Made by a program: the position numbers and the translations under genes. From assembly GCA_020622105.1 (NCBI GenBank), contig JAHRYP010000001.1:125194-189193 (forward strand): DNA of 64,000 nucleotides, written 5' to 3'. Origin of the DNA: Methylotenera sp. (GTDB lineage: Bacteria > Pseudomonadota > Gammaproteobacteria > Burkholderiales > Methylophilaceae). The notes below the pieces were generated by a model. That model did no database searches and was not told where the DNA came from. It worked only from the letters and a program-made list of their open reading frames with translations. Position 1 is the stretch's first letter. Each line of letters begins with the position of its first letter. Shown in pieces: positions 1-64,000 of this stretch.

Positions 1-84
1 TATTTCTCTGCTGCACAGCTAGGTAACGCATGTGAGTCTAAACTTCGCAGCGAACTGACAGCAGCTGTGGCTTTTGATGGTTAA
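1..84 (+). CDS. C-terminal 27 codons of an unidentified CDS truncated by the window edge (...YFSAAQLGNACESKLRSELTAAVAFDG*)
   Basis: Open frame from position 1 to TAA at 82-84, followed by an RBS-like aaggagag and the next CDS. Confidence 0.4.
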   Translation, partial: YFSAAQLGNACESKLRSELTAAVAFDG

Positions 85-111
85 AATGGCAGTGCGTTAA
101 GGAGAGAAATT

Positions 112-1215
112 TTGCAAGTATTACAGATCTGTCATAGTTACTATCCGCCATTTCTTGATTGTGCACGGCAGTATTCCAAGCTTTTTTCAGATACAGAATA
201 TAAAGTGATTACGGTTTATCTGACCGGTGAAGCCAGTGAAGAAGTAGCACAGGCGACATGTTCTGATGAAGTGATTTTTCTGGGCTACAAAAGCAGCCAA
301 GTACGTGGCTTAAAATTAAAAGCGATTGCCGAAGTTAGAAAAATACTGGCACGCGGAACGTTCAAGTTCTGTATTGCACATAGATCCAAACCAACTTATG
401 TGGCTTTACTTGCCAGTCAGCTACCGGTCATCAGCATACACCACAATTATGATGACTTTGGCAGATTTACACGGCGTTTGATGGTTAACCTGTTTCGTAA
501 AAGGTTATTATTACTTGGCGTGTCTGACTCCGTGCGCGATGAAATGCGAGCGAGTTTGCCTCATTGGCCGAGCAACCAAATTGAAACTTTATATAACCGC
601 ATCGATGTTGCAGCAGTACAGTCACAATTTTTCTCTCGAGAAGCAGCAAGAGAATTTCTAGGATTACCGGCAGGCAGTTGGGTTGTCGGTAATGTCGGCA
701 GGCTGCATCATGATAAAGATCAGGCAACGTTATTGCGCGGCTTTAAAAAAGCTTTACCCAGCTTACCTGCCAATAGTTTACTTGTTATCATGGGTAAAGG
801 TCCGCTTGAAAAAGACCTGAAACAGTTGACGCTTGATTTAGGCATTGCAGAGTCCGTCGTGTTTACCGGCAATGTTCCAGATGGTAAAAAGTACTTCAAA
901 GCCTTTGATGTGTTCGCGCTGACATCTGATCATGAACCGTTTGGCATGGTGTTGCTGGAGGCAATGGCTGCCAATATTCCGCTGATTTGTTCTGATTGTG
1001 GCGGCGGTGCTGAGGTAGTACGCGGAGTTGGTCAGCTATTTAAATTGGGCGATGCGGAAATGCTCTCAAATTGCTTTGTGAACGAATTTACAGGCAATGC
1101 TGGCATAGAAAGCACAGCAATGCTAACCAAATTAAATGATGTTTTCTCTGATGAAGCAGTAAAAAGACGTTTCTGGAATTTAGATTATGTTAAGCATTTA
1201 TTGAATAATAAATAA
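112..1215 (+). CDS. Glycosyltransferase family 4 (LPS/polysaccharide)
   Basis: GT4 C-terminal motif GNVGRLHHDKDQATLLRGF...EPFGMVLLEAMA; TTG start after aaggagag. Confidence 0.8.
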   Translation: MQVLQICHSYYPPFLDCARQYSKLFSDTEYKVITVYLTGEASEEVAQATCSDEVIFLGYKSSQVRGLKLKAIAEVRKILARGTFKFCIAHRSKPTYVALLASQLPVISIHHNYDDFGRFTRRLMVNLFRKRLLLLGVSDSVRDEMRASLPHWPSNQIETLYNRIDVAAVQSQFFSREAAREFLGLPAGSWVVGNVGRLHHDKDQATLLRGFKKALPSLPANSLLVIMGKGPLEKDLKQLTLDLGIAESVVFTGNVPDGKKYFKAFDVFALTSDHEPFGMVLLEAMAANIPLICSDCGGGAEVVRGVGQLFKLGDAEMLSNCFVNEFTGNAGIESTAMLTKLNDVFSDEAVKRRFWNLDYVKHLLNNK

Positions 1216-1313
1216 TAAATTTTGTGCGTACGATGCTGTATCAATAAGCATATGCAATTCATGTGCGTATTCATAGCTGGAAAATTATAATCATAAAGTG
1301 ATAGGGCAATGGA

Positions 1314-2357
1314 ATGAGCAAGGTGTTAATACTTGATGGAATAAGCGGGGTGCCTCTGGGGGAGGAGTTATGCGAAGCTTTTGCCAATATTGGCACAACA
1401 GTCAGCTATGCCGATTTACGTAAATTCAAGCCTTTGATGTTTTATGGGTTGAAGTCTGCTTTCCGCAAGGCGTTGAATAAACGCGAAAATGCAGATGGTT
1501 TTTACCATCTTCCAAAATTAAATGAAGCAAGTTTCGAGGCTTACATCAGGCAGCAGGCGCCGTCGGTAATTCTGGTGATAGGCTTTGTTTATAAATATTT
1601 AACGCCGGCTTTTCTGGTAAAAATTAAGCAGGAATACAACATCAAGTTATTTCTATATGACACCGACAGTTGCAATCTTTATTCCAAACGTCGTGAATTT
1701 GTTTTTTTTATTGAAGAAGAATTACCCATTTATGATGAGATTTTTTCATTTTCTAAAATTACAACCCGGTTCTTTAAAGATACGAGAAAGTTGAATGCAA
1801 GTTTCCTGCCTTTTGGGGCAAAGCCACTGGCTCTTCCTGAACATTCTAACCAGGAGGTCGATGTACTTTTTATAGGCAGCGGCGACCTGCGCAGAATATT
1901 TATACTTGAAACTATACGTAGCCATGTCACCGTGTATGGGGATCGATGGTCAAGAAACTATCCTCTAATGTCTGATGAATTGAAAGCAAGAGTCATTGAT
2001 CGCTCAATATGGGGTGAGCAACTGCATCAATTATTATTTTCTTCCAAGATTGTACTAAATATCACTAGATCACACTTCTATGGTGCTGAAACCGGCATCA
2101 ATCTCAGAATATTTGAAGCTTTGGCAGCCGGTGCTTTTCTTTTAACGGATTATTGTGATGAAGTGGCTGAACTGTTTGAGATTGGCGAAGAAATTGAAGT
2201 TTTTCGCAGTTCTGCGGAGTTGGTTGAGAAGATTGAATATTACCTTGCTAACCCCGAAAAACGATTGGAAATAGCGCGTAGAGGGCACCAGAAGTTTCTT
2301 AAACTTTACACATGGGATTCTAATGCCAATTTTCTAGTAAATAAATTTAAAGCATAA
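1314..2357 (+). CDS. CgeB-like glycosyltransferase
   Basis: C-terminal GxNLRIFEALAAGAFLLTDYCDEVAELFEIGEEI typical of CgeB/Glyco_trans_1_2 proteins. Confidence 0.7.
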   Translation: MSKVLILDGISGVPLGEELCEAFANIGTTVSYADLRKFKPLMFYGLKSAFRKALNKRENADGFYHLPKLNEASFEAYIRQQAPSVILVIGFVYKYLTPAFLVKIKQEYNIKLFLYDTDSCNLYSKRREFVFFIEEELPIYDEIFSFSKITTRFFKDTRKLNASFLPFGAKPLALPEHSNQEVDVLFIGSGDLRRIFILETIRSHVTVYGDRWSRNYPLMSDELKARVIDRSIWGEQLHQLLFSSKIVLNITRSHFYGAETGINLRIFEALAAGAFLLTDYCDEVAELFEIGEEIEVFRSSAELVEKIEYYLANPEKRLEIARRGHQKFLKLYTWDSNANFLVNKFKA

Positions 2358-3410
2358 GTGAATTTTATAAATATGGACTGTCAACAATTTGAACAAAATA
2401 ATAATAACTTAATCAAGATTGCTGTCGTTTCGTTTGACTCATTGGGTGATAGCCTTTTATATTTGTTATTAGCTTATAACTTACAGCAGAACGGTTTTGA
2501 TGTTACTTATTTTGGCAAAGTGGGCGATGAATTATCTGAGTGGATTCCCAGCTTAAGAATGCTACCTTGTGCTGAGTCTGATGATATGGAAATGGTTCTT
2601 GCCGATTATCACCTCGTAATTAAATGTCCCCGCAAACATGTCAGAAACAGGCTGAATAAAGACGCTGAGTATCTGGTACATTTAAAGAGCAAGTATTTAT
2701 TAGTCTGTCAGAAGGCACCTGAATCATGGGTTTATGATCATACGCAAAGATTACGTTCAGAGCTTTCGCCAGATTTGTGTGAATCTTTACAGGCGCTTGC
2801 CAAGTCATCAGGCTCCATCAGGTTTAAACCTTTCATAGATGAAAGTGCGGTAGATATTCTATGTACTTACATGCAGAAAAAAATGCAATTGGCAATTGTA
2901 AGTAGGCAAGTAGCTATTAAGCCGCCGCCGCATTTAAGATTTAGACGCTATGACAAAAGAATTATAGTAAGTCCTGATTCCGCAGGGCCGGAGGATAAGA
3001 ATTGGGGACAGCAGCAGTTCCTATCTTTGTGTCGGCAGCTAAAGAGCGTTGGTTATAAGCCAGTTATTGTTGTTTCTCCAGCTAATTATAATGAGTGGCA
3101 ATTGCTTAACCGTGATGAGTTTGAATTGCCATTATTTAATAACATTGGAGACCTTGCGTCTTTTATTTTTGAGTCTGCCTTAATGGTTGCGAATGATTCC
3201 GGTAATGGACATTTGGCATCTTTTCTGGGTGTGCCTGTAGTCACTATCTATAAAAAGCCTAACCCAAAATTCCATTGGCGCCCGGACTGGTCTGCTGGTA
3301 AGGTCGTTTACCCTAAGTTAGTGATCAAGTTTTTTAATTACAGAGTATGGCGGCCGTTTGTTTCAACTAGGCAAGTATTTGCGGCTATTTCTGAGTTGTT
3401 GGCTAGATAA
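2358..3410 (+). CDS. Glycosyltransferase family 9 (heptosyltransferase-like)
   Basis: IIVSPDSAGPEDKNWGQQQFLSLCRQL...VANDSGNGHLASFLGVPVVTIYKKPNPKFHWRP. Confidence 0.7.
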   Translation: MNFINMDCQQFEQNNNNLIKIAVVSFDSLGDSLLYLLLAYNLQQNGFDVTYFGKVGDELSEWIPSLRMLPCAESDDMEMVLADYHLVIKCPRKHVRNRLNKDAEYLVHLKSKYLLVCQKAPESWVYDHTQRLRSELSPDLCESLQALAKSSGSIRFKPFIDESAVDILCTYMQKKMQLAIVSRQVAIKPPPHLRFRRYDKRIIVSPDSAGPEDKNWGQQQFLSLCRQLKSVGYKPVIVVSPANYNEWQLLNRDEFELPLFNNIGDLASFIFESALMVANDSGNGHLASFLGVPVVTIYKKPNPKFHWRPDWSAGKVVYPKLVIKFFNYRVWRPFVSTRQVFAAISELLAR

Positions 3411-3524
3411 AAAATCCTGATGGCAAACTATTTATCTTTTTAATCAGCCTCCCGGCTGACTTAAACTCAATTGCTAGGCGGTATTAGTGGACTGTATTGA
3501 AGCTTATCCACTGAACCTCTTTAG

Positions 3525-4697
3525 TTATTTTTCTGGTGTTTGGTTTCTAGCCTCATGAAGTTGCTGCGCAATTAGCAGCGCCAGCGGTAAATGAAAAACT
3601 AGCCAGCGCTGGCCTGGACTATGGATCAGACTGCTACCATCGAATGCTAAGCCTAGAGCACCAGCCATAAAATACCAAGCAGCCCAGGACTTTGTTTTAA
3701 ATCCTGTGATACAAGCCCATGCAGTAAGCGCTATGAGCGGTAGTAGTCCGATTAATCCTGCTCTGAAGAATTGAGTGACATAGGCACTATGAGGTGTAAC
3801 GAGAATCAGGCCATCTTTTGCAATGTGTCGATATTGATTTTCAGGACCGCAGCCCAGCCATATTCCGCATTCAATGGTTTTTCTGATGTAACCTTCCCAA
3901 GCTTCGATACGATAAAATCCTCGGTTTGTTAGACTTTCCCCGATTGAAGTAAAGGAGAATAATAAGCCAATTGCTGTACCAATTGAAATCAGGCCTATTA
4001 TTGACCAGATAAAATGCCTGCGTTTGAAATCAGAATTTCGCTGAAAAGTCAGGTAGCTGAGAACAAGAATTAATATCCAGATTCCTAAAATACTTCGCGT
4101 CTGCAATATGGCAAGAGACAGGGAGAGCACTAGAATATGGGCAACGATTACTTCGGAAAACCTTTTTGATTGCAATCCAAGCAATGTAATTATCGCCAAC
4201 ATTCCGCCCATAGTATTGGTGATGTAGATTACATTCTCAAGTTTAGCGATGTGTTGCCCCAAGCGTTCTCCTGGCGACCAGCTTCCATTCATGTACATCA
4301 ACCCCATATTGAAGATGACGTAGATGATCAGCAAAGTTAGATATAACCATGCTGCTTTATATGCTAAATCAGGGGTAATCGTTGGTAATCTTGCTACAGC
4401 CAGAAAAAACAGAACCACGATAAGGCCATACTTTGCTTGCCTAACCGGGTCACCGTCACCGACGGTAGCAGCAAGAATGAGCGACAGTATTATAAGTAAT
4501 AAGCCTTGTGAGAGTCGATTAGTGAAAAATCTTCGCACTTCACTGATTTGTAACGAGATCAGTGTGGGGATCATTATTATCAGGTAACTGAAATTGTTAT
4601 GCGCTTGTGATCCGATAATCACCAAGAAACTTAGCATCCATATACCTAGCGCATACAAGGCAAAATCCGGGCGACGCAAAAACTCTATAAACTTCAT
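3525..4697 (-). CDS. O-antigen ligase family (WaaL-like) polytopic membrane protein
   Basis: Multiple TM segments, periplasmic loop with GCGPENQYRHIAKDGLILVTPHSAYVTQFFRAGLIGL. Confidence 0.75.
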   Translation of the reverse strand: MKFIEFLRRPDFALYALGIWMLSFLVIIGSQAHNNFSYLIIMIPTLISLQISEVRRFFTNRLSQGLLLIILSLILAATVGDGDPVRQAKYGLIVVLFFLAVARLPTITPDLAYKAAWLYLTLLIIYVIFNMGLMYMNGSWSPGERLGQHIAKLENVIYITNTMGGMLAIITLLGLQSKRFSEVIVAHILVLSLSLAILQTRSILGIWILILVLSYLTFQRNSDFKRRHFIWSIIGLISIGTAIGLLFSFTSIGESLTNRGFYRIEAWEGYIRKTIECGIWLGCGPENQYRHIAKDGLILVTPHSAYVTQFFRAGLIGLLPLIALTAWACITGFKTKSWAAWYFMAGALGLAFDGSSLIHSPGQRWLVFHLPLALLIAQQLHEARNQTPEK

Positions 4698-4702
4698 TGG
4701 AT

Positions 4703-5838
4703 TTACCGTGCTTTCAGCAGAGAGTCAATAAGCTTGTTATAAGCAGATCTATAAGCTTCAATGCTGTGATTTTTCACAAGATAGTTATATACCTGTTCAC
4801 CTTTTGCGTTTAATGAGGCTGTCTCAAGACTTAGGTAGTCTTTTAACGCCTGGGTAAGGCTAGCTATATCTTTGGGTGGAACTGCAATGCCCCCTGCGCC
4901 GAGAATAATATCGCGCATTTCAGGGATATCAGAAGCAATCACCGGCAGGTGCCCGCTCATACCTTCCAGCAGCGCAAGTGGCAGACCTTCTTTTAGAGAG
5001 GGCATCGACCATATATCGAATGCCCTGACATATTGCAGCGCATTTTCTCTAAATCCAAGCAAATGAACCCGGTCTTGAAGTCCAAGTTGATGGATTTGAC
5101 TTTTGAGATTTTCTTCTTCATCCCCACGACCAATAATACCAATATGCGCATCAGGAAATTGGTGTTGTAAATTGCCAACGCTGAAATTAAACGATGACCC
5201 TTCCGGGAGAAAAGCTGGCCGATAGTGCCAATAATCAGTTTTTCTTGTGGTAATCCGAGTAACGAACGTGCTTCTGCTTTGGTCAGTTGTGACGATTCTG
5301 CTTTTGATATATCAATTGCATTGGGAATAGCGCAGGTGTTTTCCAGGTTAAATCCAGATTTGTAAGCAATCAGGCAAGATGCTACGGCATCAGATACCCC
5401 GACAAATTTCCAACGGCGATCAGCGAGTAGTTTGACCTGCAAGCGTCTGTAAGCCCGCTCATATTCATTTAATACATGGGATATTGCTATGCAGACAGGT
5501 ACTTTCAGTAGTTTATTAAGTTGTAATAAAAGGCTGACAGTCTTGAATCGATTACAGATGATGACATCGAATTTGTTTGCTTTACAGAACCAGTAGAGCT
5601 TCCATAGGGCTTTGAGCCTAATGCCATGCATGTCTTTTTCTGGGAGGTTGAAGTAATGCACATTTTTCGCGATGCTTCTTGGTTGATCCGGTCTAGGAGT
5701 GCCGGAAAAATAAGCTGAAGTGACTTCAAAACGGTCGCTAGGCAAAGCTTTGATGATTTGTTCTGCCAAGTCAGACACGTCGTTGGATTTGACATTGTAA
5801 TCAGGGTGAAGCTGGAGAACTTTTATAGTTTTATTCAT
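4703..5838 (-). pseudogene. GT4 glycosyltransferase interrupted by a single-base frameshift (ORFs 4993..5838 and 4703..5062)
   Basis: N-terminal ORF ends in a GT4 motif (IGTIGQLFSRKGHRLISALA); the next frame continues with (Q)HQFPDAHIGIIGRGDEEENL...SMPSLKEGLPLALLEGMSGHLPVIASD; restoring one base at about 5172 joins them. Confidence 0.8.
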
Positions 5839-5851
5839 GTAAAGGCTTTCA

Positions 5852-6856
5852 TTACAGATTTTTAATTACAAGCGCAGGGCTGATCGATTTCAAACAATTC
5901 AGGTGCCCTAGCGGGCACACACGCTCGAAACAAGGGCTGCAATCTAACCCTAGATATTCTATTACTGCTTTTTCATTCATGGGAGGTGTGTGATGCGGGT
6001 CACTAGATCCATAAATCGCAATCAGTTTTTTATCGAGTGCCGCAGCTACATGCATCAGGCCGGAATCGTTACTGATCACAGTGTCGCAAAGTGACATCAG
6101 GTCGATGGCTTCACCCAGATTGGTCTTGCCACCCCAATCCTGACAGCGGCCCCGCACTAAATCATTGATAGTTGTTGTGACAGGGACATCTTTATCCGAG
6201 CCAAATAACCAGACTTGCCAGCCTTTATTAAGTGCTTTACTTGCTACCTCTGCATAATATTCGGCAGGCCAGCGCTTAGCTTCGCCATATTCGGCACCTG
6301 GGCATAAACCGAGGATTCTTTGATCCGTTTTTTGCACCCCATTTTTTTCTAAAGCGCGCAGGGCATGCTGCTGGTCGGCCACTAATTTCGGGTTGCTAAT
6401 CCGAGGTAATGCTTGATCTTGATTTTCCATGCTCAAGGCGACAAATCTATCAACAGTCCGCGGTAGTTTAGATTTATCTAAGGGGTGAATATCATTCAGT
6501 AAACCGTGGCGAAATTCACCCAGAAATCCAGTGCGTTGTGGAATACCTGCAGCAAGCGGCAAGATAGCAGATTTGAATGAATTAACGAGAAGAATGGCTT
6601 GTGTATAGCCGCTAGATTTCAGGCTACGGCCAAACCTGATGCGCTCAAGCAAAGCTAGCTGACCATGTTTGAATGGCAAGGCAATCGCGTGGCTGACTTC
6701 AGGCATGCGCTCTAATAAAGGTAGCGTCCATGCCGGTGCAGCAACATCAATGATAGTGTCTGGATTTTGCGCTTTCAGCGATTGAAACAGGCTATGTGCC
6801 AGTACCATGTCACCTATCCAGGAAGGTCCAATAATCAGGATTTTTTTAGCAGGCAT
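5852..6856 (-). CDS. waaF: Lipopolysaccharide heptosyltransferase II
   Basis: MPAKKILIIGPSWIGDMVLAHSLFQSLK and VISNDSGLMHVAAAL...HHTPP. Confidence 0.92.
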   Translation of the reverse strand: MPAKKILIIGPSWIGDMVLAHSLFQSLKAQNPDTIIDVAAPAWTLPLLERMPEVSHAIALPFKHGQLALLERIRFGRSLKSSGYTQAILLVNSFKSAILPLAAGIPQRTGFLGEFRHGLLNDIHPLDKSKLPRTVDRFVALSMENQDQALPRISNPKLVADQQHALRALEKNGVQKTDQRILGLCPGAEYGEAKRWPAEYYAEVASKALNKGWQVWLFGSDKDVPVTTTINDLVRGRCQDWGGKTNLGEAIDLMSLCDTVISNDSGLMHVAAALDKKLIAIYGSSDPHHTPPMNEKAVIEYLGLDCSPCFERVCPLGHLNCLKSISPALVIKNL

Positions 6857-6869
6857 GCTATTTACTAAC

Positions 6870-8327
6870 TTAACTGTTCATTTTTTTGATGATGTTGCTG
6901 GTACTGCGTCCTTCAACTAGGTCGATCAAAGCAATTTCGCCACCCCAGGATTCAACTTCGCGGCCACCTACAACCTGATCCGCAGAGTAATCGCTGCCTT
7001 TGGCAATCACGTCCGGCTTCAATGTATTAATTAAGTTTAACGGTGTATCTTCGTCGAATAAGATAACAGCGTCTACAGATTCAAGTGCTGCTATCACCCG
7101 CGCACGGTCGTTTTCATTGACAACCGGTCGTGTCGGGCCTTTCAGCGCGCTGACTGAGCGGTCTGTGTTCAAGCCTAAAATGAGCTTGTCACCACGTTTT
7201 TTTGCAGCTTCCAGATAGGTCACATGTCCAGCGTGCAGAAGATCAAAGCAGCCGTTGGTAAATACGATCTTTTGCTTATTTTTTTTCCAGCTTTCTACTT
7301 TTCGTTGCAGCTGACCCAAGTCGCAGATTTTATGTGCCTGTTCCGAAGACTGTTCGCTAGTTAACGCTTCAATCAAATCATCGCGAGTAATCGGTATGGT
7401 GCCGACTTTGCCAACTACGACACCGGCAGCGACATTTGCCAGCTGCAGGCTTTCCAATGGGCTTAGATTATGCATCAGGCCGGCGGCCAGCGTGGCGATT
7501 ACAGTGTCTCCTGCGCCTGATACGTCAAATACCTGCTTCGCCGTGGCTGGTAGCAGATGTTCATGATCATCTATCAGCGAGATGCCTTCATCGCCGCGGG
7601 TTACAACAAAGAACTGCAGGTTGAGTTTGCCTTTAAGCGCAGCTGCCTTATTGATCAAATCCGGATCATGCGTATTTGTGGCACAGGCTTCTGCAGCCTC
7701 TTTTTTATTAGGCGTCAGCGCTGTAGCATGGCTATACTTGCTGTAGTCGTGGCCTTTTGGGTCAACCAGTACCGGAATTTTAAGTGCATTGCATTGAGCA
7801 ATAACCTGCTGGCACACATCGCTGCTGAGCAGTCCTTTGGCGTAGTCCGACAAAATGACAACGGCCGGTTTTAATGACAGCTGCTGGCTGATTGCTTCAG
7901 ACAGTTGCGCATTTTCAGTGACGGTAAATGCAGAATTGTTTTCCTGATCAAGCCGCATCATTTGCTGATGACCGCTTAAAATACGCGTTTTGGCAATAGT
8001 GGGGCGCTGGTTTGAATGAATGATACCGCTATGATCAATTCCGGTTTTAGCAATCAGATCTACCAGAATGGTCGCCTCGCCGTCATTGCCCACGCAGCCG
8101 ATGATATGCGTCTTGATACCCAAAAGCGCAAGGTTAGCGGCTACGTTTGCGGCGCCGCCTGCACGGTCATGCTGTGTTTTTAACAGTACAACCGGTACAG
8201 GTGCTTCGGGTGAGATGCGGCTGACATCACCTATCAGGTAACGGTCGAGCATCACATCGCCAATCACCAGTGCGTGTTGTTTAAGATTGCCGAAATTTTT
8301 AGCGGTGTCGAGTAATTTGTGCTGCAT
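6870..8327 (-). CDS. hldE: Bifunctional heptose-7-phosphate kinase / heptose-1-phosphate adenylyltransferase
   Basis: PfkB kinase domain (DVSGAGDTVIATLAAGL) fused to nucleotidyltransferase domain (FTNGCFDLLHAGHVTYLEAAKKRGDKLILGLN). Confidence 0.95.
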   Translation of the reverse strand: MQHKLLDTAKNFGNLKQHALVIGDVMLDRYLIGDVSRISPEAPVPVVLLKTQHDRAGGAANVAANLALLGIKTHIIGCVGNDGEATILVDLIAKTGIDHSGIIHSNQRPTIAKTRILSGHQQMMRLDQENNSAFTVTENAQLSEAISQQLSLKPAVVILSDYAKGLLSSDVCQQVIAQCNALKIPVLVDPKGHDYSKYSHATALTPNKKEAAEACATNTHDPDLINKAAALKGKLNLQFFVVTRGDEGISLIDDHEHLLPATAKQVFDVSGAGDTVIATLAAGLMHNLSPLESLQLANVAAGVVVGKVGTIPITRDDLIEALTSEQSSEQAHKICDLGQLQRKVESWKKNKQKIVFTNGCFDLLHAGHVTYLEAAKKRGDKLILGLNTDRSVSALKGPTRPVVNENDRARVIAALESVDAVILFDEDTPLNLINTLKPDVIAKGSDYSADQVVGGREVESWGGEIALIDLVEGRSTSNIIKKMNS

Positions 8328-8333
8328 AGATAA

Positions 8334-8894
8334 TCAGGATTCCAGAATTTCACAAAGCGAATGCCCGATAAAGATATGCGCTTCCTGAATGCGCGCGGTG
8401 ACGCTGGAAGGTACAACAATATTATAATTACATAGATTATTTAGTTTGCCGCCACTACCACCGGTAAGGCCAACCGTAGTTGCGCCAATTTCTTTTGCAG
8501 CCTCTATTGCGCGTACTACATTTGCGCTATTGCCGCTGGTAGTGATACCAATGACCATGTCTTCCGGGCGACATAAAGCTTCTACTTGTCGCGCAAAGAT
8601 GTAGTCATAACCGTAGTCGTTACCTACCGAGGTAATAATCGAGGTGTCTGTAGTGAGCGCAATCGCCGGCATGCCTTTGCGTTCTTTTTTAAAGCGGCCG
8701 ACAATTTCGGCTGCTATATGCTGGCTATCTGCGGCACTGCCGCCGTTGCCCATAATTAGGATTTTTCCGCCGTTATTGATCGTGTTCTGCATCGCAATGC
8801 CAACATCACTGATTAACGGAAACAGAGGTTCCAGCGCATTAAACATTGCCATGTGCGCAACGTGTTCGCCTTTTAGATATTCAACATACTTCAT
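8334..8894 (-). CDS. gmhA: Phosphoheptose isomerase
   Basis: SIS domain, [34 protein letters not shown], adjacent to hldE/hldD. Confidence 0.95.
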
Positions 8895-9880
8895 TAGCAG
8901 TATTTATCCTCTTGCATTAAGTAATTCTGTACGTAGTCACGAACGCCATCTTCGAGACTGTGGAAGGGCAGTTGATAGCCTACACCTGCGAGCTTGCTCA
9001 TTGTGGCTTCTGTAAAATACTGGTACTTGCCTTGCAGATCCTGCGGCATGTCAATAAACGTAATATGTGGTTCACGTGCCATGCCCGTCATCACTGCGGT
9101 TGCCAGGTCTTTGAAACTGCGCGCTTTGCCGGTGCCGATGTTATAAATACCATTCGGCGCTGGTTTACTGCTGGCTGACTCCACAAAGAAACTGACTACG
9201 GACGCAGCGTCTTTTACATAAACGAAATCACGCATCTGCATACCGTCTTCTACACCAGCTTTGGTGCCCTTAAACAGTTTCATGGTGCCGGTATGGCTAA
9301 ACTGGTTAAAGGTGTGAAACGCCACACTTGCCATGCGTTCTTTATGATATTCATTCGGTCCGTACACATTGAAAAATTTAAAGCCTGCCCAGTTCGGTGG
9401 CGTAGGCAGTTTGTTACGTACCTGACGCAGTACCCACTGGTCAAAAAAGTGTTTTGAATAACCGTAGCCATTCAGCGGGCGCAGATTATCGATGCTGGCA
9501 TCGTCATAACCGAGACTGCCATCGCCGTAGGTAGCGGCTGAGCTGGCATAGAAAAACGGTACTTTGTTGTCTGCACACCAAGACCATAAATTCTGTGAAT
9601 ATTGGATATTGGTTTCTACCAGCTTATTAAAGTCACGCTCAGTAGTGGCGCTGATTGCGCCCATATGAATAATCGCCTCAATATCGCTGCGGCCTTGCAG
9701 CCAGCCCATGAGCTGATCTTTATCCAGATAGTGCGCGTAATGACGGTGCGCAAGGTTGTGCCATTGCTCTTCGTGCGTAATGCGGTCGACGATAACGATG
9801 TCGTCGCGGTTGAGCTTGGTATTGAGATGCCAGGCGATGATAGAACCTATCATGCCTGCGCCGCCAGTAATCACTATCAT
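8894..9880 (-). CDS. hldD: ADP-L-glycero-D-manno-heptose-6-epimerase
   Basis: [41 protein letters not shown]. Confidence 0.95.
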
Positions 9881-9975
9881 TTATTGCAGCCTAAAAATCA
9901 TTGTTTATTGCCGATGCTTAAACGCTGCGCACAGGCACAAAACTTGTTAACAAATCGAGTATCAAAGTATAACCC

Positions 9976-11085
9976 TTATTGACTTGCACCTAAACTCTGA
10001 GCCCGTAATTTTGTCATTTCTGCCTCTTTTTTAGCCTGAACGCTATCCCATTCGGTTGCCACCCAGCCTTGCAGGTTTTCGAGTGCGATTGCTGTCATGG
10101 CATGAATCCAGGCATCATTCTCGTTTAGCGCCGGAATATAGTGGTATGCACCACCGCCATTGCTCTGGAAAATATGTTTCCCTTCCATTGCAATTTCTTC
10201 CAGAGTCTCCAAACAATCACTTGAGAAACCAGGACAGATCACATCAATGCGTGCTGTTTTTGCTTTGCCTAAATCTTCTAATGTGCTTGCCAGATAGGGT
10301 TTTAACCATTCCTGCTTTCCAAAGCGTGACTGAAATGCAATTACATATTCATCTTTATTCAATTGCAGCGCTTCTGCCAGCAGGCGCGCTGTTTTATGGC
10401 ACTCGCAATGGTAAGGGTCGCCATTTAACAGATGCACTTTAGGTACGCCATGAAAACTCATGACAAGCTTGCTCGGCTTGCCGCCATTCAGGCGCCAGTG
10501 TTCACGTACGCTCTGTTCCAAAGCTGCGATATAGGCAGGATGGTCATGGTAATGATTGATGGTGCGAATTGCAGGCATGTTGCGTGTTTTGAGCAGGATG
10601 CGCCATACCGCATCCAAAGCGCTCGCGGTGCTGGATGCCGCATATTGCGGATAAAGCGGAAATACCAGAATGCGATTGCAATGCTGTGCTTTCAGTTTTT
10701 CAATCGCAGACGCCATAGAGGGGGTACCATAGCTCATGCCTAGCTCAACCGCAAACGGCGATTTTATTTTCTGCCCGAGAAAGCCGCGCAACAATGTTGT
10801 CTGTTTTTGCGCGTGAACCATCAATGGCGAGCCTTCTTTTGTCCACACGCTGGCGTATTTTTCGGCTGATTTTTTTGGCCTGATCACTAAAATAATACAG
10901 TTCAGTATCAGCCACCAGATCAGGCGTGGGATTTCTACAATACGACGGTCACTTAGAAACTGGCGTAAATAAGGACGTAAAGCTTTTGCCGTCGGCGCAT
11001 CAGGTGTACCAAGATTGGCAAGCAGAATGCCGACTTTAAGTTGATCGCCATGCTCGTATTTGGGTTCTGAATTGTAATATGCCAT
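9976..11085 (-). CDS. hemH: Ferrochelatase
   Basis: GILLANLGTPDAPTAKALRPYLRQFLSDRRI, LVMSFHGVPKVHLLNGDPYHCECHKTARLL, CPGFSSDCLETLEEI; likely start MAYYNSEPKY at 11085 rather than ORF start 11160, which overlaps hrcA. Confidence 0.93.
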   Translation of the reverse strand: MAYYNSEPKYEHGDQLKVGILLANLGTPDAPTAKALRPYLRQFLSDRRIVEIPRLIWWLILNCIILVIRPKKSAEKYASVWTKEGSPLMVHAQKQTTLLRGFLGQKIKSPFAVELGMSYGTPSMASAIEKLKAQHCNRILVFPLYPQYAASSTASALDAVWRILLKTRNMPAIRTINHYHDHPAYIAALEQSVREHWRLNGGKPSKLVMSFHGVPKVHLLNGDPYHCECHKTARLLAEALQLNKDEYVIAFQSRFGKQEWLKPYLASTLEDLGKAKTARIDVICPGFSSDCLETLEEIAMEGKHIFQSNGGGAYHYIPALNENDAWIHAMTAIALENLQGWVATEWDSVQAKKEAEMTKLRAQSLGASQ

Positions 11086-11110
11086 AAAATGCGGTTGGTT
11101 TTCCAGTAAA

Positions 11111-12127
11111 TTAATTAGTCGAGAGTGCGTTTGAGAGCAGCTTGGCGGTGATATCAACAATCGGGATCACACGCTCGTATGCCATGCGAGTCGGCCCAAT
11201 GACGCCCAGTGTACCTACAATCTGGCCGTCTACTTCATAAGGGGAGGTGACCATGCTGCACTCATCCAGAGGCAGATAGTGACTTTCGCCACCGATGAAT
11301 ATCTGAATGCCGGTTGCCTTTTGGCTGCTGTCCAGCAGCTGCATCAGTTGTGTTCGACGCTCGAACAGCTCAAAAAGTTTGCGCAGGCTAGCGACGTTTG
11401 TGGACAAATCATCTGCTTGCAGCAGATTACGTTCACCTGCAATCACAACATTTTCTTTGCCGGCATGACTTGCTTTGTCGCTTACTTCAAGCGCTGCTGC
11501 CATCAGGCGGTTAATATCCGATTGCATTTTTCGCAGTTCTTCGTGTAGTTTCTGATGCACTTCATCGAAAGTGCATCCTGCAAAGTGATGATTAAAGTAG
11601 TTGGTGGCCTGTATGAGATCTGAAGCGTTGTATGGCTTATCAGCGAGGATGATGCGGTTTTGCACGTTACCGTCTGTGGTCACGATAATGACCAGAATAC
11701 GCTTTTCACTGAGAGGTAAAAATTCCAGATGCTTAAATGTAACGGTTTTGCGTTTCGGGATCATGACGACGCCGGCAAATTGAGAAAGCTGTGACAGCAT
11801 GTCGGCCGCGCTGTTGATCAGCTCCTGCGGGTCCGGAGAAGACAATTCATGTTTGATCAGCTGAATTTCTCTGGTTTGCAGTGGTTTAATTGTGAGTAGT
11901 GAATCTACAAAAAAACGGTAACCTTTTTGCGTTGGAATACGCCCGGCTGAGGTATGCGGGCTCGCAATGAAGCCGAGCCGCTCCAGATCGCTCATGACAT
12001 TGCGTATTGTCGCCGTGCTGACGTCAAGCCCGGAGTGCTGCAAGAGCGTGCGGGAGCCAATTGGCTGACCATCACTGATGTAATGTTCAACCAATGTTTT
12101 AAGTAAGATTTGCGCGCGTTTATCCAT
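11111..12127 (-). CDS. hrcA: Heat-inducible transcription repressor HrcA
   Basis: LVEHYISDGQPIGSRTLLQHSGLDVSTATIRNVMSDLERLGFIASPHTSAGRIPTQKGYRFFVDSLL. Confidence 0.95.
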   Translation of the reverse strand: MDKRAQILLKTLVEHYISDGQPIGSRTLLQHSGLDVSTATIRNVMSDLERLGFIASPHTSAGRIPTQKGYRFFVDSLLTIKPLQTREIQLIKHELSSPDPQELINSAADMLSQLSQFAGVVMIPKRKTVTFKHLEFLPLSEKRILVIIVTTDGNVQNRIILADKPYNASDLIQATNYFNHHFAGCTFDEVHQKLHEELRKMQSDINRLMAAALEVSDKASHAGKENVVIAGERNLLQADDLSTNVASLRKLFELFERRTQLMQLLDSSQKATGIQIFIGGESHYLPLDECSMVTSPYEVDGQIVGTLGVIGPTRMAYERVIPIVDITAKLLSNALSTN

Positions 12128-12177
12128 AGTTAGCCTTCACGCACAAATTATCGGTTAGTTACGAGGAATAGGCAATG

Positions 12178-14094
12178 CTATATAGGCTTCATTGAGGTTT
12201 TAGGTTTTGCCGGGGCTTCTGATTTTTTGAAAAACTTTCTTAAGTCCACTGCCAACTGAACGATTTCATTGGTTTTTCTACCTAGAAGTGATTCACGTTC
12301 AGTCTTTGATAACTTTCTATCATCTCCAGCTGTAGCCTTTGAAAAAGCAACGCTCAGGCCATTGAAAGGCTGTGTAATTTTAACTTCCCGGTCTACATAA
12401 GCCACCTTATTCCAGTCAGCAATGTAGGTATGTGTACGTTTTTCACCGGCTAATAAGTTGTACCCGATGGCATAGTCACTACTGGGGTTTCTAACACCTA
12501 ATAGTGGCATTACTGTTGGGATTACATCCATGTGGCTAGTCATTTGGTCTTCAATAAATGGTTTCATGCCCGGTTTGTAGATCACTAGAGGTGTGCGTAC
12601 CTGCGGATCGGCAAAAGTCGAATTGTGCCCCCAGTATCCGTTTTCCATGAACTCTTCACCATGGTCACCGATTAAAATCACAATCGTATTATCCAGTAAC
12701 TGGTTTTTCTTCATATATTCAAAGATGCGGCCATATTGCATATCCAAATGATGAACCGAATTGATGTAACGGTTTTTGATAAGCTTAATATCTTTCGCTA
12801 AAGCCTCTTTACTTAAGGTGGCGTAGTTCAGGTCATCACGATAAGGCTTGGCAATGACACTGTTAGTTGGAAAGTAATAGCGCGCATGCGGTGATTCAAA
12901 AAACATAAAAGTAAAAAATGGTTTATTCGGGTCGCGTTTATCAATAAATGATAGCAAATCGCTTACGTTATCACGGTCGTTTTCCCAGCCCGATTTAGGG
13001 ACTCTGGTTTCCTGTAGCTGTTCTTTTGGTACCTGTGAGAAAATGGTCTGGTTAAATTCAGGGTAAGTAAATCTGGCGCTGGTAAACAGGCGCATCTGAT
13101 AGTGCTGATTTTTTAGCAGATCAATTAAATAGGCGCCGCGACGTTCTGCGAGAAAAGGGAACCAGTAACTGCCGGGCAAGCCTGTAAACATTGAGAAAAC
13201 GCCCATACGGGTGCCATTGCCACCACTGTAATTTTTTGTGAAACGGGCGGCATTCTTGGCAAACTCCCAGCTGTTTGGCATGACTTTTTCGTTCAATGTG
13301 TCTGCGCGCCATGATTCTGATGTAAGCCAAATAATGTTATATGGCTTGACTGGCGTTTCCACTTGTATAGCAGCCAATGGGTAATTAAGCTTGCCCTTAA
13401 CTCTTAAGTTTGCTGCTTCCTTATTGTCGATGCCCAAAACCTTTAAGAAGCGACGGGCAGAAACTGTCTGGTAAAGCGGTATCGATTCTGATGCAATAAT
13501 TAATTGATTTTTTGTTTGATGGTCTACTGCAAACCACATATGCACAATGATGGTTGCCATGATTACCGTGACAGGTACAAATTTTAATGACAGCTTGAAA
13601 TTGCTGTTACTGACGTAAAATCGGTGGCACAGCCACAGAATGGCTGCTTGCAGCGTAAAAAATCCCAGGGCAATGAGTGCAAAGCCTATATCAGAAGCGC
13701 TACTGCCACCTAATGATTCTATGCCACCCGGTGTGACGATCAAGTTTAGTATGAATCCATTAAAGAACATACCATACAGTGAAAATATTTTTGCATTTGC
13801 ATAAAGCAGCAGGGTCGTAAGGCCGCCCGTGGCAACGGCAGTAGCGTATATAGTCTTTGTGCCGATGTTTTTGAAACGCTCTGCGATCAGACTTGTCATT
13901 TTTGTAATTACAAGCGCTGGCAGAATGTAGTACACCCCGTAAAGTAAGAATGTGATAATCGTATAGCCAAAACTGATTTGGTTTTCTTCATAGATGCTTG
14001 TAAACGGAATGGAATCCGACGCTAACCAGAGTGCAACAAAATAAGTGATTAAAAAGTAGAGTCTTAAAATATTTTTCTGTAAGTGAGATGTCAT
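12178..14094 (-). CDS. Inner-membrane sulfatase-fold protein, DUF3413/YejM(PbgA)-like
   Basis: N-terminal TM bundle then sulfatase domain: NIIWLTSESWRADTLNEKVMPN, GGNGTRMGVFSMFTGLPGSYW, VILIGDHGEEFMENGYWGHNSTF. Confidence 0.8.
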   Translation of the reverse strand: MTSHLQKNILRLYFLITYFVALWLASDSIPFTSIYEENQISFGYTIITFLLYGVYYILPALVITKMTSLIAERFKNIGTKTIYATAVATGGLTTLLLYANAKIFSLYGMFFNGFILNLIVTPGGIESLGGSSASDIGFALIALGFFTLQAAILWLCHRFYVSNSNFKLSLKFVPVTVIMATIIVHMWFAVDHQTKNQLIIASESIPLYQTVSARRFLKVLGIDNKEAANLRVKGKLNYPLAAIQVETPVKPYNIIWLTSESWRADTLNEKVMPNSWEFAKNAARFTKNYSGGNGTRMGVFSMFTGLPGSYWFPFLAERRGAYLIDLLKNQHYQMRLFTSARFTYPEFNQTIFSQVPKEQLQETRVPKSGWENDRDNVSDLLSFIDKRDPNKPFFTFMFFESPHARYYFPTNSVIAKPYRDDLNYATLSKEALAKDIKLIKNRYINSVHHLDMQYGRIFEYMKKNQLLDNTIVILIGDHGEEFMENGYWGHNSTFADPQVRTPLVIYKPGMKPFIEDQMTSHMDVIPTVMPLLGVRNPSSDYAIGYNLLAGEKRTHTYIADWNKVAYVDREVKITQPFNGLSVAFSKATAGDDRKLSKTERESLLGRKTNEIVQLAVDLRKFFKKSEAPAKPKTSMKPI

Positions 14095-14284
14095 GTGCTG
14101 CTTTAGATTATTTAATTATCAATCGTCAATACATCGCAATTAAAGTGCCAGAAATTTAATTAGCCGTTAATTTTTATAGGTAATTGATTTATTTAATATT
14201 AATTATTTTTATTCGCTAGACATATTTGATGGCATTCCCAACTTCGCGCAGAATATGTAGGATTCATACAATTTTTGCAGTAAG

Positions 14285-15205
14285 TTGCCGACAACTCGCT
14301 TTGCCAAGATTTACGGACTATGCTTTAATTCAGCCGTGCATACTAAATTCAAAAAAATAGCGCTTATTGGCAAATACATGAATAAGTCGGCTTTGCAGTT
14401 AATGCAAAATGACTTGTCGGATTTGGCGCAATATCTGACCGCTAAAAATATAGAAGTGTGGGTTGAGGAAAATACCGCTCAGCACACACAGCTTTCTCAA
14501 TACAAAACACTCTCGATACAAGAAATTGGCAAGACTGCTGATCTGGCGATTGTTATGGGCGGTGACGGTACCATGCTGACAGTTGCGCGCAGTCTGATTG
14601 AAGCTGATGTTCCATTGGTAGGTGTCAACCGCGGCCGCTTTGGTTTTTTAACGGATTTACGTGCTGAAGATATGCTGGCTGAAATTGATCGTATTATCGC
14701 CGGTAACTATATCAGAGAGCCGCGTATGCTGCTCTCCACGCAGGTGATACGCAACAATCAGGTTATACACAGCAGCTATGCATTGAACGATGTAGTTATT
14801 AAAAGCGGCTTGCGTCTGATCGAGCTGGAGGTCGAGATTGATGGCAAGTTTGTTTACAAACAACGCAGTGATGGATTGATACTCAGTACCCCGACAGGCA
14901 CTACGGCGTATGCATTATCAGCCGGCGGCCCGATTCTGCATCCTAATCTTGAGGCAATCTCTTTAGTACCGATTTGTCCGCATACGCTGAGTAATCGGCC
15001 AATCGCCGTGAATAGCAGCAGCAAGATTGAGGTGACGCTGGTGCAGTTTAACGAAGCTCAGCTGAGTATGGATGGACAGTCTCAGGAAACCCTGGAGATT
15101 GGTGATAAGCTTATCGTACAGCGCTCTGAGCGAAACATCTATTTGCTTCATCCCAGTGATTATTGTTATTTTGAAATGCTGCGTAACAAGTTGAATTGGG
15201 GTTAG
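14285..15205 (+). CDS. nadK: NAD kinase (real start may be GTG at 14336)
   Basis: VMGGDGTMLTVARSLIEADVPLVGVNRGRFGFLTDL; SDGLILSTPTGTTAYALSAGGPILHP. Confidence 0.93.
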   Translation: MPTTRFAKIYGLCFNSAVHTKFKKIALIGKYMNKSALQLMQNDLSDLAQYLTAKNIEVWVEENTAQHTQLSQYKTLSIQEIGKTADLAIVMGGDGTMLTVARSLIEADVPLVGVNRGRFGFLTDLRAEDMLAEIDRIIAGNYIREPRMLLSTQVIRNNQVIHSSYALNDVVIKSGLRLIELEVEIDGKFVYKQRSDGLILSTPTGTTAYALSAGGPILHPNLEAISLVPICPHTLSNRPIAVNSSSKIEVTLVQFNEAQLSMDGQSQETLEIGDKLIVQRSERNIYLLHPSDYCYFEMLRNKLNWG

Positions 15206-15209
15206 ATTC

Positions 15210-16868
15210 ATGCTGCAAAGTCTGTCTATTCGTGATTTTGTGATTGTCAGCAAACTCGATCTGGAGTTTCAGCCCGGATTTACTGTGCTTACGGGTGAGA
15301 CTGGAGCCGGTAAGTCTATTCTGATAGATGCCTTGTCACTTGCCTTGGGTGCTCGTGGCGAAGGCGGCGTTACGCGGGTGGGTTGCGATAAAGCTGAAAT
15401 CAGCGTGATGTTTGATATCGGTAGCAATTACGAAGCGCAGGCGTGGCTACGTCAGTCTGAGCTGGGCGGCGAAGATGGCGAGTTGATGCTGCGTCGTGTC
15501 ATGTATGCAGATGGCCGATCACGCGGCTTTATTAATGGCACCCCGGTTACTGTTCAGCAACTCAAGGATATTGGCGAGCTGCTGGTCGATATCTATAGCC
15601 AGAATGCACACCACTCTTTGCTTAAATTGGCAACGCAGCGCCAGATTCTGGATGAGTTCGGCGGCTTGAGTTCGACGGCAAATGAAGTTGCTATTAAATA
15701 CAAGCATTGGCACCACCTGCATGAATTGCGTTTATCTCTTGAAAAAAACGCAGCTGCCTATGCAGATGAGTTGGCGGAGTTGCGCGATAGTACGCGTGAG
15801 TTGACGCAGCTTGCCTTTGTTACGGCTGAATGGGATGAATTGCAGCAAGAGCATACTCGGTTATCTAATGGCGCAGAGTTAATCAAGAGCGGAGAAGCCT
15901 GCCTTGAGTTGCTGAGCGAAGGCGAGTTATCTGCTTTGAATTTATTGGCTCAAATACAGCATAAATTACAAGCCATGCATGAGTTCGATGCAAGCCTGAC
16001 GGAGGCATTGGAAACACTGGATTCCGGCATTATTCAATTCCAGGAAGCCAGTCGCTCTATCAGTCGTTATGTTCAACATGTAGATCTGGATCCGTCGCGT
16101 TTAGGTGAGGTCGAGGCGCGTATGCAGGCGATACATGCGGCGGGGCGCAAGTACAGAGTTCCGGTGGAAGATTTGCCTGATTTGCTGGTAACTTTCCAGA
16201 CACGTATGGCTGAATTGGCTGAAATTGAGGATAGCAAAGCTCTGGTAGAGCAGGAAGCGCAGGCGCTAAGTGAATATAGGCAACTTGCTGAAAAATTAAG
16301 CGCAGGAAGAAAGACTGCTGCCGCAACGCTGCATGAAAAGATCACGGCTGAAATGCAGCGTCTTTCATTAAGTGGCGGTAAATTTGTGGTGGAGTTAACT
16401 CCGCAGCAGCCCAGCGGCAATGGTCTTGAACAGGTTGAGTTTATGGTGGCAGGTCATGCCGGCGTCGTGCCGCGCCCGCTCAGTAAAGTAGCATCAGGCG
16501 GTGAACTGTCGCGTATCAGTCTCGCAATCCGCGTGGTGACTGCGCAGCAGGGCGGTGTACCTACCATGATTTTTGATGAGGTTGATGTGGGCATCGGTGG
16601 CGGCGTAGCCGAGGTTGTCGGTAACCTGCTTAAGCAGTTGGGTGTCGAACGTCAGGTGCTGGTGATTACCCATTTGCCGCAAGTTGCCGCGCTTGGTCAG
16701 CATCATTTGCGTGTAAGTAAATCTCTGGTCAATGCACAAACGCTGAGTAATATAGAGCAGCTGGATGATAGACAGCGTATCGAAGAAATTGCGCGCATGC
16801 TTGGCGGTCTGGAAATTACGGATACTACACGCAAGCATGCTACAGAAATGCTTGGATTTCACTCATAG
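15210..16868 (+). CDS. recN: DNA repair protein RecN
   Basis: MLQSLSIRDFVIVSKLDLEFQPGFTVLTGETGAGKSILIDALSLALG; VASGGELSRISLAIRVV; MIFDEVDVGIGGGVAEVVG. Confidence 0.96.
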   Translation: MLQSLSIRDFVIVSKLDLEFQPGFTVLTGETGAGKSILIDALSLALGARGEGGVTRVGCDKAEISVMFDIGSNYEAQAWLRQSELGGEDGELMLRRVMYADGRSRGFINGTPVTVQQLKDIGELLVDIYSQNAHHSLLKLATQRQILDEFGGLSSTANEVAIKYKHWHHLHELRLSLEKNAAAYADELAELRDSTRELTQLAFVTAEWDELQQEHTRLSNGAELIKSGEACLELLSEGELSALNLLAQIQHKLQAMHEFDASLTEALETLDSGIIQFQEASRSISRYVQHVDLDPSRLGEVEARMQAIHAAGRKYRVPVEDLPDLLVTFQTRMAELAEIEDSKALVEQEAQALSEYRQLAEKLSAGRKTAAATLHEKITAEMQRLSLSGGKFVVELTPQQPSGNGLEQVEFMVAGHAGVVPRPLSKVASGGELSRISLAIRVVTAQQGGVPTMIFDEVDVGIGGGVAEVVGNLLKQLGVERQVLVITHLPQVAALGQHHLRVSKSLVNAQTLSNIEQLDDRQRIEEIARMLGGLEITDTTRKHATEMLGFHS

Positions 16869-16933
16869 TGCTGTTGTAGCCAGACTTTATGCCCGTCCTC
16901 AAGTGGTCAGTATCCGGTAATATTTTGCTTTAA

Positions 16934-17359
16934 TTAGCTTTTTCTGTCGCAAGGGCTTTTTGTGCAGTCTGCGTAAATATACAGCGAGTGTTCGCGGATA
17001 TTGAAGCCCCGGTCTTTAGCAATTGCTTGCTGGCGCTTCTCGATCTCATCGTCACAGAACTCTTCCACATGGCCGCATTGCAGGCAGACAATATGATCGT
17101 GGTGACCGCTTTCATTCAATTCAAACACTGCCTTGCCACTCTCGAAGTGATGGCGCACCAGCAAGCCAGCCTGCTCAAATTGCGTAAGTACGCGGTAAAC
17201 AGTTGCCAACCCTACATCTTCATCTGAGGTAATCAGTATTTTATAAACATCTTCCGCAGATAAGTGTCGTTCTTTGCTGTTTTCAAACAGTTCTAAAATT
17301 TTGAGCCTGGGTAGAGTGGCTTTCAGTCCTGCGTTTTTTAAGTCTTTTTGATCATGCAT
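16934..17359 (-). CDS. fur: Ferric uptake regulator
   Basis: [61 protein letters not shown]; divergent from bamE. Confidence 0.95.
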
Positions 17360-17464
17360 GCTTTAGGTACTCACAGATTAACAAACTTATTCATTTGTAA
17401 TCTCATTGTTTTGGGTTGACGGTCTACGTGTTATATTAACGCTAATTCAAATTAAAGTCATAAT

Positions 17465-18469
17465 ATGCGTTATTTATTCCTCTTGCTGGTATTGTTGAGC
17501 GTGTCATGTGGCACAGCATTGCCTACCATAAAACCATACAAACTTGATGTACAGCAGGGTAATGTGGTGACCTCTAAAATGCTGCTGCAACTACGCCCCG
17601 GTATGACCAAATCTCAGGTGCGGTTCATTATGGGCACACCGCTGATTCAAGATAGTTTCCATGGCAATCGCTGGGATTACGTTTATCAGATGCGTGAAGG
17701 CGGTAAGCTTAAAGAGCAGCGTCGCGTTATTCTGGATTTTGAAAATGAGTTATTAAAATCAGTGCGTGGTGATGTCGTGCCATCTGGTACTGATCAGTCA
17801 AAAGCGGATGAGCCGGAAGCACCAACAGGTACACGCGTAGTGACGCCGATTAAAAAGCCTGAAAATAAGGGGTTTTTAAACAAACTTAAATTCTGGGAAA
17901 AAGATGAGGCTGCGCTGGCAAAAGAGGCTGCAGAAAGAGAAGCTGCTGAAAAGTTAGCCGCGGCTAAAGCGAAGAGAGAAGAGACAAAAGCTATTGCAAA
18001 AGCTTCTGCTGCAAAAGAGGCAGCAGAAAAAGAAGCTGCTGAAAAAGCCAGGAGGGAAGAGGCTAAAGCTATTGCAAAAGCTTCTGCTGCAAAGCAAGCG
18101 GAAGACATTTCTGCACAAGAAGAACCAAAGTCTATACTTTCTGTGCCGATTGAGGCGGTTGCACCTGTCGTTGAGCCAGCTGAAGTTGCAGTAGAAGCTC
18201 AGCCAGTTGAAGCAAAACCTGGTGAAGTGGCTGCTCCAGTCGAGCAGCCAGCTAACGGTGAGTCTTATGATTCGTCGTCAGGCATGCAGTTTGATAAAAA
18301 AATGCAGTTAGAAACTGATGAGGCTAAATCTACAGCGAAGCCAGCTACTACACAGCCACCTGCAGAAAATCAGCGCTCAGGAAGTAATGAGTCACCAACA
18401 CCTAAGGATCTGCCGGATGAAGGTGATATTACTTACTTCGACCGTTTGCTTGAGAAAATAGGTTTTTAG
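17465..18469 (+). CDS. bamE: BamE (SmpA/OmlA) outer-membrane assembly lipoprotein with a long Ala/Lys/Glu-rich C-terminal extension
   Basis: Lipobox LSVSCG; VTSKMLLQLRPGMTKSQVRFIMGTPLIQDSFHGNRWDYVYQ; about 228 further residues of low-complexity, coiled-coil-like sequence. Confidence 0.88.
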   Translation: MRYLFLLLVLLSVSCGTALPTIKPYKLDVQQGNVVTSKMLLQLRPGMTKSQVRFIMGTPLIQDSFHGNRWDYVYQMREGGKLKEQRRVILDFENELLKSVRGDVVPSGTDQSKADEPEAPTGTRVVTPIKKPENKGFLNKLKFWEKDEAALAKEAAEREAAEKLAAAKAKREETKAIAKASAAKEAAEKEAAEKARREEAKAIAKASAAKQAEDISAQEEPKSILSVPIEAVAPVVEPAEVAVEAQPVEAKPGEVAAPVEQPANGESYDSSSGMQFDKKMQLETDEAKSTAKPATTQPPAENQRSGSNESPTPKDLPDEGDITYFDRLLEKIGF

Positions 18470-18588
18470 TCATAATTTTTTTGTAGATTTTGTATCACAT
18501 ACCACTGATCAAATGCTCGTTCAGGTTAAGCAGGTATGGATGAATTGGTTTAATTGCGTAAGCACAGAAAGTTACGGGTTTTAGAAAT

Positions 18589-19398
18589 ATGGTAAGTCCA
18601 TTAAAAGTTGTTATTGCTGGTTGTTCAGGCCGTATGGGCCATGCCTTATTGGAGTCAGTGTTTGCTGATGCCGAGTTGGTATTGCATGGCGCACTTGATC
18701 GAGCTGACAATCCTCATCTAGGCCGCGATGCAGGCGAGCAGTTTGGTAAGTCATCAGGCGTTAAGGTAACTGCTGATGTTGGTGCAGCTTTAAAAGGTGC
18801 TGATGTGTTGGTTGATTTCACGCGCCCGGAAGCCAGTATGCACTATCTGGATGCATGTCAAAAAGCAAATGTCAGCATGGTAATCGGTACTACAGGCTTT
18901 TCTGTGGAGCAGAAATCAGCAATCGAAGCTGCTTCTAAAAACATCCCTATCGTTTTTGCACCTAACATGAGTGTCGGTGTAACTTTGCTCATTAACTTGG
19001 TTGAGCAGGCAGCCAGGGTGCTGAAAGATGGATACGATATAGAAGTTGTTGAGATGCATCATCGTCACAAAGTGGATGCGCCTTCGGGAACTGCGTTGCG
19101 TTTGGGTGAGGCTGCGGCACATGGTATCGGTCAGGACTTGAAGGATTGCGCAATTTACACCCGTGAAGGCGTAACCGGCGAGCGCGAGGCAGGAAAAATC
19201 GGCTTTGCTACATTGCGCGGCGGTGATGTTGTCGGTGATCATACCGTGATGTTCGCAGGTATAGGCGAGCGTGTAGAAATTACACATAAAGCCAGCAGCC
19301 GTGCAACATTTGCAATTGGTGCGCTGCGTGCTGCCAAGTTTTTGGCGCAAAAACAATCAGGTCAGTTTGATATGCAGGATGTGTTAGGTTTAAGGTAG
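18589..19398 (+). CDS. dapB: 4-hydroxy-tetrahydrodipicolinate reductase
   Basis: VVIAGCSGRMGHALLESV; VEMHHRHKVDAPSGTALRLGE. Confidence 0.95.
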   Translation: MVSPLKVVIAGCSGRMGHALLESVFADAELVLHGALDRADNPHLGRDAGEQFGKSSGVKVTADVGAALKGADVLVDFTRPEASMHYLDACQKANVSMVIGTTGFSVEQKSAIEAASKNIPIVFAPNMSVGVTLLINLVEQAARVLKDGYDIEVVEMHHRHKVDAPSGTALRLGEAAAHGIGQDLKDCAIYTREGVTGEREAGKIGFATLRGGDVVGDHTVMFAGIGERVEITHKASSRATFAIGALRAAKFLAQKQSGQFDMQDVLGLR

Positions 19399-19463
19399 TG
19401 CGCTTAAAGTAATTATGTAGTTCTGATGCAACATTTCGGGTTTGATGCGGTTAGGGTTAACTA

Positions 19464-20084
19464 ATGAATCGCCAGCAATATTTAAGCTCACTATTTGTTC
19501 TCGTAACCATATTTTTTATATGGTCTGCTATACATCCACATGATTACTTCACGTGGTTTCTTGAAGTTTTTCCAGTGTTGATTGCTATACCTTTGTTAGT
19601 AATGACCTACAGTAAATTTCCGCTGACAAATCTGGTGTATGGCTTGATTGCTGCACATATGCTGATTTTGCTGGTGGGTGGTCATTACACTTACGCCGAA
19701 ATGCCGTTGTTCAGCTGGCTACGCGATTATTACAGTTGGGATAGAAATTATTACGACCGCCTCGGCCATGTGGCGCAAGGGTTTGTTCCGGCGATGATTG
19801 CCCGTGAAATTCTATTGCGCACTTCGCCGCTAAGGTCTGGTAAGTGGCTGTTTTTTATTGTTGTGTGCATATGTCTGGCCATAAGTGCGTTTTACGAGTT
19901 TATAGAATGGTGGGTAGCGCTAGCTTCCGGTAGCGATGCGGTTGCCTTTCTTGCAACTCAGGGCGATGTCTGGGATACCCAATGGGATATGTTTCTGGCA
20001 TTTTTGGGCGCCGTTTCCTCACAGCTATTATTAACTAAAATGCATATGCGTCAGATGAGACAAATGCATGTTTACATTGATTAG
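19464..20084 (+). CDS. DUF2238 / YjdF-type integral membrane protein
   Basis: SWDRNYYDRLGHVAQGFVPAMIAREILLR...FYEFIEWWVALASG...QGDVWDTQWDMFLAFLGA. Confidence 0.8.
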   Translation: MNRQQYLSSLFVLVTIFFIWSAIHPHDYFTWFLEVFPVLIAIPLLVMTYSKFPLTNLVYGLIAAHMLILLVGGHYTYAEMPLFSWLRDYYSWDRNYYDRLGHVAQGFVPAMIAREILLRTSPLRSGKWLFFIVVCICLAISAFYEFIEWWVALASGSDAVAFLATQGDVWDTQWDMFLAFLGAVSSQLLLTKMHMRQMRQMHVYID

Positions 20085-20221
20085 TCGGTTTTTTTTCGCT
20101 ATAATTCGTTAATTCTGAAACGGGAAGAGTAAACCTACTCCTCCCGTTTTGCATATCTGCCATCTGTTCATGATGGACAAAGACTATACAATTTTTAATG
20201 CTGTAAAAACAAGGAGTTACT

Positions 20222-21367
20222 GTGTCACAAAACCTGCCCGCCATACTAGTACTTGCAGATGGAACCGTGTTTCGTGGCATGTCAATTGGAGCGTCAGGCC
20301 ACGCAGTGGCCGAGGTTGTATTCAACACTTCGATGACTGGCTACCAAGAGATCCTCACCGATCCGTCATACACCAAACAAATCGTTACCTTAACTTATCC
20401 GCACATCGGCAATTACGGTGTCAATGCTGAAGACGTAGAGTCTGGCAAGGTTTATGCAAGCGGTTTGATCATTCGCGATTTACCGCTTATCCACAGTAAT
20501 TTCAGAAGCACGCAATCTTTATCTGAGTATCTGGTTGCCAATAATGTAGTGGCTATTTCTGATATCGATACGCGTAAGCTGACACGTATCTTGCGTGAAA
20601 AAGGCGCTCAAGCCGGTGCGATCATTGCGGGTGAGACTGATGACGCCAAAGCGATCACTCTGGCTAACAGCCTGATTGCCGATTTCCCGGGAATGGCAGG
20701 TTTGGACTTGGCTAAGGTAGTGAGTTGCGAAAAATCATATCAGTTCACTGAAGGTGAGTGGGTGCTGGGTAAAGGCTACACCAAGGCTCCGGAACAAAAA
20801 TTCCATGTGGTGGCTTTTGACTACGGCGTTAAGCGCAATATCTTGCGTATGCTGGTTTCACGCGGCTGCAAAGTGACGGTGCTGCCAGCGCAAGCGACAG
20901 CTGAAGAAGCGCTCGCGCTGAATCCTGATGGCGTATTCCTGTCAAATGGCCCAGGCGACCCTGAGCCATGTGATTATGCAATTAAAGCGATTAAAACCAT
21001 TGTAGATAAAGGTGTACCTACTTTTGGTATCTGCCTGGGTCACCAGTTGCTGGCTTTGGCCAGTGGCGCAAAAACCGTAAAAATGAAATTTGGTCACCAC
21101 GGTGCAAATCACCCGGTGCAGGATGTTGAAACCAAGCGCGTCTATATTACGAGCCAGAACCATGGTTTTGCTGCCGATGCGGCAAGCTTGCCTGCCAATA
21201 TCAAGATCACGCATGTTTCATTATTTGATGGCAGCCTGCAAGGCATTGCGCGTACTGACAAACCTGCGTTCAGTTTTCAGGGGCATCCGGAGGCAAGTCC
21301 AGGCCCAACCGAAATGAGTTATTTGTTTGATCGCTTCATTAGCATGATGCAGGCCAAACAACATTAG
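20222..21367 (+). CDS. carA: Carbamoyl-phosphate synthase small subunit
   Basis: [53 protein letters not shown] start. Confidence 0.96.
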
Positions 21368-21532
21368 CCGCGGATGTACGCGGATAAGCGCAGATGGTTA
21401 TTCGTGTAAAAGTGGTGGTATTTTTGGTTTTAAGGTAATTAGGCAAATAAATTAAGGAAATTAAGCAAATAAATGATACAAAGTTGAACGAATTATCTGT
21501 GTTCATCTGTGTTTATCTGCGGCTAAATAACT

Positions 21533-24500
21533 ATGGCAAAACGTACAGACATTAAAAGTATTCTAATTATCGGCGCAGGCCCTATCGTGATCGGTCAGGC
21601 CTGTGAGTTTGACTATTCCGGTGCGCAAGCCTGTAAAGCGCTGCGTGAAGAGGGTTATCGCGTTATTCTTGTGAATTCAAATCCGGCTACGATCATGACT
21701 GATCCGGAAATGGCTGATGCAACCTACATTGAGCCTGTGACTTGGCAAGTAGTCGAAAAAATTATCGAAAAAGAGCGCCCGGATGCGCTGTTGCCAACCA
21801 TGGGTGGCCAGACCGCTTTGAATTGTGCGCTGGATCTGGACAAACACGGCGTGCTCGCAAAATTCAACGTAGAGTTGATCGGCGCTTCAAAAGAGGCAAT
21901 TGACAAAGCTGAAGATCGCCAGAAATTTAAAGATGCAATGACCAAAATCGGTTTGGGCTCCGCCCGTTCCGCTGTTGCGCATAGCATGGAAGAAGCATTG
22001 CAGGTGCAGGCTACTATTGGCTATCCGGCGATTATTCGCCCGTCATTCACGATGGGCGGCAGCGGTGGCGGTATTGCTTATAACCGTGAAGAATTCATCG
22101 CCATCTGCGAGCGCGGTTTGGATGCCTCACCAACCAATGAGTTACTGATTGAAGAATCGCTGCTTGGCTGGAAAGAGTACGAGATGGAAGTTGTGCGTGA
22201 CTCTGCCGACAACTGCATCATCATCTGTTCAATCGAAAATCTGGATCCTATGGGTGTGCATACTGGTGACTCGATCACGGTTGCGCCTGCACAAACGTTG
22301 ACGGATAAAGAATATCAGATCATGCGTAACGCCAGCCTGGCTGTGCTTCGCGAGATTGGTGTTGATACTGGTGGTTCAAACGTGCAGTTTGCGATTAATC
22401 CTGACGATGGCCGCATGATCGTTATCGAGATGAACCCGCGTGTATCACGCTCATCTGCACTGGCTTCCAAAGCAACTGGCTTCCCAATTGCCAAAGTGGC
22501 TGCAAAACTGGCGGTTGGTTTTACGCTGGATGAGCTACGTAATGAAATTACCGGCGGTGCAACGCCTGCGTCTTTCGAGCCTAGTATCGATTACGTTGTG
22601 ACTAAAGTGCCGCGTTTTGCATTTGAGAAATTTCCGCAGGCAGATAGCCGACTGACAACACAGATGAAATCTGTAGGCGAGGTGATGGCCATTGGCCGCA
22701 CTTTCCAGGAATCATTCCAGAAAGCCATGCGTGGTTTGGAAGTTGGTGTCGATGGTCTGGATGAAAAAACCACAGACATGGACACGATTACTAAAGAAAT
22801 CGGTGTGCCTGGCCCTGAGCGTATCTGGTATGTGGGTGATGCATTCCGTATGGGCTTAAGTGTTGAGGATGTCTTCAATATTTCAAAAATCGACAGATGG
22901 TTTCTCACGCAGCTGAAAGATATTATCGATCGCGAACAGGCGCTGAAAGGCAGAAATCTTGCCGATCTGGATAAAGCTGCTTTGCTGCAACTGAAACGCC
23001 GTGGCTTCTCTGATCGTAGGCTGGCTAAACTGATGAATACTGACCAGCATGCGGTGCGTGCTTACCGTCAGGCTTTGAATGTGCGCCCTGTATACAAGCG
23101 TGTGGATACCTGTGCTGCCGAGTTTTCAACCAATACGGCTTACATGTACTCAACGTACGAAGAAGAGTGTGCGAAGCGCAGCCTACCAATAATAAAAAAT
23201 TATGGTGCTGGGCGGTGGTCCGAACTGTCGGAAGGTATTGAGTTCGATTATTGCTGTGTGCATGCGGCTTTTGCTATGCGTGAAGACACGAAACTATCAT
23301 GGTTAATCGTAACCTGAAACGGTTTCACTGATTACGACACTCAGATCGACTGTATTTTGAGCCAGTAACATTGGAAGATGTGCTCGAAATCGTAGCGCTG
23401 GAAAAACCGGTTGGTGTGATCGTTCAATACGGCGGCCAAACACCATTGAAACTGGCGCGTGAACTGGAAAAAGCCGGCGTGCCTATTATCGGTACTACAC
23501 CGGATGCGATTGACATGGCTGAAGACCGTGAGCGCTTCCAGAAAATGCTGCATGAATTAGGCCTGAAACAGCCACCTAACCGTACCGCACGTACCGAACA
23601 AGAAGCCTTGCGCTTGGCCGGTGAAATTGGCTACCCGTTAGTGGTGCGTCCTTCTTATGTTTTAGGCGGCCGTGCGATGGAAATCGTGCAGGAGCAAAGC
23701 CAGCTCGAGCGCTACATGCGTGAAGCGGTTAAAGTTTCAAACGAGTCACCGGTATTACTGGATCGTTTTCTCAATGATGCGCTTGAAGTGGATGTGGATG
23801 CATTGTCTGATGGCGTGGAAGTCATCATCGGCGGTATTATGGAACACGTTGAACAGGCGGGTGTACACTCAGGTGACTCAGCATGTTCATTGCCACCTTA
23901 CAGTTTGTCAGCTAAATTGCAGGATGAATTGCGTGTGCAAACCAAACAGATGGCAAAAGCTTTAGGCGTGGTTGGTTTAATGAACGTGCAGTTCGCGATT
24001 CAGGGTGAGACTGTTTATGTGCTCGAAGTGAATCCACGTGCTTCACGTACGGTGCCGTTTGTTTCTAAAGCTTGCGGTTTGCAGCTGGCTAAAGTTGCAG
24101 CGCGCTGCATGGTAGGGCAGTCACTTGCGTCACAGAATGTGACGCGTGAAATTGTGCCGCCGTTCTACTCAGTAAAAGAAGCAGTGTTCCCGTTCATCAA
24201 GTTTCCGGGTGTAGATACGATTCTTGGCCCAGAGATGAAGTCTACCGGTGAAGTGATGGGGGTAGGCAGAACGTTTGCCGAGGCATTCCTGAAGTCACAG
24301 TTGGGTGCTTCAACCAAGCTGCCTGAAGGTGGCCGTGCATTTATCAGCGTACGGAAAGAAGATTACGTTAAAGTGGTTGAGATTGCGCAGCAGCTGGATC
24401 GACTTGGTTTTGAGCTGGTTGCTACCAAAGGTACCGCAGCAGCTTTAACTGCAAGCGGCCTGCAAGTGCAGGCGGTGAACAAGGTGGCTGAAGGTCGTCC

Positions 24501-24726
24501 GCATATTGTTGATATGATCAAAAACGGTGATATCAGCTTTATTGTGAATGTGACTGAAGATAAACGTGCGGTTGCGGACTCATACGAGATTCGTCGCAGT
24601 GCATTGCAGAATAAAGTGACTTACTACACAACGCTGGCTGGCGCTAAAGCAGCATGTATCGGTATGGCGCACATGCAAGAAATTCAGGTAGAGTCATTAC
24701 AGAACTTGCATAAACAACTAAGCTAA
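21533..24726 (+). pseudogene. carB: Carbamoyl-phosphate synthase large subunit, reading frame broken by clustered indels around 23169-23341 (ORFs 21533..23317 and 23371..24726)
   Basis: Both flanks are intact CarB ([37 protein letters not shown] ... [30 protein letters not shown]); the conserved [12 protein letters not shown] and [23 protein letters not shown] segments are only recovered by switching frames several times. Confidence 0.85.
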
Positions 24727-24769
24727 AATAAACTTAGCTTAATTCCAAAAAACTAATTTTTACTTTTGA

Positions 24770-24802
24770 AAGCCACGCTCATGTGAGTGTGGTTTATTTT
24801 TT
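24770..24802 (+). terminator. Terminator-like hairpin just upstream of greA
   Basis: AAGCCACGCTC-ATGT-GAGTGTGGTTT (11-bp stem with two G.U-type pairs) followed by ATTTTTTAT. Confidence 0.7.
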
Positions 24803-24817
24803 ATACGAGGTAGTAGC

Positions 24818-25300
24818 ATGGCATTGAGTCAATTTCCAGTCACAGTTCGTGGTGCAGAGTTACTTAAAGAAGAATTGCAGCGTTTGCGTGGCGTAGATAG
24901 ACCTAATATCATTCAGGCAATCGCTGAAGCGCGTGCGCAGGGCGACTTGTCTGAAAATGCAGAATATGAAGCAGCAAAAGAGCGCCAAAGCTTTATTGAA
25001 GGCCGTATCGCTGAGTTGGAAGCCAAGTTGTCAAATTTACAAGTAATTGATCCAAAAACATTGAATGCTGAGGGACGCATTGTATTCGGCTCAACTGTGA
25101 ATATTGAAGACCTTGATTCTGGTGATAATAAAACTTATCAAATCGTGGGTGAAGATGAGGCCGATATCAAGAATGGTAAAATTTCAGTGAGCTCACCGAT
25201 TGCGCGCGGTTTGATTGGCAAATCTGTAGGTGATGTTGCGGAGATTACAGCGCCCGGCGGCCTTAAAGAGTATGAAGTGCTGGATGTGTTGTACATTTAA
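24818..25300 (+). CDS. greA: Transcription elongation factor GreA
   Basis: [58 protein letters not shown]. Confidence 0.96.
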
Positions 25301-25315
25301 TAGGAATTATTAAAT

Positions 25316-25753
25316 ATGGCTTACAGACTATCATTAATCATTATTACATTATGGGCTGGTGCGCTGTGGACTACCGGCATCAGTGCCTATGTATTATTTG
25401 ATAGTTTGCAAGATAAACAGCTTGCCGGCATGCTTGCAGGCAAGCTGTTTACTGTAGTGAGCTATATCGGTATGGTGAGTGCGTTCTACCTGCTTATTCA
25501 GCGTTTGGTACAAGATGGAACGGCTGCATTAAAACAGGCGTTTTTCTGGGCCGTATTTTTAATGCTGCTGTTGATACTGGCTGGTCATTTTGGCATACAG
25601 CCGATACTGGCAGGCCTCAAAGCACAGGCCTTACCAGCGGATGTGATGCAGAGCGTTTTTGCCGACCGTTTTAGAACCTGGCATGGCGTTGCAAGCGTGG
25701 CATATCTGCTTGAATGCCTGCTTGCTTTAGTGATGGTAGTTAAATCAAGGTAA
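25316..25753 (+). CDS. DUF4149-type small membrane protein
   Basis: Four predicted TM helices, next to greA/yhbY; weak family recognition. Confidence 0.55.
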   Translation: MAYRLSLIIITLWAGALWTTGISAYVLFDSLQDKQLAGMLAGKLFTVVSYIGMVSAFYLLIQRLVQDGTAALKQAFFWAVFLMLLLILAGHFGIQPILAGLKAQALPADVMQSVFADRFRTWHGVASVAYLLECLLALVMVVKSR

Positions 25754-25778
25754 CTGAAATAGTTTTTGTGCTGAACTA

Positions 25779-26087
25779 TTACAGTTTTGGAATATTGATT
25801 TTCGCACTTTCTTTTACAGTGCTGCTAGGGCGGTAAAATACTAATTGTTTGCCGATATGATGAACTGCAATTGCGCTGGTTTGTTTGCAAATTTCATCAA
25901 ATACAGCTTTACGCGCATTGCGGTCATCACCGGCCACTTGTACTTTAATCAGTTCATGTGCGTTTAAATTGAGCTCAATTTCTTTAATTACATTTTCAGT
26001 GAGTCCGTTATTGCCTATCATGACAACAGGATTCAAGGCATGAGCCAAGCCACGTAAGTGTGCGATTTGTTTGGTGCTTAATTTCAT
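25779..26087 (-). CDS. yhbY: YhbY-type CRM-domain RNA-binding protein
   Basis: LSTKQIAHLRGLAHALNPVVMIGNNGLTENVIKEIELNLNAHELIKVQV; divergent to rlmE. Confidence 0.9.
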   Translation of the reverse strand: MKLSTKQIAHLRGLAHALNPVVMIGNNGLTENVIKEIELNLNAHELIKVQVAGDDRNARKAVFDEICKQTSAIAVHHIGKQLVFYRPSSTVKESAKINIPKL

Positions 26088-26168
26088 TATTTTCTAACCG
26101 TATTTTATAGTCCTACATTTTAACATGATATTAGTCAGCGCCTAAGCAGGCAAGAAGTAAACATAAAT

Positions 26169-26789
26169 ATGAAACCAACTCGAACCAGTAAAGCCTGGAT
26201 GATGGAGCACCTTAATGATCCTTACGTGAAGTTAGCGCAAAAGGAAGGTTATCGCGCACGCGCTGCCTATAAACTCATGGAGATTGATGATAAGGATAAG
26301 CTTATCAAGCCCGGCATGACGATTGTTGATCTGGGTTCCGCCCCAGGTAGCTGGTCACAGGTGGCGGTGCAGCGTCTTAAAGGTCACGGTAAAGTAATTG
26401 CGCTGGACATTCTTGATATGCAGCCGATAGGCGGTGTTACTTTTATACAGGGCGACTTTCGTGAAGAGTCAGTGTTAAGAGTGCTGGAAGAAAAAATAAA
26501 TAATACACCGGTTGACCTTGTAATTGCCGATATGGCCCCCAATATCAGTGGAGTTAAAGATGTGGATCAGGCAGGCGCTGCCTATTTAACCGAGCTGGCC
26601 TTGGATTTTAGTAAGGATTGGTTGAAACCTGGCGGCAATTTTCTGGTCAAGGTATTTATAGGTGCTGGATTTGAAGAAATTCTGCAGAATATGCGCCAGA
26701 TGTTTGATAAGGTTGTTACACGCAAGCCCAAGGCTTCGCGTGATAGAAGTAGCGAAGTTTATTTGCTGGGATTGGGTCGCAAACCTTAA
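26169..26789 (+). CDS. rlmE: 23S rRNA (uridine-2'-O)-methyltransferase
   Basis: RARAAYKLMEIDDKDKLIKPGMTIVDLGSAPGSWSQVA; DLVIADMAPNISG; upstream of ftsH. Confidence 0.95.
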   Translation: MKPTRTSKAWMMEHLNDPYVKLAQKEGYRARAAYKLMEIDDKDKLIKPGMTIVDLGSAPGSWSQVAVQRLKGHGKVIALDILDMQPIGGVTFIQGDFREESVLRVLEEKINNTPVDLVIADMAPNISGVKDVDQAGAAYLTELALDFSKDWLKPGGNFLVKVFIGAGFEEILQNMRQMFDKVVTRKPKASRDRSSEVYLLGLGRKP

Positions 26790-26848
26790 ATTTTGGTATA
26801 AGCTACTAATAAATCACAAGGTTTGTTGTTGATATAAGGAATTGAATT

Positions 26849-28747
26849 TTGAACAACGTGTTTAAGAATGTTGCCATCTGGTTGGCGATTGCTATGGTGC
26901 TAATGGCCATTTTTAATTTGTCCGGCGTTAAAAATAGCGCAGACAGCCAGATTGTTTACTCCCAATTTATTCAGGACGTAAAAGACGGTCGCGTTGCCAA
27001 AGTGCAGATCGACGGACGCGTGCTGCGTGTTACCGGTCAAGACGGCAAGAAATTCAATACTTATGCACCAACAGACCCTTGGTTGGTTTCCGATTTACTT
27101 AAATATAACGTCACCGTCGAGTCTAAGCCTGAAGAAGAGCAGTCTTTACTCATGAGCATGTTCGTTTCATGGTTCCCGATGATTTTGCTGATCGGTGTAT
27201 GGATATTCTTCATGCGCCAGATGCAGGGTGGCGGCAAGGGCGGTGGGCCATTCTCATTCGGTAAGAGCAAAGCACGTCAGCTTGATGAAGCGAACAATCC
27301 AACTACATTTGCCGATGTCGCCGGTTGTGATGAGGCTAAAGAAGAAGTTTTTGAATTGGTTGAGTTTTTGCGTGATCCGACAAAATTCCAGAAGTTGGGT
27401 GGACGTATTCCACGTGGCGTATTGATGGTCGGCCCTCCAGGTACAGGTAAAACCTTGCTGGCGCGCGCAATTGCCGGTGAAGCAAAAGTACCGTTCTTTA
27501 CCATTTCAGGTTCAGACTTCGTAGAAATGTTCGTCGGTGTTGGTGCATCACGCGTACGTGATATGTTTGAAACTGCCAAAAAGAACTCACCTTGCATTAT
27601 CTTTATTGATGAAATTGATGCAGTAGGCCGTAGCCGTGGCGCAGGTACTGGCGGTGGTAACGATGAACGTGAACAGACACTGAACCAGCTGCTGGTTGAG
27701 ATGGATGGTTTTGAGGCTAATTCAGGTGTAATTGTAATTGCTGCGACAAACCGTGCTGATGTGTTGGATAAAGCGTTGCTACGCCCAGGTCGTTTCGACC
27801 GTCAGGTCATGGTTGGCTTGCCAGACATTAAAGGTCGCGAACAGATTCTATTGGTACACATGCGCAAAGTGCCTATCGACCCTGATGTCAAGGCAGATAT
27901 CCTTGCACGCGGTACGCCTGGCTTCAGCGGCGCTGATCTTGCTAATCTGGTGAATGAAGCTGCCTTATTTGCGGCGCGTCGCAATAAACGCACTGTGGAT
28001 ATGCAGGATTTTGAAGACGCGAAAGATAAAATCTTCATGGGTCCGGAGCGTAAGTCTATGGTGATGCGTGAAGACGAGCGCCGTAATACTGCCTATCATG
28101 AATCAGGCCACGCGCTGGTTGCTGCGCTGTTACCAAAAGCTGACCCCGTGCATAAAGTTACTATTATGCCGCGCGGATGGGCTTTGGGTCTGACATGGCA
28201 GTTACCGGAATTTGACCGCATCAGTAATTACAAAGACAAGATGCTTGAAGAGATTTCTATTCTATTCGGCGGCCGTATCGCGGAAGAAGTATTCATGAAC
28301 CAGATGTCTACCGGTGCATCCAATGACTTTGAGCGCGCGACCAAGCTGGCACGTGACATGGTAACGCGCTATGGCATGAGTGATGCATTAGGTACAATGG
28401 TTTATGCAGGCAGCGAGCAGGATTCGTTCTTTGGCAGCATGAGCTCTAAAACAATTTCTGAGGCGACTCAGCAAAAAGTGGATGCCGAGATTCGCCGCAT
28501 TCTGGATGAGCAATATGCGTTAGCGCGTAAACTGATTGAGGAAAATCGCGATAAGATAGAAGCGATGGTTGCGGCTTTGCTTGAGTTTGAAACGATTGAT
28601 GCGGATCAGATTGGCGATATTATGGCAGGCTTACCGGTACGTCAGCCAAAACCAACACAAAGCAAGATAACGCCTGCAGCAGGTGGATCCTCTACGCCTG
28701 GACCTACGGCGACGCCAGCGCCACAGCCGAGTGCTAAAACTGAATAG
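26849..28747 (+). CDS. ftsH: ATP-dependent zinc metalloprotease FtsH
   Basis: [61 protein letters not shown]. Confidence 0.97.
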
Positions 28748-28780
28748 TTTTAAAGGTTTAATTTATCACTGATGTAAGTT

Positions 28781-28807
28781 AAAAGGGCTAGGTAACTAGC
28801 CCTTTTT
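28781..28807 (+). terminator. Intrinsic terminator between ftsH and folP
   Basis: AAAAGGGCTAG-GTAA-CTAGCCCTTTT, perfect 11-bp stem followed by T. Confidence 0.85.
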
Positions 28808-28824
28808 ATTGAGTATAATTAAGT

Positions 28825-29658
28825 ATGAATACCAATACGCAATTTCTTTGTGGCAGATTTCAGCTTGATTTGACTCGACCCCATGTCATGGGTATCGTCA
28901 ACGTCACGCCTGATTCATTTTCTGATGGCGGAAAATATTCTTCAGTCGAACGGGCTGTTGAGCATGCTTTACAGTTAATCGCCGAAGGTGCGGATATTCT
29001 GGACATCGGTGGTGAATCTACCCGTCCGGGTGCAGCCCCCGTAGGTTTGGATGAAGAGCTTAGGCGCGTGATACCGGTGATTGAGGCCTTGAGCAAAGTA
29101 ACAACAGTACCGCTTTCTATTGATACTTATAAACCTGAAGTCATGCGCGCTGCAATTCAGGCGGGTGCAGACATTGTGAATGATATATGTGCGTTAAGGG
29201 AAGAAGGTGCGCTTGAAATTGTTGCCAATAGCAATGCTGGCGTCTGTCTGATGCACATGCAGGGCATTCCGCAGACCATGCAGATTAATCCGCAATATAC
29301 CGATGTAGTTAGTGAAGTAAAACAGTTTTTAGCTGACAGGGTAGAGGCATGTCTGACACATGGTATTGCCAGTGAGCGCATCACGCTTGATCCCGGTTTC
29401 GGGTTTGGTAAAACCACTGCGCATAATGTTGCATTGATTCAGCATCTGGATAGTTTTGTAGAGTTAGGGTTTCCGCTTCTGGTGGGGCTTTCACGTAAAT
29501 CGGTACTGGGCAGGATTGCCGGTGGAGATGAGCAGCAGCGTTTGCATGCTGGGTTGGCTGCTTCTGTAATATCCGTGATGAAGGGTGCGAAAATTGTGCG
29601 GGTGCATGACGTTAAGGCGACGGTGGATGCGCTTAAGGTGGTTGCAGCTGTAATGTAG
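28825..29658 (+). CDS. folP: Dihydropteroate synthase
   Basis: HVMGIVNVTPDSFSDGGKYSSVERAVEHALQLIAEGADILDIGGESTRPGAAPV. Confidence 0.96.
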   Translation: MNTNTQFLCGRFQLDLTRPHVMGIVNVTPDSFSDGGKYSSVERAVEHALQLIAEGADILDIGGESTRPGAAPVGLDEELRRVIPVIEALSKVTTVPLSIDTYKPEVMRAAIQAGADIVNDICALREEGALEIVANSNAGVCLMHMQGIPQTMQINPQYTDVVSEVKQFLADRVEACLTHGIASERITLDPGFGFGKTTAHNVALIQHLDSFVELGFPLLVGLSRKSVLGRIAGGDEQQRLHAGLAASVISVMKGAKIVRVHDVKATVDALKVVAAVM

Positions 29659-29681
29659 CATAGGTGTTAACGAGTTGATTG

Positions 29682-29874
29682 GTCGGTCTCGACCGACAGT
29701 CGAGATACTTTTTCTTGCTTAGCCAAGAAAAAGTATCCAAAAAGAAGGCTACCCTCAGCCATTTGTTTCCTGTGTTGCTCATCATGATGGGCGGCAATCG
29801 GAAACTCGCTACGCTCAAACAGCCGATTGCCGAGTACCCCCATCATGATTGCGCTACTCGGCATGGCTGAAGGG
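29682..29874 (+). repeat. Structured intergenic repeat, copy A (folP-glmM spacer)
   Basis: GTCGGT-ctcg-ACCGAC; GATACTTTTTCTTG-cttagc-CAAGAAAAAGTATC; outer arms CCCTCAGCCAT/ATGGCTGAaGGG; inner arms ATCATGATGGGcGGCAATCGG/CCGATTGCCgagtacCCCCATCATGAT. Confidence 0.88.
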
Positions 29875-29889
29875 GATAATGTGGCGTGT

Positions 29890-29916
29890 GAAGTAGCTGA
29901 AGTAGCTGAAGTAGCT
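29890..29916. repeat. Short tandem repeat (GAAGTAGCT)x3
   Basis: Three identical 9-bp units just before glmM. Confidence 0.95.
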
Positions 29917-29941
29917 AAATAGAATAGTGGAAAAGATAAAA

Positions 29942-31300
29942 ATGACAAAAAAATATTTTGGTACTGATGGTATTCGTGGTCGCGTCGGTGATGCGTTGAT
30001 CACACCGGAGTTCGTGATGCGTCTTGGCTATGCGGCTGGCCGTGTGTTGACCAGCCTGGATAGCAATCTTGCCAAAGGTGCGCATCCGGGGGTGCTGATC
30101 GGTAAAGATACCCGTATTTCAGGTTACATGCTTGAAGCTGCTCTTGAAGCCGGGTTGTCGGCGGCAGGTGTTGATGTTCTGCTCACAGGCCCAATGCCAA
30201 CACCGGCAGTGGCTTACCTGACACGCGCATTGCGTGCGCAGGCCGGTATTGTGATCTCAGCATCACACAACCCATATTACGATAACGGCATCAAGTTCTT
30301 TTCAAGTCTTGGCACTAAGCTGCCGGATGATGTAGAACATGCGATTGAAGCTGCACTGGAGCAGCCGATGCAGGTAATGGAATCAGACAAGCTTGGCAAA
30401 GCGCGTCGTATTGATGACGCTGCCGGTCGTTATGTCGAGTTTTGTAAGAGCACTTTTCCTAACCAGCTGGATCTGCGCGGTCTAAAAATTGTGCTGGATT
30501 GCGCACATGGTGCTACTTACCATGTAGCACCACCAGTTTTCCATGAGCTTGGTGCTGAAATCATTAGTATTGGCAATAAACCTGATGGCTTGAATATCAA
30601 CGAGCAAGTCGGCTCCACACATCCGCAGGCTTTGCAAAAGGCGGTTGTTGAACATGGTGCTGATCTTGGTATTGCATTTGATGGTGACGGCGACCGCGTG
30701 ATGATGGTTGCTGCCGATGGGCAGCTGCTGGATGGTGACCAGTTACTGTACATTATTGCTTCCTCACGTCAGCAAGAGGGTTGCTTGGCAGGCGGTGTTG
30801 TCGGTACATTGATGACAAATCTGGCACTGGAGCATAAGCTGGCCGCGATGAATATTCCGTTTGCGCGTGCCAAAGTAGGTGACCGCTATGTACTGGAATT
30901 ATTGAATCAGAATAGCTGGCAATTGGGCGGTGAGAATTCGGGTCATATTCTGACGCTGGATAAACACAGCAGTGGGGATGGCATTATTGCTGCACTACAG
31001 GTTTTACATGCGGTGATTCAAAGCGGTAAAACATTAGGCCAGTTAAGGGCCGAGCTCACGCTTTATCCGCAGGTTTTGATTAATGTTAAAACTGCCAAAA
31101 AAATTGATCTGGCAACACATACGGCAATTCAGGCATCTGTGCAGGCTGCAGAACACGAGCTAGCGAATAGTGGCCGTGTATTGTTGCGGGCGTCTGGTAC
31201 TGAGCCAAAAATTCGCGTGATGGTCGAAGGTGAAAATCAGCAGCAAGTACAGGCACTGGCAGAAAAGATTGCAGGAGTCGTTACCGCTGCGACCGCTTGA
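29942..31300 (+). CDS. glmM: Phosphoglucosamine mutase
   Basis: [54 protein letters not shown] at 29942 preferred over GTG at 29927. Confidence 0.96.
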
Positions 31301-31435
31301 TTAGCTGATCATCAGCTAAACAGGTAATCCAGGGGTACACTCGCAACGCGTGCGCAAAACCTTCATGTTATATTCATAAAATATTCACATTGACATGACA
31401 AGCTAGCTCCAATTCCATTTGGATTGGAGCTGAAA

Positions 31436-31981
31436 ATGCCTTTAAAAATAAAAACCTATCTATACCGCATGCATCAGTTTGATAGCAATATGTGCGTGGC
31501 GTTTAATCATAGTAGCCAGTATCGAATGATACGCGATAGTTTCAGGCTGGTAAGCCGACTTGGCGATGGTGTGTTCTGGTATGGCTTGATGTTTGCAATC
31601 CTCGTATTTCAAGGCAGCGATGGCATGCGACCGGTGCTGCATATGGCAGCTGCCGGCTTGTGTGGCACATTGCTATACAAATGGTTAAAGGCTAAAACAC
31701 TGCGTCCGCGCCCATATCAGGTGCGCCAGGAAATTAACTTGGCGGCGCTGCCTCTAGATAAATTCAGCTTTCCATCCGGCCATACGCTGCATGCTGTTTT
31801 GTTCAGCGTCATTGCGCTAAATTACTATCCGCAGTTATCAGTGATATTGCTACCGTTTACATTCATGGTGGGTTTATCGCGAGTGGTACTTGGCCTGCAT
31901 TACCCTAGTGATGTTGTAGCAGGCGCTTTGCTTGGTTCAGCGGTTGCAGGATTATCTTTTTTGCTTGTGTCATCGTTTTAA
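31436..31981 (+). CDS. PAP2-family membrane phosphatase (phosphatidic acid phosphatase type)
   Basis: KTLRPRPYQ...FSFPSGHTLHAVLFS...SRVVLGLHYPSDVVAGALLG (tripartite PAP2 motif); SD GGAG at 31426. Confidence 0.85.
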   Translation: MPLKIKTYLYRMHQFDSNMCVAFNHSSQYRMIRDSFRLVSRLGDGVFWYGLMFAILVFQGSDGMRPVLHMAAAGLCGTLLYKWLKAKTLRPRPYQVRQEINLAALPLDKFSFPSGHTLHAVLFSVIALNYYPQLSVILLPFTFMVGLSRVVLGLHYPSDVVAGALLGSAVAGLSFLLVSSF

Positions 31982-32145
31982 TAGCTTTACCGCGGGCATG
32001 GGCCATCTTTTCTATAGAAACTTAACTTTTTATTTTCAATAGTTCAAGTATTTGTTTTTATTGTCATATTCATCAAACTGTCATAAAGCTTGCCTATATT
32101 GGAGACATAATATTGTTTTACTACATGCAATGAGGCTAGGTTCGA

Positions 32146-33372
32146 ATGAAAATTCTATATATCTCAGATGTTTATTTTCCACGTGTAAATGGTGTCTCAA
32201 CCTCTATACGCACTTTTGTTAAACAGATGCAAAGCTTGGGCCACGAGGTGCATTTGATTGCGCCCGAATATGCTGCTAGTACAGAAGATGAAGCCTGGAT
32301 AAGACGTATCCCCGCACGTAGTATCTACTTTGACCCTGAAGATAAATTAATGAAGTGGGGCGCTGTGATGCAAAGGCTGCCCGGGCTGCGCCGCGAAAAT
32401 TACGATCTTATTCATGTGCATACGCCTTTTGTTGCGCATTATCTGGGGCTCAGGCTTGCACGTGAGTTGAATGTGCCTTGCGTTGAAACTTATCACACAT
32501 TTTTTGAAGACTACTTGCATCATTATTTACCATGGATTCCCAAGCTGGTTGCGCGCGGTCTCGCACGCGCAATTTCCAAGCGTCAGTGTAATGCTGTAGA
32601 TGCGATTGTGGCGCCATCCACACCAATGCTGAGTGTGTTACGCGCCTATGGTGTAAAAGCTGCTGCCGAGGTAATACCTACCGGGCTGCAGGAGCATAGT
32701 TTCAAAGATGCAGATGGCAAAGCCTTTAGACTCAAGTATGGCATTCCATTAGAACGCCCGATGCTATTGTTTGTTGGGCGCGTGGCATTTGAAAAGAACA
32801 TCAGTTTTTTACTTGAAATGACGAAGGTGTTAATTAAACAACATCCGGATGCGCTGTTGGTTGTGGCCGGTCAAGGTCCAGCAGAGAAAAGCCTGCATAA
32901 GCTGGCTGCAGATCTTGGGCTGGATAACAATATAAAATTTATTGGCTACCTTGATCGCAATACCGAGTTGAATGCGTGTTATCAGGCGGCCGATATATTT
33001 GTGTTCTCCTCAAAAAGTGAAACACAAGGCTTGGTTCTGCTTGAAGCCATGGCGCAAGGTACACCAGTCGTTGCGATTGCTGAACTTGGCACTGCATCGA
33101 TACTTGTAGAAGGGAAAGGTGCGTTGATTGCACCGGATAACATCGAGCGTTTTGCAGACAAAGTGCATTACTTACTGAAGTATCCAGAAGACCGCTATGA
33201 ATTAGGCAAAGCGGCATTGAAATATGCCACAGAAAACTGGACTGCAAAATTACAGGCAGAACGTATGTTGCATTTTTATCATCATGTTAAAAGTGTGCAT
33301 CAGGCAAGCGATGAAAATACGCGGATTCCAATATCTTTAGCTGAAAGTAAACAGGTGAATGTTGAGTTCTAG
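32146..33372 (+). CDS. Glycosyltransferase family 4, SqdX/MgtA-like (possible glycolipid glycosyltransferase)
   Basis: MKILYISDVYFPRVNGVSTSIRTFVKQMQSLGHEVHLIAPEY; FVGRVAFEKNISFLLEM; SKSETQGLVLLEAMAQGTPVVA. Confidence 0.8.
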   Translation: MKILYISDVYFPRVNGVSTSIRTFVKQMQSLGHEVHLIAPEYAASTEDEAWIRRIPARSIYFDPEDKLMKWGAVMQRLPGLRRENYDLIHVHTPFVAHYLGLRLARELNVPCVETYHTFFEDYLHHYLPWIPKLVARGLARAISKRQCNAVDAIVAPSTPMLSVLRAYGVKAAAEVIPTGLQEHSFKDADGKAFRLKYGIPLERPMLLFVGRVAFEKNISFLLEMTKVLIKQHPDALLVVAGQGPAEKSLHKLAADLGLDNNIKFIGYLDRNTELNACYQAADIFVFSSKSETQGLVLLEAMAQGTPVVAIAELGTASILVEGKGALIAPDNIERFADKVHYLLKYPEDRYELGKAALKYATENWTAKLQAERMLHFYHHVKSVHQASDENTRIPISLAESKQVNVEF

Positions 33373-33528
33373 ATAGAGGATGAATTGAATTTTGCAATCG
33401 GAAATTTAAATAGCTGAGATAAATGATTGATAGCTAAAGATGGTAACCCCGTTTGTATAGTTGCATGATAGGCGAGTATAGTAGTCGGAATAGACATTAA
33501 TTGCTTTAACACGTAAGTAAGGAAAATT

Positions 33529-34011
33529 ATGTCAATCCATGTCGAGGCTATAAAGACGCTGTCTGCTGCTGATTATCGTATTATCGAAAAGGAGCATCAG
33601 TTGCTGGAGAAGTTTCTGAGTGATCTTAGAGATGCCTGTTCCTGCAGTAAGCAGGAAAACCTGCCGGACTGCAGTCGCTGCGATCATGAGAAGCAGACTT
33701 CATGTCAGGGGCGCTTACCTTCGTTTCTATATTACGTAATTGACCTCGCCGCTGATCATTTTGATCATGAAGAAGCCATTATGTTAAGCCGGCCTCACGT
33801 GACTGAAGACTATGAATATTTTCGTACGCACAAGCTTGCCCATGCTGAAATTATGCAAAAACTGAATGATCTGGTAGATGAATGCTTTGCATCGGATCGT
33901 GAAAGCAATACGGCTGAAATCTATATTCGGTTTTATGGAAAGCTTTCAAATATGTTTGAAGAGCATGACAGGTCTTTTGATGACCCGTTTATTTTATCAA
34001 CTAAAACTTAG
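33529..34011 (+). CDS. Hemerythrin-domain protein with Cys-rich insertion
   Basis: EKEHQLLEKFLSDL...ADHFDHEEAIM...HKLAHAEIM...FEEHDRSFDDPF with CSC...CSRC...C insert. Confidence 0.75.
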   Translation: MSIHVEAIKTLSAADYRIIEKEHQLLEKFLSDLRDACSCSKQENLPDCSRCDHEKQTSCQGRLPSFLYYVIDLAADHFDHEEAIMLSRPHVTEDYEYFRTHKLAHAEIMQKLNDLVDECFASDRESNTAEIYIRFYGKLSNMFEEHDRSFDDPFILSTKT

Positions 34012-34084
34012 ACCGGTTTGCTGCTCATGCCTGAACCTCATGGTTTAGGAGGTTGTTGCGTTACAGGCTTTCATTAAATGAATA

Positions 34085-35386
34085 TCAATTCAAATTACTC
34101 CAGGATAGCGGATCGAACGGCCGGCTCTGACGTCTGAGTTCATAATATAAACCGTTAGTTTCGTTACCGCCGCTATTGCCAACATAAGCAATTGCATCAC
34201 CGCTACGCACGCTATCGCCAGCCTGTTTCAACACGGCCTGATTGTTACCATATAGGCTCATGTAGCCACTGCCATGATCTACAATGATCAGGTTGCCAAA
34301 GCCCCTTAACCAGTCTGAGAACACAACACGTCCGCTCGCGACAGATCTCACTTCTGCCCCTTCACTGGCTCTGATGAACAGGCCCTTCCAAGAAATACCG
34401 CTATCTGCGCGGTTAGCGCCAAACCTGTTGGTGACGTCGCCGCGCACCGGCAGCCTTAACTTGCCTTTAAGTGCGGCAAAGTTGATGCCGGATAAGTCAT
34501 CACTAGGTAGCGCATTATTACTTGCCACTACTTCGTTACTAGGATTACTTGCTTCGTCTGAAGACGAATTATTATTTTTTCTTACCACAACTTTTTTGCT
34601 TGGCTTGGGTTTAGCCCTGGCGATTTGTGCCAGACGTGCGACCAGTTGTGCCAGCCGTTTTTCGTCACGGCTGAGTTTTTTAATCTCGCTGCGTTGGGCA
34701 GTAATCTGCTGTGAAAGTGACTTCACAACTTTAGATTTTGCAGCCTTTTGCTGCTGCAATGCCTGGCGCTCCTGAATCTGTTTATTTTTGAGGTCGGCTA
34801 CTTGCTGCAGGGCAGCAGCGGTTTCTTCATTCAGCCTGCTGATCTTTGTCAGGCTATCCTGCATTTGCCTGATAGTTTCAGCACGTGCTTTTGCAATATA
34901 TGAAAAGTAGTGCACGTCACGGGCAATCTGGCTAGGTTTTTCACTTTGTAGAATCATGCGCAGATAGCTTTGCTGGCCATACACATACTGCTGGTAAAGC
35001 TGGCCGCTTAGCAATTTCTGGTGTTGTGCCAGCGCTTGATTGGTAGCGTTTGAATCAGCCTGCAGTTTACTGAGTGTTTTTTTGTTTTCCTGCTGGCGCT
35101 GATTGATTTCATACAGCTTCTTATTGGCTTCACTGATGGCTATTTCGCTTTCTTTCAAAGCGTCCGCCGCATCTTTGTGCGCCTCCTGCGAGCTATTCAG
35201 CTCCTTTTTGAGCGACTCCAGACGTTCATGCACATCATTTAGCGTACGTTTTGTCTGTTCCGGTTTATTTTCAGCATATGCCACTGGCACATGCAGTAAT
35301 GCTGCGGCCATAAAGGCTGTGCATACGGCTGCTTGAAAGAAACGATATAGCCTCATTGAAATCAGGTGTTGAATCGGTTGCGTCAA
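34085..35386 (-). CDS. EnvC-like murein hydrolase activator (M23/LytM domain, coiled coil)
   Basis: Long coiled coil, then LRLPVRGDVTNRFGANRADSGISWKGLFIRASEGAEVRSVASGRVVFSDWLRGFGNLIIVDHGSGYMSLYGNN; upstream gpmI. Confidence 0.88.
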   Translation of the reverse strand: MTQPIQHLISMRLYRFFQAAVCTAFMAAALLHVPVAYAENKPEQTKRTLNDVHERLESLKKELNSSQEAHKDAADALKESEIAISEANKKLYEINQRQQENKKTLSKLQADSNATNQALAQHQKLLSGQLYQQYVYGQQSYLRMILQSEKPSQIARDVHYFSYIAKARAETIRQMQDSLTKISRLNEETAAALQQVADLKNKQIQERQALQQQKAAKSKVVKSLSQQITAQRSEIKKLSRDEKRLAQLVARLAQIARAKPKPSKKVVVRKNNNSSSDEASNPSNEVVASNNALPSDDLSGINFAALKGKLRLPVRGDVTNRFGANRADSGISWKGLFIRASEGAEVRSVASGRVVFSDWLRGFGNLIIVDHGSGYMSLYGNNQAVLKQAGDSVRSGDAIAYVGNSGGNETNGLYYELRRQSRPFDPLSWSNLN

Positions 35387-35388
35387 AA

Positions 35389-36942
35389 TCAGTTTTTAAG
35401 CTGTAACAAGTTTTTGCCTGTCATTTCTGCTGGCTGGGGCAGACCCATCATGTACAGCAATGTCGGCGCCAGGTCTGACAGTGCACCACTTTCGTTCAAG
35501 TCAGCGTGCCTGCCAATATAGATGAGCGGAACCAGATTGGTCGTGTGCTGAGTATGCGGCTGATTGTTTGTTACGTCATACATGAGCTCGGCATTGCCGT
35601 GATCCGCTGTAATCAGCACTTCCCCGCCTATGCTTTGCATGGCATTGACGACGCGTCCAATACAGATATCGAGAGCTTCCACCGCCTCAGTTGCCGCTTT
35701 TAAGTTGCCGGAGTGGCCAACCATGTCACAATTGGCAAAGTTACAGATAATGGCATTGTATTTTTTGCTGGTAATGGCTTCTTCCAGCCTGTCGGTTACT
35801 TCAAATGCACTCATTTCCGGTTGCAAATCATAGGTTTCGACTTTAGGCGATGGCACCAGAATCCTGTCTTCACCGGCAAAAACGGTTTCTTCTCCGCCAT
35901 TAAAGAAAAATGTGACGTGCGGATATTTCTCGGTTTCTGCGATGCGCAGTTGTGTTAAGCCGAGTGCTGATAAATATTCACCAAAGGTGTTGTTCACCTG
36001 CTGTGGCGGAAAAATTACAGTCGCTTTCGTTTCTTTTTTGTCATACATGGTGAGCGTGAAGTAACCAGCCAGTTTAGGCACATGGCGGCGATGGAATCCA
36101 TCAAACTCTTCAGCCAGCAGAGCATGAGTGAGCTGGCGTGCGCGGTCAGAGCGAAAGTTCATGAACACCACAAGGTCGCCATCTTCCAGCTTGATTGGGG
36201 CTTCGCCGGCTTTATGTATTGCCGTGGTTTTAACGAATTCATCATTCTCGCCACGCGCGTAGGCATCCTCTAAGCCTTTTGCTGCGCTTTCGGCAGTAAA
36301 CTCACCTTCACCTTCGGTAAAAAGTTTATAGGCAGCCTCAACGCGCGGCCAGCGTTTATCACGGTCCATGCCGTAAAAACGGCCGCTGATAGAGGCGATT
36401 TTGCCCACGCCTAATCTTGTGCATTCATTTTCTAGTGCTTCAATATAAGGTGCTGCGCTGACTGGAGGTGTGTCTCGTCCATCAAGAAAAGCGTGAACAT
36501 AAACTTTATGCAGGCCGAGTTTTGCCGCCATTTCTACCATGGCATGAATATGCGTCTGATGGCTATGCACGCCACCATCTGACAATAAGCCAAAAATATG
36601 TAAGGCTTTATCATTGTTTTTGATGTTGATTAGTGCAGGTTTTAACTCAGGATGCTCAAAGAACTCACCGCTGGCGATGTTGTTATTAATGCGCTCAAAA
36701 TCCTGAAATATGATGCGTCCGGCGCCGATGTTAAGGTGACCGACTTCTGAGTTACCCATTTGTCCATCCGGCAGCCCTACATAATGCTCTGAGGCGTTAA
36801 TCAGCGTATGCGGAAAATTTTTCCACAGCGCATCCAGGTTTGGTTTTTTTGCCTGGGCAATTGCGTTATCGCTGATTTCTTCACGGTAGCCAAAGCCATC
36901 TAAAATGAGCAGGCAGACAGGAGTGACATTAGTGGGTGACAT
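35389..36942 (-). CDS. gpmI: 2,3-bisphosphoglycerate-independent phosphoglycerate mutase
   Basis: LILDGFGYREEISDNAIAQAKKPNLDALW; GLPDGQMGNSEVGHLNIGAGRI. Confidence 0.96.
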   Translation of the reverse strand: MSPTNVTPVCLLILDGFGYREEISDNAIAQAKKPNLDALWKNFPHTLINASEHYVGLPDGQMGNSEVGHLNIGAGRIIFQDFERINNNIASGEFFEHPELKPALINIKNNDKALHIFGLLSDGGVHSHQTHIHAMVEMAAKLGLHKVYVHAFLDGRDTPPVSAAPYIEALENECTRLGVGKIASISGRFYGMDRDKRWPRVEAAYKLFTEGEGEFTAESAAKGLEDAYARGENDEFVKTTAIHKAGEAPIKLEDGDLVVFMNFRSDRARQLTHALLAEEFDGFHRRHVPKLAGYFTLTMYDKKETKATVIFPPQQVNNTFGEYLSALGLTQLRIAETEKYPHVTFFFNGGEETVFAGEDRILVPSPKVETYDLQPEMSAFEVTDRLEEAITSKKYNAIICNFANCDMVGHSGNLKAATEAVEALDICIGRVVNAMQSIGGEVLITADHGNAELMYDVTNNQPHTQHTTNLVPLIYIGRHADLNESGALSDLAPTLLYMMGLPQPAEMTGKNLLQLKN

Positions 36943-37098
36943 GATTTTTACCTTAAATATTTCGTATAAATTTATAGTCGCATTTCCACTATTTTAGCCT
37001 AATTACACGTAAAATCTGACTATAAATTTTAAGCGTGATAATGAACTTGATTTAAGTGTTATGCGCTGATAAGCGAATTCAATATTGAAAGGTGTTAA

Positions 37099-37512
37099 GT
37101 GGAATTTTTTAAAGAAAATGTTTTGTTAATCGGATTAGCCTTAGGTTCCGGCATTATGCTGTTATTGCCGTCATTCAAAAAAGGCGCAGGTGGAGTGCCT
37201 AATCTCGGTACGACTGAAGCGATTAGTCTGATTAACCGCAACAACGCCTTGGTGCTGGATGTCCGTGATGATGCAGAATTTGCAAGCGGTCACATCGTTG
37301 ATGCCAAGCATATACCTTTGGCTAAGCTGGCAGAGCGTTTGAATGAGTTGAATAAATATAAAGACAAGCCAATTCTGGTGAATTGCCAACGCGGTATGCG
37401 TTCGGCCAAGGCCTGTGACATTTTGCGCAAGGCTGAGTTTAAACAGGTAAATAACCTGCAAGGTGGCCTCGACGCATGGATAGCGGCAAAATTACCGGTA
37501 GTGAAAGCGTAA
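37099..37512 (+). CDS. Membrane-anchored rhodanese-like protein
   Basis: N-terminal TM, ALVLDVRDDAEFASGHIVDAKHIPLAKL...PILVNCQRGMRSAKA. Confidence 0.85.
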   Translation: MEFFKENVLLIGLALGSGIMLLLPSFKKGAGGVPNLGTTEAISLINRNNALVLDVRDDAEFASGHIVDAKHIPLAKLAERLNELNKYKDKPILVNCQRGMRSAKACDILRKAEFKQVNNLQGGLDAWIAAKLPVVKA

Positions 37513-37516
37513 TTGT

Positions 37517-37771
37517 ATGGCTAATATTGTGATGTATACCTCGGCAGTCTGTCCATATTGCATGAATGCAGAGCGTTTACTGGCAAGTAAGGGTGTGAAG
37601 GAAATCAACAAGATTCGCGTAGACCTGCAGCCTGAAAAACGTAATGAGATGATAGAAAAAACCGGTCGCCGTACCGTGCCACAGATTTTTATTGATGATC
37701 GCCATATCGGCGGTTTTGATGATTTGCGTGCACTGGATTTAGCAGGCGGATTAGATCCGCTATTGGCTTAA
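37517..37771 (+). CDS. grxC: Glutaredoxin 3
   Basis: VMYTSAVCPYCMNAERLL; RRTVPQIFIDDRHIGGFDDLRAL. Confidence 0.93.
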   Translation: MANIVMYTSAVCPYCMNAERLLASKGVKEINKIRVDLQPEKRNEMIEKTGRRTVPQIFIDDRHIGGFDDLRALDLAGGLDPLLA

Positions 37772-37877
37772 TACGACCTTGCAAGGACTCCTGAATAAAG
37801 TCTGCTAAAATAGCGGCTGATTTTTTGTAGTATATACATACCAACCTATTCAATTAACATTTTTTAAGTAGAACAAC

Positions 37878-38345
37878 ATGGCACAAGAAGACAACAACGC
37901 AGCACAAGAACAAGCACAGCAACCAGGCTTCGGCATCGAGAAAATTTACGTTAAAGATGCATCATTAGAAATTCCACATGCACCGCAAATTTTTACTGAC
38001 CGTACTCAGCCGCAAGTCAGTATCGAGTTGGGCAACTTTGCGCAGCAAATTGAAGAAAACGTATTTGAAGTTGCGATCAAAGTGACTGTGACTTCAAAAA
38101 TCGCTGATAAAACAGTATTTCTGGTAGAAGTGACACAAGCCGGTATTTTCCAGATCAGCAACGTACCAGTAGAAAATATTGAATTAATCGTAGGCATTAC
38201 CTGCCCGAATATTCTGTTCCCATATGCACGTGAAACTGTGTCTGATTTAGTTGTGCGTGCAGGCTTCCAGCCAGTGCTGCTGAATCCGATCAATTTTGAA
38301 GCATTGTTCGCGCAGCAAAAACAGCAAGAATCTGCTCAGGCTTAA
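37878..38345 (+). CDS. secB: Protein-export chaperone SecB
   Basis: IEKIYVKDASLEIPHAPQIF; CPNILFPYARETVSDLVVRAGFQPVLLNPINFEALF. Confidence 0.96.
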   Translation: MAQEDNNAAQEQAQQPGFGIEKIYVKDASLEIPHAPQIFTDRTQPQVSIELGNFAQQIEENVFEVAIKVTVTSKIADKTVFLVEVTQAGIFQISNVPVENIELIVGITCPNILFPYARETVSDLVVRAGFQPVLLNPINFEALFAQQKQQESAQA

Positions 38346-38366
38346 GTAGTCCGGCGCTTCAGATCT

Positions 38367-38822
38367 ATGTCTCGCTTCGCCAAAGCTTTAACTCTGCTCA
38401 TTACTCTAATGCTAGCGCCGGTTGTGGCGGTGGCATTAGAGTTCAAATCAGTCGCGGCACCTAAAGCTATTCTTTATGACGCCCCATCCAGTGCAGCCAA
38501 AAAGATTCTGCTGCTGAGCCAAGGTTATCCAGTTGAGATTATTGTTGATCTTGGCGAATGGCTGAAGGTGCGTGATGCGCAAGGCAGTATCAGCTGGATA
38601 GAGGCAAAACAGTTATCCGGCAAGCGCACGGTAATGGTGATTTCTGCCAATGCTGAAATGCGGTCGAGTGCTGATGCTGCATCAAGTCTGCTTGCTACAC
38701 TGGAAAAAGATGTTGTGCTGGAAATCGGCGATACCAAGCTGACTAATGGCTGGCTTAAAGTAAAACACCGTGACGGTATGACGGGCTTTATTTTAATTTC
38801 GTCTGTATGGGGATTTAACTAG
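38367..38822 (+). CDS. Periplasmic bacterial SH3-domain protein
   Basis: Signal peptide then two SH3b-like segments (ILYDAPSSAAKKILLLSQGYPVEIIVDLGEWLKVRDAQG). Confidence 0.75.
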   Translation: MSRFAKALTLLITLMLAPVVAVALEFKSVAAPKAILYDAPSSAAKKILLLSQGYPVEIIVDLGEWLKVRDAQGSISWIEAKQLSGKRTVMVISANAEMRSSADAASSLLATLEKDVVLEIGDTKLTNGWLKVKHRDGMTGFILISSVWGFN

Positions 38823-39863
38823 ATGGTTACTGATTCAGATTTTAAAACGTATTCAGCTATTAAAACTAAAGATGCAAAAATAGCGGTACTGGGTGCCGGG
38901 GCATGGGGTACCGCGCTCGCCATGAATCTGAGTCAGCGTCATCGTGTTTCGCTATGGGCGCGTAATGCAGGCCATGTTTCCGGCATGCGTAAAGCACGCG
39001 CCAATCCTTTATATCTGGGTGATTTTAAATTCAATGACCAGTTGTCGGTTGAAGATAACTTGCAGACGGCGCTTGATGGTGCTGATTTGATTTTATCCGT
39101 AGTGCCGACCGCCGGCTTTCGCGGTATGTTAAAAGACATCAAAGCGCTGGGTTCTACCTTGCCCATTATTTGGGCGCACAAGGGTCTGGAACCTGAGTCT
39201 GCTAAATTGCCTTATGAAGTGGCGCTGGAAGAATTAGGTAGTGTTCACAGATGGGGTGCGTTATCCGGCCCTAGCTTTGCCGCTGAATTGGTACGCGGTT
39301 TGCCAACAGCAATTACATTGGCTGCCAATGATAAAGAGTTCTCTAATGAGGCTGCCCAGTTGATTCATGGAGCTAATCTGCGTGTTTACAACACGACAGA
39401 CGTGATTGGTGTTTCTGTAGGCGGTGCTGTAAAAAATGTAATGGCGATTGCTGCCGGTATTTCTGATGGCATGGGTTTTGGTAACAATGCACGTGCCGCC
39501 ATGATCACGCGAGGCCTGACTGAAATGACGCGTTTTGGCGTGGCATTAGGTGCTAAAACCGAATCATTCATGGGGTTGGCTGGAGTGGGTGATTTGATAT
39601 TGACCTGTACCGGCCAATATTCCAGGAACCGTGAAGTTGGCTTGCAGCTGGCAAGTGGCAAAAGTCTGGCAGACATTCTGCAAGGTCTGGGGCATGTTGC
39701 CGAAGGCGTGAATACTGCGCGTGAAGTAATGCGCCGTGCTGATAGCCTTGGTGTCGATATGCCGATTACCTATGAAGTGAATCAGGCACTGACGCATGGC
39801 AAGAGTGCGCAGGATGCCGTGATGGACTTATTAGGTCGTGATCAAAAGCCGGAAGGCGTTTAA
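38823..39863 (+). CDS. gpsA: Glycerol-3-phosphate dehydrogenase [NAD(P)+]
   Basis: IAVLGAGAWGTALAMNLSQRHRVSLWAR; GLAGVGDLILTCTGQYSRNREVG. Confidence 0.95.
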   Translation: MVTDSDFKTYSAIKTKDAKIAVLGAGAWGTALAMNLSQRHRVSLWARNAGHVSGMRKARANPLYLGDFKFNDQLSVEDNLQTALDGADLILSVVPTAGFRGMLKDIKALGSTLPIIWAHKGLEPESAKLPYEVALEELGSVHRWGALSGPSFAAELVRGLPTAITLAANDKEFSNEAAQLIHGANLRVYNTTDVIGVSVGGAVKNVMAIAAGISDGMGFGNNARAAMITRGLTEMTRFGVALGAKTESFMGLAGVGDLILTCTGQYSRNREVGLQLASGKSLADILQGLGHVAEGVNTAREVMRRADSLGVDMPITYEVNQALTHGKSAQDAVMDLLGRDQKPEGV

Positions 39864-39963
39864 ACGCAAGTAGTATTGCTTTTTTATCGCACTAATCTCT
39901 CGGTTTTAACTGTTTTAATTAGTAATAATGCCCTCGTGGCTAGTTTTTTGCGGTTAGAGACTT

Positions 39964-40428
39964 TTAACTGCCGCCCTCAAACCCGATCTGCCGCCATGCT
40001 TCATATAGTAATACGGCAGCTGAGTTTGATAAATTCAGGCTGCGGCTGTTAGGTAGCATCGGTAGGCGTACACGATGTTCAGGGCTGAATTCCGCACGAA
40101 TTTCTTCCGGTAAACCGCGTGTTTCCGGGCCGAATACAAATACATCGCCCTTTTCAAAAGTAATGTCTGCATGGCAGGTGCTGCCTTTGGTAGTGAGTGC
40201 AAACATGCGCTTTCCAGCTAAAGCCGCTTTACATTCTGCCCAATTTTCATGTACCTGCAAACTTGCATATTCGTGATAATCCAGACCGGCACGTTTAAGC
40301 TGTTTGTCTTCCAGTGAAAAGCCAAGTGGTTTTACCAGATGCAGATTTGCACCGGTATTGGCGCATAGTCTGATGATGTTGCCGGTATTCGGCGGTATTT
40401 CCGGTTCAAATAAAACAATTGTAAACAT
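39964..40428 (-). CDS. trmL: tRNA (cytidine(34)-2'-O)-methyltransferase
   Basis: [64 protein letters not shown]. Confidence 0.93.
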
Positions 40429-40449
40429 ATGAGCACTTCTATAAATTTA

Positions 40450-41169
40450 TCAGTGAGGTCTGGGGAGTGTTCTTGCAATCACCCAGCATTCTACATGTGC
40501 CGCTCCCGCTTGTTTTAAAGTTTTGGCTAATTCATTCAAGCTGGCACCTGTGGTCATCACGTCATCAACCAGCGCAATGTTAAGTCCTTGCAGGTTTTTA
40601 TCACACTGAAAAACGCCCCGTATGTTTTTGATACGTTCTTTTAACGGCAGGCTAGCTTGCGGTGGTGTAAGTCTGGTGCGCTGGCATGAAGTAAAGTCGA
40701 GTTTTATTTGTCTGTGCTTGCTGATAAGACGTGCAATTTCCAATGCCTGATTAAAGCCGCGCTGTTTAAGGCGTTCGTTATGCATCGGCATCGGCATGAT
40801 CAGGTCTGGTTGCGTATGATTATTCGGGGCAGCATCAAGCAAGTTTTTGATAAATAAAGACGCAAATGTATCTGCCAGATGCAGAGACTCTTTGTATTTA
40901 TAGTGTTGTAGCAGCCGGTCCAGCGGATAGTCATAGCTGAATAAGGCACGTGTCGCATCAAAGCTGGGTGCAGATTGCAGGCAATGACCGCAAATGTGGC
41001 CATCTGACAGCAGGCCGCATTGCGGACACTTTGGTGCGATATGCCAAGGTAAACTTTGCTGGCAATCACTGCAAAGTCCATATTCTCCACCTTTGTGGTT
41101 AGCGCATAGCATACAAGCTTGCTGCAGGATGGAATTGAAAATATGCTTAAATTTTAATCTATTGTTCAA
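40450..41169 (-). CDS. ComF family phosphoribosyltransferase-like protein
   Basis: CxxC zinc-finger motifs, NIALVDDVMTTGASLNELAKTLKQAGAAHVECWVIART. Confidence 0.88.
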   Translation of the reverse strand: MNNRLKFKHIFNSILQQACMLCANHKGGEYGLCSDCQQSLPWHIAPKCPQCGLLSDGHICGHCLQSAPSFDATRALFSYDYPLDRLLQHYKYKESLHLADTFASLFIKNLLDAAPNNHTQPDLIMPMPMHNERLKQRGFNQALEIARLISKHRQIKLDFTSCQRTRLTPPQASLPLKERIKNIRGVFQCDKNLQGLNIALVDDVMTTGASLNELAKTLKQAGAAHVECWVIARTLPRPH

Positions 41170-41172
41170 AAT

Positions 41173-41202
41173 TTGCAGGGCTTTTTGTTGACAAGGTATA
41201 AT
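41173..41202 (+). promoter_or_regulatory. Candidate bio operon sigma70 promoter (TTGCAG-18 bp-TATAAT)
   Basis: TTGCAG at 41173-41178, TATAAT at 41197-41202, upstream of bioB. Confidence 0.5.
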
Positions 41203-41282
41203 GCAAAATATTCAATAAGTTATCAAACCAGCGATATCCCGGATTTAAATCCGGTGCTAACGTTGTAAATAAGGAAACGCAC

Positions 41283-42320
41283 ATGCTTGAATCGGCAACA
41301 ACATCACCGGTAGCTTCCAGTAACGAGGCTGTCATCAATACTGATCATCTTAAAGCCAATTTAGACAAATCATGCACGCCAAAAACAGTTAATCGCTGGA
41401 GCGTTGACGACATTGTCGCATTATTTGAGTTGCCGTTCAGCGATTTGATGTATCGCGCGCAAACCGTGCACCGTGAAAACTTTGATCCGAATGCGGTTCA
41501 GGTCAGCACTTTGCTATCAATTAAAACCGGTGGCTGTTCAGAGGATTGCGGTTATTGCCCGCAGGCAGCGCGTTATCATACCGAGGTTGAGAGCGAACCG
41601 TTAATGGCATTGGATGATGTAGTTGCCGCCGCCAAAGAAGCTAAAGATAACGGGGCCAGCCGCTTCTGTATGGGTGCAGCATGGCGTGGCCCGAAACAGC
41701 GTGACCTGGAACCAGTGCTGAGAATGATTGAGGAAGTGAAAGCTTTGGGTCTGGAGACCTGCGCTACTTTGGGCATGTTGAAGGAAGGTCAGGCTGAGCA
41801 GTTGAAAGAAGCCGGACTTGATTACTACAACCATAATCTGGACACAGCGCCGGAGTTCTATGGTGAAGTGATTACGACACGTACCTATCAAGACCGCTTG
41901 GAGACACTGGAGCGCGTACGTAGCCAGAACATTCACGTTTGCAGTGGCGGCATTATCGGGATGGGTGAGTCACGCAACCAGCGCGCTGGTCTGCTGGCGC
42001 AACTGGCTAACATGGAACAGCCGCCTGAGAGCGTACCGATTAACTTGCTGACTCAAGTTGAGGGCACGCCTTTGCACGGTACTGAAGAGTTAGATCATCT
42101 GGAGTTTGTGCGCACGATTGCAGCGGCACGTATTACGATGCCAACCAGCTATGTGCGCTTATCAGCGGGTCGTCAAAGTATGAGTGAAGGTACGCAAGCG
42201 ATGTGCTTTCTTGCCGGTGCTAACAGCATTTTCTACGGTGAAAAACTGTTAACTACAGGTAACCCGGAAGCCGATACGGATAAGCAGTTGTTTGCAAAAC
42301 TTGGTATCAACAAAATTTAA
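41283..42320 (+). CDS. bioB: Biotin synthase
   Basis: [24 protein letters not shown] (CxxxCxxC radical SAM motif). Confidence 0.96.
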
Positions 42321-43478
42321 ATGTTAGCTGCTTTACAAAAAGAGCTTGAACAGCGCAAGGCTAATGGCCTGCTGCGTCAGCGCCGTTTACTGGACTCTCC
42401 GCAGGCAGAGCATATTGTTGCCAACCAGAAACCTTACCTGTCATTTTGCAGCAACGATTATCTAGGCTTGGCAAATCGTCCTGAGCTGATTGCCGCCATG
42501 CAAAAGGCAGCAGGTGATTCCGGTGTCGGCAGCGGTGCATCCAATCTTATTACCGGCCACCATCGCTACCATGATTCACTGGAAAAGCAGCTGGCCAAGT
42601 TTGTGGATTTACCAGCAGCACTATTATTCTCCACCGGTTATATGGCAAATATTGGTGTGATCGGTGCTTTGATGGGGCGTGGTGATGCTGTCTTTGCAGA
42701 TAAATTGAATCATGCCTGTCTCAATGATGGTGCGTATTTTTCCTACGCAGACTTTCACCGTTACCCGCATAATGATGTTGCTGCATTGGAAAAGCTGTTG
42801 CAAGCAAGCCAAGCCAAACATAAGCTGATCGCTGCCGATGCGGTGTTCAGTATGGATGGCGACATTGCGCCTATCCCTGAGTATCTGGCACTGTGCGAGA
42901 AATATGATGCCTACCTGTATTTGGATGACGCACATGGTTTTGGCGTGTTGGGTGAGCATGGTCAAGGCAGCCTGAATCACTTCAAGATCAAGTCGCCGCG
43001 TATCATTGTCATGGCAACATTAGGCAAGGCGGCGGGTGTCGCCGGTGCTTTTGTTGCCGGTGAACAAGTGGTGATTGATTATCTGATTCAAAAAGCCAAA
43101 AGCTACGTATATTCAACACCGGCACCGCCGGCACTTTCTGCAACGCTGTCAGCTTCGGTGCAACTGATTGAGCAGGGCGATGATCTGCGTGCCAATTTGA
43201 ATGCCTTGATTGCTTACCTGAAAGCAAATCTAAAGCTCAAAAAATGGAAGCTGCTGGAATCAGATACTGCGATTCAACCATTGATTATCGGCGGCAATGA
43301 GGAATCACTGGCGGTTAGCGAGTACTTGCAGACACATGGTATTCTGGTACCGGCGATACGTCCGCCTACCGTGCCGACAGGTACGGCAAGGCTGCGTATT
43401 TCATTATCGGCCGCTCATAGTCTGGATGATGTGAAGCAACTGGTAGCGGCAATTCATCAGGCAGAAAGTGTTTTATGA
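42321..43478 (+). CDS. bioF: 8-amino-7-oxononanoate synthase
   Basis: LSFCSNDYLGLANRPELIAAMQKAA; YLDDAHGFGVLGEHGQG; MATLGKAAGVAGAFVAG. Confidence 0.95.
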   Translation: MLAALQKELEQRKANGLLRQRRLLDSPQAEHIVANQKPYLSFCSNDYLGLANRPELIAAMQKAAGDSGVGSGASNLITGHHRYHDSLEKQLAKFVDLPAALLFSTGYMANIGVIGALMGRGDAVFADKLNHACLNDGAYFSYADFHRYPHNDVAALEKLLQASQAKHKLIAADAVFSMDGDIAPIPEYLALCEKYDAYLYLDDAHGFGVLGEHGQGSLNHFKIKSPRIIVMATLGKAAGVAGAFVAGEQVVIDYLIQKAKSYVYSTPAPPALSATLSASVQLIEQGDDLRANLNALIAYLKANLKLKKWKLLESDTAIQPLIIGGNEESLAVSEYLQTHGILVPAIRPPTVPTGTARLRISLSAAHSLDDVKQLVAAIHQAESVL

Positions 43479-44293
43479 ATGTAACTGCAAATAATGTGCA
43501 TGTAGAAACCATAGGCGCTGGGCCCAATCTGGTGCTGATTCACGGCTGGGGCATGAGTGGCGCCGTATGGCAGCCATTGGTGAAAAAGCTCAATAAATCT
43601 TTTACTTTGCATATTGTTGATTTACCCGGTATGGGCTTCAGCCGCCCGATAGAACCGTTTCATCTGCATGCCGTTGCCGAGAAAGTGGCTGAAACCTTGC
43701 CTGCTGATGCTGACATTGTGGGTTGGTCACTTGGTGGGCAGGTAGCGATGCGTATCACGCTGGATTACCCAGACTTGGTACGCCGGTTGGTGCTGGTAGG
43801 TTCAACGCCATGCTTTGTAAATAAAAGTTTTGATCAGAGCAATACCGAATATAAAACCACTTGGGATTTAGGTATTGACCCGGACGTGTTCAGTAACTTT
43901 GCTGACAGTGTCAATGAAGATTATCACAGGACGATGACGCAATTCCTGACCTTACAGTGCATGGGCGCGAGTGATGCGCGCAGTACAGTTAAGTTGTTGC
44001 GCAATAAATTCTCAGAGCGCCCGACACCATCGTCACAGGCGCTGTTCCGTGCGCTGAATATATTGCTGGAAACCGATTTGCGTGCGGAGGTTGAGCATCT
44101 GCGTAAGCCGACATTGCTGATTCACGGTGACCGCGATACGCTGGCACCGGTACAGGCTGCACACTGGATGATGCAGAACCTGCCGACAGGTTTTCTGCGT
44201 GTGATGGCAGGTGCGTCACATGCACCATTTCTTTCACATCAGGAACATTTCATTGATGCGGTTGTACAGTTTTTAGAGCCGCCTACACAGTAA
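43475..44293 (+). CDS. bioH: Pimeloyl-[acp] methyl ester carboxylesterase
   Basis: LVLIHGWGMSGAVWQPLV; VGWSLGGQVAMRITLDYP; operon position. Confidence 0.93.
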   Translation: MNVTANNVHVETIGAGPNLVLIHGWGMSGAVWQPLVKKLNKSFTLHIVDLPGMGFSRPIEPFHLHAVAEKVAETLPADADIVGWSLGGQVAMRITLDYPDLVRRLVLVGSTPCFVNKSFDQSNTEYKTTWDLGIDPDVFSNFADSVNEDYHRTMTQFLTLQCMGASDARSTVKLLRNKFSERPTPSSQALFRALNILLETDLRAEVEHLRKPTLLIHGDRDTLAPVQAAHWMMQNLPTGFLRVMAGASHAPFLSHQEHFIDAVVQFLEPPTQ

Positions 44294-44296
44294 TTT

Positions 44297-45208
44297 ATGA
44301 TGACAGACGATATTTACCGCATCGATAAAGCGCGGGCGCGTGCTTCTTTTGGCCGCGCAGCCGAAACCTATGATGCCGCTGCAATATTGCAGAAACAAGT
44401 GCGTGAGGAGATGCTGAATCGCCTTGATCTCGTGAAAATAAATCCGCAGTTTATTCTGGATGCAGGCTGCGGTACCGGGCTGGCAAGCCACGCCCTGCAA
44501 AAGCGTTATGCAAAGTCGCAGGTAGTGTCACTGGATTTCGCGCATCAGATGCTGCAGAAAACACGTAAGACACGTAGCCGCCTTGGCCTAGCCCATCAGA
44601 TCAAGTCCCTATTCAGCAATAAAAAACAAAACCTGCTATGTGCTGACATTGAGGCTCTACCTTTGGCGGATAGCAGTGTCGGTTTTGTCTGGTCAAATCT
44701 GGCGATTCAGTGGTGCAATGATCTGGATGCCGCATTGCAGGAATTTCACCGAGTATTACAGCCTGAAGGTTTGCTCATGTTCAGTACATTTGGGCCAGAT
44801 ACATTGCGCGAGTTAAGGACTGCCAGCGATGCAGCAAGCGCTAGCAGTCATACCAGCGTAAGCAGGTTTATTGATATGCATGATATAGGCGATGCTTTGG
44901 TGCGTGCCGGGTTCAGTGCGCCGGTACTGGATGTTGAGCGGTTTACCCTGACTTATGATGATGTGAAAAGCGTGATGCGTGATTTAAAGAGTATCGGCGC
45001 ACACAATGCAACAGATGGCCGTGCACGAGGTCTGCTTGGCCGCAGCTACTTTGCGAGGCTGGAAGCAGAATATGAACAGTTTCGGCAGCATGACGGTAAA
45101 CTGCCAGCTACATTCGAAGTAGTATACGCACATGCCTGGCGTGCCAAAGATAATCCAAAATTCGAAGATGGAATTTCGCCCATCACTTTCAAACCCAGAC
45201 AAAAGTAG
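44297..45208 (+). CDS. bioC: Malonyl-[acp] O-methyltransferase
   Basis: ARASFGRAAETYDAAAILQKQVREEML; ILDAGCGTGLASHAL; operon position. Confidence 0.93.
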   Translation: MMTDDIYRIDKARARASFGRAAETYDAAAILQKQVREEMLNRLDLVKINPQFILDAGCGTGLASHALQKRYAKSQVVSLDFAHQMLQKTRKTRSRLGLAHQIKSLFSNKKQNLLCADIEALPLADSSVGFVWSNLAIQWCNDLDAALQEFHRVLQPEGLLMFSTFGPDTLRELRTASDAASASSHTSVSRFIDMHDIGDALVRAGFSAPVLDVERFTLTYDDVKSVMRDLKSIGAHNATDGRARGLLGRSYFARLEAEYEQFRQHDGKLPATFEVVYAHAWRAKDNPKFEDGISPITFKPRQK

Positions 45209-45213
45209 CAGTC

Positions 45214-45873
45214 ATGCAGCAGTCATATTTTGTAGTGGGTACTGATACCAATGTAGGTAAAACCTATGTTGCTAGCGCTTTGCTCCGGTATTTTGTCAGC
45301 AGCGGTAAACGCGCGGTTGGTATGAAGCCCGTCGCATCAGGCTGTGAGTTGAGTGCGCATGGTATCTGGCAGGGGCAGCTGGTTAATGATGATGTAGTGG
45401 CATTATATGAAGCTGGCAATGTTCCAGCCGCATTGGAATTAATCAACCCTTACCATTTTGTGCCTGCGATTGCGCCACACATTGCCGCTGAAAAAGTCGG
45501 CGTTGAAATTGATGTGGATTTGATCTTGCGCAGTTACCATACCTTGGCAGAGATGGCCGATGTGGTAGTGGTTGAGGGTGCTGGCGGATTTTTTGTGCCT
45601 GTGAATAATCAGCAGACGCTGGCTGATCTTGCGGTTAAATTACAGCTACCGATCATACTGGTGGTTGGTATGCGTTTGGGCTGTATTAATCATGCCTTAT
45701 TAACCGTTGAAGCTATTCAATCCAGAGGGTTAACGCTGGCCGGATGGGTGGCTAATCAGGTTGAGCCGGATATGCCGATGTTTGCCGAAAACCTTGCCAG
45801 TTTGCAGCAGCGTATTGCTGCTCCATGTCTGAGTGTGGTGCCTTGGCATGGTGAGGCTGAATTTAGCTTGTAG
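45214..45873 (+). CDS. bioD: ATP-dependent dethiobiotin synthetase
   Basis: YFVVGTDTNVGKTYVASALLRYF; KPVASGCE; VVEGAGGFFVPVN. Confidence 0.95.
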   Translation: MQQSYFVVGTDTNVGKTYVASALLRYFVSSGKRAVGMKPVASGCELSAHGIWQGQLVNDDVVALYEAGNVPAALELINPYHFVPAIAPHIAAEKVGVEIDVDLILRSYHTLAEMADVVVVEGAGGFFVPVNNQQTLADLAVKLQLPIILVVGMRLGCINHALLTVEAIQSRGLTLAGWVANQVEPDMPMFAENLASLQQRIAAPCLSVVPWHGEAEFSL

Positions 45874-45929
45874 ATGGTCGCTCTCGTGTGATTTTTAAAC
45901 TATTTTTTTATAAGTTTTCAGCTTGCGTT

Positions 45930-46118
45930 TCGCCTCTAGGCGAGTTTCTTTCTTTTGCTTAGCCAAAAGAAAGAAACCAAAGAAAAAGCTACCACCTGCC
46001 GCTTAATCCTCAATTTTGAATAAATCTTGAGCGGCAGCCGGAAACTCGCTAGCGCTTAGACAGCCGTCTGCCGAATACTCTCAAGATTTACTCAAAATTG
46101 AGGCGCGTCAGCAGTGGG
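45930..46118 (+). repeat. Structured intergenic repeat, copy B
   Basis: TCGCCTCTAGGCGA; GTTTCTTTCTTTTG-cttagc-CAAAAGAAAGAAAC; long IR CCTCAATTTTGA.TAAATCTTGAG / CTCAAGATTTA.TCAAAATTGAGG. Confidence 0.88.
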
Positions 46119-46219
46119 CTCTATATGTTGGGTAAGTCTTGGTTATTAAAACACCTATATAGTTTAGCGATAAGTTATATAGCAGTTATTTAAAGCAGAA
46201 ATGGTTGTGTCAAATTCAA

Positions 46220-46484
46220 CCCTTTCTACCGCGCTGAGTAGCGCAGACTTAATGGGGGATTTCGGCAAGCGGTTGTTTGAGCTCAATTGTTTTTATTGGG
46301 CGAGTTTTCACAACAGAACAATTGCTTTAGCAATTCGTGATGTTGGGGAAGACCCTTGCGGTCTCCGATTGCCGCTCATTAAGGCGAGCAACGGAAGAAA
46401 GAGCGGTAGAGGGTAGCCTTTTCTTTTCCTCATTTCTTTTGGTTAAGCAAAAGAAATGAGGTCGCCAGCCGGGCGAGACCGGCT
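46220..46484 (-). repeat. Structured intergenic repeat, copy C (inverted relative to B)
   Basis: On minus strand: AGCCGG-tctcgc-CCGGCT; CCTCATTTCTTTTG-cttaac-CAAAAGAAATGAGG; outer arms CCCTCTACCGC / GCGGTAGAaAGGG. Confidence 0.88.
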
Positions 46485-46505
46485 ACTTAATTTGAGACGT
46501 TGAAT

Positions 46506-48071
46506 TTACTGCGCCAACTGAGCTGATTCTACGACCACTTTGTAAAGCTGTACTTCTTTTGCACTGTTAACGCGTTCGCCAACTGCTACCTGATTGCGCT
46601 TACCGGCAGCTACACCGCGAATCGTTAACAGACCGCTTTGAGCAACAGCTCTGCCTGTTTGTGCATCGTACTTGATGACACGCACTTGAACGCGGTCAAT
46701 GGCGGATGGCGTATTGTTCTGTACCACCGCATATAAATTCCCCGTGCCGTCTGCTTGCGCTCCAGACTGAATATATTTGGCAGGGTTACGCGGCAAATCA
46801 AGGCGCACGGCACGTGCGACGGCATCTTTACCAATATCTGAATTAGAGCTGGCAGCTACTTGATAATGCTGCAATGCGCCATTGATGTCGCCGCGACTTT
46901 CTGCAAGCTGGCCTAACAGGGCGTGTCCCGGTGCAGTGGGCAGCAGTTGATTGGCGCGCTTGAGATACGGTTCAGCTTCTGCTTTTTTACCCATGTTAAA
47001 CAGCGCAATGCCGCTCTGAATGTGCGGTTTGAAATAATCCGGCTGCATTTTGATCGCTTTGTCATAGAAAGCCAGTGCTTCCTGATTCTTTTTCTGCGTT
47101 AACGCAATGTCACCTAACAGTTCCTGAAAGCGTGCTTCACGCGGTTCAATTGCAATCGCCTGATTGGCTAGGGTTTTGGCTTTATCGACATTTTTTTCGC
47201 CGAGTGCTTTTACAGCTTCGTCATAAGCTTTATAGGCACCTTGGCTAGCTCTGAGTTTTGCAGTTTTTTTCGCATAGATTTCTTTGCCCCATTCGCCGCC
47301 GGCACCTACCTGTGCCAGTGTTGCTTTGTTGGCTGCAACGCGCTCAGGTGAAGGCGGGTGACTGGCGAACAGACCCTCTATGAAGTTACTTTTACGGCCT
47401 GCACTCAAGCGCACAAAGGTTTCCTGCAAAGTCACGGCTGCTGTTGGATCATAGCCTGCCTTTTTCATGTATTGCATGCCGTAGAGGTCAGATTCGCTTT
47501 CTGCATCACGGCCATATTTGCTGTTAACCAGTTGTGCGCCAGCTTGTGCGCCGCCAACAATCAGGTTTGCGTAATCGGTATTCTGTGCGCCGATACCAAC
47601 CGCAATCATTGCGCCTTGCAGCATGATGCCGCGCTCCATGCCTTTTGCACCGTGACGCGCCGCAGCATGCACCATTTCATGCCCCATCACTGCCGCGAGT
47701 TCGGCTTCACTATTCAGCTCATAGAGCAGACCGCGGTTGAAAGCGATTTTACCGCCCGGCATCGCCCATGCGTTGGGTACGGAGTCATTGATGATCTTAT
47801 ATTCATAGGGTAGCTTGCGGTCAGAAACCGCGGCTAGTTTATCGCCTACACTTTGTACATAAGCTGTCAGTTCCGCGTCTAGCACATAATCACCACCTTG
47901 AGATTGACGTGTAGGTGAGTAATTTTGAGTGCCGATAGCGATTTCTTTTTCTTCTGAAATCAACTGTACTTCACGTTTTTTAGTGACCGGATTCACGCCG
48001 CAAGTGCTGACAGTCAGCACCAGTGCAAGTAGCGATAATACGGATAAGCGTCTTGGCAGGGTTTGTTTCAT
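46506..48071 (-). CDS. M48-family metalloprotease with C-terminal TPRs (BepA/YfgC-like)
   Basis: LAAVMGHEMVHAAARHGAKGMERG (HEMxH), TPR-like repeats, lipobox-like VSTCG. Confidence 0.87.
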   Translation of the reverse strand: MKQTLPRRLSVLSLLALVLTVSTCGVNPVTKKREVQLISEEKEIAIGTQNYSPTRQSQGGDYVLDAELTAYVQSVGDKLAAVSDRKLPYEYKIINDSVPNAWAMPGGKIAFNRGLLYELNSEAELAAVMGHEMVHAAARHGAKGMERGIMLQGAMIAVGIGAQNTDYANLIVGGAQAGAQLVNSKYGRDAESESDLYGMQYMKKAGYDPTAAVTLQETFVRLSAGRKSNFIEGLFASHPPSPERVAANKATLAQVGAGGEWGKEIYAKKTAKLRASQGAYKAYDEAVKALGEKNVDKAKTLANQAIAIEPREARFQELLGDIALTQKKNQEALAFYDKAIKMQPDYFKPHIQSGIALFNMGKKAEAEPYLKRANQLLPTAPGHALLGQLAESRGDINGALQHYQVAASSNSDIGKDAVARAVRLDLPRNPAKYIQSGAQADGTGNLYAVVQNNTPSAIDRVQVRVIKYDAQTGRAVAQSGLLTIRGVAAGKRNQVAVGERVNSAKEVQLYKVVVESAQLAQ

Positions 48072-48124
48072 TTTGGTGTGCTCGCAATATTCTGTAATGG
48101 TATAACGTATAAGTGAAATTGAAG

Positions 48125-48799
48125 CTATCTGTAGAGTTTATATTGATGAATATATTCAATCACATTATCCGGAATTAAGTAGCGTACTGAATCCCCATGC
48201 TGCAGGGCGTGACGTATGGCTGTGGATGAAATATCCAGTGCCGTTATCTGGCGCATGGTGACAAAGCCGGCCGCATGGTGATGCAGATCATCACTATTCT
48301 CGGAGTAATGATTGTGTAAAAAGGTTTCCAGTGTTTTTGATAACTTATGTTCATGGCCACGCAGTTGTGGTCTTTGCACCAGCGCAATATGACATAAGCT
48401 GATGATTTCCTGCCAGCGATGCCAGGTGTCAAATTTTGTGAAGGCGTCGCTGCCCATAAAAAGCGTGATGCTGGTTTTTTCACCTAATTCTTCACGCAGA
48501 CTGAGCAGGGTATCCAAGGTATAAGAAGCGCCAGTTCGGTGCAGTTCACGGTCATCAAAGATGAAACTGTCATTGTTGGCAATGGCCAGCTTTACCATTG
48601 CAGCGCGTTGCTCGGCGCTGATGGCTGGAGCATCTTTATGTGGTGGGTTTGCTGCCGGTATGAAACGTACAGTGTCCAGATTTAGCGCATCTGCAAGCTC
48701 CTGTGCCATGCGCAAGTGCCCGAAATGAATGGGGTTGAACGTACCGCCGAGAATGCCAATGGCTGGCATTCTTGCTGTGAGGTTTGCGGCGGTGTTCAA
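48125..48799 (-). CDS. nadD: Nicotinate-nucleotide adenylyltransferase
   Basis: IGILGGTFNPIHFGHLRMAQELAD; LDISSTAIRHAL. Confidence 0.95.
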   Translation of the reverse strand: MNTAANLTARMPAIGILGGTFNPIHFGHLRMAQELADALNLDTVRFIPAANPPHKDAPAISAEQRAAMVKLAIANNDSFIFDDRELHRTGASYTLDTLLSLREELGEKTSITLFMGSDAFTKFDTWHRWQEIISLCHIALVQRPQLRGHEHKLSKTLETFLHNHYSENSDDLHHHAAGFVTMRQITALDISSTAIRHALQHGDSVRYLIPDNVIEYIHQYKLYR

Positions 48800-48813
48800 T
48801 GCAGAGCCTTGTG

Positions 48814-50070
48814 TTAAGCGCGAACTTGTCCGTCGCCCAGCACTACATATTTCAATGAGGTTAAGCCTTCCAGTCCAACTGGGCCACGCGCATGCAGCTT
48901 GTCAGTCGAGATGCCGATTTCGGCACCAAACCCATATTCAAAACCATCAGCAAAGCGGGTGGATGCATTCACCATGACGCTGCTTGAATCCACTTCGCGC
49001 AGGAACCTTCTGGCTTTAGTGTAATTCTCGGTCACAATCGCTTCAGTGTGCTGAGATGAGTGCTCGTTAATATGTTCAATCGCCTCATCGATACCACTCA
49101 CGACCTTGCATGAGATAATTGCAGCCAGATACTCGGTGTAATAGTCTTGTTCTGTGGCTGGTTTTGCCTGTTTTACCAGTGCGCAGGTTTCCGCGCAGCC
49201 TCGAATCTCAATAGCGTGGCTGGTAAGCATGTCGGCCAGTTTAGGCAGCATGCTTGCTGCAACTGAACGCGCGATTAACAGAGATTCAGCAGTGTTGCAG
49301 GTACCTAAACGCTGGGTCTTACTGTTTTCCAGAATACGCAGTGCCTTTTCAAAGTCAGCATCATCATCCACATAGACGTGGCAATTGCCATCCAGATGTT
49401 TAATCACTGGAATACGTGCGTCAGTAGAAATACGCTCAATCAGGCCTTTGCCGCCGCGTGGCACGATTACGTCGACGTATTGTTTCATCGTGATCAGTTC
49501 ACCTACTGCAGCACGGTCAGTTGTTTCAACTACTTGTACTGCCGTTGTTGGCAGGGCCGCTTCTTTCAGACCTTCATGTACGAGTTTAGCCAATGCCTGA
49601 TTACAGTGGATTGCCTCAGAGCCGCCGCGCAGGATCGCTGCGTTGCCGGATTTAATGCATAGCCCTGCTGCATCGACCGTTACGTTTGGACGTGCTTCAT
49701 AAATGATGCCGATAACGCCGAGTGGTACGCGCATCTGGCCGATTTGAATACCGCTTGGGCGATATTTGAAGTTATTCATTTCACCGATTGGATCGGCAAG
49801 GCTGGCAATTTGCGCCAAGCCTTCCGCCATGTTGTTAATAGATTTCTCAGTGATCGTGAGCCGATCCAGCATTGCGTCATCCAGACCATTTGCACGCGCT
49901 GCATCGAGATCCAGTTTGTTAGCGGCAAGCAGGGCAGCTTTTTCTCGCAATATTGCCTTGGCAATCGCGTTGAGTGCGATGTTTTTCTGGTTGGTACTGG
50001 CACTAGCCATCTGGCGTGAAGCTTTGCGTGCCTCGATGCCAATGTTTTTCATGTATTGTTGAATATTCAC
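48814..50070 (-). CDS. proA: Gamma-glutamyl phosphate reductase
   Basis: [41 protein letters not shown]. Confidence 0.96.
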
Positions 50071-50165
50071 GGAATAATCGTCGTTAAATAAAGTAATGCC
50101 TTGATTATACGCTTTTTAGCTATTGGTTAAGAAGTGCGCAAAAAACACGTAAGAAAAAGGTGTAT

Positions 50166-51179
50166 CTAACGACTGCGCACGCGTGCTAAACCGAAACAAA
50201 GTCTGGAGATTTCCAGCCAGGCATCACCCAGCATGACACCTTTGGCGGTTCTGTCTATATCTGCCAGTTTTTGCAGCGCGGCTTCAAGCTGGCGTAAGCT
50301 TAGACGTGATAATGCACGTTTCACCAAAGCCTGCCGGTCACCGTAAATGCGCGCACTGGTCATGGCGTTGTTAATATTCTCACCGCGCATTTCTGCCTGT
50401 TTGATACGCACCAGTGGCCTTAATACCCACATTAGCGGGTTCATAACTGCGACAGCATTTTCACCTTCGTCTTGCAGGCCCTGCAGAATGCGTACTGTTC
50501 GTTCTGCATCGCCTTGTAGCACGGCTTCGCCTAGCTGAAACGCATCATAACGCGATACATTGAGTACGGCTTCGCGCACGGTTTCATCTGAAAGTTCGCC
50601 TTGAGGATAGAGTAATCCCAGTTTTTGTACTTCCTGATTGGCGGCAAGCAGGTTGCCTTCAACCTGGTGCGCCAGAAACTCCAGAGTTTGTGTGCCGGTA
50701 TGCTGGCCTTGCTGTGCAAGTCTATTTGCGATCCATTTAGGCAAATTAGCGGCATCGACTTCATTGAGCGTAATGGTTTGTGCCTGCGTTTCGAGTGCAT
50801 TGAACCAAGTGCTGTTTTTAGCATCCCGTTCCAGTGTCGGAAGTATGATGACGACAGTAGTGTCGGGAATGGTTTTGGCAGCTAAAGCTACCAGTGCTTT
50901 GCCGCCATCTACGCCGGGTTTGCCTGAAGGGATGCTGAGCTCCAGCAAGCGGCGGCTCGCAAACAGTGATATCGATTGACCATAATTCTGCAGCTGCTGC
51001 CAGTTAAAACTGCGCTCTACGGTTAAACTTGTACGCTCTTCAAAGCCTTGTGCACGGGCGGCTGCACGAATGGCATCGAGGCATTCGCGCTGCGCCAACG
51101 GCTCGTCCCCTGCTAAAACATACAACGCCTGCAGGCCATTTTTTAGATGCGATTCCAGTTGAGCCTGAGCTAAGCGCAT
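50166..51179 (-). CDS. holA: DNA polymerase III subunit delta
   Basis: LQALYVLAGDEPLAQRECLDAIRAAARAQGFEERTSLTVERSFNWQQL; between lptE and proA. Confidence 0.93.
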   Translation of the reverse strand: MRLAQAQLESHLKNGLQALYVLAGDEPLAQRECLDAIRAAARAQGFEERTSLTVERSFNWQQLQNYGQSISLFASRRLLELSIPSGKPGVDGGKALVALAAKTIPDTTVVIILPTLERDAKNSTWFNALETQAQTITLNEVDAANLPKWIANRLAQQGQHTGTQTLEFLAHQVEGNLLAANQEVQKLGLLYPQGELSDETVREAVLNVSRYDAFQLGEAVLQGDAERTVRILQGLQDEGENAVAVMNPLMWVLRPLVRIKQAEMRGENINNAMTSARIYGDRQALVKRALSRLSLRQLEAALQKLADIDRTAKGVMLGDAWLEISRLCFGLARVRSR

Positions 51180-51184
51180 GAATT

Positions 51185-51712
51185 CTACTGTTGCGTAGCA
51201 GCTGGTTTGATTGCAGTTAAACGACGCAGTAGTTCACGTACTGCATCGGTACGCATATCTGCATTAAGCCTTGCCTCTTCTTCAGCTTTACCGAGTAAAG
51301 CACTGTCACTGTAAGAAAAATCGCGACGTCCGCGTAGTGTTTGCACCGGCCCCCACGTCGGGCTACTAGCCTCACGCACCCTGAAGTTCAAGAGGTAAAT
51401 AAGCTCAAACTCACGTACCAGACCGCCGCCACTCAGAGACAGAATGCGCTTCTGGTTGCTTTCGCTTAATAGCTCCAGTAACAGTTCGGCATCTTCAGCG
51501 TTTTCAACCACCTGTACACCATTGGTTTTAAGGTTACGTGCCAAGTCCCTGGAAATGGTTAACTTACCGCCTTGTATATAAAGCGTCTTAAATGCTAAAT
51601 CAGCCGCTCCCCTCAATTGAAAACCGCAGGCAGACAACGCAAGCGTCAACAGCATGACGATGCTGATAACAGTTTTTCTGCGCGCATTTACTAAGGAAAG
51701 GGCGTTTTGCAT
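51185..51712 (-). CDS. lptE: LPS-assembly lipoprotein LptE
   Basis: LALSACGFQLRGAADLAFKTLYIQG; between leuS and holA. Confidence 0.93.
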   Translation of the reverse strand: MQNALSLVNARRKTVISIVMLLTLALSACGFQLRGAADLAFKTLYIQGGKLTISRDLARNLKTNGVQVVENAEDAELLLELLSESNQKRILSLSGGGLVREFELIYLLNFRVREASSPTWGPVQTLRGRRDFSYSDSALLGKAEEEARLNADMRTDAVRELLRRLTAIKPAATQQ

Positions 51713-51715
51713 GGT

Positions 51716-54160
<2,445 letters not shown>

Positions 54161-54209
54161 TTAACTATTCTTGAATATTAAACGAATAGCGAGATTATAC
54201 CTTTCGCGG

Positions 54210-54296
54210 GTGAATAATGCGATTTCTCGTAGCGTCATTCCTGCGCAATCGTAAAGGTTATCCCCGTAGAATATATGCGTAAAGCGCATTATTCAC
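54210..54296. repeat. 12-bp perfect inverted repeat flanking a 63-bp spacer
   Basis: GTGAATAATGCG (54210-54221) and CGCATTATTCAC (54285-54296). Confidence 0.85.
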
Positions 54297-54368
54297 ACGT
54301 GATAGGCAGGGACTATTGTTAAAGAAGCGTAATAGATGAACTGAAATGTTACTTGGATTGTTATGCAT

Positions 54369-54630
54369 GTCGGGGTTGCCCGACGGCAAGGCACTTTATT
54401 TTGCTTGTCCAAAATAAAGTGCCCAAACAAAATGACACCCCCTGTCGCTCACACTTTGCTTGCCACTTTTAGTGGCTTAGCAAATTGGGGAAGCCCTTCA
54501 CGGGCTTCCTGCGTTGCTCGCCTTAATGGGCGGCAATCGAAAACTCGCCCAATAAAATCATTTGGGCTCAACAGCCGATTGCCGAAAACTCCCATTAAGA
54601 CTGCGCTACTCGGCGCGACAGCAGGGGGGC
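54369..54630 (+). repeat. Structured intergenic repeat, copy D, with extra inserted hairpins
   Basis: GTCGGG-gttg-CCCGAC; GGCACTTTATTTTG-cttgtc-CAAAATAAAGTGCC; outer arms CCCCCTGTCGC / GCGACAGcaGGGGG. Confidence 0.88.
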
Positions 54631-54653
54631 GTAATGGCTATCAGTATTGCGTT

Positions 54654-55019
54654 CTACTTACTTTCACATTTGAACTGCATTGTTGTGCGGTAATCATTAT
54701 CTCCAGATACATCCGGCGCTTTTTTACCGGACTCACTTAGAATGATTTCCAGTACTTTCTCAATTGTTTCGCCTGCCTCAGCCGAAACAATGCCTTTATA
54801 TTCTGTTTTGTGACTGAGGACGATATGTCTTAATTGCCTTTGCTTACATGTTGTTTCTGCAGAATAAAGGGCAGATGCGAGCGCAGCTTCTTCCGTTTTT
54901 TCAATTGATATCACTTGATATAAATTATTTTCAGCAGGGATCACGTTGCCCATTCTGTGTGTTGCACATCCAGAAAGTACTGCGGCGGCAAAGTAAGCAA
55001 TATATAATTTTTGGTGCAT
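54654..55019 (-). CDS. Small putative lipoprotein of unknown function
   Basis: Signal peptide and lipobox (FAAAVLSGCATHRMG). Confidence 0.6.
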   Translation of the reverse strand: MHQKLYIAYFAAAVLSGCATHRMGNVIPAENNLYQVISIEKTEEAALASALYSAETTCKQRQLRHIVLSHKTEYKGIVSAEAGETIEKVLEIILSESGKKAPDVSGDNDYRTTMQFKCESK

Positions 55020-55076
55020 ATCGTTCTCTCAGTTGTTGCAGTCTTAAATTAGAAACACAACTGCATTAGTATAAAA

Positions 55077-55739
<663 letters not shown>

Positions 55740-55810
55740 CTAAAGATTGAGTATTGAATTTTTTGAAATTATATTTGAATTTAAGTGCTTTGCACTTATA
55801 TGGCGGTAAT

Positions 55811-56581
55811 TTAAATAGCGCTTAAATAGTTGGCGATAGTCACAAATTCGGCAACGCCAAGATTCTCGGCACGTTGCTGTGAGTCGATATTGAGTGCAGC
55901 AAATCCGTCATCATCGAGCAAACCTTTAAGTGTGTTGCGTAATGTTTTGCGGCGCTGACCGAAGGCGGCAGTTACGATTTTTGCAAATAGTGCCTCGTCA
56001 TTCGCAACAAATGGCAGCTTGGCGTGCGGTACACAGCGTACAAATGCCGATTCTACTTTCGGTGCAGGATCAAATGCCTCTGGCGGTACTGTAAACAGGT
56101 ATTCCATCTGCAGGCGATATTGCAGCATTACACTTAGTCTGCCGTAAGCCGCAGTGGATGGATGAGCCACCATGCGTTCGACCACTTCGTTTTGCAGCAT
56201 GAAGTGCATATCGGTGATGACTTTTACGTTGTCTAACAGATGAAACAGGATGGGTGTCGAGATGTTGTAGGGCAGGTTGCCTACTACGCGCAGGTTTTCA
56301 CCGAGTGTGCTGAAGTCAAATTTGAGCGCATCTGAGTTATGTATCGTGATATTGTTTTTTGCGTATTCTTTTTGCATCCAGCTAATGATGTCACGGTCGA
56401 CTTCCACCACATGCAGCATATCCAGTTTTTGCAGCAAAGGTTTTGTGAGTGCGCCAAGACCCGGCCCGATTTCGACCATGAGGTCATCTGATTTGGGGGA
56501 AATTGCTGATACCAGACTGTCAATCACCCCTTGATCGGTGAGGAAGTTTTGGCCGAAGCGCTTTTTTGCAACGTGTTTCAT
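55811..56581 (-). CDS. rsmA: 16S rRNA (adenine(1518/1519)-N6)-dimethyltransferase
   Basis: KKRFGQNFLTDQGVIDSLV; VEIGPGLGALTKPLL; VGNLPYNISTPILFHLL. Confidence 0.96.
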   Translation of the reverse strand: MKHVAKKRFGQNFLTDQGVIDSLVSAISPKSDDLMVEIGPGLGALTKPLLQKLDMLHVVEVDRDIISWMQKEYAKNNITIHNSDALKFDFSTLGENLRVVGNLPYNISTPILFHLLDNVKVITDMHFMLQNEVVERMVAHPSTAAYGRLSVMLQYRLQMEYLFTVPPEAFDPAPKVESAFVRCVPHAKLPFVANDEALFAKIVTAAFGQRRKTLRNTLKGLLDDDGFAALNIDSQQRAENLGVAEFVTIANYLSAI

Positions 56582-56593
56582 GTTGAGTGTACT

Positions 56594-57601
56594 TTAGTGT
56601 TTGTTGCTGACTAATGATATAGCCAGTTCAATAGCGGCCAGCAGGCTGCCTATTTCGATGTTGCCGGTGCCGGCAAGATCCAGTGCAGTGCCATGATCGA
56701 CCGAGGTGCGAATAATCGGCAAGCCCAGTGTTACGTTGACGCCCTCGCCAAAGCTGGCGTGTTTGAGCACGGGCAAACCTTGGTCATGGTACATGGCCAG
56801 CACGGCATCTGCTTTACTTAAATGATGTTTGGCAAATAATGTATCTGCCGGTAATGCGCCTACAAGGTTCATGCCTTCTGTACGCAGTTTTTCCAGCACC
56901 GGGTTGATGGTCTCGATTTCTTCGCGACCCAGATAGCCATCTTCACCTGCATGCGGGTTGAGACCAGCCACCAGAATGCGCGGGTTTGCAATGCCAAATT
57001 TGTCGATCAGGTCATGATGTAGAATTCGAATAGTGGTTTCCAGGCTGCTCTGCGTAATTGCTTGTGGCACATCCTTTAACGGCAGGTGTGTGGTAGCTAG
57101 TGCTACGCGCATACCGCCACCGACCAGCATCATCACAACTTGTTCGGTATCGGTTAGCTCAGCGAGAAATTCTGTATGACCACTGAATGCAATACCTGCA
57201 TCATTGATAATGCCTTTGTGCACTGGCGCAGTAACCATAGCATCAAACAGATTGGTGCCGTGCTGGTCAGAGGCACAGCCTAATGCTGCTGTTCTCAGTG
57301 TATTTAATACATATGCACTGTTATGCGCATCTAGTTTTCCGACAATTACCGGCTTGTTTATCGCTTGATGTAAAACTGTGAGCGAGCCGTTGCCGCTATG
57401 CGGCTGATTTTGCTTTTCAGTAAAAGGTTGGATATTGAGTGTGACATCTATTTGCGCAGCACGAGCCTTTAGCATGTCGCTGTCTGCAATGACGACTATT
57501 TGCGCATTTAAGGCTTTATGCGCGAGCAGAACGCACAGGTCAGGACCTATGCCTGCGGGCTCGCCAGCGGTGATGGCAATACGGGGTAGTGTGTTGTTCA
57601 A
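56594..57601 (-). CDS. pdxA: 4-hydroxythreonine-4-phosphate dehydrogenase
   Basis: RIAITAGEPAGIGPDLCVLLA; AGLNPHAGEDGYLGREEIETI; MYHDQGLPVLKHASFGEGVNVTLGLPIIRTSVDHGTA. Confidence 0.96.
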   Translation of the reverse strand: MNNTLPRIAITAGEPAGIGPDLCVLLAHKALNAQIVVIADSDMLKARAAQIDVTLNIQPFTEKQNQPHSGNGSLTVLHQAINKPVIVGKLDAHNSAYVLNTLRTAALGCASDQHGTNLFDAMVTAPVHKGIINDAGIAFSGHTEFLAELTDTEQVVMMLVGGGMRVALATTHLPLKDVPQAITQSSLETTIRILHHDLIDKFGIANPRILVAGLNPHAGEDGYLGREEIETINPVLEKLRTEGMNLVGALPADTLFAKHHLSKADAVLAMYHDQGLPVLKHASFGEGVNVTLGLPIIRTSVDHGTALDLAGTGNIEIGSLLAAIELAISLVSNKH

Positions 57602-57626
57602 ATGGCTGAATAAAAATATTTAAAGT

Positions 57627-58928
57627 TTAAAATTTATCTTCAAGCCTGTACTCGACATAAGCACGGTCACGTAATTCACGTAACCAGTCCTGAAATGCTT
57701 CATCGGCCTTGCGTGCACGGATTTCCTGCCGCGCTTTCAGTCGGGCAGCTTCTTTACTCATATCTTGCTTACGGCGTTCGAGCACTTGAATGACATGCCA
57801 GCCGAATGGGCTACGAACAGGTTCGCTGATCTGGTTATCTTTGAGCTCATTCATGGCTTTTTCAAACTGGGGGACAGTATCTCCGGGATTCACCCAGCCT
57901 AGATCGCCACCATTTGATGCTGTGCCGTCTTCAGAGAATTGGCGTGCAAGCACTTCGAATTTTTCACCATTATCCAAACGGTCTTTGATGTTATCCATTT
58001 TTTGTTTGCCGTCTTTTTCGGATACGATTTCAGTCAGCTTGATCAGGATGTGGCGGGCATGGGTCTGTTCAATGACTAAAGGCGAGTTGCCACCACGTTT
58101 GCTGGTAAGTTTTAATATATGAAAACCGTTTGGGCTACGCAATGCTGGCGTTATATCACCAGCTTGCATGTTTTTTAAGGCATCAAGAAATAATGCGGGT
58201 AGCTGGGCGGCGGCTTTCCAACCCAGATTGCCGCCCTCTAACGCGTTGGGAGCATCAGAGTAACTAGCGGAAACTTTTGCAAAGCTTGCACCATCTTGCA
58301 AGGCCTTGATTGCCTCGTCAACTTTGGCCTTGGCTTTTTGTATTTCTTCTGTGGAGCCTTCTTCTGGGGTGCGGATAAGAATGTGTGAGATTTCAAATTC
58401 ATCACGATTTTCATTGCTGGAGGCTTGAGTAGTCAGGAAGTTATCAATTTCAGATTCACTTACATTCACGCGGCTATCCACTTCGCGTTCGCGCAAGCGT
58501 GCGATGGTAATCTCATTGCGGATATCTGCCCTGAACTTGGCCATGCTGATGCCATCTGCGTTTAATGCGTCGCCAAATTCTTTTACAGTCATCTGGTTTT
58601 GTTCTGCAATACGCTCTATGGTTTTGTCGAGCTGGTTATCATCTACTTTTAGCCCGGTTTGTGCTGCGTACTGCAATTGTAGGGCATCAGAAATCAAACG
58701 CTCTAGAATCTGCTTGCGCAGCACATTTTCCGGAGGCAATTCGGTCCCTTTTTTTGTGAGCTGAGCAGTCAATGTGCGGATGCGGCTTTCCAGCTCCTGT
58801 TCGGTGATCACTGTTTGATCAACGATTGCAACGATGCGATCCATTTTGACTATTTCTGCTGCAGATGCAGTGAAATGGCCGATGCTTAATAAAGTGAATA
58901 ATAAGATTTGAACAAAAATACGCAACAT
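57627..58928 (-). CDS. surA: Periplasmic chaperone / peptidyl-prolyl isomerase SurA
   Basis: Signal peptide, DRIVAIVDQTVITEQELESR, two parvulin domains (ISHILIRTPEEG, ARHILIKLTEIV). Confidence 0.95.
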   Translation of the reverse strand: MLRIFVQILLFTLLSIGHFTASAAEIVKMDRIVAIVDQTVITEQELESRIRTLTAQLTKKGTELPPENVLRKQILERLISDALQLQYAAQTGLKVDDNQLDKTIERIAEQNQMTVKEFGDALNADGISMAKFRADIRNEITIARLREREVDSRVNVSESEIDNFLTTQASSNENRDEFEISHILIRTPEEGSTEEIQKAKAKVDEAIKALQDGASFAKVSASYSDAPNALEGGNLGWKAAAQLPALFLDALKNMQAGDITPALRSPNGFHILKLTSKRGGNSPLVIEQTHARHILIKLTEIVSEKDGKQKMDNIKDRLDNGEKFEVLARQFSEDGTASNGGDLGWVNPGDTVPQFEKAMNELKDNQISEPVRSPFGWHVIQVLERRKQDMSKEAARLKARQEIRARKADEAFQDWLRELRDRAYVEYRLEDKF

Positions 58929-58930
58929 AG

Positions 58931-61729
58931 TTACTCGTAATATGATTGTTGATTAGTATCAGGTATCAGCCCAGTGCTGACATAACCTGGAATATTGCGC
59001 TGGATAATTCTGAGTGGATTCGCGCCGATTGAGGCTAGGCCGCCCAACTCCAGCTGGAAGAAGAAAGCGTAGTTGGCCTCAGCAGTAGCCGTGCTCACAC
59101 GTTGCAGAACAGTTCGCGCTTGCCAGCATCCTGCATCATACTCTAAACCACCAATTGTTTCGATGATTCGATTTTCCCTGAATGAATAGTTGGCACGGCC
59201 AATACCATACCATCCCCTGCCTAAAGGCCATTGCGCAGAGATATCGCTCTGGTCAATAGAATCTTGCCTGTAGCTGTAGCTTAGGTTCAGTACTTTTCCC
59301 GGTTCTGGATTATAACGCCCAGAAATCGTAGAGCGAACTGAATTCGCGTTATCGGTGTTGTATTGCCAGAATGTATCAATTATCCAGCTATTTTTAAGTT
59401 GGGCACTGATGCCGGCGATGATGTCTGAACTGTTGTTTTTACGAGGTTCAATGCCTGGTAATGTAACTTTCTGGTCTGCGAAGTAATAACGCTGGCCTAT
59501 GGAGGCAGACAGGCGTTGCGTGCCGGTGCTGCTTTCGATAAAGCGCGATGTTAAAGCAAAACTGACCTGATTTGCATTGTTAATGCGGTCATTACCTACA
59601 AATTGGTTTTCGCTGAATAGGGAGCTGAAATTCAAGTCGGTGAGGCTGGTATCAAAAACCGGGATATTTGACTGGTCGCGTTCAGGGATATATACATAAA
59701 ACAAGCGCGGTTCCAGTGTCTGCGAATAGCCACGTTTTGCTATTTTAAAATCCCGGTCAAAATACAAGCCACTATCCAGACTGAATATCGGCAAGGTGCG
59801 TTGATATGTTGATTCTTTATACGGGTCGTCATTCACGCTGTAATTGGTATGATGAATGCCAAATTTTGGAGTTACATAACCATAGGTCCGTGCGAACGGA
59901 ATGCTGATGCTGGGGTTTATGGTAGTGCGCGTGCCGGTTACTCGCGGGTCACCCGTTGCAGTGAGCGGTGCATTTTTATTAATATCAAACACTGCCAGTT
60001 GCGAATACAAGTTGGCATTGATGTCACCATAATATTTATTACCTACCAGCGTCATTTGCGGTAAACGTTCGTATGGATATGAATCTTGTTTTAGTGTCTG
60101 GAATTTTTGTGCAATTGCGTTGAAACGCCAGTTTTCATCTGCGTAATCCAAATTAAACTGTTGCGGCAGATTGATTCGGCTGGTGGTGACAATACGTGTA
60201 GACATCTCAGAGAAGTATTGGTCATCTGATACTTTTTCAAGGCTATAACCCGCTGACCAGCCGTTTCCGAAACGGTGCTGATGTTTCAGATTAGCGTAGT
60301 AACGTGTTTCGTTGCTGAGGCTGTCGGTAGGCAGGTATTCTAGATTGCTGGTACCAGAAAAGTTATCTTGCAGATATCTGAATTCACCTTGTAACTGGAT
60401 GCCGCGTTTACTTAGCGCGCGCGTAGCAAGTGTCGCATCCATATTTGGAGCAATGTTCCAGTAATAGGGTACCAAGGCCTCAAAACCACTACGGCTGGTA
60501 CTGCCGATGGTTGGTGCGAGAAAGCCACTCTTACGTTGATCATTGAACGAAAAGCCAATCCACGGTGTGTAGAGTATCGGTATGCCTTTAAATTCAATGC
60601 GTGCATTTTTCGCAGTACCGGAGTCTGTGTAATCATTGAGTGATATTTCGCTGGCCTTAATATACCAGTCATCAACACCGGCTTCACATGTGGTGTAGCG
60701 TGCATCTAACAGGCGCTTTTTGTCTTCACCTTCAAACAGAATCGATCTGGCATCAGCGCGGGCTTTGGTTGAGCGGGCGGTTGTGTTGAGCGTAAATGGG
60801 TTGTTGGATTGGCTGGCACTGAGGTCAGTGACAGGTAAGCCATCAGCTGAAGTGTACGAATCATCACTGCCTAATTGCTGGCTTTGCAGATCGCCCAATC
60901 TTCTGGCAAAAGTCTCAGAACTTACTGTGCGACGTTTTTGCAAGATGGCTGCCATAGGATTAGACATACTGATTGAAGCATCCCGCATTTCACCTACGCT
61001 CTCAGACAGCTGCATGCGCAGCTCTGGGCCGGTGACTTTGGCGTTATCAACTTCTATGCGCACGTTACCAATTGCGTGTAGTTCGTCATTCAGCACATCA
61101 TATTCGAGGCTATCAGCAAAAATATCCTGTTTGTCTTGATGGATAGATGCATTGCCGGTAGAGCGCATTTTGCGGTCTAACTGTAGTTCCAGTTTTTCTC
61201 CATCAATGATGATGCCGCCTTCTGCTACTGCATCTGTCTTGTTAGCAGGCTTACTGGTATTTTTGGCATTACTGCCTTGACCTGCTGTTATTAGCCTAGC
61301 TTCTAATTTCTCAGGAGGCTTATTTAAGCCTTTATTACCTGTTTTTTTACTAGGGGTAACGACATTAGGTGCAATAGCGAGATCTGCTGTATGGCTCTTG
61401 GGTAAATCACTGGTGACTGGAATGATGTCGCCACGCACTGATTTGAGTAATCCATTTTCAAAAACCAGAACGACAAGACGCTGTTCTTTTAGCTCGCTGC
61501 CTACCCGACGCTGATAAACATAATTCCATCGGTCGTCTTGCGAGTTGCTCGGAATTAACGGCACACCCAAAATAGTCTGCACTTGAGGTTTCGTCATGCC
61601 TGGGCGAAGCTGCAATAGCATTGCAGAGTTCAGCACATGATCCTGTGACAAGTTCAGTGCAGCATCGGAAATGGAGCCGTGAGCCATCAGGATGGCAGCA
61701 AGGCTGGCGATGACGCGATTCTTTAGCAT
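58931..61729 (-). CDS. lptD: LPS-assembly protein LptD with an N-terminal BamE-like domain
   Basis: OstA-like segment (QDKQDIFADSLEYDVLNDELHAIGNVRIEV) and LptD barrel (GIPILYTPWIGFSFNDQRKSGFLAPTIGSTSRSGFEALVPYYWNIAPNMDATL); residues 35-104 align to BamE; surA immediately downstream. Confidence 0.93.
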   Translation of the reverse strand: MLKNRVIASLAAILMAHGSISDAALNLSQDHVLNSAMLLQLRPGMTKPQVQTILGVPLIPSNSQDDRWNYVYQRRVGSELKEQRLVVLVFENGLLKSVRGDIIPVTSDLPKSHTADLAIAPNVVTPSKKTGNKGLNKPPEKLEARLITAGQGSNAKNTSKPANKTDAVAEGGIIIDGEKLELQLDRKMRSTGNASIHQDKQDIFADSLEYDVLNDELHAIGNVRIEVDNAKVTGPELRMQLSESVGEMRDASISMSNPMAAILQKRRTVSSETFARRLGDLQSQQLGSDDSYTSADGLPVTDLSASQSNNPFTLNTTARSTKARADARSILFEGEDKKRLLDARYTTCEAGVDDWYIKASEISLNDYTDSGTAKNARIEFKGIPILYTPWIGFSFNDQRKSGFLAPTIGSTSRSGFEALVPYYWNIAPNMDATLATRALSKRGIQLQGEFRYLQDNFSGTSNLEYLPTDSLSNETRYYANLKHQHRFGNGWSAGYSLEKVSDDQYFSEMSTRIVTTSRINLPQQFNLDYADENWRFNAIAQKFQTLKQDSYPYERLPQMTLVGNKYYGDINANLYSQLAVFDINKNAPLTATGDPRVTGTRTTINPSISIPFARTYGYVTPKFGIHHTNYSVNDDPYKESTYQRTLPIFSLDSGLYFDRDFKIAKRGYSQTLEPRLFYVYIPERDQSNIPVFDTSLTDLNFSSLFSENQFVGNDRINNANQVSFALTSRFIESSTGTQRLSASIGQRYYFADQKVTLPGIEPRKNNSSDIIAGISAQLKNSWIIDTFWQYNTDNANSVRSTISGRYNPEPGKVLNLSYSYRQDSIDQSDISAQWPLGRGWYGIGRANYSFRENRIIETIGGLEYDAGCWQARTVLQRVSTATAEANYAFFFQLELGGLASIGANPLRIIQRNIPGYVSTGLIPDTNQQSYYE

Positions 61730-61801
61730 GAAATTACCATTGGAGTGAGCACGGAATGTAGCAGAGAAGTTGAAGGCACGAGTATATAGGCAAACTGTTT
61801 T

Positions 61802-61820
61802 ATTTTATCAGTGATAAAAT
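61802..61820. promoter_or_regulatory. 19-nt perfect palindrome in the lptD/amgK divergent promoter region
   Basis: ATTTTATCA-G-TGATAAAAT. Confidence 0.6.
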
Positions 61821-61864
61821 CTCATAAATTGCAGTTTTTGGCAATCAAAACTTGGCGGCAGCCG

Positions 61865-61885
61865 CTGTAAATTTGACATTTACAG
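61865..61885. promoter_or_regulatory. Second inverted repeat in the lptD/amgK intergenic region
   Basis: CTGTAAAT-TTGAC-ATTTACAG. Confidence 0.55.
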
Positions 61886-61939
61886 GTAGTACCTAGCTGC
61901 TGATTCAGTAAAAAATTATATAAGAGTTGGAATTTTGTT

Positions 61940-63615
<1,676 letters not shown>

Positions 63616-63657
63616 TTACTTAAAAGTTAATCATAAAGCACAGCATAAAAAAACATT

Positions 63658-64000
63658 ATGAATTTATTGGATATCACGGAATTTAAAAACCGACGTCTAG
63701 GCTTGATGCAGAGTATGCAGACAGGTATTGCCATTATTCCGACGTCTCCGGAGGCGATTCGCAATCGTGATAGTCATTACCCATATCGCTTCGATAGTTA
63801 CTTTTATTATCTTACCGGTTTTAAAGAACCTGAGTCATTGCTGGTGCTGCTTGCCGGTGATGTGAAAAAAGGTCAGGTACCGAAAAGTATTTTATTCTGC
63901 CGCGATAAAGACATGGAACGCGAGATCTGGGATGGTTTCCGTTTTGGCCCTGCCGCTGTAGTTGCCGAGTTTGGTTTTGATGAGGCGTATTCGATTACTC
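63658..64000 (+). CDS. pepP: Xaa-Pro aminopeptidase, truncated at window end
   Basis: ATG at 63658; translation MNLLDITEFKNRRLGLMQSMQTGIAIIPTSPEAIRNRDSHYPYRFDSYFYYLTGFKEPESLLVLL. Confidence 0.85.
   Translation, partial: MNLLDITEFKNRRLGLMQSMQTGIAIIPTSPEAIRNRDSHYPYRFDSYFYYLTGFKEPESLLVLLAGDVKKGQVPKSILFCRDKDMEREIWDGFRFGPAAVVAEFGFDEAYSIT

Follow-up and report, generated by a model that had tools for sequence, protein, structure and literature searches.

LptD is an essential protein that inserts lipopolysaccharide in the outer membrane and is among the slowest clients of BAM, the machine building outer-membrane proteins (OMPs), to which OMPs are delivered by the chaperone SurA and of which BamE is a part whose role is still debated. 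In the Lpt bridge, LptA docks on LptD at its N-terminal beta domain. In BamE itself, Gly35, Asn36, Asp66, and Phe68 form what we take to be the BamD/lipid-binding face. The TpgA protein of Acinetobacter has an N-terminal domain which in a crystal structure is bound to the transmembrane domain of AtaA and which in simulations makes the AtaA barrel harder to pull out of the membrane (PMC13082670).

We analyzed a 64,000-nucleotide stretch of the genome of a Methylotenera sp. (here called the window), a member of a group of methanol-eating bacteria, and found that a BamE-derived domain is fused to its LptD behind an ordinary signal peptide. The lptD open reading frame (58931..61729, minus strand) encodes 932 aa and matches both the Pfam BamE family (PF04355; residues 32-94, E 9.7e-16, 57.8 bits against a cut-off of 23.2) and the Pfam LptD family (PF04453; residues 475-840, E 2.5e-101). 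The profile scan that the sequence-only reading had proposed for its BamE-like domain at the N terminus of LptD thus bears the claim out; the NCBIfam BamE equivalog gave an E of 7.6e-7, which is under its own cut-off. On the basis of Pfam, the alignment of relatives, and the secondary structure of an AlphaFold model, the protein consists of a signal peptide (residues 1-24, MLKNRVIASLAAILMAHGSISDAA; 61658..61729, minus strand), the BamE-derived domain (residues ~25-105; 61415..61657, minus strand; alpha-alpha-beta-beta-beta), a linker (residues ~106-170; 61220..61414, minus strand; pLDDT below 50 over residues 104-171), the N-terminal beta domain (~171-330), and the C-terminal beta-barrel domain (~331-930). 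The AlphaFold model of the full-length protein has a mean pLDDT of 46 and informs only on the domain order and the disordered linker. The first 24 residues, comprising the start and the most hydrophobic 12-aa stretch within residues 1-175, align with those of unfused relatives and contain no lipobox Cys, so the BamE-derived domain should form a soluble extension in the periplasm, as had been predicted from the sequence.

Apart from this additional domain and its flexible linker, the protein shares with other LptDs (OstA/Imp, PF04453) the barrel, the N-terminal beta domain, the Cys pair 348/868, and the lptD-surA gene order, surA (57627..58928, minus strand; named from reading the translation) lying directly downstream. 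Cys348 is present in 65 of the 65 aligned LptDs and Cys868 in 64 of them. This LptD and nearly all of its aligned relatives have a single conserved Cys pair, as against four cysteines in E. coli LptD. A match to LptE, the LptD partner, was found at 51218..51592 on the minus strand (Pfam, E 1.6e-16; G000:C39:176411-176785).

The window also encodes a free BamE (17465..18469, plus strand), a lipoprotein of 334 aa with an SVSC lipobox, whose gene lies between fur and dapB and which has intact QQGN and DSFH motifs and a long Ala/Glu/Lys-rich tail. Positions 61418-61627 translate on the minus strand exactly to LptD residues 35-104, which align without gaps to residues 37-106 of this BamE with 46 of 70 residues (148 of 210 nucleotides) identical, and the hand count made earlier is thereby reproduced. 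As the extent of the similarity, however, this segment turned out to be too short, since the alignment reaches LptD residues ~19-146. The local alignment of the fused domain with BamE scored 301, whereas none of 200 shuffles exceeded the maximum of 58, and the alignment of the tails alone scored higher than all of 500 shuffles. The first part of the linker, up to about residue 146, resembles the stretch behind the BamE domain of free BamE, including the motif VVTP.KK..NKG. The family of the free bamE gene is the likely source of the fused domain. Long Ala/Glu/Lys-rich tails are found on free BamEs of the Methylophilaceae (334 aa in total length here versus 113 aa in E. coli), and the free BamE of one other genus belongs to an open reading frame of ~929 aa (G170, L243 1333-4122). 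Elsewhere in the window carB (named from reading) is apparently split into frames of 594 and 451 aa (21533-23317 and 23371-24726, plus strand), which looks like a frameshift, real or assembly-borne.

Of 187 Methylophilaceae genomes searched, seven have the LptD-BamE fusion, so the survey of LptD homologs suggested by the sequence-only reading did recover the architecture beyond the window. Four of the 51 genomes under the same genus code are fused, namely, the window's own (G000), G011 (a single contig), G029 (Methylotenera sp. RIFCSPLOWO2_02_FULL_45_14), and G048 (Methylotenera sp. MLJ.18). The other three (G223, G224, and G225), which came from the family-wide search with follow-up on genomes having at least two BamE hits, belong to a second genus, in which the sister species G221, G222, and G226 are without the domain. 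Metagenome assemblies are among the fused genomes. Two distinct LptD matches each were seen in G005 (C27 and C41) and G057 (C36 and C68), representing contamination or true paralogs. No fusion was seen in the further families sampled from the order, in 19 of the order's genomes picked mostly for long LptD frames, or in a sample of ~100 other families of the class, all searches that a strongly diverged domain could escape; the long LptD frames of other families were rejected as further fusions, as they contain no BamE. No published report of an LptD-BamE fusion was found in the literature searched.

The genome of the window is in 53 contigs, which could speak for a misassembly. This or a wrong start codon is nevertheless extremely improbable, as six further genomes, including a single-contig one, show the same architecture, and the start and signal peptide are conserved. 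A start downstream of the BamE-like segment, named earlier as a possible objection, is ruled out because residues 98 to 188 contain no in-frame start codon and the only signal peptide, which unfused LptDs have as well, precedes the segment. An artefact is accordingly rejected, and the LptD-BamE fusion is rare and real.

We then compared the seven fused copies with 81 free BamEs. A review table (PMC10135246) gives the E. coli BamE residues at which mutation increases the sensitivity to vancomycin, and the mutant list taken from it gave a patch of Gln34, Gly35, Asn36, Asp66, and Phe68. These residues are invariant in the 81 free BamEs. In the fused copies Gln34 is kept in five of seven, Asn36 and Asp66 in two of seven each, and Gly35 and Phe68 in none. 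Among the other tabulated positions, the family residue is kept in all seven at I46, V55, W73, Y75, R78 (Gln in this family), Q88, L91, L93, F95, and L101. The AlphaFold model of the fused domain has the BamE fold (alpha-alpha-beta-beta-beta) with a core pLDDT of mostly 68 to 90; it matches solved BamE structures (best Foldseek hit 5wam, E 5.3e-6; TM-scores are modest, 0.5 to 0.6), and it also matches the N-terminal domain of TpgA bound to the AtaA barrel (PDB 9VNJ). As judged from these alignments, the core of the BamE fold is kept and the BamE function patch is lost in both fused groups.

In comparison with BamE (SmpA/OmlA, PF04355), the fused domain therefore shares the sequence profile, the fold, the core residues, and probable descent from the bamE of its own lineage. 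It differs in lacking Gly35 and Phe68 and mostly Asn36 and Asp66, in being covalently part of LptD, in coexisting with an intact free BamE, and in being unanchored by lipid, the lipobox Cys, and with it the lipoprotein character of BamE, being absent from the signal peptide in all fused copies. The earlier suggestion that the domain recruits BAM in cis is not supported as stated, since the function patch is altered in seven of seven copies even though the fold core is kept. In its broader form that suggestion would have the domain dock on BAM (BamD or BamA POTRA5) or on SurA, bringing in the slow-folding LptD or timing its release. BamE is indeed located between BamA POTRA5 and BamD (PMC13067283; PMC10135246), a contact of the SurA PPIase-2 domain with BamE has been predicted (PMC11366764) and surA is the next gene after lptD, and the fold is retained together with core residues such as W73, Y75, and F95. 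The residues invariant in the 81 free BamEs, however, are those that the fused copies lose (Gly35 and Phe68 in seven of seven, Asn36 and Asp66 in five of seven), the lipid anchor is missing, and in E. coli genetics BamE is reported not to be needed for LptE/LptD assembly (PMC6529637). We therefore regard such recruitment as unlikely; the fused domain may touch BAM or SurA via another surface.

In the fused genomes checked, the domain does not stand in for a missing BamE, LptE, or BamC either. Free BamE is retained in seven of seven fused genomes, and replacement of it was rejected. LptE and BamC are present in the five fused genomes checked, as well as in unfused controls, and for these five genomes compensation for a missing LptE or BamC was likewise rejected.

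To trace the origin of the fusion, an LptD tree was built without the N terminus. In it, G000, G011, and G048 form a clade with the unfused G017 as its sister, while the fused G029 falls inside an unfused group, and a single clade of the four fused LptDs is rejected by the AU test. The fused BamE domains of G000, G011, G029, and G048, in contrast, group together in one clade (99/99), with the free BamEs of their lineage next to it. G029 is a mosaic: around and along lptD it is ~90% identical to the unfused G023, except in a segment reaching from roughly -75 to +500 bp with sharp breakpoints, in which it goes with G048. This pattern indicates that a tract of ~0.55 kb with the BamE domain was imported into G029 by recombination. 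A single vertical origin in Methylotenera followed by loss in the G023 group was rejected by the mosaic and the AU test. The second fused group (G223, G224, and G225) is one clade in the LptD tree and has unfused sisters. Fourteen sites distinguish the two genera in their free BamEs. Of these, the second group agrees with its own genus at five and with the Methylotenera group at none; the first group is of the Methylotenera type. The short BamE tree did not reach rejection of a single origin of both groups (p 0.447). The diagnostic residues connect either fused group with the free BamE of its own lineage, so that two independent origins from the respective bamE genes are likely.

Next, the selection acting on the parts of the protein was estimated as dN/dS in the two fused groups (A and B); only the order of magnitude of these values counts, because many synonymous distances are saturated. 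In group A the fused domain gave 0.14 to 0.18 (where synonymous change was unsaturated), compared with 0.01 to 0.05 for the free BamE domain, 0.02 to 0.06 for the barrel, and 0.65 to 0.78 for the linker (where computable). In group B the values were 0.09 to 0.22 for the fused domain, 0.01 to 0.04 for free BamE, and 0.24 to 0.62 for the linker. The fused domain is thus under purifying selection several-fold weaker than that on free BamE. Its faster evolution, the lost functional patch, and the patchy presence in 7 of 187 genomes of the family would all suit a near-neutral insertion, foldable enough to spare the secretion and assembly of the essential LptD and having no function of its own. We consider such a tolerated passenger doubtful, given that the domain probably arose twice at the same site, was imported by recombination into a third lineage, and in group A is under clearly stronger selection than the linker. 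The probable double origin and one passage between species suggest that the domain is useful.

Taken together, our preferred reading, to which we give a probability of roughly 0.4, is that the BamE fold has been repurposed as a cis-acting accessory or partner of LptD itself and is not a spare BAM subunit. It is favored over recruitment of BAM or SurA and over a tolerated passenger, and a changed role is preferred to that of a spare subunit because both groups have lost the patch and retained the fold. The insert behind the lptD signal peptide would be a copy of bamE coding sequence comprising the mature N terminus, the domain, and part of the tail. The fused LptD would be exported by Sec and its signal peptide removed, leaving a periplasmic BamE fold that a flexible tether of ~65 residues joins to the N-terminal beta domain of LptD, presumably near the expected docking place of LptA. 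The fold would have been kept and the surface used by BamE within BAM given up, possibly because tight binding to BAM would prevent the product from leaving. The domain would then act in cis and, with a putative benefit, hold LptE, the LptA bridge, or the barrel of its own protein from the periplasmic side. Speaking against this cis-partner reading, selection weaker than that on free BamE is also possible for a loosely constrained passenger, the full-length model is too poor to bear on docking, and most Methylophilaceae are without the domain.

The model for such cis action, and by analogy the nearest precedent for the fused domain, is TpgA-AtaA, where a BamE-like domain holds the underside of the AtaA barrel. 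In both, a BamE-like fold would serve a single outer-membrane protein and not BAM. TpgA differs in being a separate protein with a peptidoglycan-binding part that binds its client in trans, and its client is a trimeric autotransporter. The fused LptD does not have the OmpA-like domain beside a trimeric autotransporter that marks a TpgA-like protein and is likened to TpgA by mode of action only. A rival reading, in which the domain is a new periplasmic tether that binds lipid or peptidoglycan, positions the Lpt bridge, and has nothing to do with assembly, could draw on its place at the N terminus of LptD and on TpgA, which links its BamE-like domain to the barrel and to peptidoglycan (PMC8151025). 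This we judge improbable, as the lptD open reading frame contains no OmpA-like domain for binding peptidoglycan. G011 encodes a third protein with a BamE domain, in which BamE-like and OmpA-like parts are combined and which matches TpgA (9vnj) and OmpA structures; it lies beside a YadA-type trimeric autotransporter (L063 2191-3081 and 3129-5483, both on the minus strand), making a TpgA-like pair.

Somewhat more tentatively than for the cis-partner reading itself, a subunit of the BAM machine would have been captured twice by a client of that machine and made into a cis-acting accessory domain of the lipopolysaccharide translocon, specific to this client and with its BAM-facing surface erased; BamE-type folds would then, besides forming a BAM subunit, make up a pool of client-specific barrel partners (TpgA and the fused LptD). 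The BamE fold can stay under selection after loss of the residues thought to define BamE function. With a natural LptD-BamE fusion, unfused sister species, and one traceable import, the Methylophilaceae offer matched pairs for studying the added domain.
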